Shown here in pieces: positions 1 through 64,000 of a stretch of DNA of 64,000 nt. Numbering within the stretch: position 1 is the first letter of the stretch; every line of letters starts with the position of its first letter. The position numbers and the translations under genes are program-made. Under the pieces are notes generated by a model, which saw nothing but the letters and a program-made list of their open reading frames with translations, was not told the origin of the DNA and did not search any database. The stretch comes from Oscillatoria sp. CS-180 (GTDB lineage: Bacteria; Cyanobacteriota; Cyanobacteriia; Phormidesmidales; Phormidesmidaceae): contig NZ_JAQMUB010000092.1 of the NCBI RefSeq assembly GCF_028330965.1, forward strand, positions 62,001 to 126,000, written 5' to 3'.

Positions 1-872
1 ACCCACTGGCAACCCTGCAGGAGCACCAGATTCACGTGCGGGGTTTAGACCTTTGTGTTTGCACTTGGGGAGCGGATACAGGGCAACCCATCCTCTGCCT
101 CCACGGCGTACTTAATCAGGGAGCTATTTGGGATGCGATCGCTCCGGCGCTTGTGCAGCAAGGGTATCGTGTTATCGCCCCAGACCTACGAGGACATGGT
201 AAATCCGCCCACGTTGGACCGGAAGGCAACTATCAGCTCTTAGACCATCTTGGCGATATCGACGCCCTAGTTCAACAGTTAGGGCTAGAAACTTTTCCCG
301 TTGTTGGACACTCGATGGGTGCGGTCATCGCAGCATCCTACGCCAGCGCCCGTCCCGAGCAAATTCAGTCGCTGACTTTAGTAGAGCCAGTGGTTCCCAG
401 CGCTGAAACAGATTCCTCTGCTGAGCAGTTGACGACTCACCTTAACTATCTTGCAGTCCCTCCCGTTCATCCCATCTATGCCAGTTTGTCTGAAGCCGCT
501 GATCGCATTCAAAGAACGATTCCAGGGCTGTCTCTAGCCTGGGCTGAAAAACTGGCCGCTCGGATCGTGGAGCCGGTTAAAGGAGGCGTCCGCTGGCGTT
601 GGGATGCCCGATTGCAGGTGCGCACCCGCTTTGGTTTGAGCGGAGGTACTTTTACTCGCGATCGCTACGCTCAACTTTTGCAGCATATCCAAGCCGCCAC
701 CACGCTCATCTTTGGTAAACAAAGCGATTTCAACCGCCCAGAAGACTTGACATTCCAACAGCAGAATCTACGCGGTGCCAAAGTCGTCTCCATTCCGGGC
801 GGACACCACTTACCGCTACAGTCTCCAGCAGAAGTTGCTAGCGAGCTTCTAAAGCGGTTAGGCGACCTGTAG
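1..872 (+). CDS. alpha/beta hydrolase, 5' end outside window
   Basis: Probable alpha/beta-fold hydrolase acting on an unknown small ester or similar substrate in the cytoplasm. Counting from the GTG at 36, the oxyanion HG is at residues 23-24, the DLRGHG motif at 50-55, the nucleophile elbow GHSMGA centres on Ser93, an acid candidate lies in the FGKQSD segment near 230, and the catalytic His in GGHHLP near 258. The reading frame stays open to base 3 and encodes in-family sequence (LQEHQIHVRG) before the GTG, so the true start is probably upstream of the window. The substrate cannot be told from sequence. Confidence 0.85.
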   Translation, partial: PLATLQEHQIHVRGLDLCVCTWGADTGQPILCLHGVLNQGAIWDAIAPALVQQGYRVIAPDLRGHGKSAHVGPEGNYQLLDHLGDIDALVQQLGLETFPVVGHSMGAVIAASYASARPEQIQSLTLVEPVVPSAETDSSAEQLTTHLNYLAVPPVHPIYASLSEAADRIQRTIPGLSLAWAEKLAARIVEPVKGGVRWRWDARLQVRTRFGLSGGTFTRDRYAQLLQHIQAATTLIFGKQSDFNRPEDLTFQQQNLRGAKVVSIPGGHHLPLQSPAEVASELLKRLGDL

Positions 873-1314
873 AAAAGCAGACTTGTCACTGTTCATCACT
901 ACAGCCGCGCGAAACAGACTGCTGCTAAGACAATCAGTCCTAGCAGCACTAGGGGAACCCAAAAATCGATGGGATGAATCATAAAACAAGAGAATACAGC
1001 TTCTCAATATCGCCGTCGCTAGTTTCATAAAAACAAAACGGCAGGCCGTCTGGCTATACCGCTAAGCGCCCGGATGCTATTAAGTGCCCATCGCTAGATG
1101 GCTAGAGCTATAGCGGTATGCATTTGAGTCAAGCACACCCCATTTCCTATGCCCTGCTCCCTTAAGACACTGAAATGTACTTGACCAAGCTGCACAGGCT
1201 TGGATGGCTAAAGCTATAGATTTCTATCGAAGTTTGTCTAAAAGTCCCTGGATTATGGCTCGATATCCGGTGAACGGTGGTAAAACAGGGCTATAGAGCC
1301 TGTCAGTGCCTGTT
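873..1314. repeat. gene-free stretch with two abutting miniature repeats
   Basis: No credible gene here. Bases about 1008-1112 are a family A miniature element in reverse orientation (end like TATAGCCGTCGCC, other end GGCTAGAGCTATA). Bases about 1109-1218 are a family C element that shares its terminal TATA with A and ends in GGCTAAAGCTATA. The two therefore abut at a common TATA. Related copies occur elsewhere in the window (11336-11521, 14951-15053, 35636-35734, 44991-45082, 59467-59569). Confidence 0.7.
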
Positions 1315-3540
1315 ATGAGTTCTTCTTCCCAGCGAAAACGCAACCGATTCCGTACCCAATCCACTCTTAAAACGACATCTCACACTAGAAACAAACCGCA
1401 AGATTCTCATCAGACACACCCTTCACCAACGCTTTCAACAGCTCAGGCTGTCCCCACATTGGGGCGTCGGCTATTGGCTTGGGGATTAGAGGTTGTAGTT
1501 TTTGGTGCCAGCATTGCAGGTCCTTTTTATCTAGGAAGCCACCTCAACAGAATTAGCGAAGCACAGCGCACAGATCTTTCACCGACGCTCCAGATAGTGC
1601 AAGAAGGAGCGGCAAAGGCATTGGGACTATCGCCGCGATCGCTCCCTGAAAAAGTTCCCCCTCTAACCAATCTGTTGTGGTCGTTTTCCTTAGGCTTACC
1701 GCTGATACTAGCAGCAGGCCACATTTACAGCGTCAGCCGTTCTGGTCGCAGCCTACCCAAGCGATGGATGGGCGTTCAAGTTCTGGCACTCAATGGACAG
1801 ATGCCAGGGCTGCGGCGTACTCTGCTACGAGAAGGCATTGGGAAGTGGGGTAGTCCACTACTACTCGCTTATGGCGTTTGGCAACTGAGTGGGGCCTTTC
1901 CAGTTGTCGGTGTACTGTTTGGCTTAGGCACTTTTGCATTGCTGGGTGAAAGTCTGACAGGTTTGGGGAATCGTCCTCGGCGGGCTTGGCACGATTGGCT
2001 AGCGGGCACCTGCGTTGTTGATCAAGAAACGGGTGCGATTATTCACCTTTCAAGTCTCTGGGATGCAGAGGCGAACTTCTCGGATGCCCGTCGAAGAAAT
2101 CTCTCAGGTTGGGCACAGGCGGTTGGCCCTACCACAGTCGTCATGAACCCAACACGGCAAACCTGGCGAAAATCTGAGCTGAACTTCTCGAAAATCGGGC
2201 TTGGGTGTGGCTTACTGCTAGTGGTTGGAGGACTCATTGGAGTCGGCACTCACTTTTTGGCCGGGCGATCGCTCATCGCAGCTCAGTCCGCCGAAGAAAA
2301 CCTCTACGTCAATCTTGTTTCAACGCTCACGAACCCAGAACTTGACCCGGCAGCTCGACGCTCCGCTGTTCTGGCCTTAGGCAATCTACCGGACGATCGC
2401 GTTACCCCTTTATTGGTTGACCTTATCGCGCAAACAGACGATGACCTCTGGCTAGATGCTCTCCAGCAGGCCCTCGTAGCGCGGGGAACAGAAGCCTTTC
2501 CTTACCTGCGTCGTTTAAACCAAAGTTTGACAACCGACTTAGCAACTCAAGGCGATCCCACCCGCCGTCGCATTTTGATTGTTCGTCTGCAAACGGTGAA
2601 TCGGATTGTCACGAAGCTGCTGGTGCTTGAAGGCAGCGATCGCCCATCATGGCTCGACCTCAGCCGTATGCACTTGGGCTATGTTGCTGGCAACAATAGC
2701 GACTTCAAACTTGTTCTCAAAAATCAAGACCTGTCAGATATACAGTGGCAGGGATCCGTTATGACCCAGGCTCAACTTCAAGGAGCCAAGTTCTACAGTC
2801 CTGGAGCAGACGATCATCCTGATACTTATGACGATCGCATGGCAGACCTCAGCGGCGCAGACCTAACGGACGCTAATTTGACTGGGGCTGACCTTTCCCT
2901 CAGCCAGCTTGTCAACTCAGGGTTATTACGAACTAACCTGAATCGAGCCAATCTCACACTGGCGAATCTCAGTGGAGCCAACTTGGAAAATGCCACTTTG
3001 ATTCAGGCTCAATTAAATGAAGCTCAACTCATTGAGGCTAAGCTATCCAAAGCAGATTTGACTGAAGCAGAACTCTTTAGGGCCAATCTCACAGGAGCTC
3101 GCTTAGCAGAAGCAGATGCCGCAGGTGCTCAGATGATCGGGGCAGACCTACAAGGCATCACAGCCCGTTCAGCCAATTTGAAGGACAGTGACCTGAGCAA
3201 TTCGTCGCTAGAGAATGCAGATTTTTCTGGAGCCACTTTACAGGGAGCTAATCTCAGAAATGCTGACTTGACTGGCACTAATCTCAGAGATACCGACTTG
3301 CGGGGAGTCTGGCTACAGGGTGCGATTCTGGATAGGACAGACCTAGCAGGAGCTATTTTGATGGAAAGCGCCAGGAGTAGCGATCGCGGTTTCGTCGAGG
3401 CAGTTCCTAATTTGACCCATCAGAACCAATTTGAAGGAGTAGACTTCAGTCAGGCCCTCAACCTAACGCCTCAGCAAATAAGTTTTATTTGCACCCAAGG
3501 AGGCATCCATCCCACCTGTAGCCGACCGACCCAGCAGTAA
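1315..3540 (+). CDS. RDD-domain membrane protein with C-terminal pentapeptide repeats
   Basis: About 741 residues. A basic, Ser/Thr-rich N-terminus is followed by an RDD-type membrane domain (residues about 40-235; hydrophobic spans, the signature stretch LPKRWMGVQVLALNG, and an Arg-rich loop). Another membrane span lies near 295-320. Next comes a region of alternating helices with LGNLPDDRVTPLLVDLI-type HEAT-like spacing (about 330-410). The C-terminal half (about 470-720) is many tandem A(D/N)LxX pentapeptide repeats forming a right-handed beta helix. Function is unknown; the architecture suggests a membrane-anchored scaffold. The ATG at 1315 is preferred to the GTG at 1306. The next gene (ycf20) starts 8 bases after the stop, so the two are probably cotranscribed. 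Confidence 0.8.
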   Translation: MSSSSQRKRNRFRTQSTLKTTSHTRNKPQDSHQTHPSPTLSTAQAVPTLGRRLLAWGLEVVVFGASIAGPFYLGSHLNRISEAQRTDLSPTLQIVQEGAAKALGLSPRSLPEKVPPLTNLLWSFSLGLPLILAAGHIYSVSRSGRSLPKRWMGVQVLALNGQMPGLRRTLLREGIGKWGSPLLLAYGVWQLSGAFPVVGVLFGLGTFALLGESLTGLGNRPRRAWHDWLAGTCVVDQETGAIIHLSSLWDAEANFSDARRRNLSGWAQAVGPTTVVMNPTRQTWRKSELNFSKIGLGCGLLLVVGGLIGVGTHFLAGRSLIAAQSAEENLYVNLVSTLTNPELDPAARRSAVLALGNLPDDRVTPLLVDLIAQTDDDLWLDALQQALVARGTEAFPYLRRLNQSLTTDLATQGDPTRRRILIVRLQTVNRIVTKLLVLEGSDRPSWLDLSRMHLGYVAGNNSDFKLVLKNQDLSDIQWQGSVMTQAQLQGAKFYSPGADDHPDTYDDRMADLSGADLTDANLTGADLSLSQLVNSGLLRTNLNRANLTLANLSGANLENATLIQAQLNEAQLIEAKLSKADLTEAELFRANLTGARLAEADAAGAQMIGADLQGITARSANLKDSDLSNSSLENADFSGATLQGANLRNADLTGTNLRDTDLRGVWLQGAILDRTDLAGAILMESARSSDRGFVEAVPNLTHQNQFEGVDFSQALNLTPQQISFICTQGGIHPTCSRPTQQ

Positions 3541-3548
3541 CCGCTATC

Positions 3549-3890
3549 ATGCAACGAACTCGTTTATCCACTCTGATTGAATCTGTTTCAGCTCAATTTG
3601 GTCGCTGGATATTTAATCCTTGGCGACGGCTTTCCCTCGTCATTATTGGGCTTTTATTTGGCAATTTCTTGGGTATTGCAATTTCTTCAATCGCCGGACA
3701 AGCAGCTGAATTGGATGTGATCATCTCAGCCATTCTGCTGCTTGCGGTCGAATTCGTGAGTTGGCTCGTCTATCGTCGCCCTCCCCGAGGTGTAGATAAG
3801 CGCAATAGTTTGCTCATTGAAACGCTTAACGCGCTAAAACTCGGCCTCATCTACAGTTTGTTTGTGGAAGCATTCAAGCTAGGGAGCTGA
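3549..3890 (+). CDS. ycf20: Ycf20-like protein (DUF565)
   Basis: 113-residue membrane protein matching the Ycf20/DUF565 family of cyanobacteria and plastids. It has the typical TRLSTLIE start, the FNPWRRLSLVIIGLLFGNFLG segment as first membrane span (about 20-45), a second span about 55-75, then a conserved basic YRRPPRG motif and a C-terminal helix. Plant relatives have been linked to non-photochemical quenching; the bacterial role is not settled. It follows the RDD gene by 8 bases and its 3' end overlaps the convergent aldolase gene by 12 bases. Confidence 0.85.
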   Translation: MQRTRLSTLIESVSAQFGRWIFNPWRRLSLVIIGLLFGNFLGIAISSIAGQAAELDVIISAILLLAVEFVSWLVYRRPPRGVDKRNSLLIETLNALKLGLIYSLFVEAFKLGS

Positions 3891-4529
3891 GATCGCTTGC
3901 AAGCTTTTCAAAAAGGTCAGCGATCGCGCCTGAATAGTCTCCCAATCACGCTTAGCCAACAAGTCTTTGGGGAACAAGCTACTGGAAACACCGACTGCGA
4001 TCGCTCCAGCATGAATAAAAGCTTGCCCCTCCTCTAATAAAATCCCGCCTGTAGGAATCAGAGGAATATGCCTTAGGGGTCCCTGTAGGTGACGAATATA
4101 GGCTGCACCCCCCACGGATTGACAGGGAAAAACCTTAATACTGCTTGCTCCTAATTGCCAAGCCGCCATAATTTCAGTTGGCGTCAGCGCCCCTGGAGTG
4201 ACCGGAATATCATGATGTTGACAGAGCTGAATCACATCCGGATCCGTATAGGGCGCAAAGCAAAATTCTGCTCCAGCGATAATTGCCGCTTTCATGTCCG
4301 TGCTGGATAGAATAGTGCCCACACCAACTCGGCAATGGGAGGGCAACCCTTGACGCAGTTGGCTAATTAAATGGGCAGGGCGATCGCTATTCCAAGTCAC
4401 TTCAATGAGATGAAATCCGCCTTTCGCTGCTGCGTGCGCCATCGCAATTCCCATGTCTAACGTTGGGGCACGCAGCACTGCGATCGCACGATGTTGCTTT
4501 AGCATTGCTAGCCAAACGTCTCTATCCAT
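3879..4529 (-). CDS. eda: KDPG/KHG aldolase (Entner-Doudoroff aldolase family)
   Basis: 216 residues from the ATG at 4529; the frame extends 16 codons upstream but the family starts near MDRDVWLAMLKQH. Members cleave 2-keto-3-deoxy-6-phosphogluconate to pyruvate and glyceraldehyde-3-phosphate, or 4-hydroxy-2-oxoglutarate to pyruvate and glyoxylate. Visible class I features are the catalytic Glu in LIEVTWNSD, the VGVGTIL loop, the Schiff-base Lys in SSIKVFPC and the phosphate-binding PTGGI motif. It is convergent with ycf20. A gluconate permease/kinase pair at 32-35 kb gives it a plausible pathway partner. KDPG versus KHG preference cannot be decided from sequence. Confidence 0.88.
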   Translation of the reverse strand: MDRDVWLAMLKQHRAIAVLRAPTLDMGIAMAHAAAKGGFHLIEVTWNSDRPAHLISQLRQGLPSHCRVGVGTILSSTDMKAAIIAGAEFCFAPYTDPDVIQLCQHHDIPVTPGALTPTEIMAAWQLGASSIKVFPCQSVGGAAYIRHLQGPLRHIPLIPTGGILLEEGQAFIHAGAIAVGVSSSLFPKDLLAKRDWETIQARSLTFLKSLQAISAP

Positions 4530-5205
4530 AGCTCTTCGGAAACGTACGCCTAGTCTAACTCCGTAGAACAGACGCAAAATTCCTATAAGCCAAGAAACCT
4601 GAAGTCAACTCAAATAGTTGACCTTTCACCGTAGTTGTATAGCGATCCTATTTAGATTTTGCATCAGGTTTTCCTAGGAAAACCTGATGCAAAAAGCCTT
4701 CCCGCCAAAAGAATCATCTGGGATGGCTATATGACTTGGAGACTAGCGAGAACGATAAACCCCGTACCGTAAAAGAATCATTGAGCTGCTCCTTATCTCC
4801 TAACTTTTGCTATAGATTTTCCCTATTGATTCTATTGATATGACATCAAAATTTTTCAGAGTGTTGCCTCGCAAAAACCTCAGACTCTTAACTCAAAAAG
4901 TTACAGCGGTTAGGCAAGAAATTTCAGGCAGGTTTCGTTAATATTCAATTGCGTATGGCATGAGGATAAAATGATCCTGCTGATTCAGTAGGATTTGGAG
5001 CTTTTGAAGCACACTTAAGAACCACAACAAGCATTCGTGGATGAGATAAATTGCTGCTGCTCTGACACCAGATTGACTAACAAAATTAATTAACCGTTCA
5101 AGTTCTAACCCCTGTGTTCTCCAGCCTATAGCTGCTAATCACTCGCTAATTTGAGGGATTTTACGCAGTTTTTTCCAAATTATTCAAAACGTCCAAGCTA
5201 ATGCT
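4530..5205. other. long intergenic region, no gene seen
   Basis: About 675 bases between the divergent aldolase gene and the next rightward gene, with no open frame of coding character. Its notable content is a perfect 38-bp palindrome (listed separately). The remainder is AT-rich and likely holds the promoters of both flanking genes, but I could not fix a promoter with confidence. Confidence 0.6.
4657..4694. promoter_or_regulatory. perfect 38-bp palindrome
   Basis: Two 19-base arms, perfectly complementary with no spacer; the centre is TCCTAGGA and the outer ends are TTTT/AAAA. It lies about 130 bases upstream of the aldolase start and about 510 bases upstream of the rightward gene at 5206. 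It could be a dimer-protein operator, a cruciform-forming site, or a terminator-like hairpin for a transcript I cannot see. The TTTT/AAAA ends would give a U-run in either direction. Confidence 0.7.
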
Positions 5206-5973
5206 ATGACTCTGCCTTCAGGATCAGAAAGAGAAATCGAAGATGCCAAGCTGCTGCTTGAAGAGTACAGCTTTGACCTGAGCGGGTTTCAGGCAGGTGA
5301 GCTAGTGGCGATTTGGCAACAGCGACTAGAAATGAGTCCTAGCTGGATTCGTTCAGCTGTTCTAGAAGCGCTATATCAAGGACGATACAAAGCTTTTTCG
5401 GTGGAACAAATTTTACAAGGTTGGAAGCGGCGGGGACATCCTATTCGTCATTTCAATAGTGAATTTGAGCGGATTGTTTTGGGTCCAATCGATCCAACTG
5501 TCAGCAAGTACGCTGCCATGACGTCTTTGCGCCCGTCGGAACTTATGGCCCCACAGGTCAATCAGGCTCCTGGTGTACCGTCCACAGAAACAGCGCCAAC
5601 CAACGAAAAACGGGCGGCAACTACTGCTGCGGAAGATTCTCCGATCAGTTCCCCACTGAATCAAGCGGACGAGTTACCGCCAGATGAGCCGCATACGAAA
5701 ACGTCTGAGTCAGAGCCGGCATCAAAAACAGCAGCGGTTGACGTTGTTGAAACAAGTGTTTCGGAAGCAGATATTCCTGATGCAAACGCTTCTAAAGCAG
5801 ATATTGCTGAAATAGAAGATAAGATTGTGCCTCCTTCAGCTAATGCGACTGTTCAGGGTAACAGCCAGTCCTTCCTCTTCAACCAGCCCGAACCTATTCA
5901 GAAGTTCGTTCCTCATCTGGAAGCTTCGGGATTCTATGACCGTTTACAATCAGTTTTCCGACACTCACTGTAA
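5206..5973 (+). CDS. conserved hypothetical protein with disordered linker
   Basis: 255 residues, function not recognised. The N-terminal 100 residues look like a compact helical domain (EDAKLLLEEYSFDLSGF ... WIRSAVLEALYQGRYKA ... VEQILQGWKRRG), of a kind that could bind nucleic acid or protein; this is a guess. Residues about 110-220 are a low-complexity linker rich in Ala, Pro, Glu, Thr and Ser. A short conserved-looking tail follows (FLFNQPEPIQKFVPHLEASG). ATG at 5206; the other nearby ATG (5201) is in another frame and stops at once. It stands alone, with long non-coding DNA upstream. Confidence 0.65.
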   Translation: MTLPSGSEREIEDAKLLLEEYSFDLSGFQAGELVAIWQQRLEMSPSWIRSAVLEALYQGRYKAFSVEQILQGWKRRGHPIRHFNSEFERIVLGPIDPTVSKYAAMTSLRPSELMAPQVNQAPGVPSTETAPTNEKRAATTAAEDSPISSPLNQADELPPDEPHTKTSESEPASKTAAVDVVETSVSEADIPDANASKADIAEIEDKIVPPSANATVQGNSQSFLFNQPEPIQKFVPHLEASGFYDRLQSVFRHSL

Positions 5974-6102
5974 AAGTGAGTTTTAGCGTAACGAGCTGCA
6001 GCTGAATCAAGCTCATCGAGACTACACTCCCGCATTAAAGAGCTGATCGGCTGTCAGGCGCAATGAGATTGCGGGTACCATTACGTTTGCTACTCACTCA
6101 AT

Positions 6103-7068
6103 CTACCGGTTAGCATAGGCAGCCATTGGTTCTTTGATAAAGCGAATATAGAGATGCTTGAAAGTAGACTTGACCACGCGGGGCATCCCAAAATCAATTG
6201 GCATAAGCTGGGCAGGAAACTGCCAGTCCGCGATCTCCAATATCTCTGGACGCTGCAATGGAAAGTCAATATCCTCTAGATCTGGACAGAGTCCCAAGCG
6301 CTGAGACTGAGCCACGGTTGGAATTGCCGCCGGATCGCCCTGAAGAACCTCTACCAGTGCCCGATCCAATGCAAAAACGTCCGTTGAGGCACCTAATAAT
6401 CCCAAAGCACGCGGTTCGCCACCACTGGGACCGTTCCCTTCATGACCGATGATGCCATCCACAATGGTGAGTTGGGGAGAAATCGCACGAGCGGTTTCAA
6501 CGAGCATTGTGCCGAAGCGATCGCGATCTTTACCGGCCTCCATGTGCCACCACGCTTTCATCTTGCCGGGAACACAGCCAAACAGGTTTTTGACGCCTAG
6601 CGTCAGCGTTAACTGGACGTGAGATTTCACCTTAGGCAGGTTAATCACGACATCCGCATTCATCGCCTCTTTAGACAGTCGTAGATGAGCAAACTCTCCA
6701 CTAGCAGACGTTGCATAGCGCTGCCCTTGCAGTTCCCGTACAGGCACCTCAGCTTTTTCTAGCCAAGGTAAATAACCGTTAGCCTCCGCTACCCCATGAG
6801 CGCTCCCAAACGCTGGACTATCCCCCATGAAAGGATGCCCCCCTGCTGCTTTGACCAGTTCAGCAACACAGTAGACAATCTCAGGACGAGTGACACACTC
6901 CTTGGTGGGTCTAGCTCCTGTCAACAGATTGGGTTTGAGCAAAACGCGATCGCCCGGCTTCACAATCCCTTCCATACCCCCAAAAGGCGCTAATAGCTGT
7001 TGAAGTTTCGCTGTCACCTCATCGGTAGCGTAGCTTTGCGCTTGCAAAAGGGAAACGGTTGAAGTCAT
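6103..7068 (-). CDS. DUF362 domain-containing protein
   Basis: 321 residues matching the DUF362 family. Visible features are the early VLLKPNLLTG motif, the THP-like segment TRPEIVYCVAELVKAAGG, GDSPAFGSA, the INLPKVKSHVQLTLTLGVKN block and VDGIIGHEGNGPSGGEPR. Some family members carry ferredoxin-type 4Fe-4S clusters at the C-terminus; none is visible here because the tail lacks a CxxCxxC array. The biochemical role is undefined. It is a single gene, with the acetyltransferase divergent from its start side. Confidence 0.8.
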   Translation of the reverse strand: MTSTVSLLQAQSYATDEVTAKLQQLLAPFGGMEGIVKPGDRVLLKPNLLTGARPTKECVTRPEIVYCVAELVKAAGGHPFMGDSPAFGSAHGVAEANGYLPWLEKAEVPVRELQGQRYATSASGEFAHLRLSKEAMNADVVINLPKVKSHVQLTLTLGVKNLFGCVPGKMKAWWHMEAGKDRDRFGTMLVETARAISPQLTIVDGIIGHEGNGPSGGEPRALGLLGASTDVFALDRALVEVLQGDPAAIPTVAQSQRLGLCPDLEDIDFPLQRPEILEIADWQFPAQLMPIDFGMPRVVKSTFKHLYIRFIKEPMAAYANR

Positions 7069-7440
7069 GGAAATTCTTCTAAAAAGCTATCTATTTTCTC
7101 TAGAGTAACCTGAGTTCAGATTAAACAAAACGCTGTAATCCCTGTCCAGCAGGAGCATTTAAAGAATACTTCTGGTGATTGCCATCAGAAGGTTCTCAAT
7201 AAGGTGCCGAACAAAAATGCTTTCGGCTATTCACCCCTATGGGACATCTAAACCAAGAGCAAGCGAATCGAATTCCTTTGAAAGCCTTAAATCGCAAGAG
7301 TTTCTTAACTCGAATTGAGATTGGATTATGGCATATAGCCGTCGCCAGTTCCGTTATGATGGACTCTTCTGTATTCCTCCATCTTTTCTCTTTATTTTGA
7401 GCTGTAGAAACTGAAAATTAAGGACACAATCCAAAAACCT
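7069..7440. other. intergenic region with a repeat end fragment
   Basis: 372 bases between divergent genes, with no gene seen. Bases 7333-7355 match one end of the family A miniature element (TATAGCCGTCGCCAGTTCCG), but the match breaks off immediately afterwards, so this is a decayed or solo end lying about 85 bases ahead of the acetyltransferase ATG. Promoters for both neighbours must lie here. Confidence 0.5.
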
Positions 7441-8073
7441 ATGACCAACGGTCCTTCTCCAAACACACAATATCCATCTGGCCAAACTCGGTTGGTTTAT
7501 CTCAAAAGCATTATTACCAATCCTAATATCATTGTTGGCGACTATACCTACTACGATGATGCCGATGATCCGACAAACTTTGAGCGCAATGTGCTTTACC
7601 ACTTCGATTTCATCGGTGACAAGCTAATTATCGGCAAGTTCTGCTCCATTGCCTCCCAAGTCAAATTCATCATGAACGGGGGCAACCACCGGACAGACTG
7701 GTTCACAAACTATCCTTTTCCCGTGTTTGGGCACGGATGGGAAAAAGCGATGCCTCAGGAATGGCCCTATAAAGGGGACACGGTCATTGGACATGACGTC
7801 TGGATTGGCTACAGGGCCACCATAATGCCCGGAGTCCAGGTTGGAGACGGAGCGATCATCGCGGCTCAATCTGTGGTGACCAAATCAGTCGCTCCCTATA
7901 CTATCGTTGGTGGTAATCCGGCCCGAGAGATTCGTCAGCGATTTGACGATGCCACGATTCAAACCTTGCTGGATATTCAGTGGTGGCATTGGGATATTCA
8001 AACCATCACCCAAAATCTCCAGGTTATTTGCGGTGGCGATTTAGATGCGCTTCGACAGGTCACCCCGAGTTAG
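7441..8073 (+). CDS. CatB/Vat-type hexapeptide O-acetyltransferase
   Basis: 210 residues of the left-handed beta-helix acetyltransferase family that includes xenobiotic acetyltransferases such as CatB and Vat. The sequence shows the family's long external loop after NGGNHRTDWFTNYPF (candidate catalytic His), the VFGHGWEK loop, and hexapeptide turns (VIGHDVWIGYRATIMPGVQVGDGAIIAAQSVV) ending in VGGNPAREI, which binds acetyl-CoA. Such proteins acetylate hydroxyls of antibiotics, sugars or other acceptors. Chromosomal cyanobacterial copies are not proof of drug resistance, and the acceptor is unknown. Confidence 0.85.
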   Translation: MTNGPSPNTQYPSGQTRLVYLKSIITNPNIIVGDYTYYDDADDPTNFERNVLYHFDFIGDKLIIGKFCSIASQVKFIMNGGNHRTDWFTNYPFPVFGHGWEKAMPQEWPYKGDTVIGHDVWIGYRATIMPGVQVGDGAIIAAQSVVTKSVAPYTIVGGNPAREIRQRFDDATIQTLLDIQWWHWDIQTITQNLQVICGGDLDALRQVTPS

Positions 8074-8221
8074 ATCTCTACTTACTGAGGACATCCAGGC
8101 GGAGCATTGAGACTTGAAGATGGCCTAAAGAACAGACCCAACGCAGAGCGAAAGCCGAGCATTCCATAACGATGATAGGAACACCCGGCTGGGAAAAGGC
8201 TATTTGAACTGAGACGTTGGT

Positions 8222-9475
8222 TTAACCGAGCGCCTCTAGATAGTCACGAATGCGGTTACGGCGCTTGGGTTGACGCAGTTTTTGCAACGCTTTAGATTCG
8301 ATTTGGCGAACACGCTCACGGGATAGCTCAAGAGCGCGACCAATTTCAGCCAGAGAGTAAGGCGTGCCATCCTTCAGACCAAATCGGAGATGAATAACAT
8401 CCCGCTCTCGCTCAGTCAGTTCAGACATGAGCTGCTTCAGATCGCGACGCAGCGATTCCCGCATCATCAGCTCTTCTGGAGAGATGCTATCAGTCTCCAA
8501 AAGTTCGCCTAGTTCAGTATCACGCTCCTTGCCGACCTTAGTATCCAGAGAGACTGAGCGCGGTACTCGCACCAGCACCTCTCGGACCTGATCGGGCGTC
8601 ATATCAAGTTCCTTAGCCACATCCTCCAGGCTAGGGGTATGGCCCTTATCTTGAGACAGCTTACGCTGCGCCTTTTTAATTTTGTTGAGCTTTTCCGTGA
8701 TGTGAACGGGCAAGCGGATGGTGCGGCTTTGGGTTGCGATCGCCCGCGTAATACCCTGGCGAATCCACCAATACGCATACGTGCTAAAGCGATATCCCTT
8801 AGTTGGATCAAACTTTTCAACAGCTCGTTCCAGACCTAGCGTACCTTCTTGAATGAGGTCCAGTAGTTCTAGCCCACGATTCTGATACTTCTTTGCCACA
8901 GAAACAACCAAACGTAAGTTGGCCTTGATCATGTGATCTTTAGCCCGGATGCCTTCCCGAATGACCAAATCCAACTCATCCGTCGAGATATTAGCAAGAC
9001 TGGCCCAAGCCCGCTTCCCTTCAGACAGCGTTGGCTTAAGTTCTGCCAGAGGAACGTCCGACTCTTTGGCCCAGCGCTCTAGTGAAGGACGATAGCCTAG
9101 ATGAGAAGTCAGGCGATCGCGCGTTCGCATTAAACGGGCATAGGTTTCTAGAACACCCCCGCTCTTTTCACCCGTGCTGTCGCGCAACTCAATCAATTGC
9201 ATATAGCGTTGTACGTGTTGCGCTTCTGAAACTTCCTCATCTCTCTGCAATAATCGAACACGTCCGATTTCCTGCAGATAGAGACGTACCAGGTCCGTTG
9301 TGCGACGAGTTTTAGTTTGGTTAACGCCTACAGTGTCACCTTCCATCAGATCGTCATCTGATGACATCAGCTCCATATCCTCGGGAGGAGTTACTTCATT
9401 GAGATCTTTGTCATCGAATTCATTGTCGGTCAGAGCCTTCATATCAGAATCTGGTTGGCTGGTTGTATAAGTCAT
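8222..9475 (-). CDS. sigC: RNA polymerase group 2 sigma factor, SigC type
   Basis: About 417 residues from the ATG at 9475 (the frame runs open 39 codons further). Region 1.2 has [21 protein letters not shown]. Region 2 has [20 protein letters not shown] ... [20 protein letters not shown]. Region 3 has [19 protein letters not shown] and region 4 has the helix-turn-helix [20 protein letters not shown]. The [13 protein letters not shown] and [33 protein letters not shown] stretches resemble SigC rather than the housekeeping SigA, whose extra acidic N-terminal domain is missing. SigC is reported to act under carbon, heat and stationary-phase conditions in other cyanobacteria. Confidence 0.85.
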
Positions 9476-9947
9476 AGGACGTTTTGAGGTAGCTCCAGGG
9501 GTGCACAACGAGGCTGGCGACTTCAGACTTAATATGCCCAGTTGCTCGTGACCAAGCATCAAACAATTAAGTTCCGGCTTTGATGCATGCAATTGCCCCA
9601 GAAAGATCAGGAGGGGGCTGGCCCAAGTCTAGAGAGTCAATTTCAGACCTTAAGTGACTTGAATCAGGTCAGTAGCATAATCTACGTCACGCGATCGCCC
9701 AATTCCAGATTTTTCCGCCGAAGATTCACAGGATTTTTGTCAACGGAATTTACACAAAATATCTACATATAGAGCAGCCACTATCAGCCCTGCACCAGTT
9801 CCAGGGTCAGGAGGACTTAGCCCGATAGATCACAGTTCACTGCTCGGGGCAACTGATTCTTCCTTCAAAGGTCTCTAACAACAATCCGTATATTTTTTAA
9901 CCTTTCATAACTAAGTCATGAAGTCACAATGACATATCTAGCTCTGC
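9476..9947. other. intergenic region between sigC and glcE, no gene seen
   Basis: About 470 bases ahead of the sigma factor start. I see no coding frame, no terminator-grade hairpin and no family A-C repeat. It contains one GCGATCGC octamer and an AT-rich stretch near 9880-9940 downstream of glcE. Confidence 0.4.
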
Positions 9948-11258
9948 CTATCCCCAGCGTCCTGGATTGAGTCGCTGTTGGGGATCAAACTGCTCTTGCA
10001 AACGAGACATCAGCATGCTGACAGACTCCTTCAATGCCCAAGGCTCTATCGTGGCTTTCCAGTCGGCTGGCGCTTCCAGTAGCGTCAAATAACCACCAGT
10101 CCCTTGACACTGCGATCGCACTGCTGCCAGCCCTTTGAGAAACGTTGGGTCACCGTCTAACCACAAGGTCCCAAGGCCACTTCCTGCATGGATTCGAGCC
10201 TGCCAGGTATCGACGGGAAACGTAGAGTGAAGCGTCTGCATCAAATCAACAGCTTTTGCTGGCAGGATGCCAAGTTTTGCGATCGCGATTCCAGTTCGTT
10301 TGTCCGCCGAAAATAGGGTCTGGTTGATGTTCTGCCAAAACTGAGTGTCGTTCTCATCACTCAAAACCTGAGATCCTAAATCGTAGGGCTGCGCAATTTT
10401 CCCTAATAGCTCTACTTGCTCAACAACACCAGCCTCAATGCTCTGAAATTGTAGGGCCAGTCCAAAGGTATCAGCGTCTCGCTTGGATAATAGTCCTGAC
10501 GACACCAGATCCATAGCCACAGGTGTCAGTGAAGACTGCAAAACATCAGCTGCAACAGACTTGATAGACGCGGCATTTCCCACTAGCAGTACCGTTCTGG
10601 ATACATCGGGTAGTGGATAGGTCCGAAACGTGAGCTGAGTGAAGACCCCCAAAGTACCAAAGGAACCACTCATCAGCTTCATTAGGTCATAGCCTGCAAC
10701 ATTTTTAACAACACGGCCTCCAGCTTTCGCCATTTGACCGTCATGACGCACAAAAGAAATACCAATCAGCATGTCGCGAATGCCACCGTAACGCTGTCGT
10801 AAGGCTCCGGTATCTCGCGTCGCAACAATGCCACCCAAGGTTGCCCGTTGAGGGTAGGCTGGGTCGATAGTCAGAAACTGTCGAGTCTTTATTAAGTTAG
10901 CTTGCACCTGAGCAAATGACGCTCCTGTTTGCGCTGTGAGGGTTAAATCACCTTCAGCGTGTTCAACGACCTGATTGAGTTTTTGAGTGCTGACAACCAA
11001 GTCAACTTCGCTGACTAACGCCCCCCACGTTAGCTTACTGCCACTTCCGCAGGGCATAATGCGCCACTGATTCTGATGGGCGCAAGTCATAACTTCTGCC
11101 AGTTGCTCAGGATTTTCAGGATAGGCAATGCAGTCTGGCGAAGATTCGGATGCGATCGCCCCTTGTATCGTCTGTCGCACTGGCTCAGCTAATACGTCCC
11201 AGGAAGTAACCTGCGCGTCCCCCAGAATAGCTTGTATTGTTCGGGTGATAGACCCCAT
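9948..11258 (-). CDS. glcE: glycolate oxidase FAD-binding subunit GlcE
   Basis: 436 residues of the FAD_binding_4 family. The PP-loop region MPCGSGSKLTWG (about 68-80), the TLGGIVATRDTG segment, the RYGGIRDMLIGISFVRHDG motif and AGGRVVKNVAGYDLMKLMSGSFGTLGV are all characteristic of GlcE, the shorter FAD subunit of glycolate dehydrogenase. That enzyme oxidises photorespiratory glycolate to glyoxylate. It ends in a typical DPQQRLNPGR. GlcD and GlcF are not in the window, so the complex must be completed from elsewhere, as is usual in cyanobacteria. Confidence 0.92.
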   Translation of the reverse strand: MGSITRTIQAILGDAQVTSWDVLAEPVRQTIQGAIASESSPDCIAYPENPEQLAEVMTCAHQNQWRIMPCGSGSKLTWGALVSEVDLVVSTQKLNQVVEHAEGDLTLTAQTGASFAQVQANLIKTRQFLTIDPAYPQRATLGGIVATRDTGALRQRYGGIRDMLIGISFVRHDGQMAKAGGRVVKNVAGYDLMKLMSGSFGTLGVFTQLTFRTYPLPDVSRTVLLVGNAASIKSVAADVLQSSLTPVAMDLVSSGLLSKRDADTFGLALQFQSIEAGVVEQVELLGKIAQPYDLGSQVLSDENDTQFWQNINQTLFSADKRTGIAIAKLGILPAKAVDLMQTLHSTFPVDTWQARIHAGSGLGTLWLDGDPTFLKGLAAVRSQCQGTGGYLTLLEAPADWKATIEPWALKESVSMLMSRLQEQFDPQQRLNPGRWG

Positions 11259-11335
11259 GACATATCAGCTCCCGCCTACCTTCTCTTAGTGTAAGACAGC
11301 CACGCATTCTCCCTGATACTCTCTATTTCGCTGCC

Positions 11336-11521
11336 ATAGCTAACCTAGTGAGGTCTATCTAGCTTTAGCCCTGTAAGCTTGTGCAGCAAGAAAGCATCTA
11401 TAGCCTTGTGCAGCAAGAAAGCAGGGAATAGGGAATGGGGTGTGCTTGACTCAAATGCATGCCGCTATAGATGCGCCAGATGGCTCGTCGTCTTGTCTTA
11501 ACGGAACTGGCGACGGCCATA
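11336..11521. repeat. composite of family C and family A miniature repeats
   Basis: Mosaic repeat in the otherwise gene-free stretch 11259-11675. A family C unit (about 11399-11470, from TATAGCCTTGTGCAGC to CATGCCGCTATAG) abuts the 3' half of a family A unit (about 11471-11521, ending ACTGGCGACGGCCATA). Inside, the 18-mer TTGTGCAGCAAGAAAGCA occurs twice, at 11380-11397 and 11406-11423, which looks like a short tandem duplication across the C end. The remaining bases before 11676 show no gene. Confidence 0.7.
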
Positions 11522-11675
11522 TGTGCGAGTATCAAAACGGGTTAGACCAAACCGTTATGGGTAACCTCCGAATCAACAGCAACTTTGCATTGTGAAGGTG
11601 ATCAATGCCTCTAGCACGTTGCTCCCAGATTAGATAGAGTGTCTAACAAAAGAATATTAGGCAGTGGCATAGACT

Positions 11676-12212
11676 ATGAAAATTGCTCTCACAGCAGCTA
11701 GCCTCATGAGCAGTCTCTCACTTTACGGATCTCCTGCTCTAGCCCAAACTACCGACTATTTTTGTTACATCGTTCAGCCCAATGGGCGTTTAGTGGACTT
11801 GACGGAATTTTGTGGAGGTTACGAAGAGATTTCCACAGCTGTAGGTTCCGGCATGTCTCCTAACAACACTTCGTCACCGGCAACGCCTAATTCTATATCC
11901 GCCGCACAGGGTGACTTGCCGATGAATTGTAATTTTAGCGATCCTCAGGTGGTCGACAATACAACCTCGTTAAGGGTGTCTTACGACTTTTCCTGCTTAG
12001 CACTGGACGATGTTCAAGCGAGCGACATCACTTTAGAACTTGCGATCGCTGATGATGCGGTCAGCTTTGGCTTGCCTGTCATACAAGCAATGCCTCCCCT
12101 GGCTGCTGGCGCAACTCATAACTCCAGTGTGACGTTCAACAGCGTTGGACGCCCTACTGGAGAAACGGTTGTGTTTGAATTGTCTTATGTTGTCCAAGAG
12201 CGCCCGCTTTAA
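11676..12212 (+). CDS. small secreted protein with paired-Cys N-terminal motif
   Basis: 178 residues. The N-terminus is a clear signal peptide (MKIALTAASLMSSLSLYGSPALA, cleavage after ALA). The mature protein begins TTDYFCYIVQPNGRLVDLTEFCG, with two cysteines that may form a disulfide; two more cysteines lie in MNCNF and FSCLAL. The C-terminal half (about 85-178) is predicted all-beta and Ig-like in feel. The N-terminal motif recurs in the protein at 31165 (DWVCWM ... VDMSNICG), suggesting a family of exported proteins. Function unknown. Confidence 0.75.
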   Translation: MKIALTAASLMSSLSLYGSPALAQTTDYFCYIVQPNGRLVDLTEFCGGYEEISTAVGSGMSPNNTSSPATPNSISAAQGDLPMNCNFSDPQVVDNTTSLRVSYDFSCLALDDVQASDITLELAIADDAVSFGLPVIQAMPPLAAGATHNSSVTFNSVGRPTGETVVFELSYVVQERPL

Positions 12213-12220
12213 TTGATTCT

Positions 12221-12252
12221 GGCAGCAGAGACATGCTCAACATGCCTCTGCC
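12221..12252. terminator. hairpin between convergent genes
   Basis: GGCAGCAGAGACATG pairs with CATGCCTCTGCC across a five-base loop, with one bulge; AAAA follows on the right. It sits between the convergent secreted-protein and glutathione S-transferase genes and could terminate both. Confidence 0.5.
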
Positions 12253-12271
12253 AAAACTTTAGAGTCCCTTT

Positions 12272-13063
12272 TTAGTCAATGTTGATGGAAGTCGGGCCGC
12301 TACCGCCACTGGGAGCACCTACACGAACCTTGCGGCAGGCGAGGTAGAGGCGATCGCGCCAGTCAAAGAAGGGTTGATAGCTGATGTCATCCGCTAAGCC
12401 AGGAACCCCCTTGCCACAGATACCTTCCGGCAAATCGACATACTGGCTAGAGGGGAACTTGATATACATCGTGATGCCTGCAACAGCCAAATCCGCCAGC
12501 GTCGGCTGATCGCCCACCAAATAAGGGTGGTCCGATAACATCAGACAGAGTGATTTCAGTGCTTGTTTGAGCACTCGGGTCGCTTCTTTGATGTCTTCGG
12601 GACCAAAACCAACACCTGCCCCCAAGATGCTCAAGATGTCGCCAGGCACAGCGCCCACCAGATTTTTAACCAAATCGGGAGTCGCCGCAGGTAACAACGC
12701 TGTTCGGAAGTTAGGATGCTGGCTGAATGCGCCAATCATGGCTTTGCGCCCTTGAATACCCAAGGATTCGTCCGCCCAATCTTCTATCGCCAAGCACAAA
12801 CCTTTCTGATAGGAATCGGTCGGCAAAAGGGGACGTTCGGGATACTTCTCTTCTAAATAAAGGGCAATCTCAGTGGAATCCGGAACCACCTCGGTGCCAT
12901 CTTTGAGGACAGGAACTTTGCGCTGACCTGACATTTGAAACAGTTCAATTTGCCCTACCCCAGGTGTGACTTCAATAGCCTTATAGGGGAGCTGCTTGTA
13001 GTCGAGAATTAGCTTGACCTTTTCACTATAGGCAGAGGCTTCAAACTGATAAAGCTCTAGCAT
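12272..13063 (-). CDS. glutathione S-transferase family protein
   Basis: 263 residues from the ATG at 13063; six further codons are open upstream, but MLELYQFEASAYSEKVKL is the canonical thioredoxin-fold start. The N-terminal GST domain (about 1-80) shows the RKVPVL cis-Pro motif and PDSTEIALYLEEKYP for glutathione binding. A helical C-terminal domain follows, with the HPYLVGDQPTLADLAVAG motif. The family conjugates or reduces electrophiles or peroxides, and the substrate is unknown. It is followed 25 bases upstream by the DUF4230 gene on the same strand, which may be cotranscribed. Confidence 0.85.
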   Translation of the reverse strand: MLELYQFEASAYSEKVKLILDYKQLPYKAIEVTPGVGQIELFQMSGQRKVPVLKDGTEVVPDSTEIALYLEEKYPERPLLPTDSYQKGLCLAIEDWADESLGIQGRKAMIGAFSQHPNFRTALLPAATPDLVKNLVGAVPGDILSILGAGVGFGPEDIKEATRVLKQALKSLCLMLSDHPYLVGDQPTLADLAVAGITMYIKFPSSQYVDLPEGICGKGVPGLADDISYQPFFDWRDRLYLACRKVRVGAPSGGSGPTSINID

Positions 13064-13087
13064 TGCAATACCTATGCACAACCTCGT

Positions 13088-13888
13088 TTACTGTATCGTG
13101 CTTGCCCCAGCAGCCGCACAGGTTGTGTTGGCAGAAGGTTGTGATTCGACAATGACCTGGGCGTATTCCGTATTTTGTAGAAGTTGCTGCACAACTAGCT
13201 CAGCGCGATCGCTCGCCTGCTGGAGAATACCTTGATCGCAAGCCGCCTGCAACAAACGCTGAAGCGCCACTTCTTGGGCTTTGTCCTGCAATTCTGGAGC
13301 CCGATCAGGCCCTAGACCCAGAAAACCTCGGTCGTAGTCAAATACTTGGGAGCGACTAACGTCGATCTTGCTATCCAGTATCTTAGGCCCAGGCAACGTA
13401 ACCCTCAGGACATCACCACCGTCTTGAACATTCTCTGGCGCAATTTCACTCAAATCGACGCCCGCCCGCACTTCTCCATTGGCGATGTAAATCAGCGTCG
13501 TTTTACCCACCTCATAATTTGCAAACGTGCGGGTGCTCGAAGTTGGGACAACAGCCTCCATGGTGAAAACCGCAGTGGTAAGGTCACTTGCTCCGCGAAT
13601 CTGCTGCACCACGACTGTTTGAACATCCGCCTCTTCCACAGGTTCAGCAGGCATAAAGGCTGATCGAATACTGTTGACGAAATCTTCTCCAGAGCGCCAT
13701 AGCCCAACTCCGGCAATCATCCCAATCAGCAGCATCCCACCTGACAAGCTGCCGGCCAAAGTTTGGAGAATTCTGAAGATTAGAGGCGATCTCCGAGATG
13801 GGGGTGCCTGTTCCTCCTCCCGAACGCTATGAGAGTGCTCTTTCCGCAAAGGTCGCTCTTTTTTGGGAGGGGGGGGTTTCAGTCGCAT
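13088..13888 (-). CDS. DUF4230 membrane-anchored protein
   Basis: 266 residues. A very basic, Pro-rich cytoplasmic N-terminus (RLKPPPPKKERPLRKE) is followed by one membrane span (about 38-62, ILQTLAGSLSGGMLLIGMIAGVGLW) and an exported domain. That domain matches DUF4230: QQIRGASDLTTAVFTMEAV, the YIANGEVRAGVDLSEI segment, LPGPKILDSKIDVSRSQVFD and a helical C-terminus. The role of DUF4230 is unknown. It reads toward the GST gene on the same strand. Confidence 0.8.
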   Translation of the reverse strand: MRLKPPPPKKERPLRKEHSHSVREEEQAPPSRRSPLIFRILQTLAGSLSGGMLLIGMIAGVGLWRSGEDFVNSIRSAFMPAEPVEEADVQTVVVQQIRGASDLTTAVFTMEAVVPTSSTRTFANYEVGKTTLIYIANGEVRAGVDLSEIAPENVQDGGDVLRVTLPGPKILDSKIDVSRSQVFDYDRGFLGLGPDRAPELQDKAQEVALQRLLQAACDQGILQQASDRAELVVQQLLQNTEYAQVIVESQPSANTTCAAAGASTIQ

Positions 13889-14053
13889 GGGCAGTTGCTC
13901 CAGATGGATGATGGCAGTATTCAGTATGCCGTAGAGCCAAGCTCACGATAGAGGTTAGCAAGAAAATAGATGCTTCAAATCAGCAAAATCCGATCTCAAG
14001 CAGACTAGTTCAAAGGTATCACACTTATTTTAAGGTCTGTCCTGTTGGTCTTA

Positions 14054-14114
14054 TATAGGCGTCGCCAGCCCCGTTAGAACAAGACGGCGAGCCATCTGGC
14101 TAAAGCTACCTATA
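14054..14114 (-). repeat. short family A miniature element
   Basis: A 61-base internally shortened copy: TATAGGCGTCGCC at one end and GGCTAAAGCTACCTATA at the other, with AAGACGGCGAGCCATCT inside. It lies 60 bases ahead of the cobA start, so it may sit in the 5' leader or promoter of that gene. Confidence 0.7.
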
Positions 14115-14176
14115 TTAATATGACGTTCTTTTTGAGAAAAAGATGCGATCGCCTCCTTAGTCCACCATGATGGAGA

Positions 14177-14926
14177 ATGTCAATTGGCAAAACGAAACCC
14201 TTGAAGCAGTCCGGCAAAGTTTATCTAGTGGGTGCAGGCCCAGGTGCTGCAAATCTATTGACGGTTCAAGCTCATCAGTTGTTAAACCAAGCGGAAGTCT
14301 TAGTCCACGATGCCTTGGTGAATCCTGACGTGCTTGCTCTAGTGCCAGATGAATGCGAGATTCACGCAGTGGGAAAACGAGGGGGTCAACCAAGCTGGTC
14401 TCAATCAAACATTGACCAGTTGCTAGTCAATCTATGCCAGCAGGAAAAACAGGTTGTTCGCCTTAAAAGTGGGGATCCCTTTATCTTTGGTCGCACGATT
14501 TCCGAAATTCAGGCCCTCAAAGCGGCGAACTGCGAGTTTGAGGTGATTCCAGGCTTGTCATCGGCAACAACGGCGCCCTTATTGGCCCACATTCCCTTGA
14601 CCGATGCAGTTTTGGGGAGTCAATTCACCGTGTTGACTGCCCATGATTTAGAACTGCATGACTGGCAAGCTTTATCCAAGATGGCCACGCTCGTTATTTT
14701 GATGGGCGGTAAGGCATTGCCAGAAATTTGCGATCGCCTTATTCACTATGGGAAACGTCCTGAAACCCCCGTTGCCATCATTCGCTGGGCCAGTCAGCCT
14801 CAACAGCAAATTTGGACAGGCACACTACTGACGATTGTCCAGCAGACTAAAGGAGAGCAGCGATCGCCCTGCATCATTGTTATTGGAGAAGTCGTGGGTC
14901 TGCGTCCTTATTTGCAGCCGTTGTAG
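14177..14926 (+). CDS. cobA: uroporphyrinogen-III C-methyltransferase
   Basis: 249 residues of the SAM-dependent tetrapyrrole methylase family. The enzyme methylates uroporphyrinogen III at C2 and C7 to precorrin-2, the branch point to sirohaem and cobalamin. Diagnostic motifs are VYLVGAGPGAANLLT at the N-terminus, VGKRGGQ, the RLKSGDPFIFGR loop, EVIPGLSSATTAP, LVILMGG and the closing IVIGEVVGL. It is a stand-alone CobA, not fused to CysG domains. The ATG at 14177 has GGAG immediately in front, closer than ideal, so initiation may be weak or the start slightly different. Confidence 0.93.
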   Translation: MSIGKTKPLKQSGKVYLVGAGPGAANLLTVQAHQLLNQAEVLVHDALVNPDVLALVPDECEIHAVGKRGGQPSWSQSNIDQLLVNLCQQEKQVVRLKSGDPFIFGRTISEIQALKAANCEFEVIPGLSSATTAPLLAHIPLTDAVLGSQFTVLTAHDLELHDWQALSKMATLVILMGGKALPEICDRLIHYGKRPETPVAIIRWASQPQQQIWTGTLLTIVQQTKGEQRSPCIIVIGEVVGLRPYLQPL

Positions 14927-14950
14927 AAGCGTAGAGGAATTATAAGAGAG

Positions 14951-15053
14951 ATATAGCCCTATGCAGTCTGGTCAAGTCAATCTCAGTGTCCTAGGAGAGC
15001 AAGGAATAGGGAACAGGGAATGGGGTGTGCTGACTCAATACGTGCCGCTATAG
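14951..15053 (+). repeat. family C miniature element
   Basis: About 103 bases, beginning ATATAGCCCTATGC and ending GTGCCGCTATAG, with AGGGAATGGGGTGTGCT inside. It lies between the convergent cobA and ABC exporter genes and is the cleanest copy of this family in direct orientation. Confidence 0.65.
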
Positions 15054-15183
15054 GCGTGGGAGTAAAGGAGGCTAAGGGGTCTTGGTTCAGCATTAGCAAC
15101 AGCCATGGCATGTCGGTCTTACACCGATTTTGTAGGACTACCCCTCACCCTCAGACTCCCTATCTCCCTAAAGCCTCACGTCA

Positions 15184-17001
15184 TCAACTCAACAAATCAC
15201 CGGTCTCTTGCAGCATGTGCAGGCGGTGATAGAGTCCGCCCTGGCTAAGCAAATCATCATGACTGCCCATCTCCAAAATGCGGCCCTGATCAAGGACAAC
15301 AATGACATCAGCATCTCGAACGGTGCTGAGACGGTGAGCAATGATGAGCGTTGTGCGGGTTCCGAGAATACTTCGCATCGCGAGCTGAATTGCCCGCTCT
15401 GACTCGTAATCCAAGCTTGAGGTCGCCTCATCGAAAACCAGCACATCGGGATTCATCAACAGAGCGCGAGCAATGCCCAACCGCTGCCGCTGTCCTCCTG
15501 AAAGGCGCACACCCCGCTCACCGACCACTGTGGAATAGCCTTGGGGCATCAGCTGGATGAACTCGTCTACCCGAGCGATCGCACAGGCTTCGTCCACTTG
15601 GGCACGGGTCACGTCGGGATTGCCATAGGTCAGGTTGTCCATTAGCGTTCCGTTAAACACGTCCACCTCCTGGTGAACGATCGCTAGTTGCTTACGATAG
15701 CCTGTGATGTCTAGCTTGCGGATATCTTCGCCATCAATCAGAATGCGGCCCTGCTGAGGTTCAAAGTAGCGGAACAGGAGTTTGACTAAAGTCGATTTAC
15801 CCGAACCGGATCGCCCTACCAGAGCCACGGTTTGCTTAGGTTGAATCAGGAGATCAATATCTTGTAGTACGGGTCGGTCTGCGTCATAGCCAAAGCTCAA
15901 GTGCTCAAAGTGAACCTTACCCGTGAACTGATAGTGGGTGATTGCGTCAGGATGCTTGGCGACACTTGCTGCTTCAATTCCGGTTGGAAGCTGAAGAAAC
16001 TCGTGAAAGCGCAGCATGGCAGCATACCGACGGGCAAAAATCTCTGCCAGGCCACTAATCGGCTCCAGTTCGGCATAGGCCATGCTGGATACCGTCAGGG
16101 TAGTAACGAAGTGGCCGAGAGAAATTTGTCCCCGCAAAGTGGCTATCAACGTCAATACCAATACGCCAAATACGCAGCTTTGAATGAAGAGTTCTTGCCA
16201 GGTTAGCAACACGACATAACCCCGGTGGATGATTTGTTCCACAACGGTCAGTTCTCGTTGTAATCGTTGTCCCTGACGAGCTAATTCGTCATGTTCAGCC
16301 GCAAAAGCTTTAACCGTTTTGATATTGGTGATGATTTCAGAGGTCCGGCTCTCGGTTGTCTCCATGTAGCGATCTAAGGCTTGTTCTTTACGATTCAGCC
16401 GAATGAGGTCCCGCATACTGTAGGCCAGAATCACCACAAAAGACAGGAGAAAGAGACCTGCAATGCGCCAGTCGATAATCCAAATAACGCAAAAAATTCC
16501 GAACACTCGCACTAATTTAGGCAAGAGCTGACCTGCGATTTCAGGGTAGGTCCAAGTGTGGTTTGATAACCCTCGGGCGACCCGTCCCGCAATGCGTCCC
16601 GGATTATGCTCATCGTAGAAACCGACAGGCAAACTGAGCAGCTTACGAACAACGTCTAGAGAATGGTCGCGACGGCTTCGAAGAGCGATATCCCAGTGGA
16701 ACCAGACGCCTAGCCATGGCTCAATAGGTGCTCTAACAACAGTCACGATGAAAATCATCCCCAGAAGTAAGCCCAAAGTGAGCGATCGCGTCACCTCTTG
16801 GCCGGTTATGATCGCCAATCCTTCAACTAATCCCTGCGCCAGCTTATCTACAGGCTGGTCAGAGAGGAGATTTAGCAGCTGCCCAATTGCATAGGGTACG
16901 ACCAAATCCACCAGCTCAAACAAGCTGCTGGCAACAATACTGAAGACCGCGATCGCTTTATAGTTTTTGTAGTAGTGAACAATGTCTGCGAACTTTGCCA
17001 T
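15184..17001 (-). CDS. ABC exporter, fused permease and ATPase
   Basis: 605 residues with a type I exporter architecture: six membrane spans in residues about 15-325, then an ATPase domain. The ATPase has Walker A GRSGSGKST, Q-loop VHQEVD, signature LSGGQRQR, Walker B VLVFDEATSSLD and the switch His in IIAHRLSTV. It would act as a homodimer or heterodimer moving lipids, peptides or drugs out of the cytoplasm; the substrate is not predictable. No partner half-transporter is adjacent. Confidence 0.9.
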   Translation of the reverse strand: MAKFADIVHYYKNYKAIAVFSIVASSLFELVDLVVPYAIGQLLNLLSDQPVDKLAQGLVEGLAIITGQEVTRSLTLGLLLGMIFIVTVVRAPIEPWLGVWFHWDIALRSRRDHSLDVVRKLLSLPVGFYDEHNPGRIAGRVARGLSNHTWTYPEIAGQLLPKLVRVFGIFCVIWIIDWRIAGLFLLSFVVILAYSMRDLIRLNRKEQALDRYMETTESRTSEIITNIKTVKAFAAEHDELARQGQRLQRELTVVEQIIHRGYVVLLTWQELFIQSCVFGVLVLTLIATLRGQISLGHFVTTLTVSSMAYAELEPISGLAEIFARRYAAMLRFHEFLQLPTGIEAASVAKHPDAITHYQFTGKVHFEHLSFGYDADRPVLQDIDLLIQPKQTVALVGRSGSGKSTLVKLLFRYFEPQQGRILIDGEDIRKLDITGYRKQLAIVHQEVDVFNGTLMDNLTYGNPDVTRAQVDEACAIARVDEFIQLMPQGYSTVVGERGVRLSGGQRQRLGIARALLMNPDVLVFDEATSSLDYESERAIQLAMRSILGTRTTLIIAHRLSTVRDADVIVVLDQGRILEMGSHDDLLSQGGLYHRLHMLQETGDLLS

Positions 17002-17095
17002 GATGAACCCGTGAGTTCTGCGAATTTGTCTAGCATATACTACATATACTACAAACGACTACATTTTCAGATAATTGATTGATCGCTTTAGCTAT

Positions 17096-17184
17096 CTAGT
17101 ACTACTACGCGGAATTCAAAAGGCAAAATTCACCATCCAAAACTAGATTTGAAGGGTGAGCCTATTTCTGCCGTAGTGTTCTAA
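17096..17184 (+). repeat. family B miniature element
   Basis: About 89 bases between CTAGTACTACTACGCGGAA and CCGTAGTGTTCTA, whose ends are imperfect inverted repeats; GAGCCTATTTCTGCCG is an internal marker. Other copies are at 50515-50622 (reverse) and 52872-53007. It lies in the gap upstream of the ABC exporter. Confidence 0.65.
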
Positions 17185-17267
17185 TAGTCTGTCGGGCTTG
17201 AGTTCTGGAAAAACTGAAGCGATCGCAACGCAGTCCCGACACAAGCCGCAAGGAAGACCATCAAGTT

Positions 17268-19088
17268 TTAGGATCTAACCTTTTTGACTTTGAGCTTGCG
17301 GGTCAGTTTCTCTAGACTTAAAGCTAGAACGCCTAGAGTCACTAAAATAACGCCAATCCACTGGATGAAGTGAAGGGTTGATTTTTCACCCGGTGTAATC
17401 AGGTAGGCCAGGATAGCTGTCAAAACAGGACCACTGGAGGCCACAATAGAAGCTTGAGCTGCCCCCATCAGTCGCACTCCGTAGTTGTTGAACAGATAAC
17501 CCAACAAAGTGAGCGTGCCCAGCAACACGCCTGATAAATAGAGTCCTGAATAGCTATTGGGTTCTCCCGTTTGGAGACCGAAGAAGGAACCACCGATCAG
17601 AATTAGACTAGTGAGCGAAAAAATAGTTGTGAATTGCACAACACTGACAGGAACAGGATGAAATCGTCGAAAGCTCAACTGCATTGAAATGAGATAAAGC
17701 GCAAAAGCAGCACTGGAGAGCAATCCTGCAACTATACCCCAGACCGAAACAGGCCCAAAGGTTAGGTCGTTCGTGATGCGGGGAAGCGCTGTAAATACAA
17801 TGCCGACCGTGATTGCGAACATAACCAAGCCCCGTAGAGGGGTAGGGCGATCGCCAAAAAGGAACCAGGCCAGAGGCACCGTAATCAGCGGATACATAAA
17901 CAGCAGCGTTACCGCCACACCAGGACCAATGTCTGAAATCGCTTTGTAGATCAGCACCTGCGACATGAACAGGAACCCACCACTTGCCATTACTTGAAAA
18001 AGCGGACGCTTATCGTTTGCCTTGAAGAATTGGCGAATATCTGACCACACTCTGGGATAGATGCGCCCTGCTACCAGCATCATGAGTGGCAGCACAACCA
18101 ACATTCTCAGCCAGAGCAGCATCAATGAATTGGGAATATTGAGCGGAAAAATACCCTCGATGGGAATACGTCCAAAAATCTGTCCCCCATAGCCAATAAT
18201 TCCAACTAGAACGTTGTGGAAAGACAAGGCCAGTGTAGACAAGATGATAAAAATCAATCCCTTCTGAAAAGCAGACGTGGAATTGATGGCTTTGGCCGAC
18301 TGGGCTGCGGAATTCTGACCAGCAGATGACGCCCGCGGAGCAGACATCGACTGGGGCGAACCTGCTGCATTCGACGAAAAGGCAGCAGAGTGCTCATGGG
18401 GTAACGAGGGTCGAAAAGGACCATCTGACTGCTGATAGCCGTAGAGTTGTGCGGGAACTGGACCACCATGCCCGTTGCCGATAGACGGAATTGCTTGAGG
18501 ACGAGCAATTTGGGTTTGCAGTTGAACACTGAGACGATTAACTAAAGCATCTAAGATGGCTTCACCCTGTTGCTCCATGCTGTGCATACGATTAATTTGC
18601 TGAGACAAGGAGCTTTGATAGCTGTTGAGGTCTTGCTGTAGGGAATGTAAGGTTTCGTTCAGGCTGGAATCTAATGAAGACAGTAGCTGGTAGGCATGCT
18701 GCAGAGATTCTTGTTGCGCCGAACCATTGATCGCGCCGCTATTGTGTAATCCTTCCACTAGGCGACTTTGCAGATGAGACGCGAGAGCCTGAGCGAGACG
18801 CTTCGCCCAAACCTGCTGTTGAGCCAACTGCTGGCGACTCAGTTCGGTTTCCTCTTGGCTCTTCAAAGCCGTGTATCTCTTTTGCAGCGACTGATATTCT
18901 TCCTCAAGGATTTCAATGTCGTTGAGTAGACGATGCTTCGTTCCTTCTAAGCGAACAATATCCTGCTTTAACTGTCCTGAAAGGTCATCTTGTAGCGCTC
19001 TCAGGTCTCGGGAAAGGCCCCGCAAAACCTCACGGGCGGCTTTTCCCTCATCTTGTGGATTATTGGGTTTTTTATCCGATTGGCCCAT
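17268..19088 (-). CDS. EamA/DMT-family transporter with long coiled-coil N-terminus
   Basis: 606 residues. Residues about 1-190 are strongly coiled-coil (heptads rich in Gln, Leu and Glu). A Ser/Ala/Gln-rich linker to about 285 precedes roughly ten membrane spans (about 290-600), forming two EamA repeats (GVAVTLLFMYPLITVPLAWFLF and GAAQASIVASSGPVLTAILAYL). DMT carriers move small metabolites or drugs; the substrate is unknown. The cytoplasmic coiled coil is well beyond the usual carrier length of about 300 residues and implies oligomerisation or tethering. Confidence 0.85.
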   Translation of the reverse strand: MGQSDKKPNNPQDEGKAAREVLRGLSRDLRALQDDLSGQLKQDIVRLEGTKHRLLNDIEILEEEYQSLQKRYTALKSQEETELSRQQLAQQQVWAKRLAQALASHLQSRLVEGLHNSGAINGSAQQESLQHAYQLLSSLDSSLNETLHSLQQDLNSYQSSLSQQINRMHSMEQQGEAILDALVNRLSVQLQTQIARPQAIPSIGNGHGGPVPAQLYGYQQSDGPFRPSLPHEHSAAFSSNAAGSPQSMSAPRASSAGQNSAAQSAKAINSTSAFQKGLIFIILSTLALSFHNVLVGIIGYGGQIFGRIPIEGIFPLNIPNSLMLLWLRMLVVLPLMMLVAGRIYPRVWSDIRQFFKANDKRPLFQVMASGGFLFMSQVLIYKAISDIGPGVAVTLLFMYPLITVPLAWFLFGDRPTPLRGLVMFAITVGIVFTALPRITNDLTFGPVSVWGIVAGLLSSAAFALYLISMQLSFRRFHPVPVSVVQFTTIFSLTSLILIGGSFFGLQTGEPNSYSGLYLSGVLLGTLTLLGYLFNNYGVRLMGAAQASIVASSGPVLTAILAYLITPGEKSTLHFIQWIGVILVTLGVLALSLEKLTRKLKVKKVRS

Positions 19089-19489
19089 GAATATAGCTGC
19101 CTCTAATCTGGCGCGATCGCCCTCTCTAAACTACCTAGTCAGTTAACGCTATTCCTAACTTATTGCTGCTATTGTGCTCAAAATTTTGAAAAAGATCTCG
19201 TTTATTTAAGAACTGCGTTGTTAACTGAGCCTTCCTTCGAGACCTTCATAACTCATTTCTGACAAGCTACCGGTGTCCCCATATCTCCAACTTGGCCCCC
19301 TGTTTTCCCACTTTGAAATAAAAGAAAGATCTCGTTTGGACTGCACACGTTGCCTAAAACGATGATATACCTCCCAAAAACCAATGATTGAATTTTCCTA
19401 ACCACACAATCCACCTCAAAAACGGGATGGGCGCCTCAATTTTATGTTAGAAGAGTGAAGTAGCTGTCTTGTCAGGAAACCTTTTAGCG
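19089..19489. other. intergenic region ahead of ndhS
   Basis: About 400 bases separating the divergent transporter gene from ndhS. No gene is seen. A short direct repeat, AAAGATCTCGTTT, occurs near 19190-19203 and 19325-19337. The rest is AT-rich and presumably carries both promoters. Confidence 0.45.
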
Positions 19490-19678
19490 ATGTTTTTTCC
19501 CGGTGCTGCTGTGCGCGTGGTTAACCTTAGCGATACCTACTACGGATTTCAAGGGCAGGTGCAGCGAGTTTCGGATGGTAAGGTTGCCGTTCTGTTTGAA
19601 GGAGGCAACTGGGACAAGCTAGTTACTTTCAATGCTTCTGAGTTGGAGCCGTTGGATAAGCGTCGCGGCAAGAAGTAA
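19490..19678 (+). CDS. ndhS: NAD(P)H dehydrogenase-like complex subunit NdhS
   Basis: 62 residues from the ATG at 19490, preceded by AGGA at 19473-19476; a longer TTG-initiated frame is unlikely. The sequence [20 protein letters not shown] and [19 protein letters not shown] is the SH3-like NdhS fold. NdhS helps ferredoxin dock on the cyanobacterial and plastid NDH-1 complex for cyclic electron flow and respiration. The basic tail (DKRRGKK) is short. The M48 protease gene follows after 114 bases on the same strand. Confidence 0.92.
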
Positions 19679-19792
19679 ATCAACAATTGGGGTTCTGGTT
19701 GTAGTGCCTGTGAAGACGCACTGAATATTTCAGAGACAACAGGATGGCAGTGGTTAAACTAGAGGGGCAATTTTATTTGCCACTGTAATGCT

Positions 19793-20755
19793 ATGCCTGA
19801 CTACCCTGGAATTAGTCGCGATGCTTTTCGCCATCCCCTGGACCAGCAAGCTGAAGCTACCCTTAGGTCTGTGCCAGGGTTTGACATCGTTGCGCGGAAA
19901 TTCGTCGAGTTCATGTACGAGCGACCCCAGTTTGTTTCGCTCATGGGCAACAATGTGCAGGTTGGGCCTCAGCAATACGCTAGTCTCTATCAAATGTTTC
20001 GCAACTGTGTGCGGGCACTAGATGTGCAGCCGGAACCTACGCTTTTTGTTGCTCAAAATCCTCAGGTAAATAGCTACGCAATTGGGGAAGAGCATCCCTG
20101 CATTGTCATCAACACAGGATTGCTGGACCTTCTGAGTGATGATGAAATTCGTACCGTAATGGCTCATGAGCTGGGGCATGTCAAATGTGGTCATACGACT
20201 CTGACGCAAATGGCAATCTGGGCCATGAATACGGCGTCTGTCATTGGCGAGCTAACCTTTGGGATTGGTAATGTTGTTAGCACTGGTCTCATTTACGCCT
20301 TTTATGAATGGCGACGGATGGCTGAGTTGTCTTGCGATCGCGCCGCATTACTGGTTACTGACAATTGGCAACTTGTCGGTCAAACGATGATGCGCATTGC
20401 CGGTGGCAGCAACCGCTTTGCCCATGAGTTGAATTTTGCCGCGTTTGAACAGCAGGCTGAAGCCTATCAGCACCTTGATGAGGATGGGCTTAGCCAGGTC
20501 TACAAATTCCTGCTCTACAACGGCAATGGTCAGGGGCCAATGCTGAGCCATCCGTTTCCGGTTGATCGCCTCAGCTACCTGAAGTCTTGGGCCAATTCTG
20601 ACGAGTATCATCGGATTAAAGCGGGCCATTATCAGCGATCGCATACCGATGGAACGGTTAATGTGGGAGCCACCGCCAGAAATGGTGAGGTAGATCGGCT
20701 GCGCCGAGAACTCGCCGATTTACAGGATGAATTGGAAAGGCTCAGACACTTATAG
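19793..20755 (+). CDS. M48-family zinc metalloprotease
   Basis: 320 residues. The zinc site HELGH is at 125-129, and the downstream ligand Glu lies in MAELSCDRAALL, the usual M48 arrangement. A hydrophobic segment (about 138-165) between the two parts may be membrane-associated. The C-terminus ends in a short coiled coil (VDRLRRELADLQDELERL). M48 peptidases such as HtpX degrade misfolded membrane proteins; this shorter cyanobacterial form is of unknown substrate. A small hairpin (GTCAAT...ATTGAC, 20787-20803) sits in the gap to the convergent next gene. Confidence 0.85.
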   Translation: MPDYPGISRDAFRHPLDQQAEATLRSVPGFDIVARKFVEFMYERPQFVSLMGNNVQVGPQQYASLYQMFRNCVRALDVQPEPTLFVAQNPQVNSYAIGEEHPCIVINTGLLDLLSDDEIRTVMAHELGHVKCGHTTLTQMAIWAMNTASVIGELTFGIGNVVSTGLIYAFYEWRRMAELSCDRAALLVTDNWQLVGQTMMRIAGGSNRFAHELNFAAFEQQAEAYQHLDEDGLSQVYKFLLYNGNGQGPMLSHPFPVDRLSYLKSWANSDEYHRIKAGHYQRSHTDGTVNVGATARNGEVDRLRRELADLQDELERLRHL

Positions 20756-20818
20756 CTCAGCACTTTGAGAAATAGGCTAGTGGTGAGTCAATGATTTATT
20801 GACGGGTAAAGGTGACAT

Positions 20819-22114
20819 TCATCGAGCATCCCATTCGACGGCAGCATCCGCCACTGCTTGATCTACGGTCTTTTGTCCTAGCATGGCGGCTTGCAAATTA
20901 GTGTAGATAGCTTTTTGCAAGACTTTGACATCTTCCATCGCTGGAATCAGAACCTCAGCATCCTGCATTTGTCCTGCACTCACTGAACGCGCCACTGTCA
21001 CAGGCTGGGCATCTGCTGGAGGCTCCGTGAAATAGGTATCAGATAGCGCGGCTGTTGTTGATGGCAGAACATTAGCCGCTTTTGCGAAAGTCAACTGGTT
21101 GGCATCATTCGTGACATAGAGAGCAAACTCAAGAGCAGCTTCCGGTGCATCGGTAGAGCGAGGAATCACTAAGTTCATAACAGCAACGTTTTTCTTGCCG
21201 GTCTCTCCAGTGATTTGAGGACTGCTAGCGGTTGCCTCTGCAATCTCTGGTGCGTTCTTCTCAATAGTGCTGAGGAATTCAGCTCCTGCCGCAAGAATGG
21301 CAGTTTCACCGGCCTGGTATAGCTCTACTGCACGCCGATGCCCTTGGGTCAGTACTTCGCGCGGCAGCAACTCCTGTTGATATAGGTCTGTCCAATATTG
21401 GAAAACGGCCTTGCCTGCTGGCGTATTAAAAGCAGCATCGCCATTGTCGTCCACTAGAGGCACGCCCATTTGCACAAAGGACTGCAATACGTCGGCAGCA
21501 TCTTCTGGGACAAAGGAGATGAAAAAAGCATATTTGCCCGTTTTTTCTTTGATCTCTCTAGCTACGGTTGCCAACTCAGCATAGGACGTGGGTGGCTCAG
21601 TAATTCCGGCTTCTTCGAACAGAGACCGGTTGTAAAGGGTGACACGAGTGGTGAGGTACCACGGCAGCCCAAAACTTTCGTCGTCTAAGGTGTTGGCAGT
21701 CCAAATTTTGTCGAGATAGAGGGCTTTTGCATCGGAAGAAACGCGATCGTCCAGAGGCAGCCAGGCTTGTTTACTCGCCAACTGAGAAGCAAAATCCGGG
21801 TTCAGGTTGACCACGTCAGGGGCTGTGCCTGCAGAAACTGCCGTTAGAATTTTGCTTTGCATATCTCCCCATGGCACATCAACCCAGCGCACGGTGATCT
21901 CTGGATTTTCGGCCTCAAACTCAGCAATCAGCGTATTGAAGTAGTCGGTGAAGTCTGGCTGTAGCTGCATGGTCCAGAATTCGATTTCTTGAGGACCATC
22001 GGAGGCAGCACCAGAAGTTGAATTGGGGTTGCCGCAGCTGATGAGCCAGCTAGCCAGTAGACCGATCGCCATCCAGAGACCAAAGCGTTTCCAGATACGG
22101 GAAATGTGAGCCAT
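20819..22114 (-). CDS. ABC sugar-type solute-binding lipoprotein
   Basis: 431 residues with a lipoprotein signal: basic MAHISRIWKR, a hydrophobic core, and lipobox LISC with Cys27. The mature part is a family 1 extracellular solute-binding protein (EIEFWTMQLQPDFTDYFN near the start; FEAENPEITVRWVDVPWGD; AGTAPDVVNLNPDFASQLA). It would capture a sugar or oligosaccharide in the periplasm. No permease or ATPase gene is adjacent, so it is an orphan that must work with components elsewhere. Confidence 0.9.
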   Translation of the reverse strand: MAHISRIWKRFGLWMAIGLLASWLISCGNPNSTSGAASDGPQEIEFWTMQLQPDFTDYFNTLIAEFEAENPEITVRWVDVPWGDMQSKILTAVSAGTAPDVVNLNPDFASQLASKQAWLPLDDRVSSDAKALYLDKIWTANTLDDESFGLPWYLTTRVTLYNRSLFEEAGITEPPTSYAELATVAREIKEKTGKYAFFISFVPEDAADVLQSFVQMGVPLVDDNGDAAFNTPAGKAVFQYWTDLYQQELLPREVLTQGHRRAVELYQAGETAILAAGAEFLSTIEKNAPEIAEATASSPQITGETGKKNVAVMNLVIPRSTDAPEAALEFALYVTNDANQLTFAKAANVLPSTTAALSDTYFTEPPADAQPVTVARSVSAGQMQDAEVLIPAMEDVKVLQKAIYTNLQAAMLGQKTVDQAVADAAVEWDAR

Positions 22115-22304
22115 ATGTTTTTGGAACTGTGGGAGAGACGATTCAAGGATAATAGAACATCGTGACCACCACTAGACATTAGGATGGCGTATTACAGGGG
22201 CTGTCATCATTTAGCGCTCAAATATTTTCGACAACCTGCGAATACTGCCATTTTGAATGCTGACAAAGCATTAAGTGCGGGAATGGATTACTGCCCAAAT
22301 ACAC

Positions 22305-23519
22305 CTACAGGAGGACGGTGACTTGACTGGCGCAAGCGATCGCTCTTTCTCTGGCTTCTGCGACGGTATCTCCCAGCGCTAGCGCCACTCCCATACGACG
22401 ATTGGGATAACAGCGGGGCTTGCCGAATAGCCGGAGCTTGCTGGTGGGAACGGTAAGGGCTTTGGCCATGCCTGTGTAGCGGGGATGATCGCTGGAGCCA
22501 GTAGCCAGAATGACGGCTGAGGCTCCTGGTTGCACCAGCGTGATGTCACCGATGGGGAGACCTGCGATCGCTCGCACATGCAATTCAAACTCGGAGATGT
22601 TTTGGCTGATCAGGGTGACCATACCTGTGTCGTGAGGTCGAGGACTAACTTCGCTGAAGTAGACCTTTTGGGGCTGATCCGGTGCTCCAGCAATGAATAG
22701 CTCTACCCCAAAAACGCCCCATCCGCCTAAAGCATCCGTGATGGTTTTGGCGATTTGCTGACATTCTGTCACCGTCTCGGGATGAAGCGGACAAGGCTGC
22801 CAAGATTCCCGATAGTCGCCAGATTCTTGACGATGTCCAATGGGAGGGCAGAAGAACGTGCCATCTTGAGCACGAATGGTCAGCAGGGTAATTTCGGTCT
22901 CAAATTCGATGAAGCCCTCGACAATGACTCGGGTCGCCTGTCCCCGACCAGCCTTGTGGGCATAGTTCCAGGCAGCATCCATATCCTCGGGCGATCGCAC
23001 TAAGCTCTGCCCTTTTCCTGACGAACTCATAATGGGCTTAACCACACACGGCAAACCGATGTCGTTTACAGCTGCCCGATAGGCTTCCCAAGTCTCGGCA
23101 AAGCGATAGGGTGAGGTCTGCAAATGCAGTTCTTCCGCTGCCAAACGACGAATCCCTTCTCGGTTCATGGTGAGACGGGTCGCTTTAGCTGTTGGAATGA
23201 TAGTCCAGCCCTCTTTTTCTAAGTCCACTAAGGTGTCTGTCGCGATCGCCTCGACCTCAGGCACGACTAAACTGGGTTGCTCTTGCTCAATCACTGTCCG
23301 AACCTGTGTCCCGTCCAGCATGTTGATCACGTGAGCACGATGAGCTACTTGCATCGCGGGAGCATCCGCATATGCATCAACAGCGGTAACTTCTAACCCA
23401 AAGCGCATGGCCTCTAGAGCAACTTCTTTTCCTAATTCACCCGATCCCAGCAGCAGCAAGCGTTTTGCATCCGATAGGGTAGGGGTTCCCCAAATAGACT
23501 CATCGCTTTGAGCAGCCAT
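22305..23519 (-). CDS. purT: formate-dependent GAR transformylase PurT
   Basis: About 404 residues of the ATP-grasp superfamily. PurT converts glycinamide ribonucleotide to formyl-GAR with formate and ATP in purine synthesis, independently of folate. Visible motifs are [21 protein letters not shown] at the N-terminus, the [15 protein letters not shown] phosphate loop, [27 protein letters not shown] and [13 protein letters not shown]. The ATG at 23519 is chosen; another lies three codons upstream. Confidence 0.93.
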
Positions 23520-23528
23520 CTCACGCAT

Positions 23529-24088
23529 AACATCACACCCAATCAGGACAAATCGATAGATTTTTTCGATTTTTTCTTATATTAGTTGGTTCACTTTTCT
23601 AGATTGTGTGTAACATCTCAGGTGAATCAATCAATAAGTTTCCAATTTTGAACGATTTTGGTTGGTTCTAAAGGAGTCTTTAGTGAGTCAACCAAAAGTT
23701 TTTTGGGGTTAATGATCGCATTAACGACTTAAAAGGAGGGGTGCAGATTCTCGGCTTGCTCTAAAGTCAGGTTGAGAAAGACATAATTGAATCGGATCTA
23801 ATGCGATCGTCTATGGGGAAGCAGTCGCTTTGCTGATGCCAAGCTTGGCGTTTGCTGAAATTACGGATAAGTGTGTCAAGCTCGAAAATCGTATTTTTAG
23901 CGGCGATCGCTCTTCGAGAGCTTTCCTGATCCCTGAGAAATTGTGTCCTATTTAGTTCGGTAGCAATTCCGACCTAAATTATGTACTATGCTTTAGCACA
24001 ATTTTTGTAAACGTTTACTTCAAAATTGGCTTAGCAGAGTACAACTAGACATCCGTTTTTGTTAATGAAGGTGTGAACGGAGACGACG
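23529..24088. promoter_or_regulatory. leader region of the pil operon with several inverted repeats
   Basis: 560 bases between divergent purT and pilM, with no gene. Three dyads stand out. The first is a long hairpin at 23656-23697 (TTTTGGTTG arm against CAACCAAAA, plus CTAAAG/CTTTAG around a GAGT loop). The second is GTTAATG-ATCG-CATTAAC at 23708-23725. The third is TTTAGTTCGG...CCGACCTAAA at 23951-23978, about 110 bases ahead of pilM and the best candidate operator for it. Which dyad acts on which gene is not known. Confidence 0.45.
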
Positions 24089-25198
24089 GTGAACATCATT
24101 CAGTCCCTATTTTCCTCCAAGCGTCAGAGTGTAGGTATTGAGCTTACTCCTGAACGGGTTAATATCGCCCAGGTACGAAAACAGGGGCAAAAGCTAAAGC
24201 TTGAAACAAGATCTTCTGTTGAATTGCCTGAAGGTGCTTTTCAAGAGGGGCAGATTATTGATGCTCCTGCAGTTGCAGAGGCCATTCAGACCGGGTTGGT
24301 CGAGGGGCGATTAAAAACAAAATATGCTGCGACGGGTATTCCAGGTCGAGCCATTACTCGCGTCATTCCAGTTCCTTCTGAACTGGATGAAAATGAGCTT
24401 CGGGAAATGGTCCTAAATCAGGAAGCCAGCCTCTATTTGCCTTTCCCCCGAGAAGAGGCAGACGTTGATTATCAAAAGCTAGGATTTTTTGTTGACGAGG
24501 ATGGAATTGAAAAGGTCCAAGTTTTGTTAGTTGCGGTCCGAAAAGAAATTACAGATTCCTACATCGAGACATTTCAGCAAGCAGGGATCAATCTTGCAGT
24601 ATTAGAAACAACCAGCTTTGCGCTGATCCGAACGATTCGCGATCAGCTACGGCAGTTTACTCCACAAGAGGCTGCTGCGATCGTCGATATCGGTTTTGAA
24701 AGCACAGAAATTTCTATCGTTGTCGATGGCATTCCTCATTTTTCCCGCTCGGTTCCCATTGGAACATTTCAAATTCAGGGGTCTTTAAGTCGTGCCATGA
24801 ACTTGCCGCCGTCCCGCAATACTGACTTGCTGCAAGGAATGACGGTTCCTACGACGCCTATGGATACAGTTGGATCGCCTCAACCCATTACAGGCGGGGC
24901 TTCAAATCCAGGGACTGCTGCAATGCTCAGGATTTTAGGCGAGCTTTCAGATGAATTAAGGCGCTCAATTGATTTCTACCTCAACCAAGCTGAAGATATG
25001 GAAGTCGCTCAGTTGCTGTTAGCTGGGCCTGGGGCGGCGATTGGGCAACTGGATGAATTTTTTGCTCAGCGATTAAGCCTCCCTGCTAGCCAGATAGATC
25101 CAGTGGCAGCGCTTTCGTTGGACGTAGCCGAGGACATTGCGCTAGAAGAGCGTCCTGGGTTAGCGACGGTGATTGGTCTTGGGCTAAGAGAGGTATAG
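24089..25198 (+). CDS. pilM: type IV pilus assembly protein PilM
   Basis: 369 residues with an actin-like ATPase fold, acting on the cytoplasmic face of the inner membrane and binding the N-terminal tail of PilN. Features are VGIELTPERVNIAQVRKQG at the N-terminus, the AAIVDIGFESTEISIVVDG phosphate-2 region and LLLAGPGAAIGQLDEFF. It starts with GTG at 24089; GGAG is six bases ahead. It is the first gene of pilMNOQ; pilN starts three bases after its stop. The operon lacks a pilP gene, as is usual for cyanobacteria. Confidence 0.95.
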   Translation: MNIIQSLFSSKRQSVGIELTPERVNIAQVRKQGQKLKLETRSSVELPEGAFQEGQIIDAPAVAEAIQTGLVEGRLKTKYAATGIPGRAITRVIPVPSELDENELREMVLNQEASLYLPFPREEADVDYQKLGFFVDEDGIEKVQVLLVAVRKEITDSYIETFQQAGINLAVLETTSFALIRTIRDQLRQFTPQEAAAIVDIGFESTEISIVVDGIPHFSRSVPIGTFQIQGSLSRAMNLPPSRNTDLLQGMTVPTTPMDTVGSPQPITGGASNPGTAAMLRILGELSDELRRSIDFYLNQAEDMEVAQLLLAGPGAAIGQLDEFFAQRLSLPASQIDPVAALSLDVAEDIALEERPGLATVIGLGLREV

Positions 25199-25201
25199 GG
25201 C

Positions 25202-25990
25202 ATGTACGGTCTAGACATCAATTTTCTGAAAGATCGGGAAATCCGGCCTGTTGAGGTGACTCAAGTTAAGCGAGCGTCCCCAGCCGGAAATCGAACCCCC
25301 CTGTTCGTTGGATTGGCAGTGGCGATCGCGGCGTTGGGTTTAGTCGGCGGATACTGGCTGTATCTCCAAAACGCAATCCAGCGCTTGGAAGCACGAGAAC
25401 AGGAGCTAGATGCTGCCATTGCCACCATTCAGGAGCAGCTTCAGCAGATTGAAACTGTGCAAGCGCAGATTGAACTGGTGCGGCAAGAAAACCAGGCGTT
25501 CGTGAACGTCTTTAATCAAATCCGTCCATGGTCTGCATTCTTAAAGGAATTGCGCGATCGCACTCCAGCCCGCATTCAGATCGTCTCGGTCTCCCAAACA
25601 GCGGGTACTCCAGTACCCACGAGTGGAGTTGAAGGCGAAGGCACTCCCCCACCAGCAACCGGAGGCGTCAACGTGAGTGGGGTGGCTTGTTCTTTTGATG
25701 ATGTCAATGACTTCCTATTGACGCTACAGCGATCGCCTTTATTGGAAGCGAGCAGTGTTGCGATCGCCAACGCACAAAAGCGAGATGAATTACTCGATCC
25801 TGATATTGATGGCGTCTGTCCCAATTCTCCACCCAATCGACCTGAAGTATTGGTGGACTTCACTCTGGAAGGAAACTTCTCCGATGTTCCTTCTGCCGAT
25901 TTGCTAGACATCCTAGACCGTCAGGGAGCTGTGGGTTTGGCAACTCGAATTCGTGCCCTTCGAGATTCAGGAGTAATCGAGACACCATGA
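25202..25990 (+). CDS. pilN: type IV pilus assembly protein PilN
   Basis: 262 residues. The N-terminal MYGLDINFLKDREIRP is the conserved cytoplasmic tail that contacts PilM. One membrane span (about 35-54) and a periplasmic coiled coil (about 56-95) follow. The C-terminal fold includes LKELRDRTPARIQIVSV and a ferredoxin-like core, with a Pro/Gly insertion near 140-155. It bridges PilM and PilO in the alignment complex. Its stop overlaps the pilO start (ATGA), so the two are translationally coupled. Confidence 0.93.
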   Translation: MYGLDINFLKDREIRPVEVTQVKRASPAGNRTPLFVGLAVAIAALGLVGGYWLYLQNAIQRLEAREQELDAAIATIQEQLQQIETVQAQIELVRQENQAFVNVFNQIRPWSAFLKELRDRTPARIQIVSVSQTAGTPVPTSGVEGEGTPPPATGGVNVSGVACSFDDVNDFLLTLQRSPLLEASSVAIANAQKRDELLDPDIDGVCPNSPPNRPEVLVDFTLEGNFSDVPSADLLDILDRQGAVGLATRIRALRDSGVIETP

Positions 25991-26919
25991 CATACAACGA
26001 CGATTTTGTTCCTGTTGAGGACATGGAGGATCTTGAAGGCCCGAGTTATCCAGTGGCCTTCGGTGTTGAGCTAACGCCCAAAGTTCAAGGAATTGCTTTG
26101 GCGGTGCTGGGATTAGGTGGAGCCGCTTTCCTGTTCACCCGCATAGTGACACCACTGCAAATCGAGAAAAACGATTTGGAAGCCCGCATTGAGCAAAAGC
26201 AAAACACCCTGGACAATCAGGAAGAAAGCTTACGGCGAATTGAAGAGGTCCAGGCTGAGCTAGATCGTGTGCTGACTCAGCGAGAAGGCATCTACAGCCT
26301 GTTGGGCGACCCCAACAGTCTAGACACGCTGCTGCTAGATACCAATCAACAAATCGAAAGGAGCAACGCTTCGATCGCTGAGGCGATCGCTGGCAATTTG
26401 TCTGAAGCCCAGGCCGCTACACTAACGTCCATCGGTCTGAGTCAGCAGCAAGTTGATCGCATCATTCGCGAATTTGCGGCTGATCCAATTGCCCAACGAC
26501 AAGTCTTCACGTCAGAACTGATCAGCTTTGACCCCGTTGGCTTACCCAGTCCTGTTGGGGATGAGTATGGTCCAGAGCTGAACGGCAAGTTAGAAAAGCA
26601 GATTGTCAACGTAAACCTTCGAGGTCTCTTCCCTCAAACGCAAAACATTCTTTTCAACCTAGAGCGACTGGAACCCTTGCTCATCATTCGAGATTTCAAT
26701 CAATCGCTGGCAGATATTCCAGCAGGCGTTGAAACCGAGGAAGAAGAGTTCAATCGCTTAGGTGTCCGTCCCCTACAAACATCCTTCACGATGGAAGTTT
26801 TAGTGCCCATCGGCGACCCCCGAGAACCTCCCATCCCCCCTGCTCCTGTGCCTGCCGAGGGCGAAGAAGGGGCAGAAGGAGAGGCCCCTGCCGAAGGCGA
26901 AGCGGCTCCAGAGTCATAG
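25987..26919 (+). CDS. pilO: type IV pilus assembly protein PilO
   Basis: 310 residues. There is a short acidic N-terminus, one membrane span (about 37-57), a coiled coil (about 60-105, KNDLEARIEQKQNTLDNQEE) and a periplasmic domain to about 280. The last 30 residues are a Glu/Pro/Ala-rich tail (GEEGAEGEAPAEGEAAPES) that looks disordered. PilO dimerises with PilN. It lies directly downstream of pilN with a 4-base overlap and 87 bases ahead of pilQ. Confidence 0.92.
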   Translation: MTYNDDFVPVEDMEDLEGPSYPVAFGVELTPKVQGIALAVLGLGGAAFLFTRIVTPLQIEKNDLEARIEQKQNTLDNQEESLRRIEEVQAELDRVLTQREGIYSLLGDPNSLDTLLLDTNQQIERSNASIAEAIAGNLSEAQAATLTSIGLSQQQVDRIIREFAADPIAQRQVFTSELISFDPVGLPSPVGDEYGPELNGKLEKQIVNVNLRGLFPQTQNILFNLERLEPLLIIRDFNQSLADIPAGVETEEEEFNRLGVRPLQTSFTMEVLVPIGDPREPPIPPAPVPAEGEEGAEGEAPAEGEAAPES

Positions 26920-27006
26920 TGGTTCGATTGTGAGGAGTGAGCCAATGTCTGCAGGGGGGAGTCAATCATCATCAAAATCCAGAACTTTTGTGAGAGGGAG
27001 TGAACT

Positions 27007-29265
27007 GTGAAACGATTACTAGGATATGGAAGTTGCTTGGCGGGCAGTACCCTGTTGGCTCTAGCCGCGCAACCAGTGTATGCAACATCCACCATGATCA
27101 CAGGGGTAGAAGTTATCCCGACTGATGGTGGAGCGCAGATCATTCTGCAAACGGAAGCAGGGGATGTTCCAGAAGTATTTGCGGTCAACCAGGGGCATAC
27201 TCTGCGAGCCGATATTGTCCGAACCCAGCTCCGACTAGCCGAAGGAGAGCAGTTCGTACAGCAAAATCCAGCTCCTGGAATCGAGGCGATCGCACTGACG
27301 CCGTTGGACGGTAATAGCGTTCGACTGACTGTGGATGGGAGCGATCGTATTCCGATGGGAACCATCGGCGAATCCAGTAATGGCGGTATCATCATTGACG
27401 TTGCTGCTCAGCCTGAAGGAACGGTCCCTCAAGCCAGTACTCCGGTCCCTGACGAGTTAGTGACCGTTCCTGGTGAACCGGAAGCCGCTGACGATATTAT
27501 CGCCGTCCCTAATCCAGAAACGGTCGCTCAGGCAGAGACTCCTGATGCGCCGCCAGAGACGCTTGCCGAACCAGAAGAGGCAACTGAGGGGGAAGTAGAC
27601 TCCACGGCACCTCAACCGGATGTTTTGGTTCCTAATCCCCAAGTCATTATTGAGGGTGTGCCAGTACCTGCCCCTGAGGTGCAGGTGACGCCGCCATTCT
27701 TACCCGCCGCAGTGGCTCCTCCGGTTGGAGATATTGCCGTTTCGGAAACTGTTCCTGACTTCGGTGTCATTGATTTGGGCACTGCTGAACGGGTTCCCAG
27801 ACTAGTTTTGCGAGATGCTCCCTCACGGGAAGTGCTGTCTTTGCTGGCAAGAGCCGCCGGTCTAAACCTTGTCTTCATTGATGCCAATGGGCAAGAAGAA
27901 ACCGAAGAAGCTGCCGCTGCCGCCGCCGGAGAAGGGCCTCCCATCAGTCTTGATATTGAAAACGAATCCGTTCAGGACGTCTTCAATAGCGTTTTGCGCG
28001 TCACCGGTTTACAAGCCAACCGTGTAGGCAGAACCATTTACGTGGGGCCGAATCTCCCCACCTCAGCTCAAAACATTGTTGTCAGATCTCTGCGCTTAAA
28101 CCAAATTGACGCAGCGGTTGCTAGTAATTTCTTGGTGGGCTTGGGAGCTGAAAGCGCTGTTAGCCGGGAACGACAAGTCACCTCTGTTAACGCAGTCTCC
28201 GTTGAAGAGGGTGTTCCCCCCATTACAGAAACGCAGACGACCACTGAAGAAAGAATCGAAACTCAGCGGGCTGAATATGAGGATAGCAATCCTATCTTCC
28301 GTGGTCTTCAGGTCATCGCTGAAGAACGAACCAATTCAGTCACGCTAGTAGGCTCACCTCAGCTAGTTGAACTCGCTACTGCTCAGCTGGTCCGGCTCGA
28401 CCTCCGCCGCCGTCAGGTTGCTGTCAACGTCAAGGTCATTGATATTGATCTGAATGCTTTGGATGCCTTTGGCACCAGCTTCTCATTCTCGATTGGCAAC
28501 TTTGACTTCGCTTCCCAGGGTGGTGTTGGCGTCATCAATTTTGGCGGACAAGCTCCCGGTGGAACAGGCTCAGTTCCTGAGCCTGGTGTGGTTCCCATTG
28601 GTCCTCAAGACCTTTCTGGGAACAATCCTGCTTTATCAACAGGAGACTTTCTCTTCCAGGTCCTGGCTACTGTTCAAGAGGGGAATGGCAAGATTCTGAC
28701 TGATCCGACCCTGATTGTGCAGGAAGGCCAGACCGCCTCTGTGCAACTGACGGAGGATGTGATTACCGACTTTGAAGTTGATCAAGAAGTCACTGATACT
28801 GGACAGGTTTCGCAGACCCTTAGCGTAGAGACAGAACCTGCTGGACTGATTCTTCAGGTGGATGTTCAACGCATTGATGACAATGGTTTCGTAACGCTGT
28901 CTGTAGCTCCCTCAATCTCAGCTCCGACAGGGGTCGCAACCTTCGGATTCACCGGGGTAGACAATGCCTTCGTAACCCTTCTGGCCGAACGTCAGCTTTC
29001 CTCCGGTCAGATTCGTGTCCGAGACGGTCAGACATTGGTGCTGTCAGGCATTATTCAAGAAACTGATCGAACCACGGTCACAAAGGTGCCGATTCTGGGT
29101 GATTTACCTTTGTTAGGTGCGCTTTTCCGGAGTACGAACCGTGAAAATTCTCGTCAAGAGTTGGTTGTGCTGCTGACACCTCAGATTCTAGATGATTCTG
29201 AAGAGTCGACTTTCGGTTATTCCTATACACCTAGTGAAGAAGTCCAAGAATTACTGGAGCGCTAA
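27007..29265 (+). CDS. pilQ: type IV pilus secretin PilQ
   Basis: 752 residues with a GTG start. A signal peptide ends near PVYA. An AMIN domain (about 28-125) would bind peptidoglycan. An acidic Pro-rich linker runs to about 235, then STN (VPRLVLRDAPSREVLSLLARAAG), Secretin_N segments (YVGPNLPTSAQNIVVRSLRLNQ) and the C-terminal secretin core (GNGKILTDPTLIVQEGQ; KVPILGDLPLLGALFRS; QELVVLLTPQIL). It forms the outer-membrane channel for pilus exit. Last gene of the operon, followed by a strong terminator. Confidence 0.95.
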   Translation: MKRLLGYGSCLAGSTLLALAAQPVYATSTMITGVEVIPTDGGAQIILQTEAGDVPEVFAVNQGHTLRADIVRTQLRLAEGEQFVQQNPAPGIEAIALTPLDGNSVRLTVDGSDRIPMGTIGESSNGGIIIDVAAQPEGTVPQASTPVPDELVTVPGEPEAADDIIAVPNPETVAQAETPDAPPETLAEPEEATEGEVDSTAPQPDVLVPNPQVIIEGVPVPAPEVQVTPPFLPAAVAPPVGDIAVSETVPDFGVIDLGTAERVPRLVLRDAPSREVLSLLARAAGLNLVFIDANGQEETEEAAAAAAGEGPPISLDIENESVQDVFNSVLRVTGLQANRVGRTIYVGPNLPTSAQNIVVRSLRLNQIDAAVASNFLVGLGAESAVSRERQVTSVNAVSVEEGVPPITETQTTTEERIETQRAEYEDSNPIFRGLQVIAEERTNSVTLVGSPQLVELATAQLVRLDLRRRQVAVNVKVIDIDLNALDAFGTSFSFSIGNFDFASQGGVGVINFGGQAPGGTGSVPEPGVVPIGPQDLSGNNPALSTGDFLFQVLATVQEGNGKILTDPTLIVQEGQTASVQLTEDVITDFEVDQEVTDTGQVSQTLSVETEPAGLILQVDVQRIDDNGFVTLSVAPSISAPTGVATFGFTGVDNAFVTLLAERQLSSGQIRVRDGQTLVLSGIIQETDRTTVTKVPILGDLPLLGALFRSTNRENSRQELVVLLTPQILDDSEESTFGYSYTPSEEVQELLER

Positions 29266-29308
29266 CACTTAGCCATCGTTTTTGAGTTCACACACCTCCT
29301 GTTCTGGT

Positions 29309-29354
29309 AAAAAGGCCAAAACCCTCTCTCTTAAAGGGCTTTGGCCTTTTTTTT
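29309..29354 (+). terminator. strong intrinsic terminator after pilQ
   Basis: A 16-base arm, AAAAGGCCAAAACCCT, pairs with AGGGCTTTGGCCTTTT (one mismatch) around a short loop and is followed by a further run of T. This is a textbook Rho-independent signal 44 bases after the pilQ stop. Confidence 0.9.
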
Positions 29355-29579
29355 CGCTTTGGTAGGAAGGCGGAAAGGACGTAATTACGTTACCTTTCGT
29401 AAAAAATCGCCGGAATCGATATAAATTAAAGCTTTCAACGATCCATATTTTGAAAGTTGCCCTTAGAATGGGGCAGTGAAATTCCGGGATGTCAGGGGTT
29501 TCAGCGATTCGGGCAAAGAGACCTCTTTGTTTCGATCGCCGCCCTGAGATCTCTGTTCCCCAGAAGGAGACTCACAAAC

Positions 29580-29855
29580 ATGAACAAAGGTGAATTGGTT
29601 GATAAGGTTGCCGAGAAATCGGGCGTTACCAAAAAGCAAGCTGACTCAGTTCTCACGGCTGCCATTGAAGCCATTATGGAAACGGTGTCTAGCGGCGATA
29701 AAGTAACCCTGGTTGGCTTTGGCTCTTTTGAGCGTCGTGATCGTAAAGAGCGGGAAGGTCGCAATCCCAAAACGGGTGAAACGATGGTTATTCCTGCAAC
29801 TAAAGTGCCTGCCTTTTCTGCAGGTAAGCAGTTCAAAGAGATGGTGAGCAAATAG
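29580..29855 (+). CDS. hup: HU-family histone-like DNA-binding protein
   Basis: 91 residues from the ATG at 29580, with AAGGAG at 29564-29569; the longer open frame upstream is not used. The sequence is canonical HU: MNKGELVDKVAEKSGVTKKQ, the GFGSFERRDRKEREGRNPK beta arm, and ATKVPAFSAGKQFKEMV. It bends and compacts DNA and helps recombination, replication and transcription. Confidence 0.96.
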   Translation: MNKGELVDKVAEKSGVTKKQADSVLTAAIEAIMETVSSGDKVTLVGFGSFERRDRKEREGRNPKTGETMVIPATKVPAFSAGKQFKEMVSK

Positions 29856-29870
29856 AAATCAACAATTCCG

Positions 29871-30983
29871 TTGGAAGATATTCCGTTTAATACTCGACCT
29901 AATCATGGGGGGAACGTTGAGTGGGCTGCCCAAGTGGCCCGCTGTTCTCCCCATGATTTGCTTGATTTCTCTGCCAGCATCAATCCTTTGGGTCCACCGG
30001 ATTCAGCGATCGCAGCCATCCACAATAATCTCGATCAGCTATCCCGCTATCCCAATCCTGACTACAGCACTCTGAAACAGGCTCTGGCACACCACCATGG
30101 TATTTCTCCAGCATGGATTCTCCCTGGCAACGGAGCCGCCGAGCTGTTAACTTGGGCCGCTCGATCGCTGGCTGAACTAGAGGCCGTCTATTTTTTTACG
30201 CCTGCTTTTGGCGACTACCAGCGATCGCTGACAACCTTTAATGCTCCAACGGTTGCTTGCCCAATCTCCCTTACTGCGGCGGAAAATAATGCCGTTGATT
30301 GGGTTACCACGCTTCATCAGCAGCTATGTCATGCCTCTAATCGTTGTGGACTCCTGCTAAATACCCCCCATAACCCGACTGGGTTGGTCATTCCTTTAGA
30401 CCTGCTGACTGAACTCTTAGAGACGTTTGCCTTAGTCGTGGTGGACGAAGCCTTCATGGATTTTTTGCCGCCTGAAGCTCAATGCAGCCTGATTGATCAG
30501 ATCGAACGATGGCCCAATCTAATTGTCTTGCGATCGCTCACCAAGTTTTACAGCCTGCCTGGATTGCGTTTAGGCTATGCGATCGCTCATCCCGATCAGC
30601 TTCAGTGCTGGCAGCAGTGGCGCGATCCTTGGCCTGTTAATATCCTTGCAGCAGCGGTGGGTGCAGCCGTCTTGCAAGATCACGACTATCAACAGCAAAC
30701 CTGGGAATGGCTGGCGACTGCCCGCTCAAAGCTATTCGAGCAGCTTCAGGCTATTCCTGGCTTGCATCCCCTACCGGGACAGGCAAACTATCTTCTGATT
30801 CGTTGCGATCGCCCTGGCTCGCAGCTCCAGCTTGATTTACTGAAGCAACATCGCATTTTGGTCCGCGACTGCTTAAGCTTTCCTGAGTTGGGCGATCGCT
30901 ACATTCGCGTTGCCGTCCGCTCTGCAAAAGAAAACGCGATACTTGTCAAAGCTCTCACTCAGTGCAAAACTATACCTTCTTAG
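29871..30983 (+). CDS. cobD: threonine-phosphate decarboxylase-like (class II PLP aminotransferase)
   Basis: 370 residues of the fold-type I PLP family, closest in motifs to CobD/CobC, which makes aminopropanol phosphate for the cobalamin nucleotide loop. Visible features are the PNHGGNVEWAAQ start, DLLDFSASINPLGPP, LLNTPHNPTGLVIP, VVDEAFMDF, the Schiff-base Lys in SLTKFYSLPGLRLGY, and RVAVRSAKENAILVKAL. Histidinol-phosphate aminotransferase is the main alternative, but the HGGN start and SASINPLG favour CobD. No ATG fits and the only early start is TTG at 29871, 15 bases after the HU stop. Confidence 0.85.
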   Translation: MEDIPFNTRPNHGGNVEWAAQVARCSPHDLLDFSASINPLGPPDSAIAAIHNNLDQLSRYPNPDYSTLKQALAHHHGISPAWILPGNGAAELLTWAARSLAELEAVYFFTPAFGDYQRSLTTFNAPTVACPISLTAAENNAVDWVTTLHQQLCHASNRCGLLLNTPHNPTGLVIPLDLLTELLETFALVVVDEAFMDFLPPEAQCSLIDQIERWPNLIVLRSLTKFYSLPGLRLGYAIAHPDQLQCWQQWRDPWPVNILAAAVGAAVLQDHDYQQQTWEWLATARSKLFEQLQAIPGLHPLPGQANYLLIRCDRPGSQLQLDLLKQHRILVRDCLSFPELGDRYIRVAVRSAKENAILVKALTQCKTIPS

Positions 30984-31164
30984 TCCACAACAACCCAAAA
31001 AGCTGAAGCCATTGCAATGAAGAGGATAAGCTCTTAACTCAGACCTTTGCTATAGAACTTTTCACGGACAAGTTTCAGGCTTGTTTTTATACTGATTCAA
31101 TTGCGAAAGCTAGTGACCTCATGGGAATTCTGACAAGGAATCTTCCATCGTTACGCGAGGTCAT

Positions 31165-31662
31165 ATGTTCGGGATATTAGCATCAGTTTTAGTAGCTCAA
31201 GTTTCTACCACAGACTGGGTCTGCTGGATGGATATGGGATATGGCCCTGTTGATATGAGCAATATTTGTGGAATAAGTGCCAATGCCGAAGCATCATCAA
31301 ATCAAAGTGAAGAAACAACCGCTGAATCAAATACGCAAAACGAGCCAGCCTTTGCTTATGGCACATTTATCCCATTACCTGGTGTCTGGGAATGCGCAGA
31401 GGCAAGATCCGACCAAGTTATCAATAGTGCCGCCCAAACTTATGAAGTTGGTATGTTTGAACGTTTTTTGGATCAGTGCGCTGCTGAACTAGGGGTAATA
31501 GCTACCTTCAATTCTCCGAGCGGTCGGCTAGAAATTGTTGAACCAATAAGGAATGAAGGATTTTGGGTCAGGGTTCCAGATGATCGAGAGGGTTATGGAC
31601 CCTTCGAGCGACGGAGCGAAGCTCAAGAGTGGGCCAAGGAAAACTTTGTACAATTCTTCTAA
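31165..31662 (+). CDS. secreted paired-Cys protein, unknown function
   Basis: 165 residues. It begins with a short hydrophobic stretch (MFGILASVLVAQVSTT) that may be a truncated signal or membrane anchor; the true start may be further upstream. DWVCWMDMGYGPVDMSNICG follows, the same layout as the secreted protein at 11676. A Ser/Glu/Asn-rich linker (about 38-68) leads to a C-terminal domain with further cysteines (WECAEARS, LDQCAAEL). Not recognised. Confidence 0.65.
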   Translation: MFGILASVLVAQVSTTDWVCWMDMGYGPVDMSNICGISANAEASSNQSEETTAESNTQNEPAFAYGTFIPLPGVWECAEARSDQVINSAAQTYEVGMFERFLDQCAAELGVIATFNSPSGRLEIVEPIRNEGFWVRVPDDREGYGPFERRSEAQEWAKENFVQFF

Positions 31663-31736
31663 AACTGCAAAGTTTACCTCACTTAACTCCGTGACCTGGT
31701 TTATCCTGATCCTATTGGTTCACGAGAGAATTTTCC

Positions 31737-31964
31737 GTGTTTGAATACCTGCTGCGACGATATCAGCCTACTCCAGGAGACGTTCTAGAGGTACTAGAAC
31801 TACATCAGTTGGCTATTGAATTTAAGCAGGAGCAGCATTATCGAGAGGCCTTAGAAGCTCACTATCAGGAATACGATCAGCTCGTCGAACAAAACCAGCG
31901 AGATCATGCCGCAATGCAGCAAGAACCAAATCTATTTGCGCTCTTCTGCAAAAAGCGTCAATAG
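31737..31964 (+). CDS. small conserved-type hypothetical protein
   Basis: 75 residues from a GTG start. It is helical and charged (DVLEVLELHQLAIEFKQEQHYREALEAHYQEYDQLVEQNQRDH) and ends FALFCKKRQ. No domain is recognised. Coding potential is judged from the even codon pattern and its isolation from other genes; it could be a small cytosolic regulatory or adaptor protein, but that is not supported directly. Confidence 0.5.
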   Translation: MFEYLLRRYQPTPGDVLEVLELHQLAIEFKQEQHYREALEAHYQEYDQLVEQNQRDHAAMQQEPNLFALFCKKRQ

Positions 31965-31981
31965 GTTGACAACGACGCTGG

Positions 31982-32227
31982 CTAACCTAGAACTTCCAGT
32001 TCGTTTTCTCTCAAGTGAGCTTTGAAGGGACGCTTTGCGCCCTCAACCTGAAATTGAACAATCACCGGAAAATTAGCGCTGATAGGGCGACCTTGCCAAT
32101 CGGATAAGACAGCCGTGACTTCACCTTCTAGCCCTTTGCCATCATAGGCGGTATTGCGATGCAGGGGATGATGGTAGAAAATAACCGATTCTTTGATGCG
32201 AACGCGATCGCCAACCTGCATTGCCAA
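31982..32227 (-). CDS. ftrV: ferredoxin-thioredoxin reductase variable subunit
   Basis: About 81 residues (the start could be the third-codon ATG). The SH3-like beta barrel is clear: MQVGDRVRIKESVIFYHHPLHR, GLEGEVTAVLSDWQGRPISANFPVIVQF and KAHLRENELEVLG. FtrV is the alpha subunit that supports the catalytic 4Fe-4S subunit FtrC in passing electrons from ferredoxin to thioredoxin. FtrC is not in the window. Confidence 0.93.
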   Translation of the reverse strand: MAMQVGDRVRIKESVIFYHHPLHRNTAYDGKGLEGEVTAVLSDWQGRPISANFPVIVQFQVEGAKRPFKAHLRENELEVLG

Positions 32228-32330
32228 CTCAGCCTCCTCTCAGCACTAGCTTCCGCCCTCACTAGAATGGAGCGGCTCGCCTCTTTTCACAGCTTTACTA
32301 TCTTGACACAGGTTGTTACAGAAACTACTT

Positions 32331-33896
32331 TTAGCCGTTGACTTCTTCATTCAATGGCTGAGACTCCAACTCATTTTGCAGCTGTGCCAAGATTGCATAC
32401 TCTGGCTGAAGTTTTTCCAGCAATCGCTGATAGATAGGAATGATCCTCTGATAAACCTGAACGTTTTGCGCTATGGGCCGATGCTGATAGGTGGTGCCAA
32501 TCATGTCCGAAGCAACATCCAGACTATCAATTTCTCCTAGTGCCAACAGTCCTAAAATAGCGGCCCCAAAACAGGAACTCTCATAGCTCTCGGGAACCAT
32601 AACTTCGCGATTGAAAACATCGGCTAGCATTTGTCGCCAAAGCTTGGAACGAGCAAACCCACCTGCAGCCCGAATGCTATTGGCCTCTCCAATGGTGTCC
32701 TGCAAGGTTTCCAATACCAAGTACAAGTTATAGACGACGCCCTCTAATACAGCTCGAATCATGTGAGCCTTATTGTGGTGCATCCCCAGACCTACGAAGC
32801 TTGCTTTTGCATTGGCATCCCACAGCGGCGATCGCTCACCTGATAGATAAGGATGAAAGATCAATCCCTCAGCGCCCGGACGAATCGTATTGGCGATCGC
32901 GGTCAACATGTCATAGGGATCCCTACCCAACAGCTTTGCCGTATCGATTTCTGCATCTGCAAGCTGGTCTCTAATCCATCTCAGGGCAATACCACCGTTA
33001 TTAATAGCGCCGCCAATAACCCAATGATCTTGAGTCAAGACATAACAAAACAGAACTCCATCCGGGTCTGTCTTAGGTTGATCGACAACAGCCCTGACCG
33101 CACCACTGGTACCCACTGTTGTCGCCACTACTCCTGGCTGAATAGCACCAACACCCAGATTCGCCAACACACCATCACTCGCACCAATGACGACGGGTAA
33201 ATCAGCAGGCAGCCCTATTGTGTCCGCACAGGACGTTCGCATTGTCTGACAGATATGTGTCGTTGGCACAAGGGTCGAAAGTTGTTTGGGCGAAACTCCC
33301 GCTATCTCAAGCGCCTCACTGTCCCAATCCAGCGCCTGTAGATTCAGTAGTCCCGTGGCAGAGGCGATCGAGTGATCCACCACATACTGCTCGAAGAGTT
33401 GATAAAACACATACTCCTTAATGGAAATAAACCGAGCAGCTTGCTCAAACAATTCAGGATGCTCGTTCCGTAGCCACAGCATCTTAACTAGCGGAGACAT
33501 GGGGTGGATAGGGGTTCCCGTACGTCGATAAATTCTTTGACCCTGCTCTGAATTTTTAAGCTTGGTAGACCACTTGGCGCTGCGGTTGTCGGCCCAAGTG
33601 ATGCTTTGGGTCAGGGGACGGTGCTGTTCGTCCATCAGGATCAGGCTGTGCATAGCCGCACTAAAAGACAGGCAAAGAACCTGCGCCGGCTCTATCCGAC
33701 TAACAACATCTCGTAGCGTTTTGATGACAGCCGAAAAGATTGCTTTGGGGTCTTGTTCCGCTGTTGCGTGGGTTGGCGACAACAAAGGATAAGGAACAGC
33801 GCTTTTGTGGACAACTTCACCACTTTTTGCAAAAAGGACAGATTTAGTGCTGGTAGTGCCAATATCGACACCGATGACATACGGGTTCTCAAACAT
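32331..33896 (-). CDS. gntK: gluconokinase, FGGY family
   Basis: 521 residues from the ATG at 33896; a longer open frame starts inside the permease gene's end. FGGY motifs are YVIGVDIGTTSTKSVLF at the N-terminus, SFSAAMHSLILMDE, ITWADNRS, GASDGVLANLGVGA, GTSGAVRAVV, PYLSGERSPLWD and ESSCFGAAILGLLALGE. This resembles gluconate kinases of the GntK/FGGY type rather than xylulokinase because of the SAAMHS segment and the gene pairing. It phosphorylates gluconate to 6-phosphogluconate. It starts four bases after the permease stop, forming a tight operon. Confidence 0.85.
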   Translation of the reverse strand: MFENPYVIGVDIGTTSTKSVLFAKSGEVVHKSAVPYPLLSPTHATAEQDPKAIFSAVIKTLRDVVSRIEPAQVLCLSFSAAMHSLILMDEQHRPLTQSITWADNRSAKWSTKLKNSEQGQRIYRRTGTPIHPMSPLVKMLWLRNEHPELFEQAARFISIKEYVFYQLFEQYVVDHSIASATGLLNLQALDWDSEALEIAGVSPKQLSTLVPTTHICQTMRTSCADTIGLPADLPVVIGASDGVLANLGVGAIQPGVVATTVGTSGAVRAVVDQPKTDPDGVLFCYVLTQDHWVIGGAINNGGIALRWIRDQLADAEIDTAKLLGRDPYDMLTAIANTIRPGAEGLIFHPYLSGERSPLWDANAKASFVGLGMHHNKAHMIRAVLEGVVYNLYLVLETLQDTIGEANSIRAAGGFARSKLWRQMLADVFNREVMVPESYESSCFGAAILGLLALGEIDSLDVASDMIGTTYQHRPIAQNVQVYQRIIPIYQRLLEKLQPEYAILAQLQNELESQPLNEEVNG

Positions 33897-33900
33897 GACT

Positions 33901-35256
33901 TTATAGGAAAAAACTTGCGACAAAAACCACTCCAAATCCCACTGCTCCCAGGATTGTTTCCATGACTGTCCAGGATTTGAACGTAGCAGCTTCGTCCATG
34001 CCGAAGAAGCGACCCACTAACCAAAAACCAGAGTCATTGACGTGGGACAGTACAGTCGCCCCAGAGGCGATCGCAATCACCAGTGCTCCTACTAGTGGAG
34101 CCGAATAGTTACCAATTTCAATAGCCGGAGCGATAAGGCCAGCAGCCGTTACCATCGATACTGTTGCCGAACCCTGACTCACACGGACAACTGTGGCAAT
34201 CAAAAAGGCTAGGAGAATAATCGGTAGATTGGAAGCCGCCATGAGATTGGCCAACGCTTCTCCAATTCCCGTTGCAACCAAAACTTTACCGAAAACGCCA
34301 CCTGCCCCCGTGACCAGAATGATGAGGCCAACCGGTTCGAGCGATCGCGTTGCAAACGACTGTATTTCGCGCATGGAATACCCCAATCGCGTTCCCAAGA
34401 AATAGAACGACAGTAACGCCGCTACAATAAGCGCTGTAAAAGGGTGACCAATAAAACTAATCCAGCCGCGAATGGTACTGTCCTCAGGCAACAAAACGGT
34501 CGAGAAAGTGTTCAATAAAATGAGTACCAGAGGAACCGCAATAATGGCGACAACCAAACCGAAATTGGGGATGCGCTTCTTCTCAGCGGTATCAGCTTTA
34601 GGATTATGTTCGTCAAGAATATGGGTAGGAACATCCAAGTGAATCTGCTTGGAAATGTACTTACCAAAGAAAATGCCACCAATCAGAGTGGCCGGAATTC
34701 CAGCTATTAAACCAAACAGGATAACCCATCCTAAATCGGCTCCTAAAAGGGATGCGACAGCCACAGGACCAGGCGTTGGAGGGATAAAGCTATGAGCAAC
34801 AGCGATGCCCGCAACAAGCGGAATTCCGTAGTACAGCAAAGATTTTCCCGTTCGTTGCGCCAAACTGTAGACCAGCGGAATAAACAAGATTAGAGCAACA
34901 TCAAAAAAGACAGGAATGGCCACGATGATGCCAGTAGCCGCGAGTGCCCATTGGGCTTTATCTTCACCAAATCGTTTAACAAGGGTGTTAGCAATTTGTT
35001 CAGCCCCTCCTGAAACCTGAAGGATTTCGCCAAACATCGCCCCCACACCAATCACAATGGCGATGTATCCGAGCGTACTGCCCATTCCTTGCTGAATAGT
35101 GTCAGCAATTTCACTGGCAGGAATACCGCCTAAAATTGCGACTACAAGGCTAGAAATCAGCAGCGCAATAAAGGCTTGCAAGCGCAGAAAAATAACCAGA
35201 AAGAGCAGTAGGGCAACACCCAAAACTGCAATAAAAACGAGAGAAAAGGTAGACAT
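33901..35256 (-). CDS. gntP: gluconate:H+ symporter, GntP family
   Basis: 451 residues from MSTFSLVFIAVLGVALL. About twelve membrane spans are visible. GntP signatures include QQGMGSTLGYIAIVIGVGAMFGEILQVSGGAEQIA, GIAVAHSFIPPTPGPVAVA, GAGGVFGKVLVATGIGEA, RVSQGSATVSMVTAAGLIAP and HVNDSGFWLVGRFFGM. It imports gluconate or related sugar acids in the inner membrane. It is translated just ahead of gntK on the same strand. The gene start has a string of A's upstream and dyads near 35411-35507 (see regulatory entry). Confidence 0.92.
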   Translation of the reverse strand: MSTFSLVFIAVLGVALLLFLVIFLRLQAFIALLISSLVVAILGGIPASEIADTIQQGMGSTLGYIAIVIGVGAMFGEILQVSGGAEQIANTLVKRFGEDKAQWALAATGIIVAIPVFFDVALILFIPLVYSLAQRTGKSLLYYGIPLVAGIAVAHSFIPPTPGPVAVASLLGADLGWVILFGLIAGIPATLIGGIFFGKYISKQIHLDVPTHILDEHNPKADTAEKKRIPNFGLVVAIIAVPLVLILLNTFSTVLLPEDSTIRGWISFIGHPFTALIVAALLSFYFLGTRLGYSMREIQSFATRSLEPVGLIILVTGAGGVFGKVLVATGIGEALANLMAASNLPIILLAFLIATVVRVSQGSATVSMVTAAGLIAPAIEIGNYSAPLVGALVIAIASGATVLSHVNDSGFWLVGRFFGMDEAATFKSWTVMETILGAVGFGVVFVASFFL

Positions 35257-35635
35257 TTCCAAAAAAACTGTTTCAAAAAAGCTGAGCCACTCAAAGGATT
35301 TCAGCACATATGGCTAGCAGGAAAAATACTATTCACCAACTGGTAGTGACAGGAGCAAATAGCCAATTCGTCGCTGCGGCATAAGGTATTTGATTGGCCT
35401 TATTAATAGGGTTTAATTAAACACCCATAAAAACATCCTTCTAGGGAAAGAGGCCCTACAAAAAAGTGCCCTGGTTTACAGTTACAAGCAGGATGTTTTG
35501 TAAACTAAAATGAAGCTTATGCTAATTCAATTTGAGGGCTTGCAACCCATCAATTTTTGTAGAGCAAGCGGAAACTTGTTCCTCAAAACACTTCACAGAG
35601 AACGTGATATAGTCCCATGGCAATAGGTTCGGCTA
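35257..35635. promoter_or_regulatory. probable promoter/operator region of the gluconate operon
   Basis: Non-coding. Contains the 12-bp palindrome GTTTAATTAAAC (35411-35422) framed by GG/CCC, and a spaced inverted repeat AAAACATCCT...AGGATGTTTT (about 35431-35440 and 35491-35500). These lie 155-245 bases upstream of gntP, so they are plausible binding sites for a regulator, but no regulator gene is adjacent. Confidence 0.35.
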
Positions 35636-35734
35636 CATAGCTGTCGCCAGTTCCGTGAGGACAAGACGGTGAGCCGTCTAGCGATGTGCATCTGGATGCG
35701 ATTAGGTGCACAAGTCTGAAAGGCTAAAGCTATA
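35636..35734 (-). repeat. family A miniature element
   Basis: 99 bases between CATAGCTGTCGCC and GGCTAAAGCTATA, whose ends are imperfect inverted repeats; AAGACGGTGAGCCGTCTAGC is an internal marker. It lies between the EF-G-like gene and gntP, immediately beside the terminator hairpin at 35746. Confidence 0.75.
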
Positions 35735-35745
35735 AAAATCCAAAT

Positions 35746-35775
35746 AGCCCTCCCTGAACAATATCAGGGAGGGCT
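35746..35775. terminator. hairpin terminator of the EF-G-like gene
   Basis: Perfect 12-base arms AGCCCTCCCTGA and TCAGGGAGGGCT around a six-base loop, 36 bases past the stop of the leftward EF-G-like gene. It lacks a long T run on that side, but the stem is very strong. Confidence 0.7.
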
Positions 35776-35810
35776 TTGAAGTTAAGGTCTTAGGAAATCA
35801 GCAGAAGACC

Positions 35811-37838
35811 TTAGGCGTTTGCCTTTGCCAGGATACGATCGCGCAACGCATCCGGCACCGGATCAAGATGATCATAGTGCCAGCAGAACGTTCCTACACC
35901 CATTGAGAGCGATCGCAGTTCTAAAATCAAGTTCTGCATTTCTGATTCTGGGATATGGGCTGCAACAGTGTCCCAACCCTGCCAACCAGCTTTGGCTTCA
36001 TAGCCCAAAATCTGGCCGCGATGGGTGCTAATTAGCTTCAAGACCCCTGCCGTAAAGCTATTCGGTACAGAAATCTCAACCGCATCGACCGGTTCCAGCA
36101 AAACTGGCTCACACTTCGGCAATCCCTCTTGCATAGCAATCCTCGCGGCTTGCTTGAATGCCTGATCGGAACTGTCCACCGCGTGATACGAGCCATTCGT
36201 CAAGGTCACAGCGACGTCCACCACTGGAAAACCTAGCGGCCCCTGACTGAGATATTCCCGCACCCCTGTCTCAACGCTGGGGATATATTGACGTGGCACC
36301 ACTCCACCCACGATCTTCTGATCGAAGTTAAAACCTTGGCCCCGCTCTAGGGGACGAATGTCTAGGCATACATCGCCAAACTGCCCGTGGCCGCCTGTTT
36401 GATGTTTATAGCGACCGCGAATTTCTTTGCCCACTTTACGAATGGTTTCTTTGTAGGGAACCCGTGGTAAGTGAGTCGTCATCGGCAAGTTGTACTTGCG
36501 ACGTAGCCGATCTAGAGAAATGTTCAGATGAACTTCTCCTTGGCCCCAAAGAATCACTTCGTGAGTATCGCCGTGCTGTTCCCAACGGAGAGAAGGATCC
36601 TCCTCCATCAGCTTATTCAGCGCATCCGTCAGCTTCACTTCATCACTGCGATTCTCGGGCGCGATCGCCAATGCATACACCGGAGCCAGTTTTTCTGCCG
36701 TTGGTAGCTCAACATTAGGCGTTGATTGAGTCGATAGGGTTGTACCCGTGTGGGCATGGTCCAAACGAGCAACCGCTACGATATCGCCAGCGTTCGCTTT
36801 TGAAAGACTCTCTTGCTGTTGTCCCATGAGTCGATAAAGACCGCCCATGCGATCGCCATTCAAGCAGTCGCCATCACTCAAACTACCCTGCCAAATTCTG
36901 ACCAGAGACAGTTTGCCGCCTTGGGGCGAATAGAACGTTTTGAGGACTTGCGCCAACGGCTCAGTCACTGAAGCATCAACCCCGCGGTTTTCAGCCGTTA
37001 CGGAGGCATCCGGTGCTTCTTTAACTAAGGCATCCCAAAGGGGACGTGAGCCAAAGTCTTCGGAGGCAATTCCAAAGAGAACCGGCACGATCAAGTCAGC
37101 ACCTAAGTCTTGCTTCAGATCGCGGAGAATTTCCTCTTCAGGAGGCTGAATATCTTCTAGCAGTTCCTCCAGTAAATGATCATCAAAATCAGCTAAGGTC
37201 TCTAGCATTTCTTCACGAGCCGCCTGCTCCTGCGCCTTCAAAGACTCAGGTAAAGGAACGTGATCAGCTGGAGCATTAGCATGATAGTGGTAGGCTTGCT
37301 CAGTGATTAAATCAATAAAACCAACTAGTTTTTGGTCCTCTCGAATGGGATATTGTTGCGGCAAGATAGGTCGGCTAGAAACGGTTTTTAAGGCCTTTAA
37401 AACCTCTTGGAATGGAGCCGCAGCCCGATCCATTTTGTTGACCCAAATGAGGTGAGGGATCTCCCAGCTATCAAGAAACTGAAATAAGGGAGCCAGGGTC
37501 AATACGCGATGAGGATCGGCCTCGCAGACAATAATGGCGGCATCAACGCCAATCAGTGCATTGTCCGTTTCTTGCTGCAGTTCAACGGAACCGGGACAGT
37601 CCACAAAATTAAAGCGAATGCCGCCGTACTCAGTACAGGCGGCATTTAGTTCCACACTCATGGTGCGATCGCGGGCTTCAGGCGTAGCATCTCCTAATGT
37701 ATTGCCTTCTTCAATTTTGCCCTTACGAGTAATCGCTTGACTGACATAAAGCAAGCTTTCTAAAAGTGTTGTTTTACCACTAGAGTAGGGGCCAACAATC
37801 GCAATGTTGCGCGGCCCCGATAAAACTTTCTGAGTCAT
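35811..37838 (-). CDS. elongation factor G-like GTPase (EF-G2 type paralogue)
   Basis: 675 residues with EF-G architecture. The G domain has P-loop GPYSSGKTT, an effector-region RDRTMSVEL, G3 DCPGS and G4 NKMD. EF-G domains II, III, IV (TGGHGQFGDVCLDI) and V follow, the last with QILGYEAKAGWQGWDTVAAHIPE. Canonical EF-G has AHxDAGKTT and DTPGH; here the G3 His is replaced by Ser, so catalysis or timing must differ. Paralogues of this kind exist in other bacteria, and their role is unsettled. It is a single gene with a terminator behind it. Confidence 0.85.
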   Translation of the reverse strand: MTQKVLSGPRNIAIVGPYSSGKTTLLESLLYVSQAITRKGKIEEGNTLGDATPEARDRTMSVELNAACTEYGGIRFNFVDCPGSVELQQETDNALIGVDAAIIVCEADPHRVLTLAPLFQFLDSWEIPHLIWVNKMDRAAAPFQEVLKALKTVSSRPILPQQYPIREDQKLVGFIDLITEQAYHYHANAPADHVPLPESLKAQEQAAREEMLETLADFDDHLLEELLEDIQPPEEEILRDLKQDLGADLIVPVLFGIASEDFGSRPLWDALVKEAPDASVTAENRGVDASVTEPLAQVLKTFYSPQGGKLSLVRIWQGSLSDGDCLNGDRMGGLYRLMGQQQESLSKANAGDIVAVARLDHAHTGTTLSTQSTPNVELPTAEKLAPVYALAIAPENRSDEVKLTDALNKLMEEDPSLRWEQHGDTHEVILWGQGEVHLNISLDRLRRKYNLPMTTHLPRVPYKETIRKVGKEIRGRYKHQTGGHGQFGDVCLDIRPLERGQGFNFDQKIVGGVVPRQYIPSVETGVREYLSQGPLGFPVVDVAVTLTNGSYHAVDSSDQAFKQAARIAMQEGLPKCEPVLLEPVDAVEISVPNSFTAGVLKLISTHRGQILGYEAKAGWQGWDTVAAHIPESEMQNLILELRSLSMGVGTFCWHYDHLDPVPDALRDRILAKANA

Positions 37839-38023
37839 AATTTACCCCTTCCATTTGGGTAGAACAATCTCAACAAAATTCCCGTAGCGGATAGAAACTG
37901 TGTTGACCTTGAAAATCAGTTGATGCGCTGACTTAGCTTCACATTAATCCTTTCATAACCCTAGCGATTTTCTTGTTGAAAAAAATTCACGACTCTAAGT
38001 TTCGTGAGTAAGTGTAGAGAAAT

Positions 38024-38794
38024 ATGAATCACTGGGCATGCTGTATTACTGCTTTGCGAAGAACAATTTTGGCTCATCAAATCTTAAGAAAAAAGGGTTT
38101 TTTCGTGGTTTGTAGACAATTCTTTAGAAAGCCAGGGGTGAAACTTATTAGCATTATTGGCGCGATCGCCATAGGCTGTTTCGCTATTGGCATTCAAAAT
38201 CAGGCTTCAGCCACATTGCCGACACCAGAAGATCGCTCCGCTCTCAGCTCTGAGAGCATTGCTTACACCGAAATACTCGACTACGGAGCTGCTTTAGAGG
38301 AGCTGCAGCGTTCTCTCACATTCAGAGGTGAGCCGCTAAATCCCAGAGCGGTTGCTGCCCTGATTCCTTGGCTATCGGACACATTACCTGGCGCGATCGC
38401 GGTAGACCTGGAGGGCACCGTAGCAGACACCAACCAATTTGGTGGGGAGGTCTATCCCTTAGAAGAGGGACGTATCTTTGCAGAATGGACTGACGCTGGA
38501 GACAGCAAATTTGTCGGTTATCAGCCTGTCGGTCGCCTTGATAATGGCGTCCATGTGCTGAGGGTTTGGATCAATACAGGCGGTTCCGGTATATTCCCAT
38601 TTCTCATGTTGGTGAGCTTTGATCTCGACACCGAAATAGACAACGGGTATGTACGGCAGCGCTTGGTGATGACAAGACGAGGTGAATTTGCTTTGGGCGG
38701 TGGTTACGACGGCGATATTACGCTTTCGGGGAATACCCTCATGCTGACCCCAGCCCCCCATGGAGAGGCTTCCCAAACTGTTCAATTAGAGTAA
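38024..38794 (+). CDS. exported protein of unknown function
   Basis: 256 residues as drawn from the first ATG. Residues about 38-62 (VKLISIIGAIAIGCFAIGIQNQASA) are a signal or anchor segment, so the true start may be the GTG near residue 28, giving a normal signal peptide. The mature part (about 65-256) is beta-rich, with RTFAEW-like and VGRLDNGVHVLRVWINTGGSG stretches, and ends with the LALGGGYDGDITLSGNTLMLTP type. Not recognised. The TIR gene follows 102 bases later. Confidence 0.65.
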   Translation: MNHWACCITALRRTILAHQILRKKGFFVVCRQFFRKPGVKLISIIGAIAIGCFAIGIQNQASATLPTPEDRSALSSESIAYTEILDYGAALEELQRSLTFRGEPLNPRAVAALIPWLSDTLPGAIAVDLEGTVADTNQFGGEVYPLEEGRIFAEWTDAGDSKFVGYQPVGRLDNGVHVLRVWINTGGSGIFPFLMLVSFDLDTEIDNGYVRQRLVMTRRGEFALGGGYDGDITLSGNTLMLTPAPHGEASQTVQLE

Positions 38795-38896
38795 ATTCAC
38801 CCATTAGGTAATAGAAGCACTCAGTTTCTGCAAATTCGCCTGGGTAGGACCCAGAATGAGCAGCTATAGTAGTCGAGAGTCTCGCGATCGCTCATA

Positions 38897-39691
38897 ATGC
38901 AAACTGCCTCTAGACCGCCTTTAAAGGTTTTTATTTCCTACTCTCATAAGGATGAAAGCTTAAAGCAAGACCTGCTGTATCACCTTGCCGCTCTAAAGAG
39001 AGCTAAGAAGATCGAGATTTGGCAAGATCGACAGATTGATGCGGGCATTGAGTGGAACACTCAGATCTTAGAGGAGCTAGATGCAGCAGATATTATTCTG
39101 CTACTGATTACGGCCCGGTTTATTGCCTCTGACTTCTGCTATAGCAAGGAGATGAATCGGGCTTTGTTCCGCAACCAACAGGGAACTGCTCGCGTAATTC
39201 CTATTGTTATGGCTCCCTGCGCTTGGTCAGAAACTCCCCTTCATAAGCTCAATGCGCTGCCCACAGATGGCAAACCTGTCACTGAATGGAGCAATCAAGA
39301 CTCTGCTTACACTAACATCGCTAGTGGCCTCTCCAGAGTAGTCAACGCCATTCTGGACAGCCAATACGAGGCAGCACCACGCGAAGATGATGGATGGGCA
39401 ACTCCACCCCCTCAAGATTCTGCCCCATCAGACTCAGAGACTAGGAAATCGGCTAACCTTAGAGACGAGACTCAAAAGCGATTGGGACTTTTCCAGTTGC
39501 TATCAAACTTACCGGGTCCAACCTTCGACTCAGTGGTGTATGCGTTGAACGTGCCACCGCCTCTGCTACCGCCCGCGATCGCCCCTCAAGGACAGCGAGT
39601 TCCTGCATTGCTTAATTGGGCCCAAAGTCCCCTTGGGTGCGGCTTAGAAGAACTAGAAGCTGTCGTGAACTCAGTGATTAATCCGGGTTAG
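38897..39691 (+). CDS. TIR-domain protein with C-terminal effector-associated (death-like) domain
   Basis: 264 residues. The N-terminal 140 are a TIR domain: VFISYSHKDESLKQDLL, the catalytic-type Glu in WNTQILEELDAADIILLLIT, and FCYSKEMNRAL. A variable acidic linker (about 160-195) precedes a C-terminal domain (about 196-264: LFQLLSNLPGPTFDSVV, VPPPLLPPAIAPQGQRV, LNWAQSPLGCGLEELEAVV). That domain matches the effector-associated domains (EADs) that link NLR-like sensors to effectors in bacterial immune conflict systems. TIR enzymes can cleave NAD+. No NTPase partner is adjacent. Confidence 0.8.
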   Translation: MQTASRPPLKVFISYSHKDESLKQDLLYHLAALKRAKKIEIWQDRQIDAGIEWNTQILEELDAADIILLLITARFIASDFCYSKEMNRALFRNQQGTARVIPIVMAPCAWSETPLHKLNALPTDGKPVTEWSNQDSAYTNIASGLSRVVNAILDSQYEAAPREDDGWATPPPQDSAPSDSETRKSANLRDETQKRLGLFQLLSNLPGPTFDSVVYALNVPPPLLPPAIAPQGQRVPALLNWAQSPLGCGLEELEAVVNSVINPG

Positions 39692-39833
39692 CGATCGCAT
39701 CGCTTCAACTGGAGTGCCTACCCATTGTCATCGACTCGGAGTTTGTTACCTCCTGGCCTGTAAGGAGAACGACTCAATTTCTGGCATTATTCGCTTTGGT
39801 AGCGGTCTACGTCTGAGGAAAGATTGATAGAGT

Positions 39834-40841
39834 ATGGGTATTATCAAAACCAGTAAACCTCTCAGGCGCTTTGTGCTTGTGTTCAAAAATGTGGATAAGG
39901 TACCAGGCGTTCAGCTCTTACGGTCCCGACCAGCAGCGCTTATCATTCAAACTGCCTTGAAGTGGCAAAGGGATGATTGCTTAGAAATGGGAGCGGCCTT
40001 GTCCTACTATGCACTTTTTTCACTCTTCCCCACAGTTCTGATCGTTTTAAGTATTGTCGGTGCGTTCATCGGTCCCGAAAGTGGAGCGTCTGAACAGATC
40101 CTGCTATTTGCTAGGAGCAGCCTGCCTCCTGAAGCTTATTCAGTCGTAGACAACACGCTCAGTCAACTTAATCGCAATAGTTTGGAAGCCGGAATTATCA
40201 GTTTTCTGATTCTGTGTTTTACGGCAAGTGGAGTTTTTGGTGCTCTCACTCGCTCTATGAACAAAATCTGGCAGGTTCATAGAGAAAGCGAAAATGACGG
40301 AGGCGTTAAATCTGCGGCCAAAACATTTATGAGAAATCGCTTTTTAGCGTTTGTTCTGGTCTTCAGCACTTCCGCTTTAATCTTCCTTTCTCTGGTCTCT
40401 AAAATTGTGATTGAGGTCGTTATTGAAATTGTCAAAGACTTAGAAAATGCCGTTGGAATTTTTCAAATCGACGACCTCTTAGTGCTCAAGACGCTACAGA
40501 CAAGTACCTCTTATCTCTGCATCTCAGCCGTCATCATGCTGCTGTTTAAGGTATTACCCAACACTCGTATTAGCTGGCGAGACGTCTGCTTAGGTGGACT
40601 CGTCACATCCGGGCTATTTATGCTGCTACAGCACTTAGCCAGCAACAGTATTATTCGTGTGGGCGAGCAATTTTTGTCCTATGGAGCCGTTGGCAGCGTC
40701 ATGATTCTGCTGTTGTGGATTTTCTTAAGCTGTCAGGTCTTTTTCTTGGGTTGTGAATTGACGTATGTTTACACCTATCTGTTTGGCAGCCGCAATGGGT
40801 TGTATTCCTGCCCTGAAAGCTTGAAGGTTGATAGTAAGTAG
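39834..40841 (+). CDS. YihY/BrkB-family membrane protein
   Basis: 335 residues with six predicted membrane spans. It shows the YihY hallmark near the N-terminus (ALSYYALFSLFPTVLIVLSIVGAFIG), the TASGVFGALTRSMNKIWQV segment, KVLPNTRISWRDVCLGGLVTSGLF and GAVGSVMILLLWIFLSCQVFFLGCELTYVY. Function is uncertain; it was once misassigned as ribonuclease BN. It is a single gene convergent with the sulfotransferase-like gene. Confidence 0.9.
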   Translation: MGIIKTSKPLRRFVLVFKNVDKVPGVQLLRSRPAALIIQTALKWQRDDCLEMGAALSYYALFSLFPTVLIVLSIVGAFIGPESGASEQILLFARSSLPPEAYSVVDNTLSQLNRNSLEAGIISFLILCFTASGVFGALTRSMNKIWQVHRESENDGGVKSAAKTFMRNRFLAFVLVFSTSALIFLSLVSKIVIEVVIEIVKDLENAVGIFQIDDLLVLKTLQTSTSYLCISAVIMLLFKVLPNTRISWRDVCLGGLVTSGLFMLLQHLASNSIIRVGEQFLSYGAVGSVMILLLWIFLSCQVFFLGCELTYVYTYLFGSRNGLYSCPESLKVDSK

Positions 40842-40856
40842 TCAGCTGAGAGTACT

Positions 40857-41735
40857 CTAGAAAACGTGATCTAACGGTAAGTCTTCGTCTGCAAAGATTG
40901 CTTCAGCATACTCCAAAAGCTGCTTATCTTTGAAGACGTCCCAGAATGAGGTTTCGTGCTCAAAAGTACGCCATCGTTGAGCGAGTTTCATCTTGGTGGC
41001 TTCACCGTCCATTCCCGTTTTATCGAAAGAGCTACCACCGCCATATCCTCTAACTTTTTCACGCCCTGCATCGGTGAACTCAATATTGAGGCGGGTTGCG
41101 ATCGCCCGCCGATAATCGACATCTCGATGCCAGCGGTTAAAGTTCACACACGTCTTTCTGTGACAAAGAAATTGCGTCTCGTCAAGAAACTCTCTAGCGT
41201 AGCTCTTCCATAAAGAAACGGTAGTTTGGACACTTTCATCCGACAAACGCACCATATTGGACTTGAGCTGACTGGCTAACAGATTGAAGGGATCTCTAAG
41301 GACTAATAGGTCATATCTAGTCTGTGAGCGTCCGACATAGACATCGTGAAAAAGTTCAAACTTTCTAGAGCTAACTTCCGCCAACGGCTGATCTTCATAA
41401 CTGATAATCAAAAGACTTTGCTGCGAAAAATCGCCTCTTGCGCCTTGCTTTAAAATGTCTTTCTTGCAGTGTTTATAAGCATTTTGGTAAGGATTTTTGC
41501 TCGCTGGGGGATGATTGAAATGAAGGGCATATTTGCTATGCTGTGCCCTGATCCAACCAATGACGGCGTGATTACCCGTTCGTCTTAACCCAGCAACTCT
41601 AATTTCCTGATTGTTAGCAATTCTCTGGCGTGAAAACAAGGTGTCTGCTAATAGCCGTCGATAGTTGGAAAATTCCAGCAAAAATTCCTGTTTTGCCGCC
41701 CGCAACTGATACAGTCTCTTCTGAGAGAGCCGCAT
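40857..41735 (-). CDS. sulfotransferase-like P-loop protein
   Basis: 292 residues. GLRRTGNHAVIGWI (about 49-62) matches the 5'-phosphosulfate-binding loop of PAPS sulfotransferases, and RYDLLVLRDPFNLLAS (about 136-152) resembles their 3'-phosphate-binding segment with a conserved Arg-Asp-Pro. The C-terminal part (WHRDVDYRRAIATRLNIEF, GYGGGSSFD) matches the end of the fold. It would transfer sulfate to a sugar, lipid or peptide; the acceptor is unknown. It lies downstream of the recombinase gene on the same strand with 114 bases between. The family is inferred from motifs only. Confidence 0.6.
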   Translation of the reverse strand: MRLSQKRLYQLRAAKQEFLLEFSNYRRLLADTLFSRQRIANNQEIRVAGLRRTGNHAVIGWIRAQHSKYALHFNHPPASKNPYQNAYKHCKKDILKQGARGDFSQQSLLIISYEDQPLAEVSSRKFELFHDVYVGRSQTRYDLLVLRDPFNLLASQLKSNMVRLSDESVQTTVSLWKSYAREFLDETQFLCHRKTCVNFNRWHRDVDYRRAIATRLNIEFTDAGREKVRGYGGGSSFDKTGMDGEATKMKLAQRWRTFEHETSFWDVFKDKQLLEYAEAIFADEDLPLDHVF

Positions 41736-41849
41736 AAAGTTACTCCTATCATCAATGAATTTTGGTCAATTAATTCGCTGCTGCCATGCGATGACTGGGG
41801 ACGTGTTGGCTTTAATTTGCCCAAAGAGGCCACAGAGAACCCATGCTGT

Positions 41850-42998
41850 CTACGACTTGAGCGCAGCGCGCACTGCCTTCTGCTGGTCTCGACGAGTGAT
41901 CCAGCGATGGTAGGTGCGATTGTGAATGGCGACAGAGTGTCCCATCATGCGAGCTGCAACCGTGTCAGGTAAACCGATAAGAATAGTCCGTACCGCCCAA
42001 GCGTGGCGCAGGTCATAGGGCGAAAAAGGAATGTCATACCGCCGAAACTGTAAGGTGACCTGTTGACCGATGCGCTGTAGGGTTGTCTTTCCAAGGTCAG
42101 TTTCAATTTCTGGCAGGATAACTTCTCGCAATCCAAAATCCTCAATCCACTGGGGGGGAAACGGCCAAACATCATGGCTACCTGTTTTAGTCGTCTCCAG
42201 GACTTCGATCGCAGCCTCAGGATCTCCATTTATCAAAGAGCCATAGTTGCAGAAAAAGACCTCGTGATTCCGTAGCCCATAGACCGCCATCATGCCATAA
42301 ACAAACTGCCAAGCCGGATTGGGAATGCGATGGAATCCATCTATGATTTGCTGATCAGTTGGCAACTGACGCATTTGAGTACGACTACTGCCGTATTTAC
42401 CCCACAAGGTTTTCAGATCAATCGGCAGTTCTAGCTCTAGAAAAGTCGCAAAGGCATCCAGGGCAGTGCAGCAGACCTGGCGACTGCGGGAATTGGCGCG
42501 AGTATTTTTCACGGTAGCCACGATCGCTTCTGGCAAACTCAAGGTAGAGCGGCGATCGCAAATGTCTTGTAGCTTTCTCAAATAGGGCGCATAAGCCTTA
42601 TCCCAGGTCGTCTTGACTGAGGCAGGGTGCTTATCTGGATCAGCCATCCCCGTTTGCAAATACTGCTCTTGAAAGGCGGCGATCTTGTCCACCAGTTCAT
42701 CAGACCCCAAAACCTGACCTTTTTGAACCAAATAAGGTCTCCAGTCAAAAGTTTGCTCGATCAATTTGGCAGCGATGACCTTGGCTTCCTGTTCAGCTTG
42801 CTTCAGAGCTGTCTTGTTTGCGGGCAGCTTGAGTGGAATTCGCTGCTGATGAGAGCGGTGGCGATCGCTGCCAGGGCGGGGGGGCAAAGTGCCTCGCAGG
42901 GCTAGCATGTCCCCTCGTCGCTCAATTTTGAGACCCAGTCGAGCGGCTTTGAGGCGTGTGTTAACTTTTTCGATATGGGTATCTAAGGGATGGGTCAT
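41850..42998 (-). CDS. tyrosine recombinase / integrase
   Basis: 382 residues. The catalytic set appears intact: Arg in AVYGLRNHEVF, the beta-hairpin Lys in LETTKTGSHDVWPF, HAWAVR (H-x-x-R), and GHSVAIHNRTYHRW with His and the nucleophile Tyr. The N-terminal part (about 1-120) has an arm-type DNA-binding flavour (KIERRGDMLALRGTLPPRPG) and a core-binding helical region. No matching att sites, excisionase or phage genes are seen within the window, so it may be a domesticated chromosomal recombinase or the end of a small genomic island. Confidence 0.85.
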   Translation of the reverse strand: MTHPLDTHIEKVNTRLKAARLGLKIERRGDMLALRGTLPPRPGSDRHRSHQQRIPLKLPANKTALKQAEQEAKVIAAKLIEQTFDWRPYLVQKGQVLGSDELVDKIAAFQEQYLQTGMADPDKHPASVKTTWDKAYAPYLRKLQDICDRRSTLSLPEAIVATVKNTRANSRSRQVCCTALDAFATFLELELPIDLKTLWGKYGSSRTQMRQLPTDQQIIDGFHRIPNPAWQFVYGMMAVYGLRNHEVFFCNYGSLINGDPEAAIEVLETTKTGSHDVWPFPPQWIEDFGLREVILPEIETDLGKTTLQRIGQQVTLQFRRYDIPFSPYDLRHAWAVRTILIGLPDTVAARMMGHSVAIHNRTYHRWITRRDQQKAVRAALKS

Positions 42999-43238
42999 AG
43001 GAATAAAGCGAATTGGACTACCCGTTGTGCCAAAGAATTTGAGGCGATCTGCTCACACCGATAGCCCTCAAGCTTTATTGCGTAAGTCCTGGAAAGGCTG
43101 GGCTGGGCCTCTAACTTCTGAACTTGCGATGGCAAGACATTACCCGTTTTCAGTGGATAGACCTCAAAACTGTAGAATTAAGTCTGCGAATAAAACGCTT
43201 CTTGACCAATCAACTTCAAGCATAGGAGATGGATCTCG

Positions 43239-43343
43239 ATGGGTGGCGAAATTTTCAGTACAGCTATTCTACTGTTCACGCTAGTGCTCGTTGGCCTAGG
43301 GTTAGGCTTCTTGATGCTACGCCTGCAGGGTGGAGAAGAATAG
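43239..43343 (+). CDS. petM: cytochrome b6f complex subunit PetM
   Basis: 34-codon gene encoding MGGEIFSTAILLFTLVLVGL followed by GLGFLMLRLQGGEE. This is a single membrane span with the typical KLQG/RLQGxEE tail of PetM (subunit VII). AGGAG is at 43224-43228, eleven bases before the ATG. PetM is a small stabilising subunit at the periphery of cytochrome b6f. It is divergent from the integrase and ahead of ycf39 on the same strand, a known cyanobacterial pairing. Confidence 0.92.
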   Translation: MGGEIFSTAILLFTLVLVGLGLGFLMLRLQGGEE

Positions 43344-43354
43344 AGGTTTGGGAA

Positions 43355-43389
43355 AATCCCCAGGCTGGATAGATGAGACACCTGGGGTT
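43355..43389. terminator. possible hairpin between petM and ycf39
   Basis: AATCCCCAGG pairs with CCTGGGGTT with a bulged T across a 15-base loop. There is no clear T run after it, so it could be an attenuating or RNA-stabilising hairpin rather than a terminator. Confidence 0.4.
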
Positions 43390-43435
43390 CATCTGGTATG
43401 GTTATAAAAACGTAAACTTTTGTTTCTAATTTTTC

Positions 43436-44392
43436 ATGAAACTCTTGGTCGTAGGTGCTACTGGCACGCTGGGCAGACAAATCGTTCGGCGAGCGCTGGA
43501 TGAAGGGCACGAAGTGCAGTGTTTAGTGCGGAGCTTTCAGCGGGGTGGTTTCCTGCGAGAGTGGGGAGCACAGCTGCTACGAGGTAATTTGTGTGCGCCT
43601 CAAACACTGCCGCCTTCACTGGAGGGGGTTGACGCTGTCATTGATGCTGCAACTGCTCGACCAACAGACGCGATCAACAGAGTTGACTGGGATGGCAAAG
43701 TCAATCTCATCAAGGCCGCAAAAGCAGTTGGAGTTAACCGATACGTTTTCATTTCCATCCTAGATGCTGAAAAATATCCAGAAGTGCCTTTGATGAACAT
43801 CAAGCACTGCACCGAGAAATTCTTAGCCGAATCTGGACTGGATTACACTATTCTGCGCCCGTGCGGCTTTTTGCAGGGTTTGATTGGTCAATACGCAATT
43901 CCTATTTTGGAAAAACAGGGTATTTGGGTCATGAACGGAGCAGCTCCGATCGCCTACATGAATACCCAGGACATTGCTCAATTTGCCGTAGCCGCTTTGA
44001 ATCACCCAGAGACGATCAATCACAGCTTTCCGTTAGCGGGTAGTCGAGCTTGGAATTCAAACGAAATCATTCGACTATGCGAACGTCTAACGGGGCAGGA
44101 TGCCCGAGTTTCTCGAATGCCGTTGGGACTGCTAAGGAGCGTGCAAAAAATAACCTCTTTCTTTGAATGGGGTTGGAACGTAGCTGATCGCCTAGCGTTC
44201 ACTGAGGTCGTCGTTGGTTCAGAACCGCTAACGGCATCGATGGATGGGGTCTATGAAACGTTCCACATCAATCCTGATGAAATGACCACCGTCGAGGAGT
44301 ATCTGGGCGAATATTTCAGTCGCATCCTGAAGAAGCTAAAAGAGTTGGACTACGATCGCGAAAAAGCCAGCAAGAAAAAGCTACCTTTCTAG
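43436..44392 (+). CDS. ycf39: Ycf39 (atypical SDR, photosystem II assembly factor)
   Basis: 318 residues of the NmrA-like atypical SDR family. The nucleotide-binding start MKLLVVGATGTLGRQIVRRA and LVRSFQRGGFLREWGAQLLRG are typical, as are GLDYTILRPCGFLQG and AYMNTQDIAQFAVAAL. The C-terminal extension with a basic KKKLPF end matches Ycf39. Ycf39 works with HLIP proteins and chlorophyll synthase to insert pigment into newly made D1. It lies next to petM on the same strand. The start is followed by family-standard sequence, so it is well fixed. Confidence 0.93.
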   Translation: MKLLVVGATGTLGRQIVRRALDEGHEVQCLVRSFQRGGFLREWGAQLLRGNLCAPQTLPPSLEGVDAVIDAATARPTDAINRVDWDGKVNLIKAAKAVGVNRYVFISILDAEKYPEVPLMNIKHCTEKFLAESGLDYTILRPCGFLQGLIGQYAIPILEKQGIWVMNGAAPIAYMNTQDIAQFAVAALNHPETINHSFPLAGSRAWNSNEIIRLCERLTGQDARVSRMPLGLLRSVQKITSFFEWGWNVADRLAFTEVVVGSEPLTASMDGVYETFHINPDEMTTVEEYLGEYFSRILKKLKELDYDREKASKKKLPF

Positions 44393-44414
44393 GTGCGATG
44401 TTGGCGATAGCCTT

Positions 44415-44452
44415 CTATAGCCGTCTTGCCCCATGGAACTGGCGACGGCTAT
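44415..44452 (+). repeat. short fold-back derived from family A
   Basis: ATAGCCGTC at one end and GACGGCTAT at the other are perfectly complementary across 20 bases, so this looks like a family A element shrunk to its two ends. It lies 27 bases before the stop of the convergent small secreted protein gene and could act as its terminator. Confidence 0.6.
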
Positions 44453-44478
44453 CAACGCCTTCAAAGGCTCAATTCACT

Positions 44479-44832
44479 TTACTTCCCTATAACATCTTCC
44501 ACAGCATCCTTAGCTTTCTCCACTAGGCTTCTGTTGCCTTCCTTGGGGTCAACTTTGCCTTCAGCCTGTCGTTTCTCTTCCCTTAAACCAGCCGCTTCAC
44601 TAATGGTGTAGGCACGGTCTAGCCGTTCTTCGTCACTTAATGGAGCACCTTTAGGACGCCCTGTCAGGTCCTCCAAAGTTTGACCATGCGCCTCTTGGGA
44701 ATCAAAAGGAACCTGAGCATAGCTGGGAGCTACTGCGATCGCCATCGCACTGACCAGACTCAGAATTCCGACTAGACAAACCGTGAATAGGCGCTGCAAC
44801 GAACGATGACGAACAAAAGACATGAACTGCAT
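44479..44832 (-). CDS. small secreted protein of unknown function
   Basis: 117 residues. The signal peptide is clear: basic MQFMSFVRHRSLQR, a hydrophobic core and cleavage after SYA. The mature part (about 78 residues) is charged and helical (EERLDRAYTISEAAGLREEKRQ; NRSLVEKAKDAVEDVIGK). The tail resembles CsbD/apolipoprotein-like amphipathic helices. Not recognised. Confidence 0.65.
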   Translation of the reverse strand: MQFMSFVRHRSLQRLFTVCLVGILSLVSAMAIAVAPSYAQVPFDSQEAHGQTLEDLTGRPKGAPLSDEERLDRAYTISEAAGLREEKRQAEGKVDPKEGNRSLVEKAKDAVEDVIGK

Positions 44833-45212
44833 AAAACTCTCTCGTGCATGGATGATAGGGAGGCGATCGCAAACCGCCTGAGCAATAGCCTACCGACGAG
44901 GAGTAGTTCACCTATTCCACCCAAAGACACATTTTCCAACGACCATCATCGGGATGTGTGTCGAGAAGGTGTGGAGGGTTTTCCTGACACTATAGCTTTA
45001 GCCATCTAGGCTGGTGCACCTAATAGCATCTGAGTGCTTAGCCCATCGCCGCCTTGTCCTAACGGAACTGGCGACGGCTATACCAGAGCGTGCAGATTAA
45101 GAAAATGAGCTATGCAGGGTAGCGTGAACGGAGTAAACCCCAAAATCTGCAATCTTCGATGGCTGGATCCCCTGATGCGAACCCAACCCACATTTCTAGA
45201 ACAGTCAATCCG
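44833..45212. repeat. gene-free region containing a family A element
   Basis: 380 bases with no gene seen. Bases 44991-45082 are a clean family A element in forward orientation, TATAGCTTTAGCC to CTGGCGACGGCTATA (92 bases). The remainder has no clear feature. Confidence 0.7.
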
Positions 45213-45752
45213 CTATGCGCGATCGAGAATGAAAAAGTAGGGCGTTCCTGAAGCCTTGTAGTCCATGAGACCAAACACAGTGTCATCGCTGACTTTTCTG
45301 AAGGCATCGTGAATGGGTAGATAGTCATAAATCATCGTGGCGCTGACTTTGCCGCGATGTTCCATCATCCGCAAACGAGCCTGACTTTCTTCAGTTTTAA
45401 GAAGCGTTGTGAGAGAGGTATAAACAGGCTTTAGAGCTTCGTTTCTGGGCAGAGGGGATTTTAGCGCCAAGTTCATCAAAAACGCCTGAGGAGCAACTTT
45501 GAACAACTGATCGTTATTGCCTGAAAATAGGAGTGGGTGAACGCAATCGGGACTCACAAACTCTTTGCCGTACCAATTGGTAGCAGCAAGCAGACCATCC
45601 ATGGGGTGCCCCGTCAATAGTTCAGAGCCACGCCACCGTCCCATCATGAAGTCCAGATCAACTGGTTCAAGCTGATCGAATAGCGCCAAGGCTTCTGCTA
45701 CGGTCGTTCGACCCTGTAGACGAATGGTGTCAAAATTTTCTAACGTCAGCAT
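45213..45752 (-). CDS. GXWXG/DUF4334 domain protein
   Basis: 179 residues. The N-terminal GXWXG-type motif is visible as MMGRWRGSELLTGHPMDGLL (about 35-55), followed by WYGKEFVSPDCVHPLLF. The C-terminal part matches DUF4334 (RMMEHRGKVSATMIYDYLPIHDAFRKV, VFGLMDYK, PYFFILDR). Members are small cytoplasmic beta-barrel proteins of unknown function. It lies downstream of the SDR gene on the same strand with 151 bases between, so a shared transcript is possible but not certain. Confidence 0.8.
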   Translation of the reverse strand: MLTLENFDTIRLQGRTTVAEALALFDQLEPVDLDFMMGRWRGSELLTGHPMDGLLAATNWYGKEFVSPDCVHPLLFSGNNDQLFKVAPQAFLMNLALKSPLPRNEALKPVYTSLTTLLKTEESQARLRMMEHRGKVSATMIYDYLPIHDAFRKVSDDTVFGLMDYKASGTPYFFILDRA

Positions 45753-45903
45753 CTTTTAGCAATGAATTAGACTACAGCGTATAAAACCGGACTTAATCTA
45801 ACATCCTCAGGGCTTGGGCAAACGAACGATTCGACGCCCAAAACTAGCTTAGGGCAAGCATTGCCATCCTAGCTATGACTATTCTGAGTAAAACACAATC
45901 CTC

Positions 45904-46716
45904 TCAATCTTGATTCTGAAAGACTTTGCTGATCATCCATCGCAGTCCTTGAGGAAAGATTCGATAACTCCCTTCAGAGAGCTTGGCACTGCCAACCGTA
46001 ACGTCGCCGCGCTTATTTTCAACCGCATCCCAAACTGCTTCAGCCACCTTGTCTGGCGTCTCGACTAACGGCACTTGGAGGACTTTTTCAACTTGCTCGC
46101 GACGCTGCTGCATATCCTCTTGGCTGTTTCCTTTAAAGATTGCCCGATCCAAGAAACTACTTTTGATGATGTTGGGATAGATGCCGCAGACGTGAATACC
46201 TTTGTGCTCTAGTTCAGCCTGCAAAGATTGAGTCAGGCCCGCGATCGCAAACTTGGAGGTTGTATAAGGTGCCAAATACGGCAGCGGAATCTTGCCACCG
46301 ATGGAGCAAACATTGACGATGGTACCGTTTCTGCGTTCTTCAAAATGGGGTAGCAGAGCATGAATGGTATGAATATAACCCCACAGATTAGTGTCGATCG
46401 CCTGATGCCAATCGTCTAGAGAAAACTGACTCGCTGGACCAGAGATATAAATACCCGCATTGTTCACGAGGACATCAACCGTACCAAACTGAGCCAAAGT
46501 CTTCTGCACCAAAACCTTGACTTGCTCAGGATCGCGAACATCTGTGGGAATCGCCAGCGACGAGTGATGTTGAGCCTGGAGTTCAGCCGCAGCCTGTTGG
46601 AGGCGATCGCCCTGACGAGCGGCCATCACAACATTAAAACCGTGGCGAGCAAACTGGGTTGCGATCGCTCGACCAATACCTTGAGATGCTCCTGTAATAA
46701 GAACTGTTGAAGCCAT
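45904..46716 (-). CDS. short-chain dehydrogenase/reductase
   Basis: 270 residues from MASTVLITGASQGIGRA at 46716; the longer open frame is not used. Classical SDR: TGASQGIG cofactor loop, VLVNNAG, the catalytic Ser in VNVCSIGGK, and the YTTSK active-site Tyr-x-x-x-Lys. The C-terminal YPNIIKSSFL is typical. It reduces or oxidises a carbonyl/hydroxyl using NADP(H); the substrate is unknown. It follows the aldo/keto reductase on the same strand, as a likely two-gene operon. Confidence 0.88.
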   Translation of the reverse strand: MASTVLITGASQGIGRAIATQFARHGFNVVMAARQGDRLQQAAAELQAQHHSSLAIPTDVRDPEQVKVLVQKTLAQFGTVDVLVNNAGIYISGPASQFSLDDWHQAIDTNLWGYIHTIHALLPHFEERRNGTIVNVCSIGGKIPLPYLAPYTTSKFAIAGLTQSLQAELEHKGIHVCGIYPNIIKSSFLDRAIFKGNSQEDMQQRREQVEKVLQVPLVETPDKVAEAVWDAVENKRGDVTVGSAKLSEGSYRIFPQGLRWMISKVFQNQD

Positions 46717-46832
46717 AACAGACGTCACTAACACGAAGGGTGAACCTTTCTTTAGCGTGACGAAGAAAGGATGCTTCACCGTCTCACCTGAGTTAGATTC
46801 CCCGTCGTCATTTGTCAGACCAACGTCGAGCA

Positions 46833-47939
46833 CTACTCTGTTGCGGTTTCGGGAGACGCTTCAACCAGAACGGGCTGATGATAAGAATTAGGCTTATCAC
46901 CAACAGCAGCACCGCCATGAATCATGCCTTGCAGAGTGGATTCAAAAAACGTGTAGGGAAAACGAGATTCAGGGCGGCTGACATCCTCTAAGCGCTGCTG
47001 AAGCTCTGTAGGAATCTCAAACTCCAGGGCACCCAGATTATCTTTCAGCTGGTGCAGCTTGGTAGCGCCGATGATGACGGAAGCAACGGCAGGACGATTA
47101 ACAACCCAGTTCAGCGCAACTTGGGCCATGGAGCGATCAAGTTCTTTGGCAACCTGTTCCAACTCTGCCACGATCGCCCAGTTCTTCTCGGTAAATTTGT
47201 TGAACGCCGGATTACCACTGTCTGCCAGCATAGCCAACCGTCCGGAGCCTGCTCCCCCGTCTTCTGAGGGTTTGTATTTGCCGGAAAGCAAACCACTCGC
47301 CAACGGCGACCAGACCATAATGCCCGTGCCTAAAGCATTTGCCATCGCCGTGTATTCATATTCGATATTGCGTTCCGCCAGCGAATATTCCAGCTGAACG
47401 GTGCTGATGGGTTCCCAATGACGTTCTTGCGCGATCGTCTGAGCCTGAGCCACGTACCATGCAGGGGCATCAGAAAGAGCAACATAGCGGACTTTGCCTG
47501 ATCGCACCAAGTCATCCAGGGTTCGCATGACTTCCTCGGCAGGGGTCACTTGATCCCAAGTGTGCAGCATGTAGATGTCGATATAGTCTGTATTAAGCCG
47601 TTGGAGGGATCCTTCGACCGCTCGCAGAATGTTTTTGCGCCCGTTGCCGCCTGCATTGGGATTGCCTGGCTCGGCGTTATAGCTAAATTTTGTGGTGATG
47701 ACGACGCGATCGCGGCTACCACTCTCGGTCACAAATTTCCCTAGCATGCGCTCGCTGTTGCCGTTGGTGTAGAGGTCGGCTGTATCGATGAAGTTGCCGC
47801 CCGCCTCCAAGTAGGTGTCGAACAGTTGACGGGCATTGGACTCATCCGCGCCCCAACCCCAATCATCGCCAAAAGTCATCGTGCCCAAAGCCAGACGGCT
47901 AACGCGGAGTCCAGTGTTGCCCAGGGTGTAGTAGTTCAT
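46833..47939 (-). CDS. aldo/keto reductase
   Basis: 368 residues of the AKR superfamily. Catalytic tetrad candidates are Asp in NFIDTADLYTNG, Tyr in the same segment, Lys in VVITTKF and His in YMLHTW. Cofactor-binding segments are VQLEYSLAERNIE and VWSPLASGLLSGKY, with NADPH-type ASVIIGATKLHQLKDNLGA. The start region NYYTLGNTGLRVSRLALGTMTFG is standard. It precedes the SDR gene, and the dead AraC gene lies divergently upstream, suggesting lost regulation. Confidence 0.9.
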   Translation of the reverse strand: MNYYTLGNTGLRVSRLALGTMTFGDDWGWGADESNARQLFDTYLEAGGNFIDTADLYTNGNSERMLGKFVTESGSRDRVVITTKFSYNAEPGNPNAGGNGRKNILRAVEGSLQRLNTDYIDIYMLHTWDQVTPAEEVMRTLDDLVRSGKVRYVALSDAPAWYVAQAQTIAQERHWEPISTVQLEYSLAERNIEYEYTAMANALGTGIMVWSPLASGLLSGKYKPSEDGGAGSGRLAMLADSGNPAFNKFTEKNWAIVAELEQVAKELDRSMAQVALNWVVNRPAVASVIIGATKLHQLKDNLGALEFEIPTELQQRLEDVSRPESRFPYTFFESTLQGMIHGGAAVGDKPNSYHQPVLVEASPETATE

Positions 47940-48048
47940 TTTGTGCTCGCAATCAGGTGTACAGTCGTTGCTAGGGGACAGCGTTTAAAATGATTCTTGA
48001 ACTAAACTACTCAGTTTCGGGACAAAATTGCAGCGCCAGCCAACGGAT

Positions 48049-48279
48049 TTGAGTAAATTCCATTTCTCCCGGTTGTTCAAAGACATCGTCGAATTAATAC
48101 CCCTCTAATACGTGCTGAAACGCTACGTTGATCATGCAGCCCATAGGCTTAAACAAGAGGATTGCGCGATCGCTTAAGTTGCCCACACCTTTGGATTTGC
48201 CGATCAGTCTCACTTCACCCGAGTATTCAAACAGGTCAAGGGAGTCACACCCCGAAATTTTCAGAAGCAAGAGAAGTAG
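48049..48279 (+). pseudogene. AraC-family regulator remnant with two in-frame stops
   Basis: A 76-codon stretch in one frame encodes the helix-turn-helix half of an AraC/XylS regulator (LSKFHFSRLFKDIVELIPL, then YVLKRYVDHAAHRLKQEDCA, then VAHTFGFADQSHFTRVFKQV, ending RNFQKQEK). It is broken by TAA at 48106 (where family members have a Gln, CAA) and TAA at 48175 (usually Glu, GAA). The N-terminal sensing half is missing. It is divergent from the aldo/keto reductase. Confidence 0.8.
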
Positions 48280-48307
48280 CGTCATTGCCCACATCAGGGC
48301 TATTTCC

Positions 48308-48643
48308 ATGTTGATAAAAAGAGTGTTCTGGATCGGTCTCTTGGTGTTGTTTTGCTGGTTATGCACGATCGCCGTTAGTACTGCACAAACCAACAGCATT
48401 CGCCTAGAGTCCCGTATTGATCAACTGGAGTCCGAACTGTCACGGGTGCGATCGCAAATCACTCGATTAGAATCTCAAATCAACAATCCTGGCCGTCCTG
48501 TTGCACCAGTCGAATCCACAGCCCTGCCCAACGAACTCTCCTTAGAGGAACAGTTTGATAATTTGGCGACGTTGGCGATCGAACTGAAGCTGGACGTCCG
48601 GGAGTTGCAAGAGCGCGTCAGTCAGCTAGAGCCAAGCGAATAG
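48308..48643 (+). CDS. small exported coiled-coil protein
   Basis: 111 residues from the ATG at 48308; the longer frame upstream is the AraC remnant read out of frame. A signal peptide (MLIKRVFWIGLLVLFCWLCT to STA) precedes a coiled coil (about 28-60, RLESRIDQLESELSRVRSQI), a short Pro-rich turn and a second helix pair (ELSLEEQFDNLATLAIELKL). Unknown function; it could trimerise or dimerise in the periplasm. Confidence 0.65.
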   Translation: MLIKRVFWIGLLVLFCWLCTIAVSTAQTNSIRLESRIDQLESELSRVRSQITRLESQINNPGRPVAPVESTALPNELSLEEQFDNLATLAIELKLDVRELQERVSQLEPSE

Positions 48644-49086
48644 AGGTCTGACTTGCCAAGGCTAAAGCAGTCAAAGCCACAGCCATAGCCATCTCCCCCG
48701 GACAATCAAACATGCTGGAACCTAAAAGCCTTACTCATGTTGCTTAACTACAGGGGAGTAGGGAACGAGTGTACTTGTTTCACTTGCATACCGCCATACA
48801 CTGTGCACAGCAGTAATTGATTCGTTTGCTGTTCCATACGGTTGTCCTGGGGGATCAAATGAATTATTATCACCAACCATAGCTGCCTCCGTGCAGCTTG
48901 CTGTCCCCGAACGTTTGGTCGGCGGCACTGGCAAGTGGAACCAACACAAACCAGCGCCTAACCCATAGACAGAACCAACCTGTCGTACGGGCTTTGCCTA
49001 TTTTAGGTCGCCCCACGAAGCGCTTCGTCTAAGGGCGACTGAATCTTCGGGGATTCCAACCCAAAACGATTCTTGGAGGAATCCTC
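48644..49086. other. intergenic region with family C fragment
   Basis: 443 bases with no gene seen. Around 48749-48798 the text resembles the inner half of the family C repeat (GGGGAGTAGGGAACGAGTG, then GCATACCGCCATA), decayed at both ends. GGAGGA at 49075-49080 is the ribosome site of the next gene. Confidence 0.4.
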
Positions 49087-49371
49087 GTGATTACCATTCA
49101 ATACTTCTTGCCGTCTCATCATACTGAGGCGGCACCGCCGTCGCTGCCCAGCAATCCTGCTCATCCCCAGCGACGACACAAGCGGCTACGTCTTTACTTG
49201 GTGGGCACTGAAGCGGACACCCAAAGCGCCATTGATCTGTTTCACCTGCGGAACTGCATCGAACGCATCGAGTGGAGTCCGAAGATCGACGTGCCGGAGA
49301 ACGGTGTGCTGATTCGCCAAGACCCTGGTGACGTGTTGCGATACTTGCAGCGCGACAGACTGTTCGAGTAG
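49087..49371 (+). CDS. small conserved-type hypothetical protein
   Basis: 94 residues from a GTG start with GGAGGA six bases ahead. A Pro/His-rich N-terminus (PSHHTEAAPPSLPSNPAHPQ) precedes a compact alpha/beta domain (RLRLYLVGTEADTQSAIDLF; IERIEWSPKIDVPENGVLIR; GDVLRYLQRDRLFE). Not recognised; the good ribosome site and defined fold make it probably real. Confidence 0.6.
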   Translation: MITIQYFLPSHHTEAAPPSLPSNPAHPQRRHKRLRLYLVGTEADTQSAIDLFHLRNCIERIEWSPKIDVPENGVLIRQDPGDVLRYLQRDRLFE

Positions 49372-49723
49372 CACGCTAAGAATTAGCCCCCCGGTTTTTA
49401 TTAAGAATTAGCCCCCCGGTTTTTATCAGAAGGTGGATTGTTGGTCCGAGCTTTTATGAGAAACCGAGGGGTTGAAGCAGGGGAAGGCGGGGCGATCGCG
49501 CTAGCTCTATTAGTCATATCAAAACAGTTTTTGCGGACTAACATAGCTACTGGCACTTCTCGAACCGAATAGGAAGACACGACGGTTAGGCTGACGAACT
49601 TCCACCTAACGGCCCGTATAAGTTGCTTAAGCTGACGAATGTTTACCTAATCACCCGCATCCAAGGGTGTTTGCAGAACTGTTCCCTTCAAGTATGTTGC
49701 TGTGCCCTCAAGGTAAAAAGCCT
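49372..49723. repeat. gene-free region with tandem and diverged direct repeats
   Basis: A near-exact tandem duplication (unit AAGAATTAGCCCCCCGGTTT, period 25) lies at 49378-49425. Two diverged 30-bp direct repeats starting GCTGACGAA and containing ACCTAA are at 49590-49619 and 49631-49660, 41 bases apart (22 of 30 matches). No gene is seen. Confidence 0.55.
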
Positions 49724-50326
49724 ATGTATAACCAAGAGTTCTGGAATGAGCGCTACATCACTGAGCAATATCTTTACGGAAAGGAGGCAAATACCTTCTT
49801 AGCAGAAAACATAGATTTGCTTAGGGGGCCAGTTCTTTCGCTAGCTGAAGGTGAAGGACGAAATGCTGTTTTCCTAGCGTCACAGGGTCTAAATGTTCTC
49901 GGCGTTGATTGCTCGAAAGTTGGGTTAGAAAAAGCGCAATTACTTGCCAGATCTAAAGGCGTAGCGATCGAAACCGAGGTAGCCGATCTCGCCCACTATC
50001 AGCCTAAAGAACGACATTATGGCTCCGTTATTTCCATCTCTGCCCACTTACCCAGCAGTATCCGCCTCCGGTTGTATCCCCTTATCGAGGCAGCGCTAAA
50101 ACCCAATGGGATTGTTCTACTTGAGGCTTACTCAGAAAACCAGTTAGCAAAAAATACTGGCGGCCCAAAAGATATTGATATGCTTATGTCTGTTGCAAAA
50201 CTTCGTCAAGAATTCCCAAATCTCAAGCCAATTCTGGCTCAAGAAATTGAACGCGAAGTATGCGAAGGGGAAGGTCATACTGGCCTGTCATCTGTGGTTC
50301 AGTTCATTGCTAAAAAAGAAGCCTAA
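49724..50326 (+). CDS. class I SAM-dependent methyltransferase
   Basis: 200 residues from MYNQEFWNERYITEQYLYGK at 49724; an earlier in-frame ATG is less likely. TehB/thiopurine-type methyltransferase layout: SLAEGEGRNAVFLASQGLNV (motif I), GVDCSKVGLEKAQLLA, VISISAHLP (motif IV-like) and LKPNGIVLLEAYSENQ. It would methylate a small molecule such as a thiol, selenium or tellurium compound; the acceptor is unknown. It is isolated from other genes. Confidence 0.8.
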   Translation: MYNQEFWNERYITEQYLYGKEANTFLAENIDLLRGPVLSLAEGEGRNAVFLASQGLNVLGVDCSKVGLEKAQLLARSKGVAIETEVADLAHYQPKERHYGSVISISAHLPSSIRLRLYPLIEAALKPNGIVLLEAYSENQLAKNTGGPKDIDMLMSVAKLRQEFPNLKPILAQEIEREVCEGEGHTGLSSVVQFIAKKEA

Positions 50327-50514
50327 TAACACCTTGCAGTCGTCCTATCTTCTGCAACTTCCCTTCGTCGCTTGCTCTATTGAGCGGCTGAAAGAAAGCG
50401 TTGTGCAGCGTAATTCCCTGCAGAGGTGTAACCAAGATCGGATGAATTATTGGGCTATTCAGTAAAGAATTACCAGGGTGGAGATGTGATGTTTTTAGAA
50501 CCGATGCCGACTTT

Positions 50515-50622
50515 CTAGTACACAACGGCAGAAATAGGCTCACCCTGTAAAGCGATCGGAAAGCTTATCTGCCTTAGTTTTGAATTTTGAACTTTGAATT
50601 TTGAATTTCGCGTAGTGGTACT
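50515..50622 (-). repeat. family B miniature element
   Basis: 108 bases between CTAGTACACAACGGCAG and TTCGCGTAGTGGTACTAG; the ends are imperfect inverted repeats. Inside is a small A/T tract with three GAATTTTGAA-like units. It lies in the 413-base gene-free stretch 50327-50739, ahead of the toxin-antitoxin pair. Nothing else is recognised there. Confidence 0.7.
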
Positions 50623-50739
50623 AGAAGCACTGGCAAGCTAAAGATGGCTTAGCAACATTTCAGGTCCATGTTTGGGCAATGCTTAATCCGTCTGAAAGCA
50701 GCGATAATAGATGGAGTGTGCTCTGATACTTTAAGTGAA

Positions 50740-50964
50740 ATGGCAATGACTGAGTTACTTGAGCGTGCGATAGCTAGATTGCAAATCTTGTCTGAGAGTG
50801 AGCAGAACGCGATCGCTTCAATCATTCTGGACGAGATTGAGGACGAACGACGTTGGGATGAGGCATTTTCGCGTTCGCCGGATGTTCTGGCAAAACTTGC
50901 AGATTCCGCAATGGCTGAGTATCGTGCAGGTAAAACTCAAGAACTTGACCCAGAGGCATTGTGA
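50740..50964 (+). CDS. antitoxin-like protein of a toxin-antitoxin pair
   Basis: 74 residues from MAMTELLERAIARLQILSES; the frame is open upstream but this start fits the family. The protein is charged and helical (QNAIASIILDEIEDERRWDEAF) and ends in a conserved-type tail (MAEYRAGKTQELDPEAL) that probably wraps the toxin, a layout familiar in antitoxins paired with RelE/ParE toxins. The stop overlaps the toxin start by four bases (GTGA), showing translational coupling. Confidence 0.75.
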   Translation: MAMTELLERAIARLQILSESEQNAIASIILDEIEDERRWDEAFSRSPDVLAKLADSAMAEYRAGKTQELDPEAL

Positions 50965-51230
50965 ACTCGCGTACTACTACCGAGTTCCGCAACTTGTTCG
51001 CTAGTTTACCTAAACAGGTTCAAGAGCAAACCCGCGCCGCATATCGTCAGTTTAGGGACGATCCAAGCTATCCAAGTCTTCGTTTCAAGAAGGTGCATCC
51101 AAAGTTGCCAATTTATTCCGCCCGCATCAATAAAAGCTATCGAGCGTTAGGTCAGTTAGATGGAGATACAGTAATTTGGTTTTGGGTTGGTTCACACGCA
51201 GAATATGACAGGTTGTTAGGGTATTTATAG
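50961..51230 (+). CDS. RelE/ParE-superfamily toxin
   Basis: 89 residues starting with GTG inside the antitoxin's last codons. The RelE/ParE/YafQ-type fold is suggested by FRNLFASLPKQVQEQTRAAY, YPSLRFKKVHPKLPIYSARI and the end NKSYRALGQLDGDTVIWFWV followed by GSHAEYDRLLGYL, whose closing His-x-x-Tyr is common in the family. It would cleave mRNA at the ribosome or poison gyrase; the family alone does not decide which. Confidence 0.8.
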   Translation: MNSRTTTEFRNLFASLPKQVQEQTRAAYRQFRDDPSYPSLRFKKVHPKLPIYSARINKSYRALGQLDGDTVIWFWVGSHAEYDRLLGYL

Positions 51231-51322
51231 CAGCGCGGCATAACAATTCAAATGCAGCAGACAGTTGAAAGCATCGGTGCTGAGTTTGAAGTTACCTGAT
51301 GCCACTGATTTGAACCGTTAGA

Positions 51323-52204
51323 TTATCGCTTTTGATAGGCTTTAGGCGTCACTCCCGTTATCTGACGGAAGACTTTTGTTAGATGCGTTTGATTGGCAAA
51401 GCCACAATCTAGGGCAATGGTGCTAATTGCAAGCGATCGCTGTTTCAGTAATTGTTTGGCTCGTTCCACACGTTGTCGCAGCAAATACCGATAGGGTGCA
51501 ATTCCCATCGATTGCTTGAAAGAGCGGCTGAAGTGGGATTCGCTCATATTGGCCAGGGCCGCCAAATCCAAAATTGATATATCTTTCGCCAAATTCGCCT
51601 TCATATAATCAATGACTCGCTCCAGCTGTGATTGCGGTAAGCCGTTGGCTTTCAATTCAGGCTTGTTGACGGCATAGTTCTGAACCAAACGAGCGGCAAG
51701 CGCTGTTCCTAATGCCTCGCCATACAATCTGCCAGACAGACATCCCGTTTGGATTTCTATCTTGAGCGCAAGGGCCAACTGTGCGATGACCGGATCATCA
51801 ATTGCACACTGGGGAACCAGTTCGATATCATGCTGCATCGATTCTTGAGCGGCCTGATTTAGCACTGTTGGGCAAATCGCAATCACTGAAAATTCAACTT
51901 TCCGATTCCAGTTTGTGGAATGACTTAGAAATGCGGGAACAACATCTACGCGACCGTTGCCGTGGACGTAGCGTTTAAGTCTACCGTCCAAACGACGTTC
52001 TGCCTGAAAGCAACTTTTGGGGTTTGTGATGACCAACGAATGCTGTAGCAGACGATGCTCCACCGTTTCGTAGGGAGGATGACAGTAGTGAGTGAAGGTT
52101 AACCCTTTCCACCCAGTAGGGTAACTCGCAATTAAGGGTGCCTGTGGAAGGACTTGCGCTGCATCCACCCGGTTTGTCAAATCAACGGTGAAAGTTGTCA
52201 CCAT
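51323..52204 (-). CDS. AraC-family transcriptional regulator
   Basis: 293 residues. The N-terminal half is an unrecognised sensing domain. The C-terminal 100 carry two helix-turn-helix motifs: ISILDLAALANMSESHFSRS and AISTIALDCGFANQTHLTKVF, then ITGVTPKAYQKR. It is divergent from the SnoaL-like gene (136-base gap), so probably controls it and itself from that gap. It resembles the dead AraC gene at 48049 in family but is clearly not identical. Confidence 0.9.
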   Translation of the reverse strand: MVTTFTVDLTNRVDAAQVLPQAPLIASYPTGWKGLTFTHYCHPPYETVEHRLLQHSLVITNPKSCFQAERRLDGRLKRYVHGNGRVDVVPAFLSHSTNWNRKVEFSVIAICPTVLNQAAQESMQHDIELVPQCAIDDPVIAQLALALKIEIQTGCLSGRLYGEALGTALAARLVQNYAVNKPELKANGLPQSQLERVIDYMKANLAKDISILDLAALANMSESHFSRSFKQSMGIAPYRYLLRQRVERAKQLLKQRSLAISTIALDCGFANQTHLTKVFRQITGVTPKAYQKR

Positions 52205-52339
52205 AACTGTGTCCTGTTGATTTCACGTCTCAAGCAACAGTCTCAAGCAATATTGGGATAACTTTAGCAGAATCGGACAAGACAGCAGGTTGGGGCTACG
52301 CCTACCTTAGGGATGTCTCATCTCCTTCGCTGATCGCTT

Positions 52340-52723
52340 ATGTCAAACCAACCCGCACCCGAAATCGAACTGTTACGCACAGCGTATGCGGCCTTTAATG
52401 CGCGTGACATTGATGCCGCGATCGCTCTTATGACTGCCGATGTGCACTGGCCAAGAGCATTCAAAGGTGGTTTTGTCCGTGGACCTGAAGAAGTCCGCGC
52501 TTACTGGACGGAGCAGTGGAGCGAGATCGATAGTCACGTCGAGCCCGTTGCTTTTCATACAGAGGGTGATGGTCAAATCTTGGTCGAGGTGCATCAGGTC
52601 GTGCGCGATCTGGGTGGGACCGTGCTTGCCGATGAGCACGTCGGCCACCGCTTTACCCTTGAACAAGGTTTGATTCAAGCCATGGAAGTCTGCTCACTTT
52701 CATCATCTGGCCTTGGTGCCTAA
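52340..52723 (+). CDS. SnoaL/NTF2-like small protein
   Basis: 127 residues of the NTF2-like cone-shaped fold: LRTAYAAFNARDIDAAIALM, ADVHWPRAFKGGFVRGPEE, VRAYWTEQWSEIDSHVEPVA and VLADEHVGHRFTLEQGLI. Such proteins bind or isomerise hydrophobic small molecules; the ligand is unknown. It is divergent from the AraC regulator, suggesting regulated expression. Confidence 0.85.
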   Translation: MSNQPAPEIELLRTAYAAFNARDIDAAIALMTADVHWPRAFKGGFVRGPEEVRAYWTEQWSEIDSHVEPVAFHTEGDGQILVEVHQVVRDLGGTVLADEHVGHRFTLEQGLIQAMEVCSLSSSGLGA

Positions 52724-52851
52724 AAACGCCTGCACACATCGATGTTGTCGATTAGTAGAGCATGCCATTGCCGCTCTGGGTTAACCATCTCGATTCCGAT
52801 AATGCGATCGCTGGTGGATATGGCTTGTCTTTGGCAACGTCTACCAATCAC

Positions 52852-53075
52852 GATAGCTTCAGCTCTCTAGGCTAATACCGCTACGCGGAATTCAAAGTTT
52901 AAAATTGAGAATACTCTTCGAGAAGAGCAAAGCTCTACAAAACTAAGGCAGATAAGCTTTCCGAGCGCTTCACTATGGAGAGCCTATTTGTGCCGTAGTG
53001 TACTAGTCAGTACTATTCGGATGCTTAGCGCATCGCTAAAGGATTCGCTGTCCTGACAGAACTGGCGACAGTTAC
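52852..53075 (+). repeat. family A element interrupted by a family B element
   Basis: A family A unit starts GATAGCTTC...CTAGGCT at 52852 and resumes near 53010 as ATTCGGATGCTTAGCGCATC, ending ACTGGCGACAGTTAC near 53075. Between them, 52872-53007 is a complete family B element (CTAATACCGCTACGCGGAA to CCGTAGTGTACTAGT). B therefore inserted into A here. This fills most of the 656-base gap 52724-53379. Confidence 0.75.
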
Positions 53076-53251
53076 ATGTCTTTGTGCCGATAACTATATC
53101 TTTTGGAAGTCACGGCTAATGCTAAATCCAGGTCTAATGGACGGAGGATTTTATTGATCCGTCGTTTACTTCATTCCCTTCTTGTCAAAAGTCAAATTTA
53201 GTTTCATTGAACTGCATGGTTTGCGAAGTTTGTGAAATTCAGGGCTTGAGC

Positions 53252-53395
53252 ATGGGATTGTTCGAGCAATTGGTGAGACGTTCCACTTCTGTTATAGAGG
53301 AAGCTTTTTCCTCAGCTAACCCTGTTCCACTAATTTGGGAACAGCCACATAGACGAAGACAAGGGGAGGTTAAGTCAGCATGCAGCAACTATTGA
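53252..53395 (+). CDS. possible small protein overlapping the next start
   Basis: A 47-codon frame from ATG 53252 (MGLFEQLVRRSTSVIEEAFS, then VPLIWEQPHRRRQ) ends 16 bases inside the ferric-reductase-like gene. The tight overlap resembles the coupled small genes at the other end of this operon. No ribosome site or family is evident, so it may be chance. Confidence 0.25.
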   Translation: MGLFEQLVRRSTSVIEEAFSSANPVPLIWEQPHRRRQGEVKSACSNY

Positions 53396-54720
53396 GAAGA
53401 AGCCCAGTTGCGGTAGCTGCCTTTTGGATCGCTGTATATCTTGCGATCGCCTTGCTGCCTCTTCTTATCTTGCTCCTGTATCCTCCTGTTTTTGATGAAC
53501 GAAGCTTTTGGACAGAGTTTTCAGTCGCTCTAGGATTTGTTGGGCTAGCAATGCTAGCTCTCCAGTTTGCCCTCACCGCTCGCATCAATCGGATTGAGGC
53601 ATCCTACGGGGTTGACATTATCCTGCAATTCCACCGCTACATTTCTTTGATAGCTTTTTCTCTGATTCTGATTCACCCCGTTATTCTCTTTATCGATCAG
53701 CCTGAAACGCTACGTTTATTGAATCTATTCGAAGCCCCATGGCGTGCTAGATTCGCTGTCGCTGGGACCCTGGCACTATCGGTTCTCGCAATCACCTCCA
53801 TTTGGCGACAGCCTCTGAAGATTCCTTACGAGTTGTGGCGCACGAGCCACAGTATTTTAGCTGTCGTTGCGGTGACATTAGGGTTAGCTCACGCATTAGG
53901 CGTCAGCTATTATCTGGGATTGTTTTGGAAAAAGCTTTTGTGGAGTGCGATCGCCCTAACGGCTTTATGGCTATTAGTTTATGTCCGTATTGTCAAACCA
54001 TGGATGATGACCAAACGTCCTTACTTGGTGGAAGAGGTCATTCCCCAAAGAGGAAACGTATGGACCCTCGCTATTCGACCGAGAGGCCACGAAGGATTTC
54101 AGTTTCATCCCGGTCAATTTGCCTGGATAACTCTAGATATTTCGCCCTTCCGAATGCGTGAGCATCCCTTTTCCATGTCTTCGAGTGGCGATCATCCTGA
54201 ACGGTTAGAATTTACCATCAAAGCATTAGGAGACTTTACCCAAACCGTTAAAGATATTGAGCCAGGAACAAAGGCATATCTGGATGGTCCTTACGGCGTG
54301 TTTACCAGCGATCGCTACTGGGATGCTGCCGGATTTGTACTCATTGCAGGTGGAATTGGCATTACCCCAATGATGAGTATGCTAGTTACGGCTGCTGAGC
54401 GGAACGACGATCGCCCGTTCTTGCTGATTTATGCCAGTGAAGGATGGGAAGATGTAACCTTCCGAGAAGAGTTGGACGCCCTTGTTGACACTCTGGATCT
54501 AACGATCATTCATGTGTTGCGTCAGCCTCCCGAAGACTGGACAGGCGAAACAGGCTATGTTGATCAAGATTTATTGGAGCGATATATTCCCATTCATAGA
54601 GGCAGCCGACACTATTTCATCTGTGCTGCACCAGTCATGATGGATCAAGTTGAGACAGCACTCCACGATTTGCAGGTACCTGCAACCAGTGTCCATATGG
54701 AACATTTCAATCTAGTCTAG
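53380..54720 (+). CDS. ferric-reductase-like membrane oxidoreductase
   Basis: 446 residues. The N-terminal part (about 10-210) has six membrane spans with paired heme-ligand His candidates (FHRYISLIAFSLILIHPVIL; LWRTSHSILAVVAVTLGLAHAL). The C-terminal half is a ferredoxin-NADP reductase-like module: FAD site REHPFSMSSSG, NAD(P) site IAGGIGITPMM and the Cys-containing end HYFICAAPVMMDQVE. It would pass electrons from cytosolic NAD(P)H across the membrane to iron or oxygen. AGGGGAGG at about 53361-53369 serves the ATG at 53380. Confidence 0.85.
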   Translation: MQQLLRRSPVAVAAFWIAVYLAIALLPLLILLLYPPVFDERSFWTEFSVALGFVGLAMLALQFALTARINRIEASYGVDIILQFHRYISLIAFSLILIHPVILFIDQPETLRLLNLFEAPWRARFAVAGTLALSVLAITSIWRQPLKIPYELWRTSHSILAVVAVTLGLAHALGVSYYLGLFWKKLLWSAIALTALWLLVYVRIVKPWMMTKRPYLVEEVIPQRGNVWTLAIRPRGHEGFQFHPGQFAWITLDISPFRMREHPFSMSSSGDHPERLEFTIKALGDFTQTVKDIEPGTKAYLDGPYGVFTSDRYWDAAGFVLIAGGIGITPMMSMLVTAAERNDDRPFLLIYASEGWEDVTFREELDALVDTLDLTIIHVLRQPPEDWTGETGYVDQDLLERYIPIHRGSRHYFICAAPVMMDQVETALHDLQVPATSVHMEHFNLV

Positions 54721-54740
54721 TTCTCTAACGATAAACGCTT

Positions 54741-54893
54741 ATGCGATACGTCATTATGATTCAGATCGTCAGTATTATTACTCTGATTTTACTGGGAGCT
54801 TCTGCTATGTTTGCGTGGTTGCAAAATCGCTCGGTTCAAGATTCTGCATATGAGCAGTTTTTGAGATCATCGATCAATGTCACAGCACAATAA
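54741..54893 (+). CDS. small single-span membrane protein
   Basis: 50 codons, MRYVIMIQIVSIITLILLGA with one membrane span (about 5-25), then a short charged tail ending SSINVTAQ. It starts 20 bases after the reductase stop and overlaps the next small gene by 17 bases in another frame. Gene size, span and tight packing suggest a small partner or stabilising subunit of the reductase. Confidence 0.55.
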   Translation: MRYVIMIQIVSIITLILLGASAMFAWLQNRSVQDSAYEQFLRSSINVTAQ

Positions 54894-55074
54894 TCGCGTG
54901 CAGAAGATCGAATTAACGTTTCAGCTTTTGGGATGGGCTTTATTTATCCTATCGGCAAGCTTTTTTATGGCGGCCAGTATCAGAGCGGGAGACATATTGA
55001 GTCTCTTGGGTAGTTTATTTTTTTTCTTGGCCTGTTTTTTGTTTCTGATTCCCTTGGTTATTCTACGAAAGTAG
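54877..55074 (+). CDS. small two-span membrane protein
   Basis: 65 residues: a short charged start, then two membrane spans (about 10-32 and 40-62) with LGWALFILSASFFMAASIRA and LLGSLFFFLACFLFLIPLVI. It overlaps the preceding 50-residue gene, indicating coupled translation. Not recognised; the setting suggests an accessory of the reductase or a transport partner. Confidence 0.6.
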   Translation: MSQHNNRVQKIELTFQLLGWALFILSASFFMAASIRAGDILSLLGSLFFFLACFLFLIPLVILRK

Positions 55075-55184
55075 TGAGTTACCCAATCAATTATTAGCGA
55101 TCGCAGTCTAACAACACCTCTATCCCCAACCGCTAAGAGAGTAATAATGGCAAAGGATGCAGGAAGTTTAGGCAGAGTCATCGT

Positions 55185-56015
55185 TTGGCAAGAACTATAG
55201 CCTTGATACTGAAAAACCCAGACGGGACACAGACCTACTTCGAAGCTGTTGGCAACAAAACCGACAAACCTGTGCTCCTGTTGCATGGCATTGGCGCAGA
55301 CCACACCATGTGGTACAAACAGGTGAAAACATATACCGATGCTGGCTATTACCTTCTTATTCCAGATTTATTTGGGCATGGGCAGTCGTCAGATTTAGCA
55401 TCCAGTGATTTGTCTGTCTGGCGGCATCAACTCAACTGGCTTTTAGAAAGTCAGGGAGTGGATAAGTGTCATCTAATCGGGGTCAGTATGGGGGGCGTCA
55501 TTGCCCAATCCTTCATTACTGAGCACCCAACCAAAATTGAAAAAATGGTGATTTCCGATTCCTTTGGTGAACTTCGTACTTTCAAGGAACGGTTGCTAGG
55601 GCAGGCTCAACTTCTTGGCTTTCACCTCTATAAAATATTGGGGAATCCACTGCTGGCAAGCAGCATGCGTACTGCCTATAAAGCGACCTATGCTCAAGAT
55701 GCCCGCGATTATTTTGAGCAGGTTAGTCTCCGGGCAGACTTGAATCAGATGATTTTAGCTAGAAAAGCCATTAATCAAATTGATGTCTTAGAGAAGTTGA
55801 GAACGGTCACAACGCCCACGCTCGTCATGGTTGGAGCAGATTTTGGGCAAACATTCATCGAAATCAATGCAAAAATCGCAGATGCTTTGCCAAATTCCGA
55901 GCTATTCGTTTTAGAACGAGCGATGGATCCCTCTAATTTGGTGAATCCAAATGAGTTTGATAGGCAAGTCCTCCACTTCTTGGATGGCAATTGTCTTGAT
56001 ACGCCGCCTGATTGA
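55185..56015 (+). CDS. alpha/beta-hydrolase-like protein lacking the catalytic His
   Basis: 276 residues with a TTG start; no in-frame ATG or GTG exists before a stop. The fold is clear: LLHGIGADHTMW oxyanion loop, IPDLFGHGQSS, and nucleophile elbow GVSMGG. The segment that should read like AGHxxNxExP reads LERAMDPSNLVNPNEF, so the catalytic His is replaced by Asp. It could be a pseudoenzyme, or another residue serves. It ends close to a convergent transposase remnant, so the C-terminus may have been altered. Confidence 0.75.
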   Translation: MARTIALILKNPDGTQTYFEAVGNKTDKPVLLLHGIGADHTMWYKQVKTYTDAGYYLLIPDLFGHGQSSDLASSDLSVWRHQLNWLLESQGVDKCHLIGVSMGGVIAQSFITEHPTKIEKMVISDSFGELRTFKERLLGQAQLLGFHLYKILGNPLLASSMRTAYKATYAQDARDYFEQVSLRADLNQMILARKAINQIDVLEKLRTVTTPTLVMVGADFGQTFIEINAKIADALPNSELFVLERAMDPSNLVNPNEFDRQVLHFLDGNCLDTPPD

Positions 56016-56037
56016 CCTGCCACCAATGACTCAGACA

Positions 56038-56274
56038 GAGGTCGCTGGCTTGCCAGGGCGATTTCACCAAAAACTGTTGTAGGGATTGCGCATTGGGTAA
56101 TCCGGTAACCTTCGCAATGGCCGGTAGCGATTTGCGTTTGAGCTCGGAAATCAGGCCCAAATGCAAATGCTTAAACGCCTCGAACGCTCTCACTTCGACA
56201 AACAAGTCTTGGTAACCAGCACAATATCCGTCAACGAACCCGACTGTCGGCTGGGCTGTACGGGGCGCTACCAT
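56038..56274 (-). pseudogene. IS701-family transposase N-terminal fragment
   Basis: The first 79 codons encode the family's standard start: APRTAQPTVGFVDGYCAGYQ, FEAFKHLHLGLISELKRKSL, PAIAKVTGLPNAQ and SPWQASDL. The sequence then diverges at once into unrelated text, so the rest of the transposase, including the DDE catalytic part, is gone. It is convergent with the hydrolase-like gene and next to a truncated family A repeat. Confidence 0.8.
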
Positions 56275-56335
56275 CGGCTCTGCCTAATTCTCAGCCCTGA
56301 CATCTTGATTTATCTGCTGCCAGAGTCATTGAAGA

Positions 56336-56390
56336 GCGCTAAGCACCTCAGATGCTATTGAGCGCAAAAGTTCAGAGGGCTAAAGCTATA
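56336..56390 (-). repeat. truncated family A element
   Basis: Only the half from GCGCTAAGCACCTCAGATGC to GGGCTAAAGCTATA remains. It lies between the transposase remnant and the pentapeptide gene, marking this gap as a hot spot for small insertions. Confidence 0.65.
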
Positions 56391-56483
56391 CTTCGCTGAG
56401 CCCTTTTCAAAAATCCTTTGGGAGACCTTGAGATGGTTCACCAGGATGGGAGAATAGACAAGTATTACACTCAGGAAGTTGGC

Positions 56484-57041
56484 ATGAAGCACCCTCTACT
56501 TGCACTATGTCTTGCAGTTCTACTGTGGTTAGGACTGTCTCAGCCAAGTTGGGCAGCTATTCAAGAAGACATTGATTTACTGATTGACACCAATGAATGC
56601 CCGGTCTGCATTCTTGACAAGGCCGATCTGAGCGGGTTAGATCTCAACGGCGCGAATCTTAAAATTGCAACTCTGACGGGCGCCAACTTAAGTAATGCTG
56701 ATTTAACTCGCTCTAACTTGGTGCTGGCTTATATGGATGACATCAACCTGAGCGGTGCCATTTTGAAAGAGGCACAAATGAATGGAGCACAACTCTCGAA
56801 GGCTAATCTTTCAGGGGCTGATCTCAGCGGAGTTGAAATGACGCAGGCAAATCTGCTGAATGCTAATCTATCTAACGCCAATTTAGAAGGCGCCATCATG
56901 CTGGCTGTCAAGCTTGGTGAAGCCAACCTCAAAGGAGCCAATCTGAAGGACGCTAACCTTAGAGGCGTCAATCGCAGCATGGTCTTGTTCTGCAATACAA
57001 CGATGCCCGACGGCTCAATTGAGAATAGGAATTGCGACTAA
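56484..57041 (+). CDS. secreted pentapeptide-repeat protein
   Basis: 185 residues from the ATG at 56484 (AGGA twelve bases ahead). A signal peptide (KHPLLALCLAVLLWLGLS to WAA) precedes an acidic segment with a Cys-x-x-Cys pair (TNECPVCILDKADLSG) and then a run of A(D/N)LxX pentapeptide repeats (about 45-165) forming a beta-helix. The tail has a further Cys pair (MVLFCNTTMPDGS, ENRNC). Exported pentapeptide proteins occur in thylakoid lumen and periplasm; the role is unknown. Confidence 0.8.
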   Translation: MKHPLLALCLAVLLWLGLSQPSWAAIQEDIDLLIDTNECPVCILDKADLSGLDLNGANLKIATLTGANLSNADLTRSNLVLAYMDDINLSGAILKEAQMNGAQLSKANLSGADLSGVEMTQANLLNANLSNANLEGAIMLAVKLGEANLKGANLKDANLRGVNRSMVLFCNTTMPDGSIENRNCD

Positions 57042-57064
57042 GCGCCATCCGATGGCCTTTGGCT

Positions 57065-58705
57065 CTACTCTTTATAAGAGATTTCCGAATTACGCTTCTG
57101 TTCCTTGCGGTTGCGGAGATTTTGAGCCTTTGTCTTTAAATCTTTGAAAAAGTCAGTCTCAACAATTTCGCGAACTTCACGGCTTTTGCGCGATTCATCG
57201 ATTTCAATTTTCAGCGCTTGCAGCTGCTGCTTGAGTTTTTGCTCACGAGCGTACACCTCTTTTGCCATCGTCTTGAAAACTCGTGACAGCTTGCCGAGTT
57301 CGTCATGACGCTTCGCGGTTTTGTCTAACGAGATGAGGGTGAAGTTACCTGATTCGATCGCCTCAGCGGCATCGCTAATAACTGTAATGGGCTTGGTGAT
57401 AGCACGATCGCTCAACCAGACTACGGCCACAGCGCCAAGCCCCAGAAAGAGGGCGATCGCAATGAGTAAGCGCTGTTTACTGGTGTTGATGCGCTGCAAA
57501 AACTCAGACTCAGGCATAACAGTGCCAACGACCCATTGCAACTGCCCTGATGAATCGAGATTCAAAGATTTAAGCGCAACGTAGTATCGCTGTTGAGTTT
57601 CTGGATCGTAGAACGAGGTCTTTTGCAACCCTATTATCTCGTCTAGAGCAATCTCATTGGCAATGATCGATTTATGAGCAACTTGTAGAACAGGATCATC
57701 AACTTCAGCAATAGGCATCAAATCAACGTCAGCCCTCACAGACTCGCCGACAAAGGTATCTGCAAGCGCTTCGGGATTGCTGGAAGCGACCAAAAATCCC
57801 TCGGGGTCAACGATGAAGACTGCTCCATCTCCTGAGTCTTTGAGGTCTTTCAAGTATTGAGAAATTTGCTGTAATTCAAATGAAATGCTGATAACCCCTC
57901 GAATGGTTTCATCCCCGAGTGGCTGATAAGTGGTGGCAGCATCCAAGCCAACCGCCCTGCCTGTTTTGAACACATAGAGATCCGTCCAAACATTTTGACC
58001 AGGATTGCCAAGAGCAGCTTGATAGAAAGGCCGAATCGGAGCGTAGTAGGCTTCAGGTCGTACAGTTTCCTCTACTTTCTCCCAGCGCCTATCAGTTGGG
58101 TAGAAATCGTAGGTTGTAACTGTTTTTTCAGCCGCTTCAAAACCTGCATTCCACTCTCCAGTAACCGCTGCTCGTTCAGCTCTACTTTCGCGGGCGGTCT
58201 GACGCTCCGCTAAAGCACTGCCTGGATCACCGACCTCTCCCAAATTAGAATCCCACTGTCGCTGAATCAAGTTGTAGCGCCCATCCGGTCGACGCTGAAC
58301 ACCAAGATAGTCACCATTGGCGAAGGCAAATTGCACCCACGTGAAATTTGCATGGGCTTGCAGCATGTTCAGGTAAAATCGACCTTGCGAAACAGGCTCA
58401 TCAAGCTGAATGAGTTCGTCATCTAAGCTGCTACGAATCAGCTGTTTGGAAGCTAGGATGTCTTCGAAGAGATTTTTGACTTCATTTTCGGTTCCCCGCA
58501 TCAACTCACTATTGAGCTGCTCTACCATGTCGTTGACATTCTGCTGTGAGGTATAGACCCAGGGAAAATGAACAATTGCCGCGATCGCACTTACCGTCAG
58601 CAACATCATGCCAGTGATCTTAGCTTTAAGGCTAAGACCTAGTTTGTCCTCAAGAGTAAAATCTTGCTCAGTTGGAGAAGATCTGGACTTAAATAGGGGA
58701 CTCAT
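57065..58705 (-). CDS. Cache-HAMP membrane protein without output domain
   Basis: 546 residues: first membrane span (about 27-50), a large extracellular double-Cache-type domain (about 70-385, including the VISISFELQQISQYLKDLKD and VFIVDPEGFLVASSNPEAL blocks), second span (about 395-415), HAMP (about 416-475, ITVISDAAEAIESGNF) and a coiled coil ending REIVETDFFKDLKTKAQNLR. There is no kinase, cyclase or methyl-accepting domain. The REIVETDFFKDL tail looks conserved, so the coiled coil probably passes the signal to another protein. It is a single gene. Confidence 0.8.
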   Translation of the reverse strand: MSPLFKSRSSPTEQDFTLEDKLGLSLKAKITGMMLLTVSAIAAIVHFPWVYTSQQNVNDMVEQLNSELMRGTENEVKNLFEDILASKQLIRSSLDDELIQLDEPVSQGRFYLNMLQAHANFTWVQFAFANGDYLGVQRRPDGRYNLIQRQWDSNLGEVGDPGSALAERQTARESRAERAAVTGEWNAGFEAAEKTVTTYDFYPTDRRWEKVEETVRPEAYYAPIRPFYQAALGNPGQNVWTDLYVFKTGRAVGLDAATTYQPLGDETIRGVISISFELQQISQYLKDLKDSGDGAVFIVDPEGFLVASSNPEALADTFVGESVRADVDLMPIAEVDDPVLQVAHKSIIANEIALDEIIGLQKTSFYDPETQQRYYVALKSLNLDSSGQLQWVVGTVMPESEFLQRINTSKQRLLIAIALFLGLGAVAVVWLSDRAITKPITVISDAAEAIESGNFTLISLDKTAKRHDELGKLSRVFKTMAKEVYAREQKLKQQLQALKIEIDESRKSREVREIVETDFFKDLKTKAQNLRNRKEQKRNSEISYKE

Positions 58706-59466
58706 TCGGCAACAGATGGATTATTCATACGGACAATTCGTTCACAACTGGCTGTCACCAATACAGCCGAAACGGCTTAAGTGCCAGGTATAAATCCTGC
58801 ACAGTAGATTATTCGGACAGATATTAAGATCTTGTTAGTAGGTAATCAGAGGCCGTTCTTAGCCCCTATCTTTCCCACGAGGCATCCTTAAAACAGGAAA
58901 GCCTGTTAAATCTTAGCTGACAATACCCATATGTACGGTTGAACGGCGGATATTCCGTTCAATAATTCACATCAACTTAGTTAAATTTTTAGGGGTGTTT
59001 ATAAACCAGCCTCACTTTAGAGATAAGTAGATTATCTGAGTTAGATAGATGCCCTGTTGCAGCTCTTTTGTCAGAGACGGGATGACTCGTGGAACTGAAT
59101 CCTAAAAATCCTATGACATCGTGCCCTGTGGTCTAAGGATGAAATTTATTTGTCTGAAGTCCAGCATATCTTTTCAGCGTTTATACCGCGAGTATTTTGC
59201 ATTTAATCATAAGCCAATAGCCGTACTTATCCGACCAATCAGGGCAACTTGTCTACACTCGATTGTCTTCTCTAAACTATTGAACTTGTTCACCAAGCCG
59301 TTTCTCGTATCTTGGCAGATCGACTCGCTCAGGCCGTTGCAGGCGTTGAGAAACTCATGTTGCTTCAATGGCGACGATCAACATCATTGTCTAGAACAAT
59401 CGTCAAAACAAATTTTCCCTTCATGACGTGAGTGATTTTGCCGCATAAGATAGCGGTATCTGAAAC
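58706..59466. other. long gene-poor region with an inverted repeat
   Basis: About 760 bases with no convincing gene; a 101-codon frame at 59121 has no family character and poor codon pattern. One clear feature is TTGAACGG...CCGTTCAA at 58939-58962 with an 8-base spacer, an operator-like dyad about 234 bases ahead of the Cache-HAMP gene start. The rest is AT-rich. Confidence 0.5.
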
Positions 59467-59569
59467 TATAGTCTGACCGTCTAGGCTTGTACACCCAGTA
59501 GCATCCGGGTGCTTAGCGCATCGCTAGATGGCTCGCCGTTTTGTCCTAAAGAAACTGGCGACGGCTATA
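59467..59569 (+). repeat. family A miniature element
   Basis: 103 bases from TATAGTCTGACCGTCTAGGC to AACTGGCGACGGCTATA. It is one of the most complete copies, with the internal GCATCCGGGTGCTTAGCGCA. It lies 27 bases ahead of the methyltransferase ATG, so it probably forms part of that gene's leader. Confidence 0.8.
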
Positions 59570-59595
59570 ATCGTCCTCCATTTCCCCCAAACATT

Positions 59596-60537
59596 ATGGA
59601 TACTCAGTGCTTGACGATTGCTGGTCTCGAAGTTCGATTGGCACATCATCCTCAAGTGTGGTCCCCTCTGAGCGCGATTGAAATGATGTCGTTTCTAGTC
59701 GAAAATGACCTCTTGGTCAATTTGAAGCAGCGTCGCGTTCTCGATTTTGGTACAGGGTCAGGTATTGTCGGAATCGTCTGTGGTCTGCTGGGTGCAGCTC
59801 CCTTAGTTTTAAGTGATTATTCAAAAGTTGCCGCAGACATGGCGGTGCAAAATGCCCAGCTCAACAAACTATTTCAGGTTCAAGGCGTTCAAAGCGATCG
59901 CTTTGCCCAAATTCCTACTCAGCCCTATGACTTAATCATCAGCAACCCCCCCGTACAGCCGTGGCTATTCACCGACTTGGATTGTCCCAGCACGCGCGAG
60001 AAAGCGGCTGCTTGGAATGAAGCTGGAGCTGACGGTCGCTTGGTTTTAGATGCCTTACTCAAAACAGCTCAGTCCTATTTGGTTACAGGGGGACAGCTGA
60101 TTACCTCCGCCTCGTCTCGTCATGGACAGCGGCAGACCGTTCACCTGCTGAACACCTTTTGGCCTAATCGCTGGCAGCAAATTTATGCTTCTGAACACGC
60201 CATCCTGCCCGACTATCATGGTCCCTACATTCCTATGTGGCAGCGGTTACAGGCTTTGGATGGCGATCTGCGAATTTATCAAATGGACGATCGCGGTCGC
60301 CGATTTGCTAAGCAAGCCGATGCCCACGGACAACCTATTATCATCACCACCCTAGACATTGACGAACGATCACAGCCCGTTCTTCTATACCCCGAAGACG
60401 AAGCAATTTGGTCTGCCAAAACGCCAGACGGACAGGAGCTAGTCCAACTTTCTTCTGAAGACAATCGCCTACCTGGTCCCGCCATCAACCAGCACTGGTA
60501 CTACGAATACTATCTATTCCAAGCCTTTGCCCCATAG
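59596..60537 (+). CDS. small-molecule or RNA/protein N-methyltransferase (NPP motif)
   Basis: 313 residues from MDTQCLTIAGLEVRLAHHPQ at 59596; the frame extends into the upstream repeat, but that part is repeat, not protein. The Rossmann methyltransferase core has VLDFGTGSGIVGIVCGLLGA (motif I), DYSKVAADMAV and YDLIISNPPVQPW (the NPP motif seen in PrmC, RsmC and RlmG types). The C-terminal 90 residues are a beta-rich extension. The substrate is not settled by sequence. Confidence 0.75.
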   Translation: MDTQCLTIAGLEVRLAHHPQVWSPLSAIEMMSFLVENDLLVNLKQRRVLDFGTGSGIVGIVCGLLGAAPLVLSDYSKVAADMAVQNAQLNKLFQVQGVQSDRFAQIPTQPYDLIISNPPVQPWLFTDLDCPSTREKAAAWNEAGADGRLVLDALLKTAQSYLVTGGQLITSASSRHGQRQTVHLLNTFWPNRWQQIYASEHAILPDYHGPYIPMWQRLQALDGDLRIYQMDDRGRRFAKQADAHGQPIIITTLDIDERSQPVLLYPEDEAIWSAKTPDGQELVQLSSEDNRLPGPAINQHWYYEYYLFQAFAP

Positions 60538-60542
60538 GGGTA

Positions 60543-60580
60543 GGAACGCGATACCCGTGTGGGAACGGTATATCGCGTCC
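60543..60580. terminator. hairpin between convergent methyltransferase and glmM
   Basis: GGAACGCGATACCCGT and ACGGTATATCGCGTCC pair strongly with a short bulge around a six-base loop. It lies in the 58-base gap between convergent genes and could terminate both. Confidence 0.65.
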
Positions 60581-60595
60581 CCACATCCCACAGCA

Positions 60596-62038
60596 CTAAC
60601 TTGCCAGGTTGACCTGCACAACATCTGCAATGTGATCCGTCCAGCGATCAACTACTGATCGCTGCTCAGCTTCAACCATCACGCGAATCAGCGGCTCGGT
60701 CCCCGAAGGTCGCACGAGCACGCGGCCCGTACTCCCCATGTCTGCTTCGGCCTGAGCGATCGCCTGCATTACGAGATCACAGGTTTGCCAATTCTTGCGG
60801 CGATCGCGGTCCTCTACCCGCACATTCTTCAGCCGCTGGGGGTACGTTTGGAAGCTCTGATCCACCAAGGCTGCCAAAGACCCGCCAACCTGCTGCACCA
60901 GATTAGCCAGATGCAGGGCTGTAAGAATGCCATCTCCAGTAAGGCTGTAGTGATGACACAGAATATGTCCCGACTGCTCACCTCCTAACATGGCTCCCCG
61001 CTGGACCATCTCAGCATAAACATGCTGGTCACCCACCTTGGTTCTCAATAGGGAACCGCCGAGCGCCTGCCAAGCTCTTTCAAAGCCCAAATTCGCCATG
61101 ACAGTCGAAACAATCAGATCCTCAGGCAAACGCTGGGCTTCCTTCAGGGTTTTGCCCCAGAAATAAAGAATATAGTCGCCATCGACAACGCGACCTTGGG
61201 CATCGACGGCAATGACGCGATCAGCATCGCCATCAAAGGCAAATCCGATGTCAGCATTGTATTCGCGAATAGCCGCTTGCAAAGGAGCGAGATGGGTTGA
61301 ACCACAGTTGACGTTGATGCGATCGCCATCAGGCAGACCATGCAGTTCAACAACGTCTGCCGCTGTGTTGGCAAAAGCACGATTAGCAACACCAGCGGCT
61401 GCGCCCCAAGCCATATCTAAAACGACCTTTAACCCATTCAGATTGAGGCCAGGAAAAGGATCACGCAGACAATCAAGATACTTTTCGATTAGCTCGGGAC
61501 GAGTATGGCATTGTCCCCATGTAGAGTCGCCAATACAGTGGGGTATTCTCTGACCTCGGAGGGCTTGCTCAATGTCTTGCTGAATGTCGGCTGATAGCTT
61601 AGTGCCTTGTGGCCCAAAGAATTTGATGCCATTATCTTCTGGCGGATTATGGCTGGCTGAAATCATGATGCCGCCCATTGCACCAACAGCACTGCTTAGG
61701 TTAGCCACAGCCGCAGTAGGACACAGTCCCAAATTCCAAACCTCCAAACCAGCAGAGGTCAGCCCTGCAGCCAAGGCTGAGGCCAGCATATGACCCGAAT
61801 TGCGAGAATCCTGCCCTAGCAGAACAGGGCCCATCGTAGCGTAATGTTGTTTTAGAACTTGTCCTGCCCAATAGCCAATCTGTGTCGCTAAAGGCGCATT
61901 CAACAAATCTCCTGCTTTTCCACGGATCCCATCTGTTCCAAACAGTTGACTATTGGGTAACTCAAGGGAGTTCCAACCTAAACCAGAAGGCAACGACAAA
62001 CTCTGGCGACTGACTAGCCGCGCCGGGGAACTTACCAT
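60596..62038 (-). CDS. glmM: phosphoglucosamine mutase
   Basis: 480 residues. It converts glucosamine-6-phosphate to glucosamine-1-phosphate for UDP-GlcNAc, peptidoglycan and lipopolysaccharide. The start has [19 protein letters not shown]. The phosphoserine loop is [15 protein letters not shown], the metal site is FAFDGDADR, the sugar loop is GGEQSGHI and the phosphate loop near the end is [13 protein letters not shown]. The frame is complete and close to the usual 450-470 residues. It is convergent with the methyltransferase and separate from the genes upstream. Confidence 0.95.
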
Positions 62039-62136
62039 ATAACTGACTCCTCACACACTCTCCAGTGGAGAATACCACCTTGGCTTAATAATTCGCATCA
62101 TCCTAGACCACTTAGCCGTAGCCGATTACTGATCCC

Positions 62137-62574
62137 ATGCCCCCCGATCCTCTTCAGCCCCATACGGTATCCCTACAAACCGGTATTGACCAATTCAATC
62201 AGGGAGAATTCTATGCCTGTCATGACACGTTAGAAGCCATCTGGATGGAAGCGGAGATCGCTGAAAAGCCTTTCTTTCAAGGCATTTTGCAACTAGCGGT
62301 AGCGCTCTATCATCTCAGAAACCAAAATTGGCGCGGGGCTGCTATTTTGCTGGGAGAGGGCATAAGCCGTTTGGAACCGTTTGAACCTCATTATCGAGAC
62401 GTTGATGTTACAAGTCTCTTGGACTGTGCCAGTCTTTGGTTAGAAACACTACACCAGCTAGGGGCAAATCAGGTGGAACTCCTAGCCGATGCCCTGGAAC
62501 GCACAAGCCAAGGCAAACCCGGTCGTGAAGAAACAGCTAATTTGCCGAAATGGGAAATTCAACCCGGTAACTAG
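62137..62574 (+). CDS. DUF309 family protein
   Basis: 145 residues of the helical DUF309 family: FNQGEFYACHDTLEAIWMEA with the conserved HDTLEAIW motif, KPFFQGILQLAVALYHL and NWRGAAILLGEGISRL. Family function is unknown; metal binding through the His/Glu motif has been suggested by the residues but not proved. It is divergent from glmM with a 98-base gap. Confidence 0.85.
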   Translation: MPPDPLQPHTVSLQTGIDQFNQGEFYACHDTLEAIWMEAEIAEKPFFQGILQLAVALYHLRNQNWRGAAILLGEGISRLEPFEPHYRDVDVTSLLDCASLWLETLHQLGANQVELLADALERTSQGKPGREETANLPKWEIQPGN

Positions 62575-62656
62575 GGGTATCTTTTTATTTGAATCACCTA
62601 AGTGTGAATAGAAATGGCAGAATCGAGCATTACTGCCACAAAAATTAATGGAACAT

Positions 62657-62674
62657 CCTCTATGCTCATAGAGG
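62657..62674. promoter_or_regulatory. 18-bp palindrome in the leader of the LptA-like gene
   Basis: CCTCTATG-CT-CATAGAGG, a near-perfect dyad 51 bases before the chosen ATG at 62725. It would form a short RNA hairpin or an operator; because the longer start at 62614 would translate through it, its presence slightly favours the later start. Confidence 0.4.
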
Positions 62675-62724
62675 AAACTAGCGACAATAGAAGAGCGTCT
62701 TTCATCAAAGCGGAAGAGACAGAC

Positions 62725-63294
62725 ATGGCTGAGCGGGCAACACGGTTAATGAATTTTGCTAGAGCACCCTTCCCGAAGCAGGTGCGATCGCGCCTCATGG
62801 CGATGACAGGAATTACTTTGGGCGTGATGATTGGGGCGATCGCTCACAACTCCATGCCAGTTGCCCAAGCTCAAACAGGAGAGCAGGGAACCATCACCCT
62901 GCGTGCTGATGTCCAGGAAGCCAACGCCATTACTGGCGTGATTACTGCCCGAGGAAATGTCCAGATTGAGTACCCAACTCGCTCTATCTATGCCACCTCT
63001 GCCCAAGCCCAATACTTCAGCGAAGAGAACCGCATGATTCTGAGCGGCAACGTGGTTGTTTTGCAAGAAGAAAATCGACTAGAAGCTGAAACAGTCACTT
63101 ACTTGATTGATGAGGGACGGTTTATTGCTCTGCCTCAGCCCAACGATCAGGTAGAAACGACCTATATTCTGCAGGGTGATGAAGGGACTACTGATCCCGC
63201 TCCCGCGACGGAATCAACTCCTGGTGCAGCTCAGCCTGAAGCGATCGCACTACCTGAACCGGATTCAGCCCTCAATATCTCCCCCATCGACTAA
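62725..63294 (+). CDS. LptA/OstA-like periplasmic protein
   Basis: 189 residues from the ATG at 62725 (GGAAGAG ahead); another in-frame ATG exists at 62614. A signal peptide ends near AQA (about residue 50). The mature part has the OstA-type beta-jellyroll repeats: NAITGVITARGNVQIEYP, SIYATSAQAQYFSEENRMIL and SGNVVVLQEENRLEAETVT. A Pro/Ala/Glu-rich C-terminal tail (about 155-189) is likely disordered. LptA proteins bridge lipopolysaccharide across the periplasm. The LptB-type ATPase gene follows on the same strand. Confidence 0.85.
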   Translation: MAERATRLMNFARAPFPKQVRSRLMAMTGITLGVMIGAIAHNSMPVAQAQTGEQGTITLRADVQEANAITGVITARGNVQIEYPTRSIYATSAQAQYFSEENRMILSGNVVVLQEENRLEAETVTYLIDEGRFIALPQPNDQVETTYILQGDEGTTDPAPATESTPGAAQPEAIALPEPDSALNISPID

Positions 63295-63619
63295 TACCAG
63301 CGCCATTTAAAGCGAAAAGGTCAAGCGAAAAGTCACAGGCTCCCCCATTTAACTCATTCAATCCGCTACGGCTAATACTCAGCAAAAAGAGCAGATACAT
63401 CAGAAAAGGTACGTATAAAGCATGTTGCAGATGCGGCTAACCAAGAAGTACTGAATGTACCAATATTTGAGCATCAGAGAGCTTCGAAGTTGTTGACCTC
63501 GCCGGCTGTGAGTTGAATTCGCTCTATGAGACCAACTCGTTTCGTTGGATTTAGCATGGGGGTAATACGCTTTGATAGAATCTGAGCCAAACCCCTGCTA
63601 GATCTCAGGCACAAATCCC
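63295..63619. other. intergenic region between lptA-like and lptB genes
   Basis: 325 bases with no gene seen and no repeat of the families found elsewhere in the window. Its length argues against a strict operon, so lptB may have its own promoter. Confidence 0.4.
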
Positions 63620-64000
63620 TTGAAAATTGTTTTAGAGAACGTTCAAAAGACTTATGGTAAACGTCAAGTTGTCCACCAAGTCAGCCTGTCAGTCGCACAG
63701 GGTGAAGTCGTTGGGTTGCTAGGACCCAATGGCGCCGGAAAAACAACAACGTTCTACATGGCTACAGGTTTAGAGAAACCCGATGGCGGACGTGTTTGGT
63801 TAGATAGCATTGATATTACTGATCTACCTATGCACCAGCGAGCCCGTTTGGGGATTGGGTATCTGGCTCAGGAAGCGAGTATTTTTCGGAACTTGTCCGT
63901 CAGCGATAATCTGCTTCTGGTGATGGAACAAACGAGCGTGCCGCCTAGTGAATATGACAATCGGCTGCGCGATCTTCTCAAAGAGTTTCGCCTTGAAACG
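63620..64000 (+). CDS. lptB: LPS export ABC ATPase LptB, cut by window end
   Basis: First 127 codons. The start appears to be TTG at 63620 (KIVLENVQKTYGKRQVVHQV follows). Walker A is GPNGAGKTTTFYMATGLEKP, and the Q-loop region is GIGYLAQEASIFRNLSVSDN, which matches LptB closely. LptB powers lipopolysaccharide extraction from the inner membrane with LptF/G. The signature and Walker B lie beyond the window. Confidence 0.9.
   Translation, partial: MKIVLENVQKTYGKRQVVHQVSLSVAQGEVVGLLGPNGAGKTTTFYMATGLEKPDGGRVWLDSIDITDLPMHQRARLGIGYLAQEASIFRNLSVSDNLLLVMEQTSVPPSEYDNRLRDLLKEFRLET

Follow-up and report, generated by a model that had tools for sequence, protein, structure and literature searches.

The sequence at positions 48043-48279 (forward strand) of the window, by which we mean the whole 64,000 nt stretch of Oscillatoria sp. 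CS-180 DNA that was analysed, is, judged by sequence and position, the positional pseudogene of an AraC-family regulator linked to an aldo/keto reductase (AKR), a case of ordinary gene decay in which the 3′ end of the gene is what remains. Our preferred reading, to which we give a probability of roughly 0.85, is that this remnant derives from a now dead AraC/XylS-type regulator of the divergently transcribed AKR gene, that the operator of the regulator is drifting, and that the AKR would now be expressed at a basal and unresponsive level or from another promoter.

The first 6 bp of the remnant match weakly, and its reading frame (48049-48279) begins at approximately codon 223 of about 297 and ends with a TAG terminator at 48277. 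As described in the original prediction, the frame contains two in-frame TAA codons, located at 48106-48108 and 48175-48177, and the alignment with intact homologues lying by an AKR, which had been proposed as a check, placed both of them in columns that are sense codons in 11 of 11 intact relatives (the protein alignments were made without G018, which has an internal stop, and without L090/G027, which has a frameshift and a contig end). The residues previously expected at these sites, Gln and Glu, each occur in just one of the 11 relatives, the column of the first stop being Lys and that of the second being Gln in eight of them. Read through the stops, the remnant scored 70.5 bits against Pfam HTH_18 (PF12833) and 58.5 bits against HTH_AraC (PF00165); with the stops counted, HTH_18 was still matched at 64.8 bits (E 4.6e-17) in a six-frame search of its own genome, and at the DNA level the match of the remnant to a relative has an E value of 4e-26. 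This similarity is not due to chance, and the C-terminal AraC-type double HTH found in the read-through remnant assigns its ancestry to the AraC/XylS family. A working AraC/XylS regulator has a complete double HTH in an open frame, whereas here two stops interrupt the domain and the first helix of HTH1 is deleted. The earlier description of the DNA-binding sequence as intact apart from the stops has to be revised on this account, and also because the remnant departs from four of the 33 columns that are invariant among the 11 intact relatives, as compared to 0-1 of 33-34 columns for the intact relatives when each was left out in turn (G071, which has a stop in its AKR, was also omitted from this comparison). 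The orthologous position of the remnant, together with lesions that disable it relative to the intact copies, is what characterizes a pseudogene.

The largest of these lesions is a deletion, the junction of which lies at 48032-48048. Between the distal end of the operator and the codon at which the remnant frame begins, the window has 17 bp as compared to 687-710 bp in eight relatives, indicating that some 670-690 bp comprising the leader (20-28 bp in relatives) and codons 1 to about 222 have been deleted. On a predicted model of an intact orthologue, of which we used only the helices past residue 190 (pLDDT block means are 42-73 for residues 1-180), the deleted segment takes with it the N-terminal half and two helices, one at 191-206 and the other, the first of HTH1, at 214-221. 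The N-terminal half is therefore indeed missing, as originally noted, but the true loss amounts to about three quarters of the gene. The branch length of the remnant at codon positions 1 and 2 was 0.212, within the range of the intact rows (0-0.263). Split by codon position, the branch lengths do not clearly point to a relaxation of selection, which is compatible with the gene having been lost fairly recently, or with the sequence just being too short. An intact copy in the same strain would have spoken against the loss of the regulator; with a full-length query at E 1e-60, no orthologue was found elsewhere in the assembly of this genome, a 6.5 Mb draft of 102 contigs from a genus that also includes G002, G003 and G005, and a plasmid search found nothing.

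The remnant, used as a query at E 1e-20 or better, identified 10 of 63 family genomes (its own genome counted), with an identity of 62-68% in eight of the nine others and 56% in one. In eight of these nine an orthologue of the window AKR lies near the regulator orthologue: five regulators are directly divergent from the AKR (G020, G065, G076, G063 and G030), two are divergent at a distance of about 1.2-1.3 kb (G012 and G071), and in G005 the two genes are about 4.5 kb apart, while in G018 they are on different contigs. The full-length query (E 1e-60) again found 10 of 63 genomes, with G019 (genes on different contigs) now included and the own genome now absent. Among named loci, the directly divergent arrangement is found in Kaiparowitsia, Acaryochloris and an Oscillatoria, and the hosts of the pair are Leptolyngbya-like cyanobacteria in which the two genes are divergent in most cases. 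These orthologues hold the same place as the remnant, and together with the deletion and the stops they bear out the original view of a dead AraC regulator divergent from an AKR. The start-to-start gap between the two genes is 147-148 bp in five of eight directly divergent loci and 118, 140 and 278 bp in the others, and the intact orthologues each possess two HTH_AraC stretches. Two orthologues carry damage that may represent further loss or draft error, that of G018 (L056:6140-7021) an internal stop and that of L090:1-480 a frameshift near a contig end, at a coverage of 2.7.

The AKR of the window (46833-47939, reverse strand) is the intact and conserved divergent partner, a full-length PF00248 enzyme that is 80-90% identical to its counterparts in 19 other family genomes and 82-91% identical to the AKRs next to intact regulators. 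All 10 regulator-bearing family genomes possess the AKR, which is present in 21 of the 63 (E 1e-100); only 10 of these 21 have the regulator, and about half of the AKR-bearing family genomes, the own genome included, have no regulator at E 1e-60. The AKR scored below the curated cut-off of all seven NCBIfam models that it matched, the DkgA model being matched weakly at 41.6 bits. Its nearest solved structures are aryl-alcohol-dehydrogenase-like and DepB reductases (7utf and 8hwn), and like these, E. coli Tas (1lqa) and AKR14A1 YghZ (3n6q) resemble it in AKR sequence, over residues 1-306 to 1-329. Downstream of the AKR lies a short-chain dehydrogenase (SDR) gene (45904-46716, reverse strand), and the AKR-SDR pair had been proposed as the former target of the regulator. 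This finds no support in the distribution of the SDR, which is not a conserved partner: an orthologue was found in just five of 62 other family genomes (E 1e-90; 72% identical in G018, the other four at 53-55%), in no case at the AKR locus but on other contigs or in genomes without the AKR, while SDRs that do lie near AKRs in relatives are merely 28-34% identical to that of the window. A conserved AKR-SDR operon was rejected on these two observations.

Alignment of the relatives revealed a strongly conserved block in the intergenic DNA between AKR and regulator, which we predict to be an operator. Its consensus over 13 rows with regulator (these include G027 and G018, in which the regulator is damaged or cut short) is GCAATTTTnTACCAAAACTnA followed by GCAATnnnnTnCAAG, two direct half-sites with a period of 21 bp that have the letters GCAATnnnnTnCnA in common; a wording of the half-site with CTAC was discarded as it fits some rows only. 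The self-identity of the first 17 bp is 0.56 at an offset of 21, as against 0.14-0.39 at the remaining offsets from 10 to 25. At a distance of 18 bp past the second half-site there is a -10-like hexamer, GATAGT in 13 of 18 relatives, which would be part of the AKR promoter. With spacings of 16-18, the best -35 hexamer agrees with TTGACA at just one to three of six bases in all 19 rows, and consensus promoter scans returned nothing at the AKR of two relatives; a weak -35 combined with empty scans would suit an activator-dependent promoter, and other promoter types are possible too. Known members of the AraC/XylS family have half-sites spaced by 21 bp, and such sites reach the -35 box. In the relatives the two direct half-sites, spaced by about 21 bp, precede the promoter of the presumed target, extend up to the -35 region and do not cover the -10 or the start. 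This geometry fits an AraC/XylS-type activator, the link between predicted operator and regulator being their genomic co-occurrence.

The window has retained a copy of the element, an eroded predicted operator identified by matrix score at 47994-48031 (reverse strand), with the distal half-site at 48015-48031 and the AKR-proximal one at 47994-48010, again with a 21 bp period. It is situated 92 bp before the AKR start and scored 29.1 bits with a matrix built from eight linked relatives, the next place on either strand scoring 13.4. The segment at about 47975-48035 had in a first alignment been taken for a remnant of the AraC N-terminus, a candidate that was dropped when the intergenic alignment and the site scores identified it as AKR promoter and operator. 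In place of GATAGT, the -10-like hexamer of the window (47970-47975, reverse strand) reads CCTAGC. Altogether six of 28 conserved columns are changed, the most among the 19 rows compared, and of these the half-sites account for four and the hexamer for two (G005 and G071, whose element lies nearer the regulator with none before the AKR, were not part of this comparison, nor were AKR loci carrying no such element). In the other 18 rows 0-5 of 28-31 columns are changed, the worst being 5/31, 4/31 and 4/28; the erosion of the window element is only slightly beyond these. The element pattern at up to 3 mismatches is absent from the window and from the own genome as a whole, and a promoter and terminator scan of 45700-48400 found no more than was found in shuffled sequence.

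Regulator and element go together across the class. The regulator was detected in at least 11 of 388 class genomes when at most 6 candidates per genome were scored. The element, with no more than 2 mismatches allowed, is present in 17 of 388, which comprise all 11 genomes with the regulator and six of the 377 without (G003, G006, G034, G116, G181 and G343). The resulting association (Fisher p 2e-17, kinship being ignored) is partly circular, because six of the 11 genomes (G063, G065, G076, G030, G271 with locus L094 and G238 with locus L095) were among those whose loci supplied the pattern; the five pattern-independent genomes alone (G005, G012, G018, G019 and G213) give p 7e-9, again ignoring kinship. 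With as many as 3 mismatches allowed, a reversed control pattern matched 16 sites spread over 15 genomes, so single 3-mismatch matches mean little. Regulator and AKR are unlinked in G018, yet a separate copy of the element accompanies each of them, which argues that the element would belong to the regulator-AKR pair.

The main fact that a simple regulator-operator model leaves unexplained is the presence of element and AKR without the regulator. In G003, G006 and G034 (L066, L061 and L062) the element precedes an intact AKR with no detectable orthologue of the regulator, and L098 and L105 have weaker forms of the element with no regulator in the locus; such elements may be read by something else, or may persist by inertia. 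In G006 and G034 (L091 and L092), the position divergent from the AKR is taken by another frame, 264 codons long, which on visual inspection seems to encode a membrane protein. G181 has the element with neither gene beside it. In G343 (L202 = G343:C156) the element, at about 1501-1525 with 1 mismatch, is located between an AKR that starts at 1613 and is broken off after 46 residues and a regulator stub at 1381-1472 (reverse strand), in which about 18 first codons run into about 13 last ones in another frame. The matches of the stub are weak (E 2.6e-4 and 0.012) yet in place and order, and by this arrangement G343 is probably to be seen as a second, separate wreck of the AKR-regulator locus.

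Other AraC-family sequences were observed nearby and elsewhere in the own genome. The locus L225 (contig C8:9000-24000) contains an intact AraC-family gene (11422-12396) and five copies of its 3′ end (3922-4071, 4708-4856, 5906-6055, 6702-6840 and 10516-10617) on the same strand within about 8.5 kb, which align over 89-142 bp at 76-83% identity with the 3′ end of the parent only, and are separated by one to a few genes, including a BrnT toxin, a methyltransferase, an 85-codon ORF, a transposase/AraC/SDR set and a HigB toxin. A search of the own genome for this 3′ end (E 0.01) gave six places, none of them outside contig C8, and the copies may be due either to repeated insertion at the AraC 3′ end or to its duplication. 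In the window, two overlapping small genes (50668-51230), of which the second encodes a ParE-like toxin domain (PF24732), are convergent with an intact AraC-family gene at 51323-52204, the product of which is 30-35% identical to the orthologues of the lost regulator, and a short tandem duplication at 49377-49430, in which attagccccccggtttttat occurs twice, follows a small ORF at 49087-49371.

In the relatives, we envisage that the regulator, transcribed divergently from the AKR over a compact intergenic region, would bind as a dimer to the pair of direct half-sites with their 21 bp spacing, of which the AKR-proximal one extends to the -35 region. The AKR would be activated once the N-terminal domain of the regulator has bound a small molecule, possibly a reactive aldehyde or ketone. 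In the own genome the regulator would have been lost and the AKR enzyme kept, with the operator and the -10-like element drifting and the AKR left to basal, unresponsive expression or to expression from another promoter. A comparable arrangement is that of XylS and its promoter Pm, where, according to PMC5481539, two homologous 15 bp direct repeats are bound by two monomers; the title of a reference cited there speaks of an overlap of the XylS and polymerase sites. XylS-Pm shares with the present system the C-terminal double HTH and a pair of homologous half-sites that form direct repeats ahead of the promoter of the target, whereas the half-site letters differ (GCAATnnnnTnCnA here, TGCA-N6-GGTA for XylS; PMC5481539), as does the target, an AKR, and the window regulator is dead. 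PMC8262776 describes E. coli YqhC as an activator of the adjacent reductase genes yqhD and dkgA, the latter encoding a methylglyoxal reductase, with a link to aldehyde tolerance. The placement of an AraC-type regulator beside a reductase gene is common to YqhC as described there (PMC8262776) and the present system, and YqhC may serve as a working analogy; of two intact orthologues of the lost regulator (n = 2), one has an AraC_N (PF06719) match at 12.5 bits, below the cut-off of 24.2, and none was listed for the other.

The lost regulator was most likely an activator, as its predicted operator suggests. With an activator geometry, loss of the regulator should leave the AKR uninduced, and the damage to the -10-like hexamer likewise points to an uninduced AKR. 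The original prediction that the operon may now be constitutive is less probable in the light of the activator-like half-sites, the weak -35 and the damaged -10-like hexamer; an uninduced, reduced or rewired AKR would be more likely, although the AKR could be constitutive should a different promoter have taken over. Repression of their own gene or of a neighbour is a frequent additional activity of divergent regulators, and the AKR frame is intact, both of which would suit a protein that acted wholly or mainly as a repressor and whose loss made the AKR constitutive. We nevertheless hold this to be improbable, as the half-sites end at the -35 region without covering the -10 or the start, the consensus promoter scans were empty at the AKR of the window as well as at those of the two relatives, and the -10-like hexamer is itself damaged; moreover, XylS and E. 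coli YqhC are activators according to PMC5481539 and PMC8262776. Transfer of the AKR to another regulator acting in trans, for example another AraC-family protein, in which case the apparent erosion would be retuning of the site, seems unlikely to us but deserves some weight: open frames of at least 265 codons in the own genome contain 13 other AraC-type domains, and the element persists in genomes without the orthologue. Against this, the best of the other AraC-family proteins of the own genome reach an identity to the orthologue of just 30-34% across alignments longer than 220 residues, and two of the six lost columns are in the -10-like hexamer, where retuning of a binding site would not explain them.

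It is very improbable that the two stops arose in sequencing or assembly and that the regulator is functional. The genome is a draft of 102 contigs, and orthologues in two other drafts (G018 and L090) also show a stop or frameshift, but a loss of 670-690 bp, missense changes and an eroded operator come on top of the stops, and the assembly holds no second copy; all four kinds of lesion agree, which makes error unlikely. Hardly credible is a small DNA-binding peptide still produced from the remnant, for although conservation is good in the second half of the domain, the first HTH has lost a helix, and the open pieces of 19, 22 and 33 codons are set apart by stops that both fall inside the domain.

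Preferring, then, a dead activator with a drifting operator, we suggest tentatively, and with some doubt, that the window may be a snapshot of decay in which a switch and its DNA site are both being taken apart and the enzyme stays. Other genomes may stand for other stages, namely the element without the regulator (G003, G006 and G034), a regulator with a one-codon stop (G018) and stubs of both genes (G343). No publication on an AKR-linked AraC regulator was found in the open-access literature, and the regulator-operator pair looks uncharacterised so far but of a known kind. The comparison presented here defines an AKR-linked AraC regulator of cyanobacteria along with the operator predicted for it, as well as a series of genomes that have both regulator and operator, the operator alone, or the two in decay. 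If the proposed history is true, this would provide a natural series for the rate at which an operator decays after the loss of its regulator, and for what takes over.
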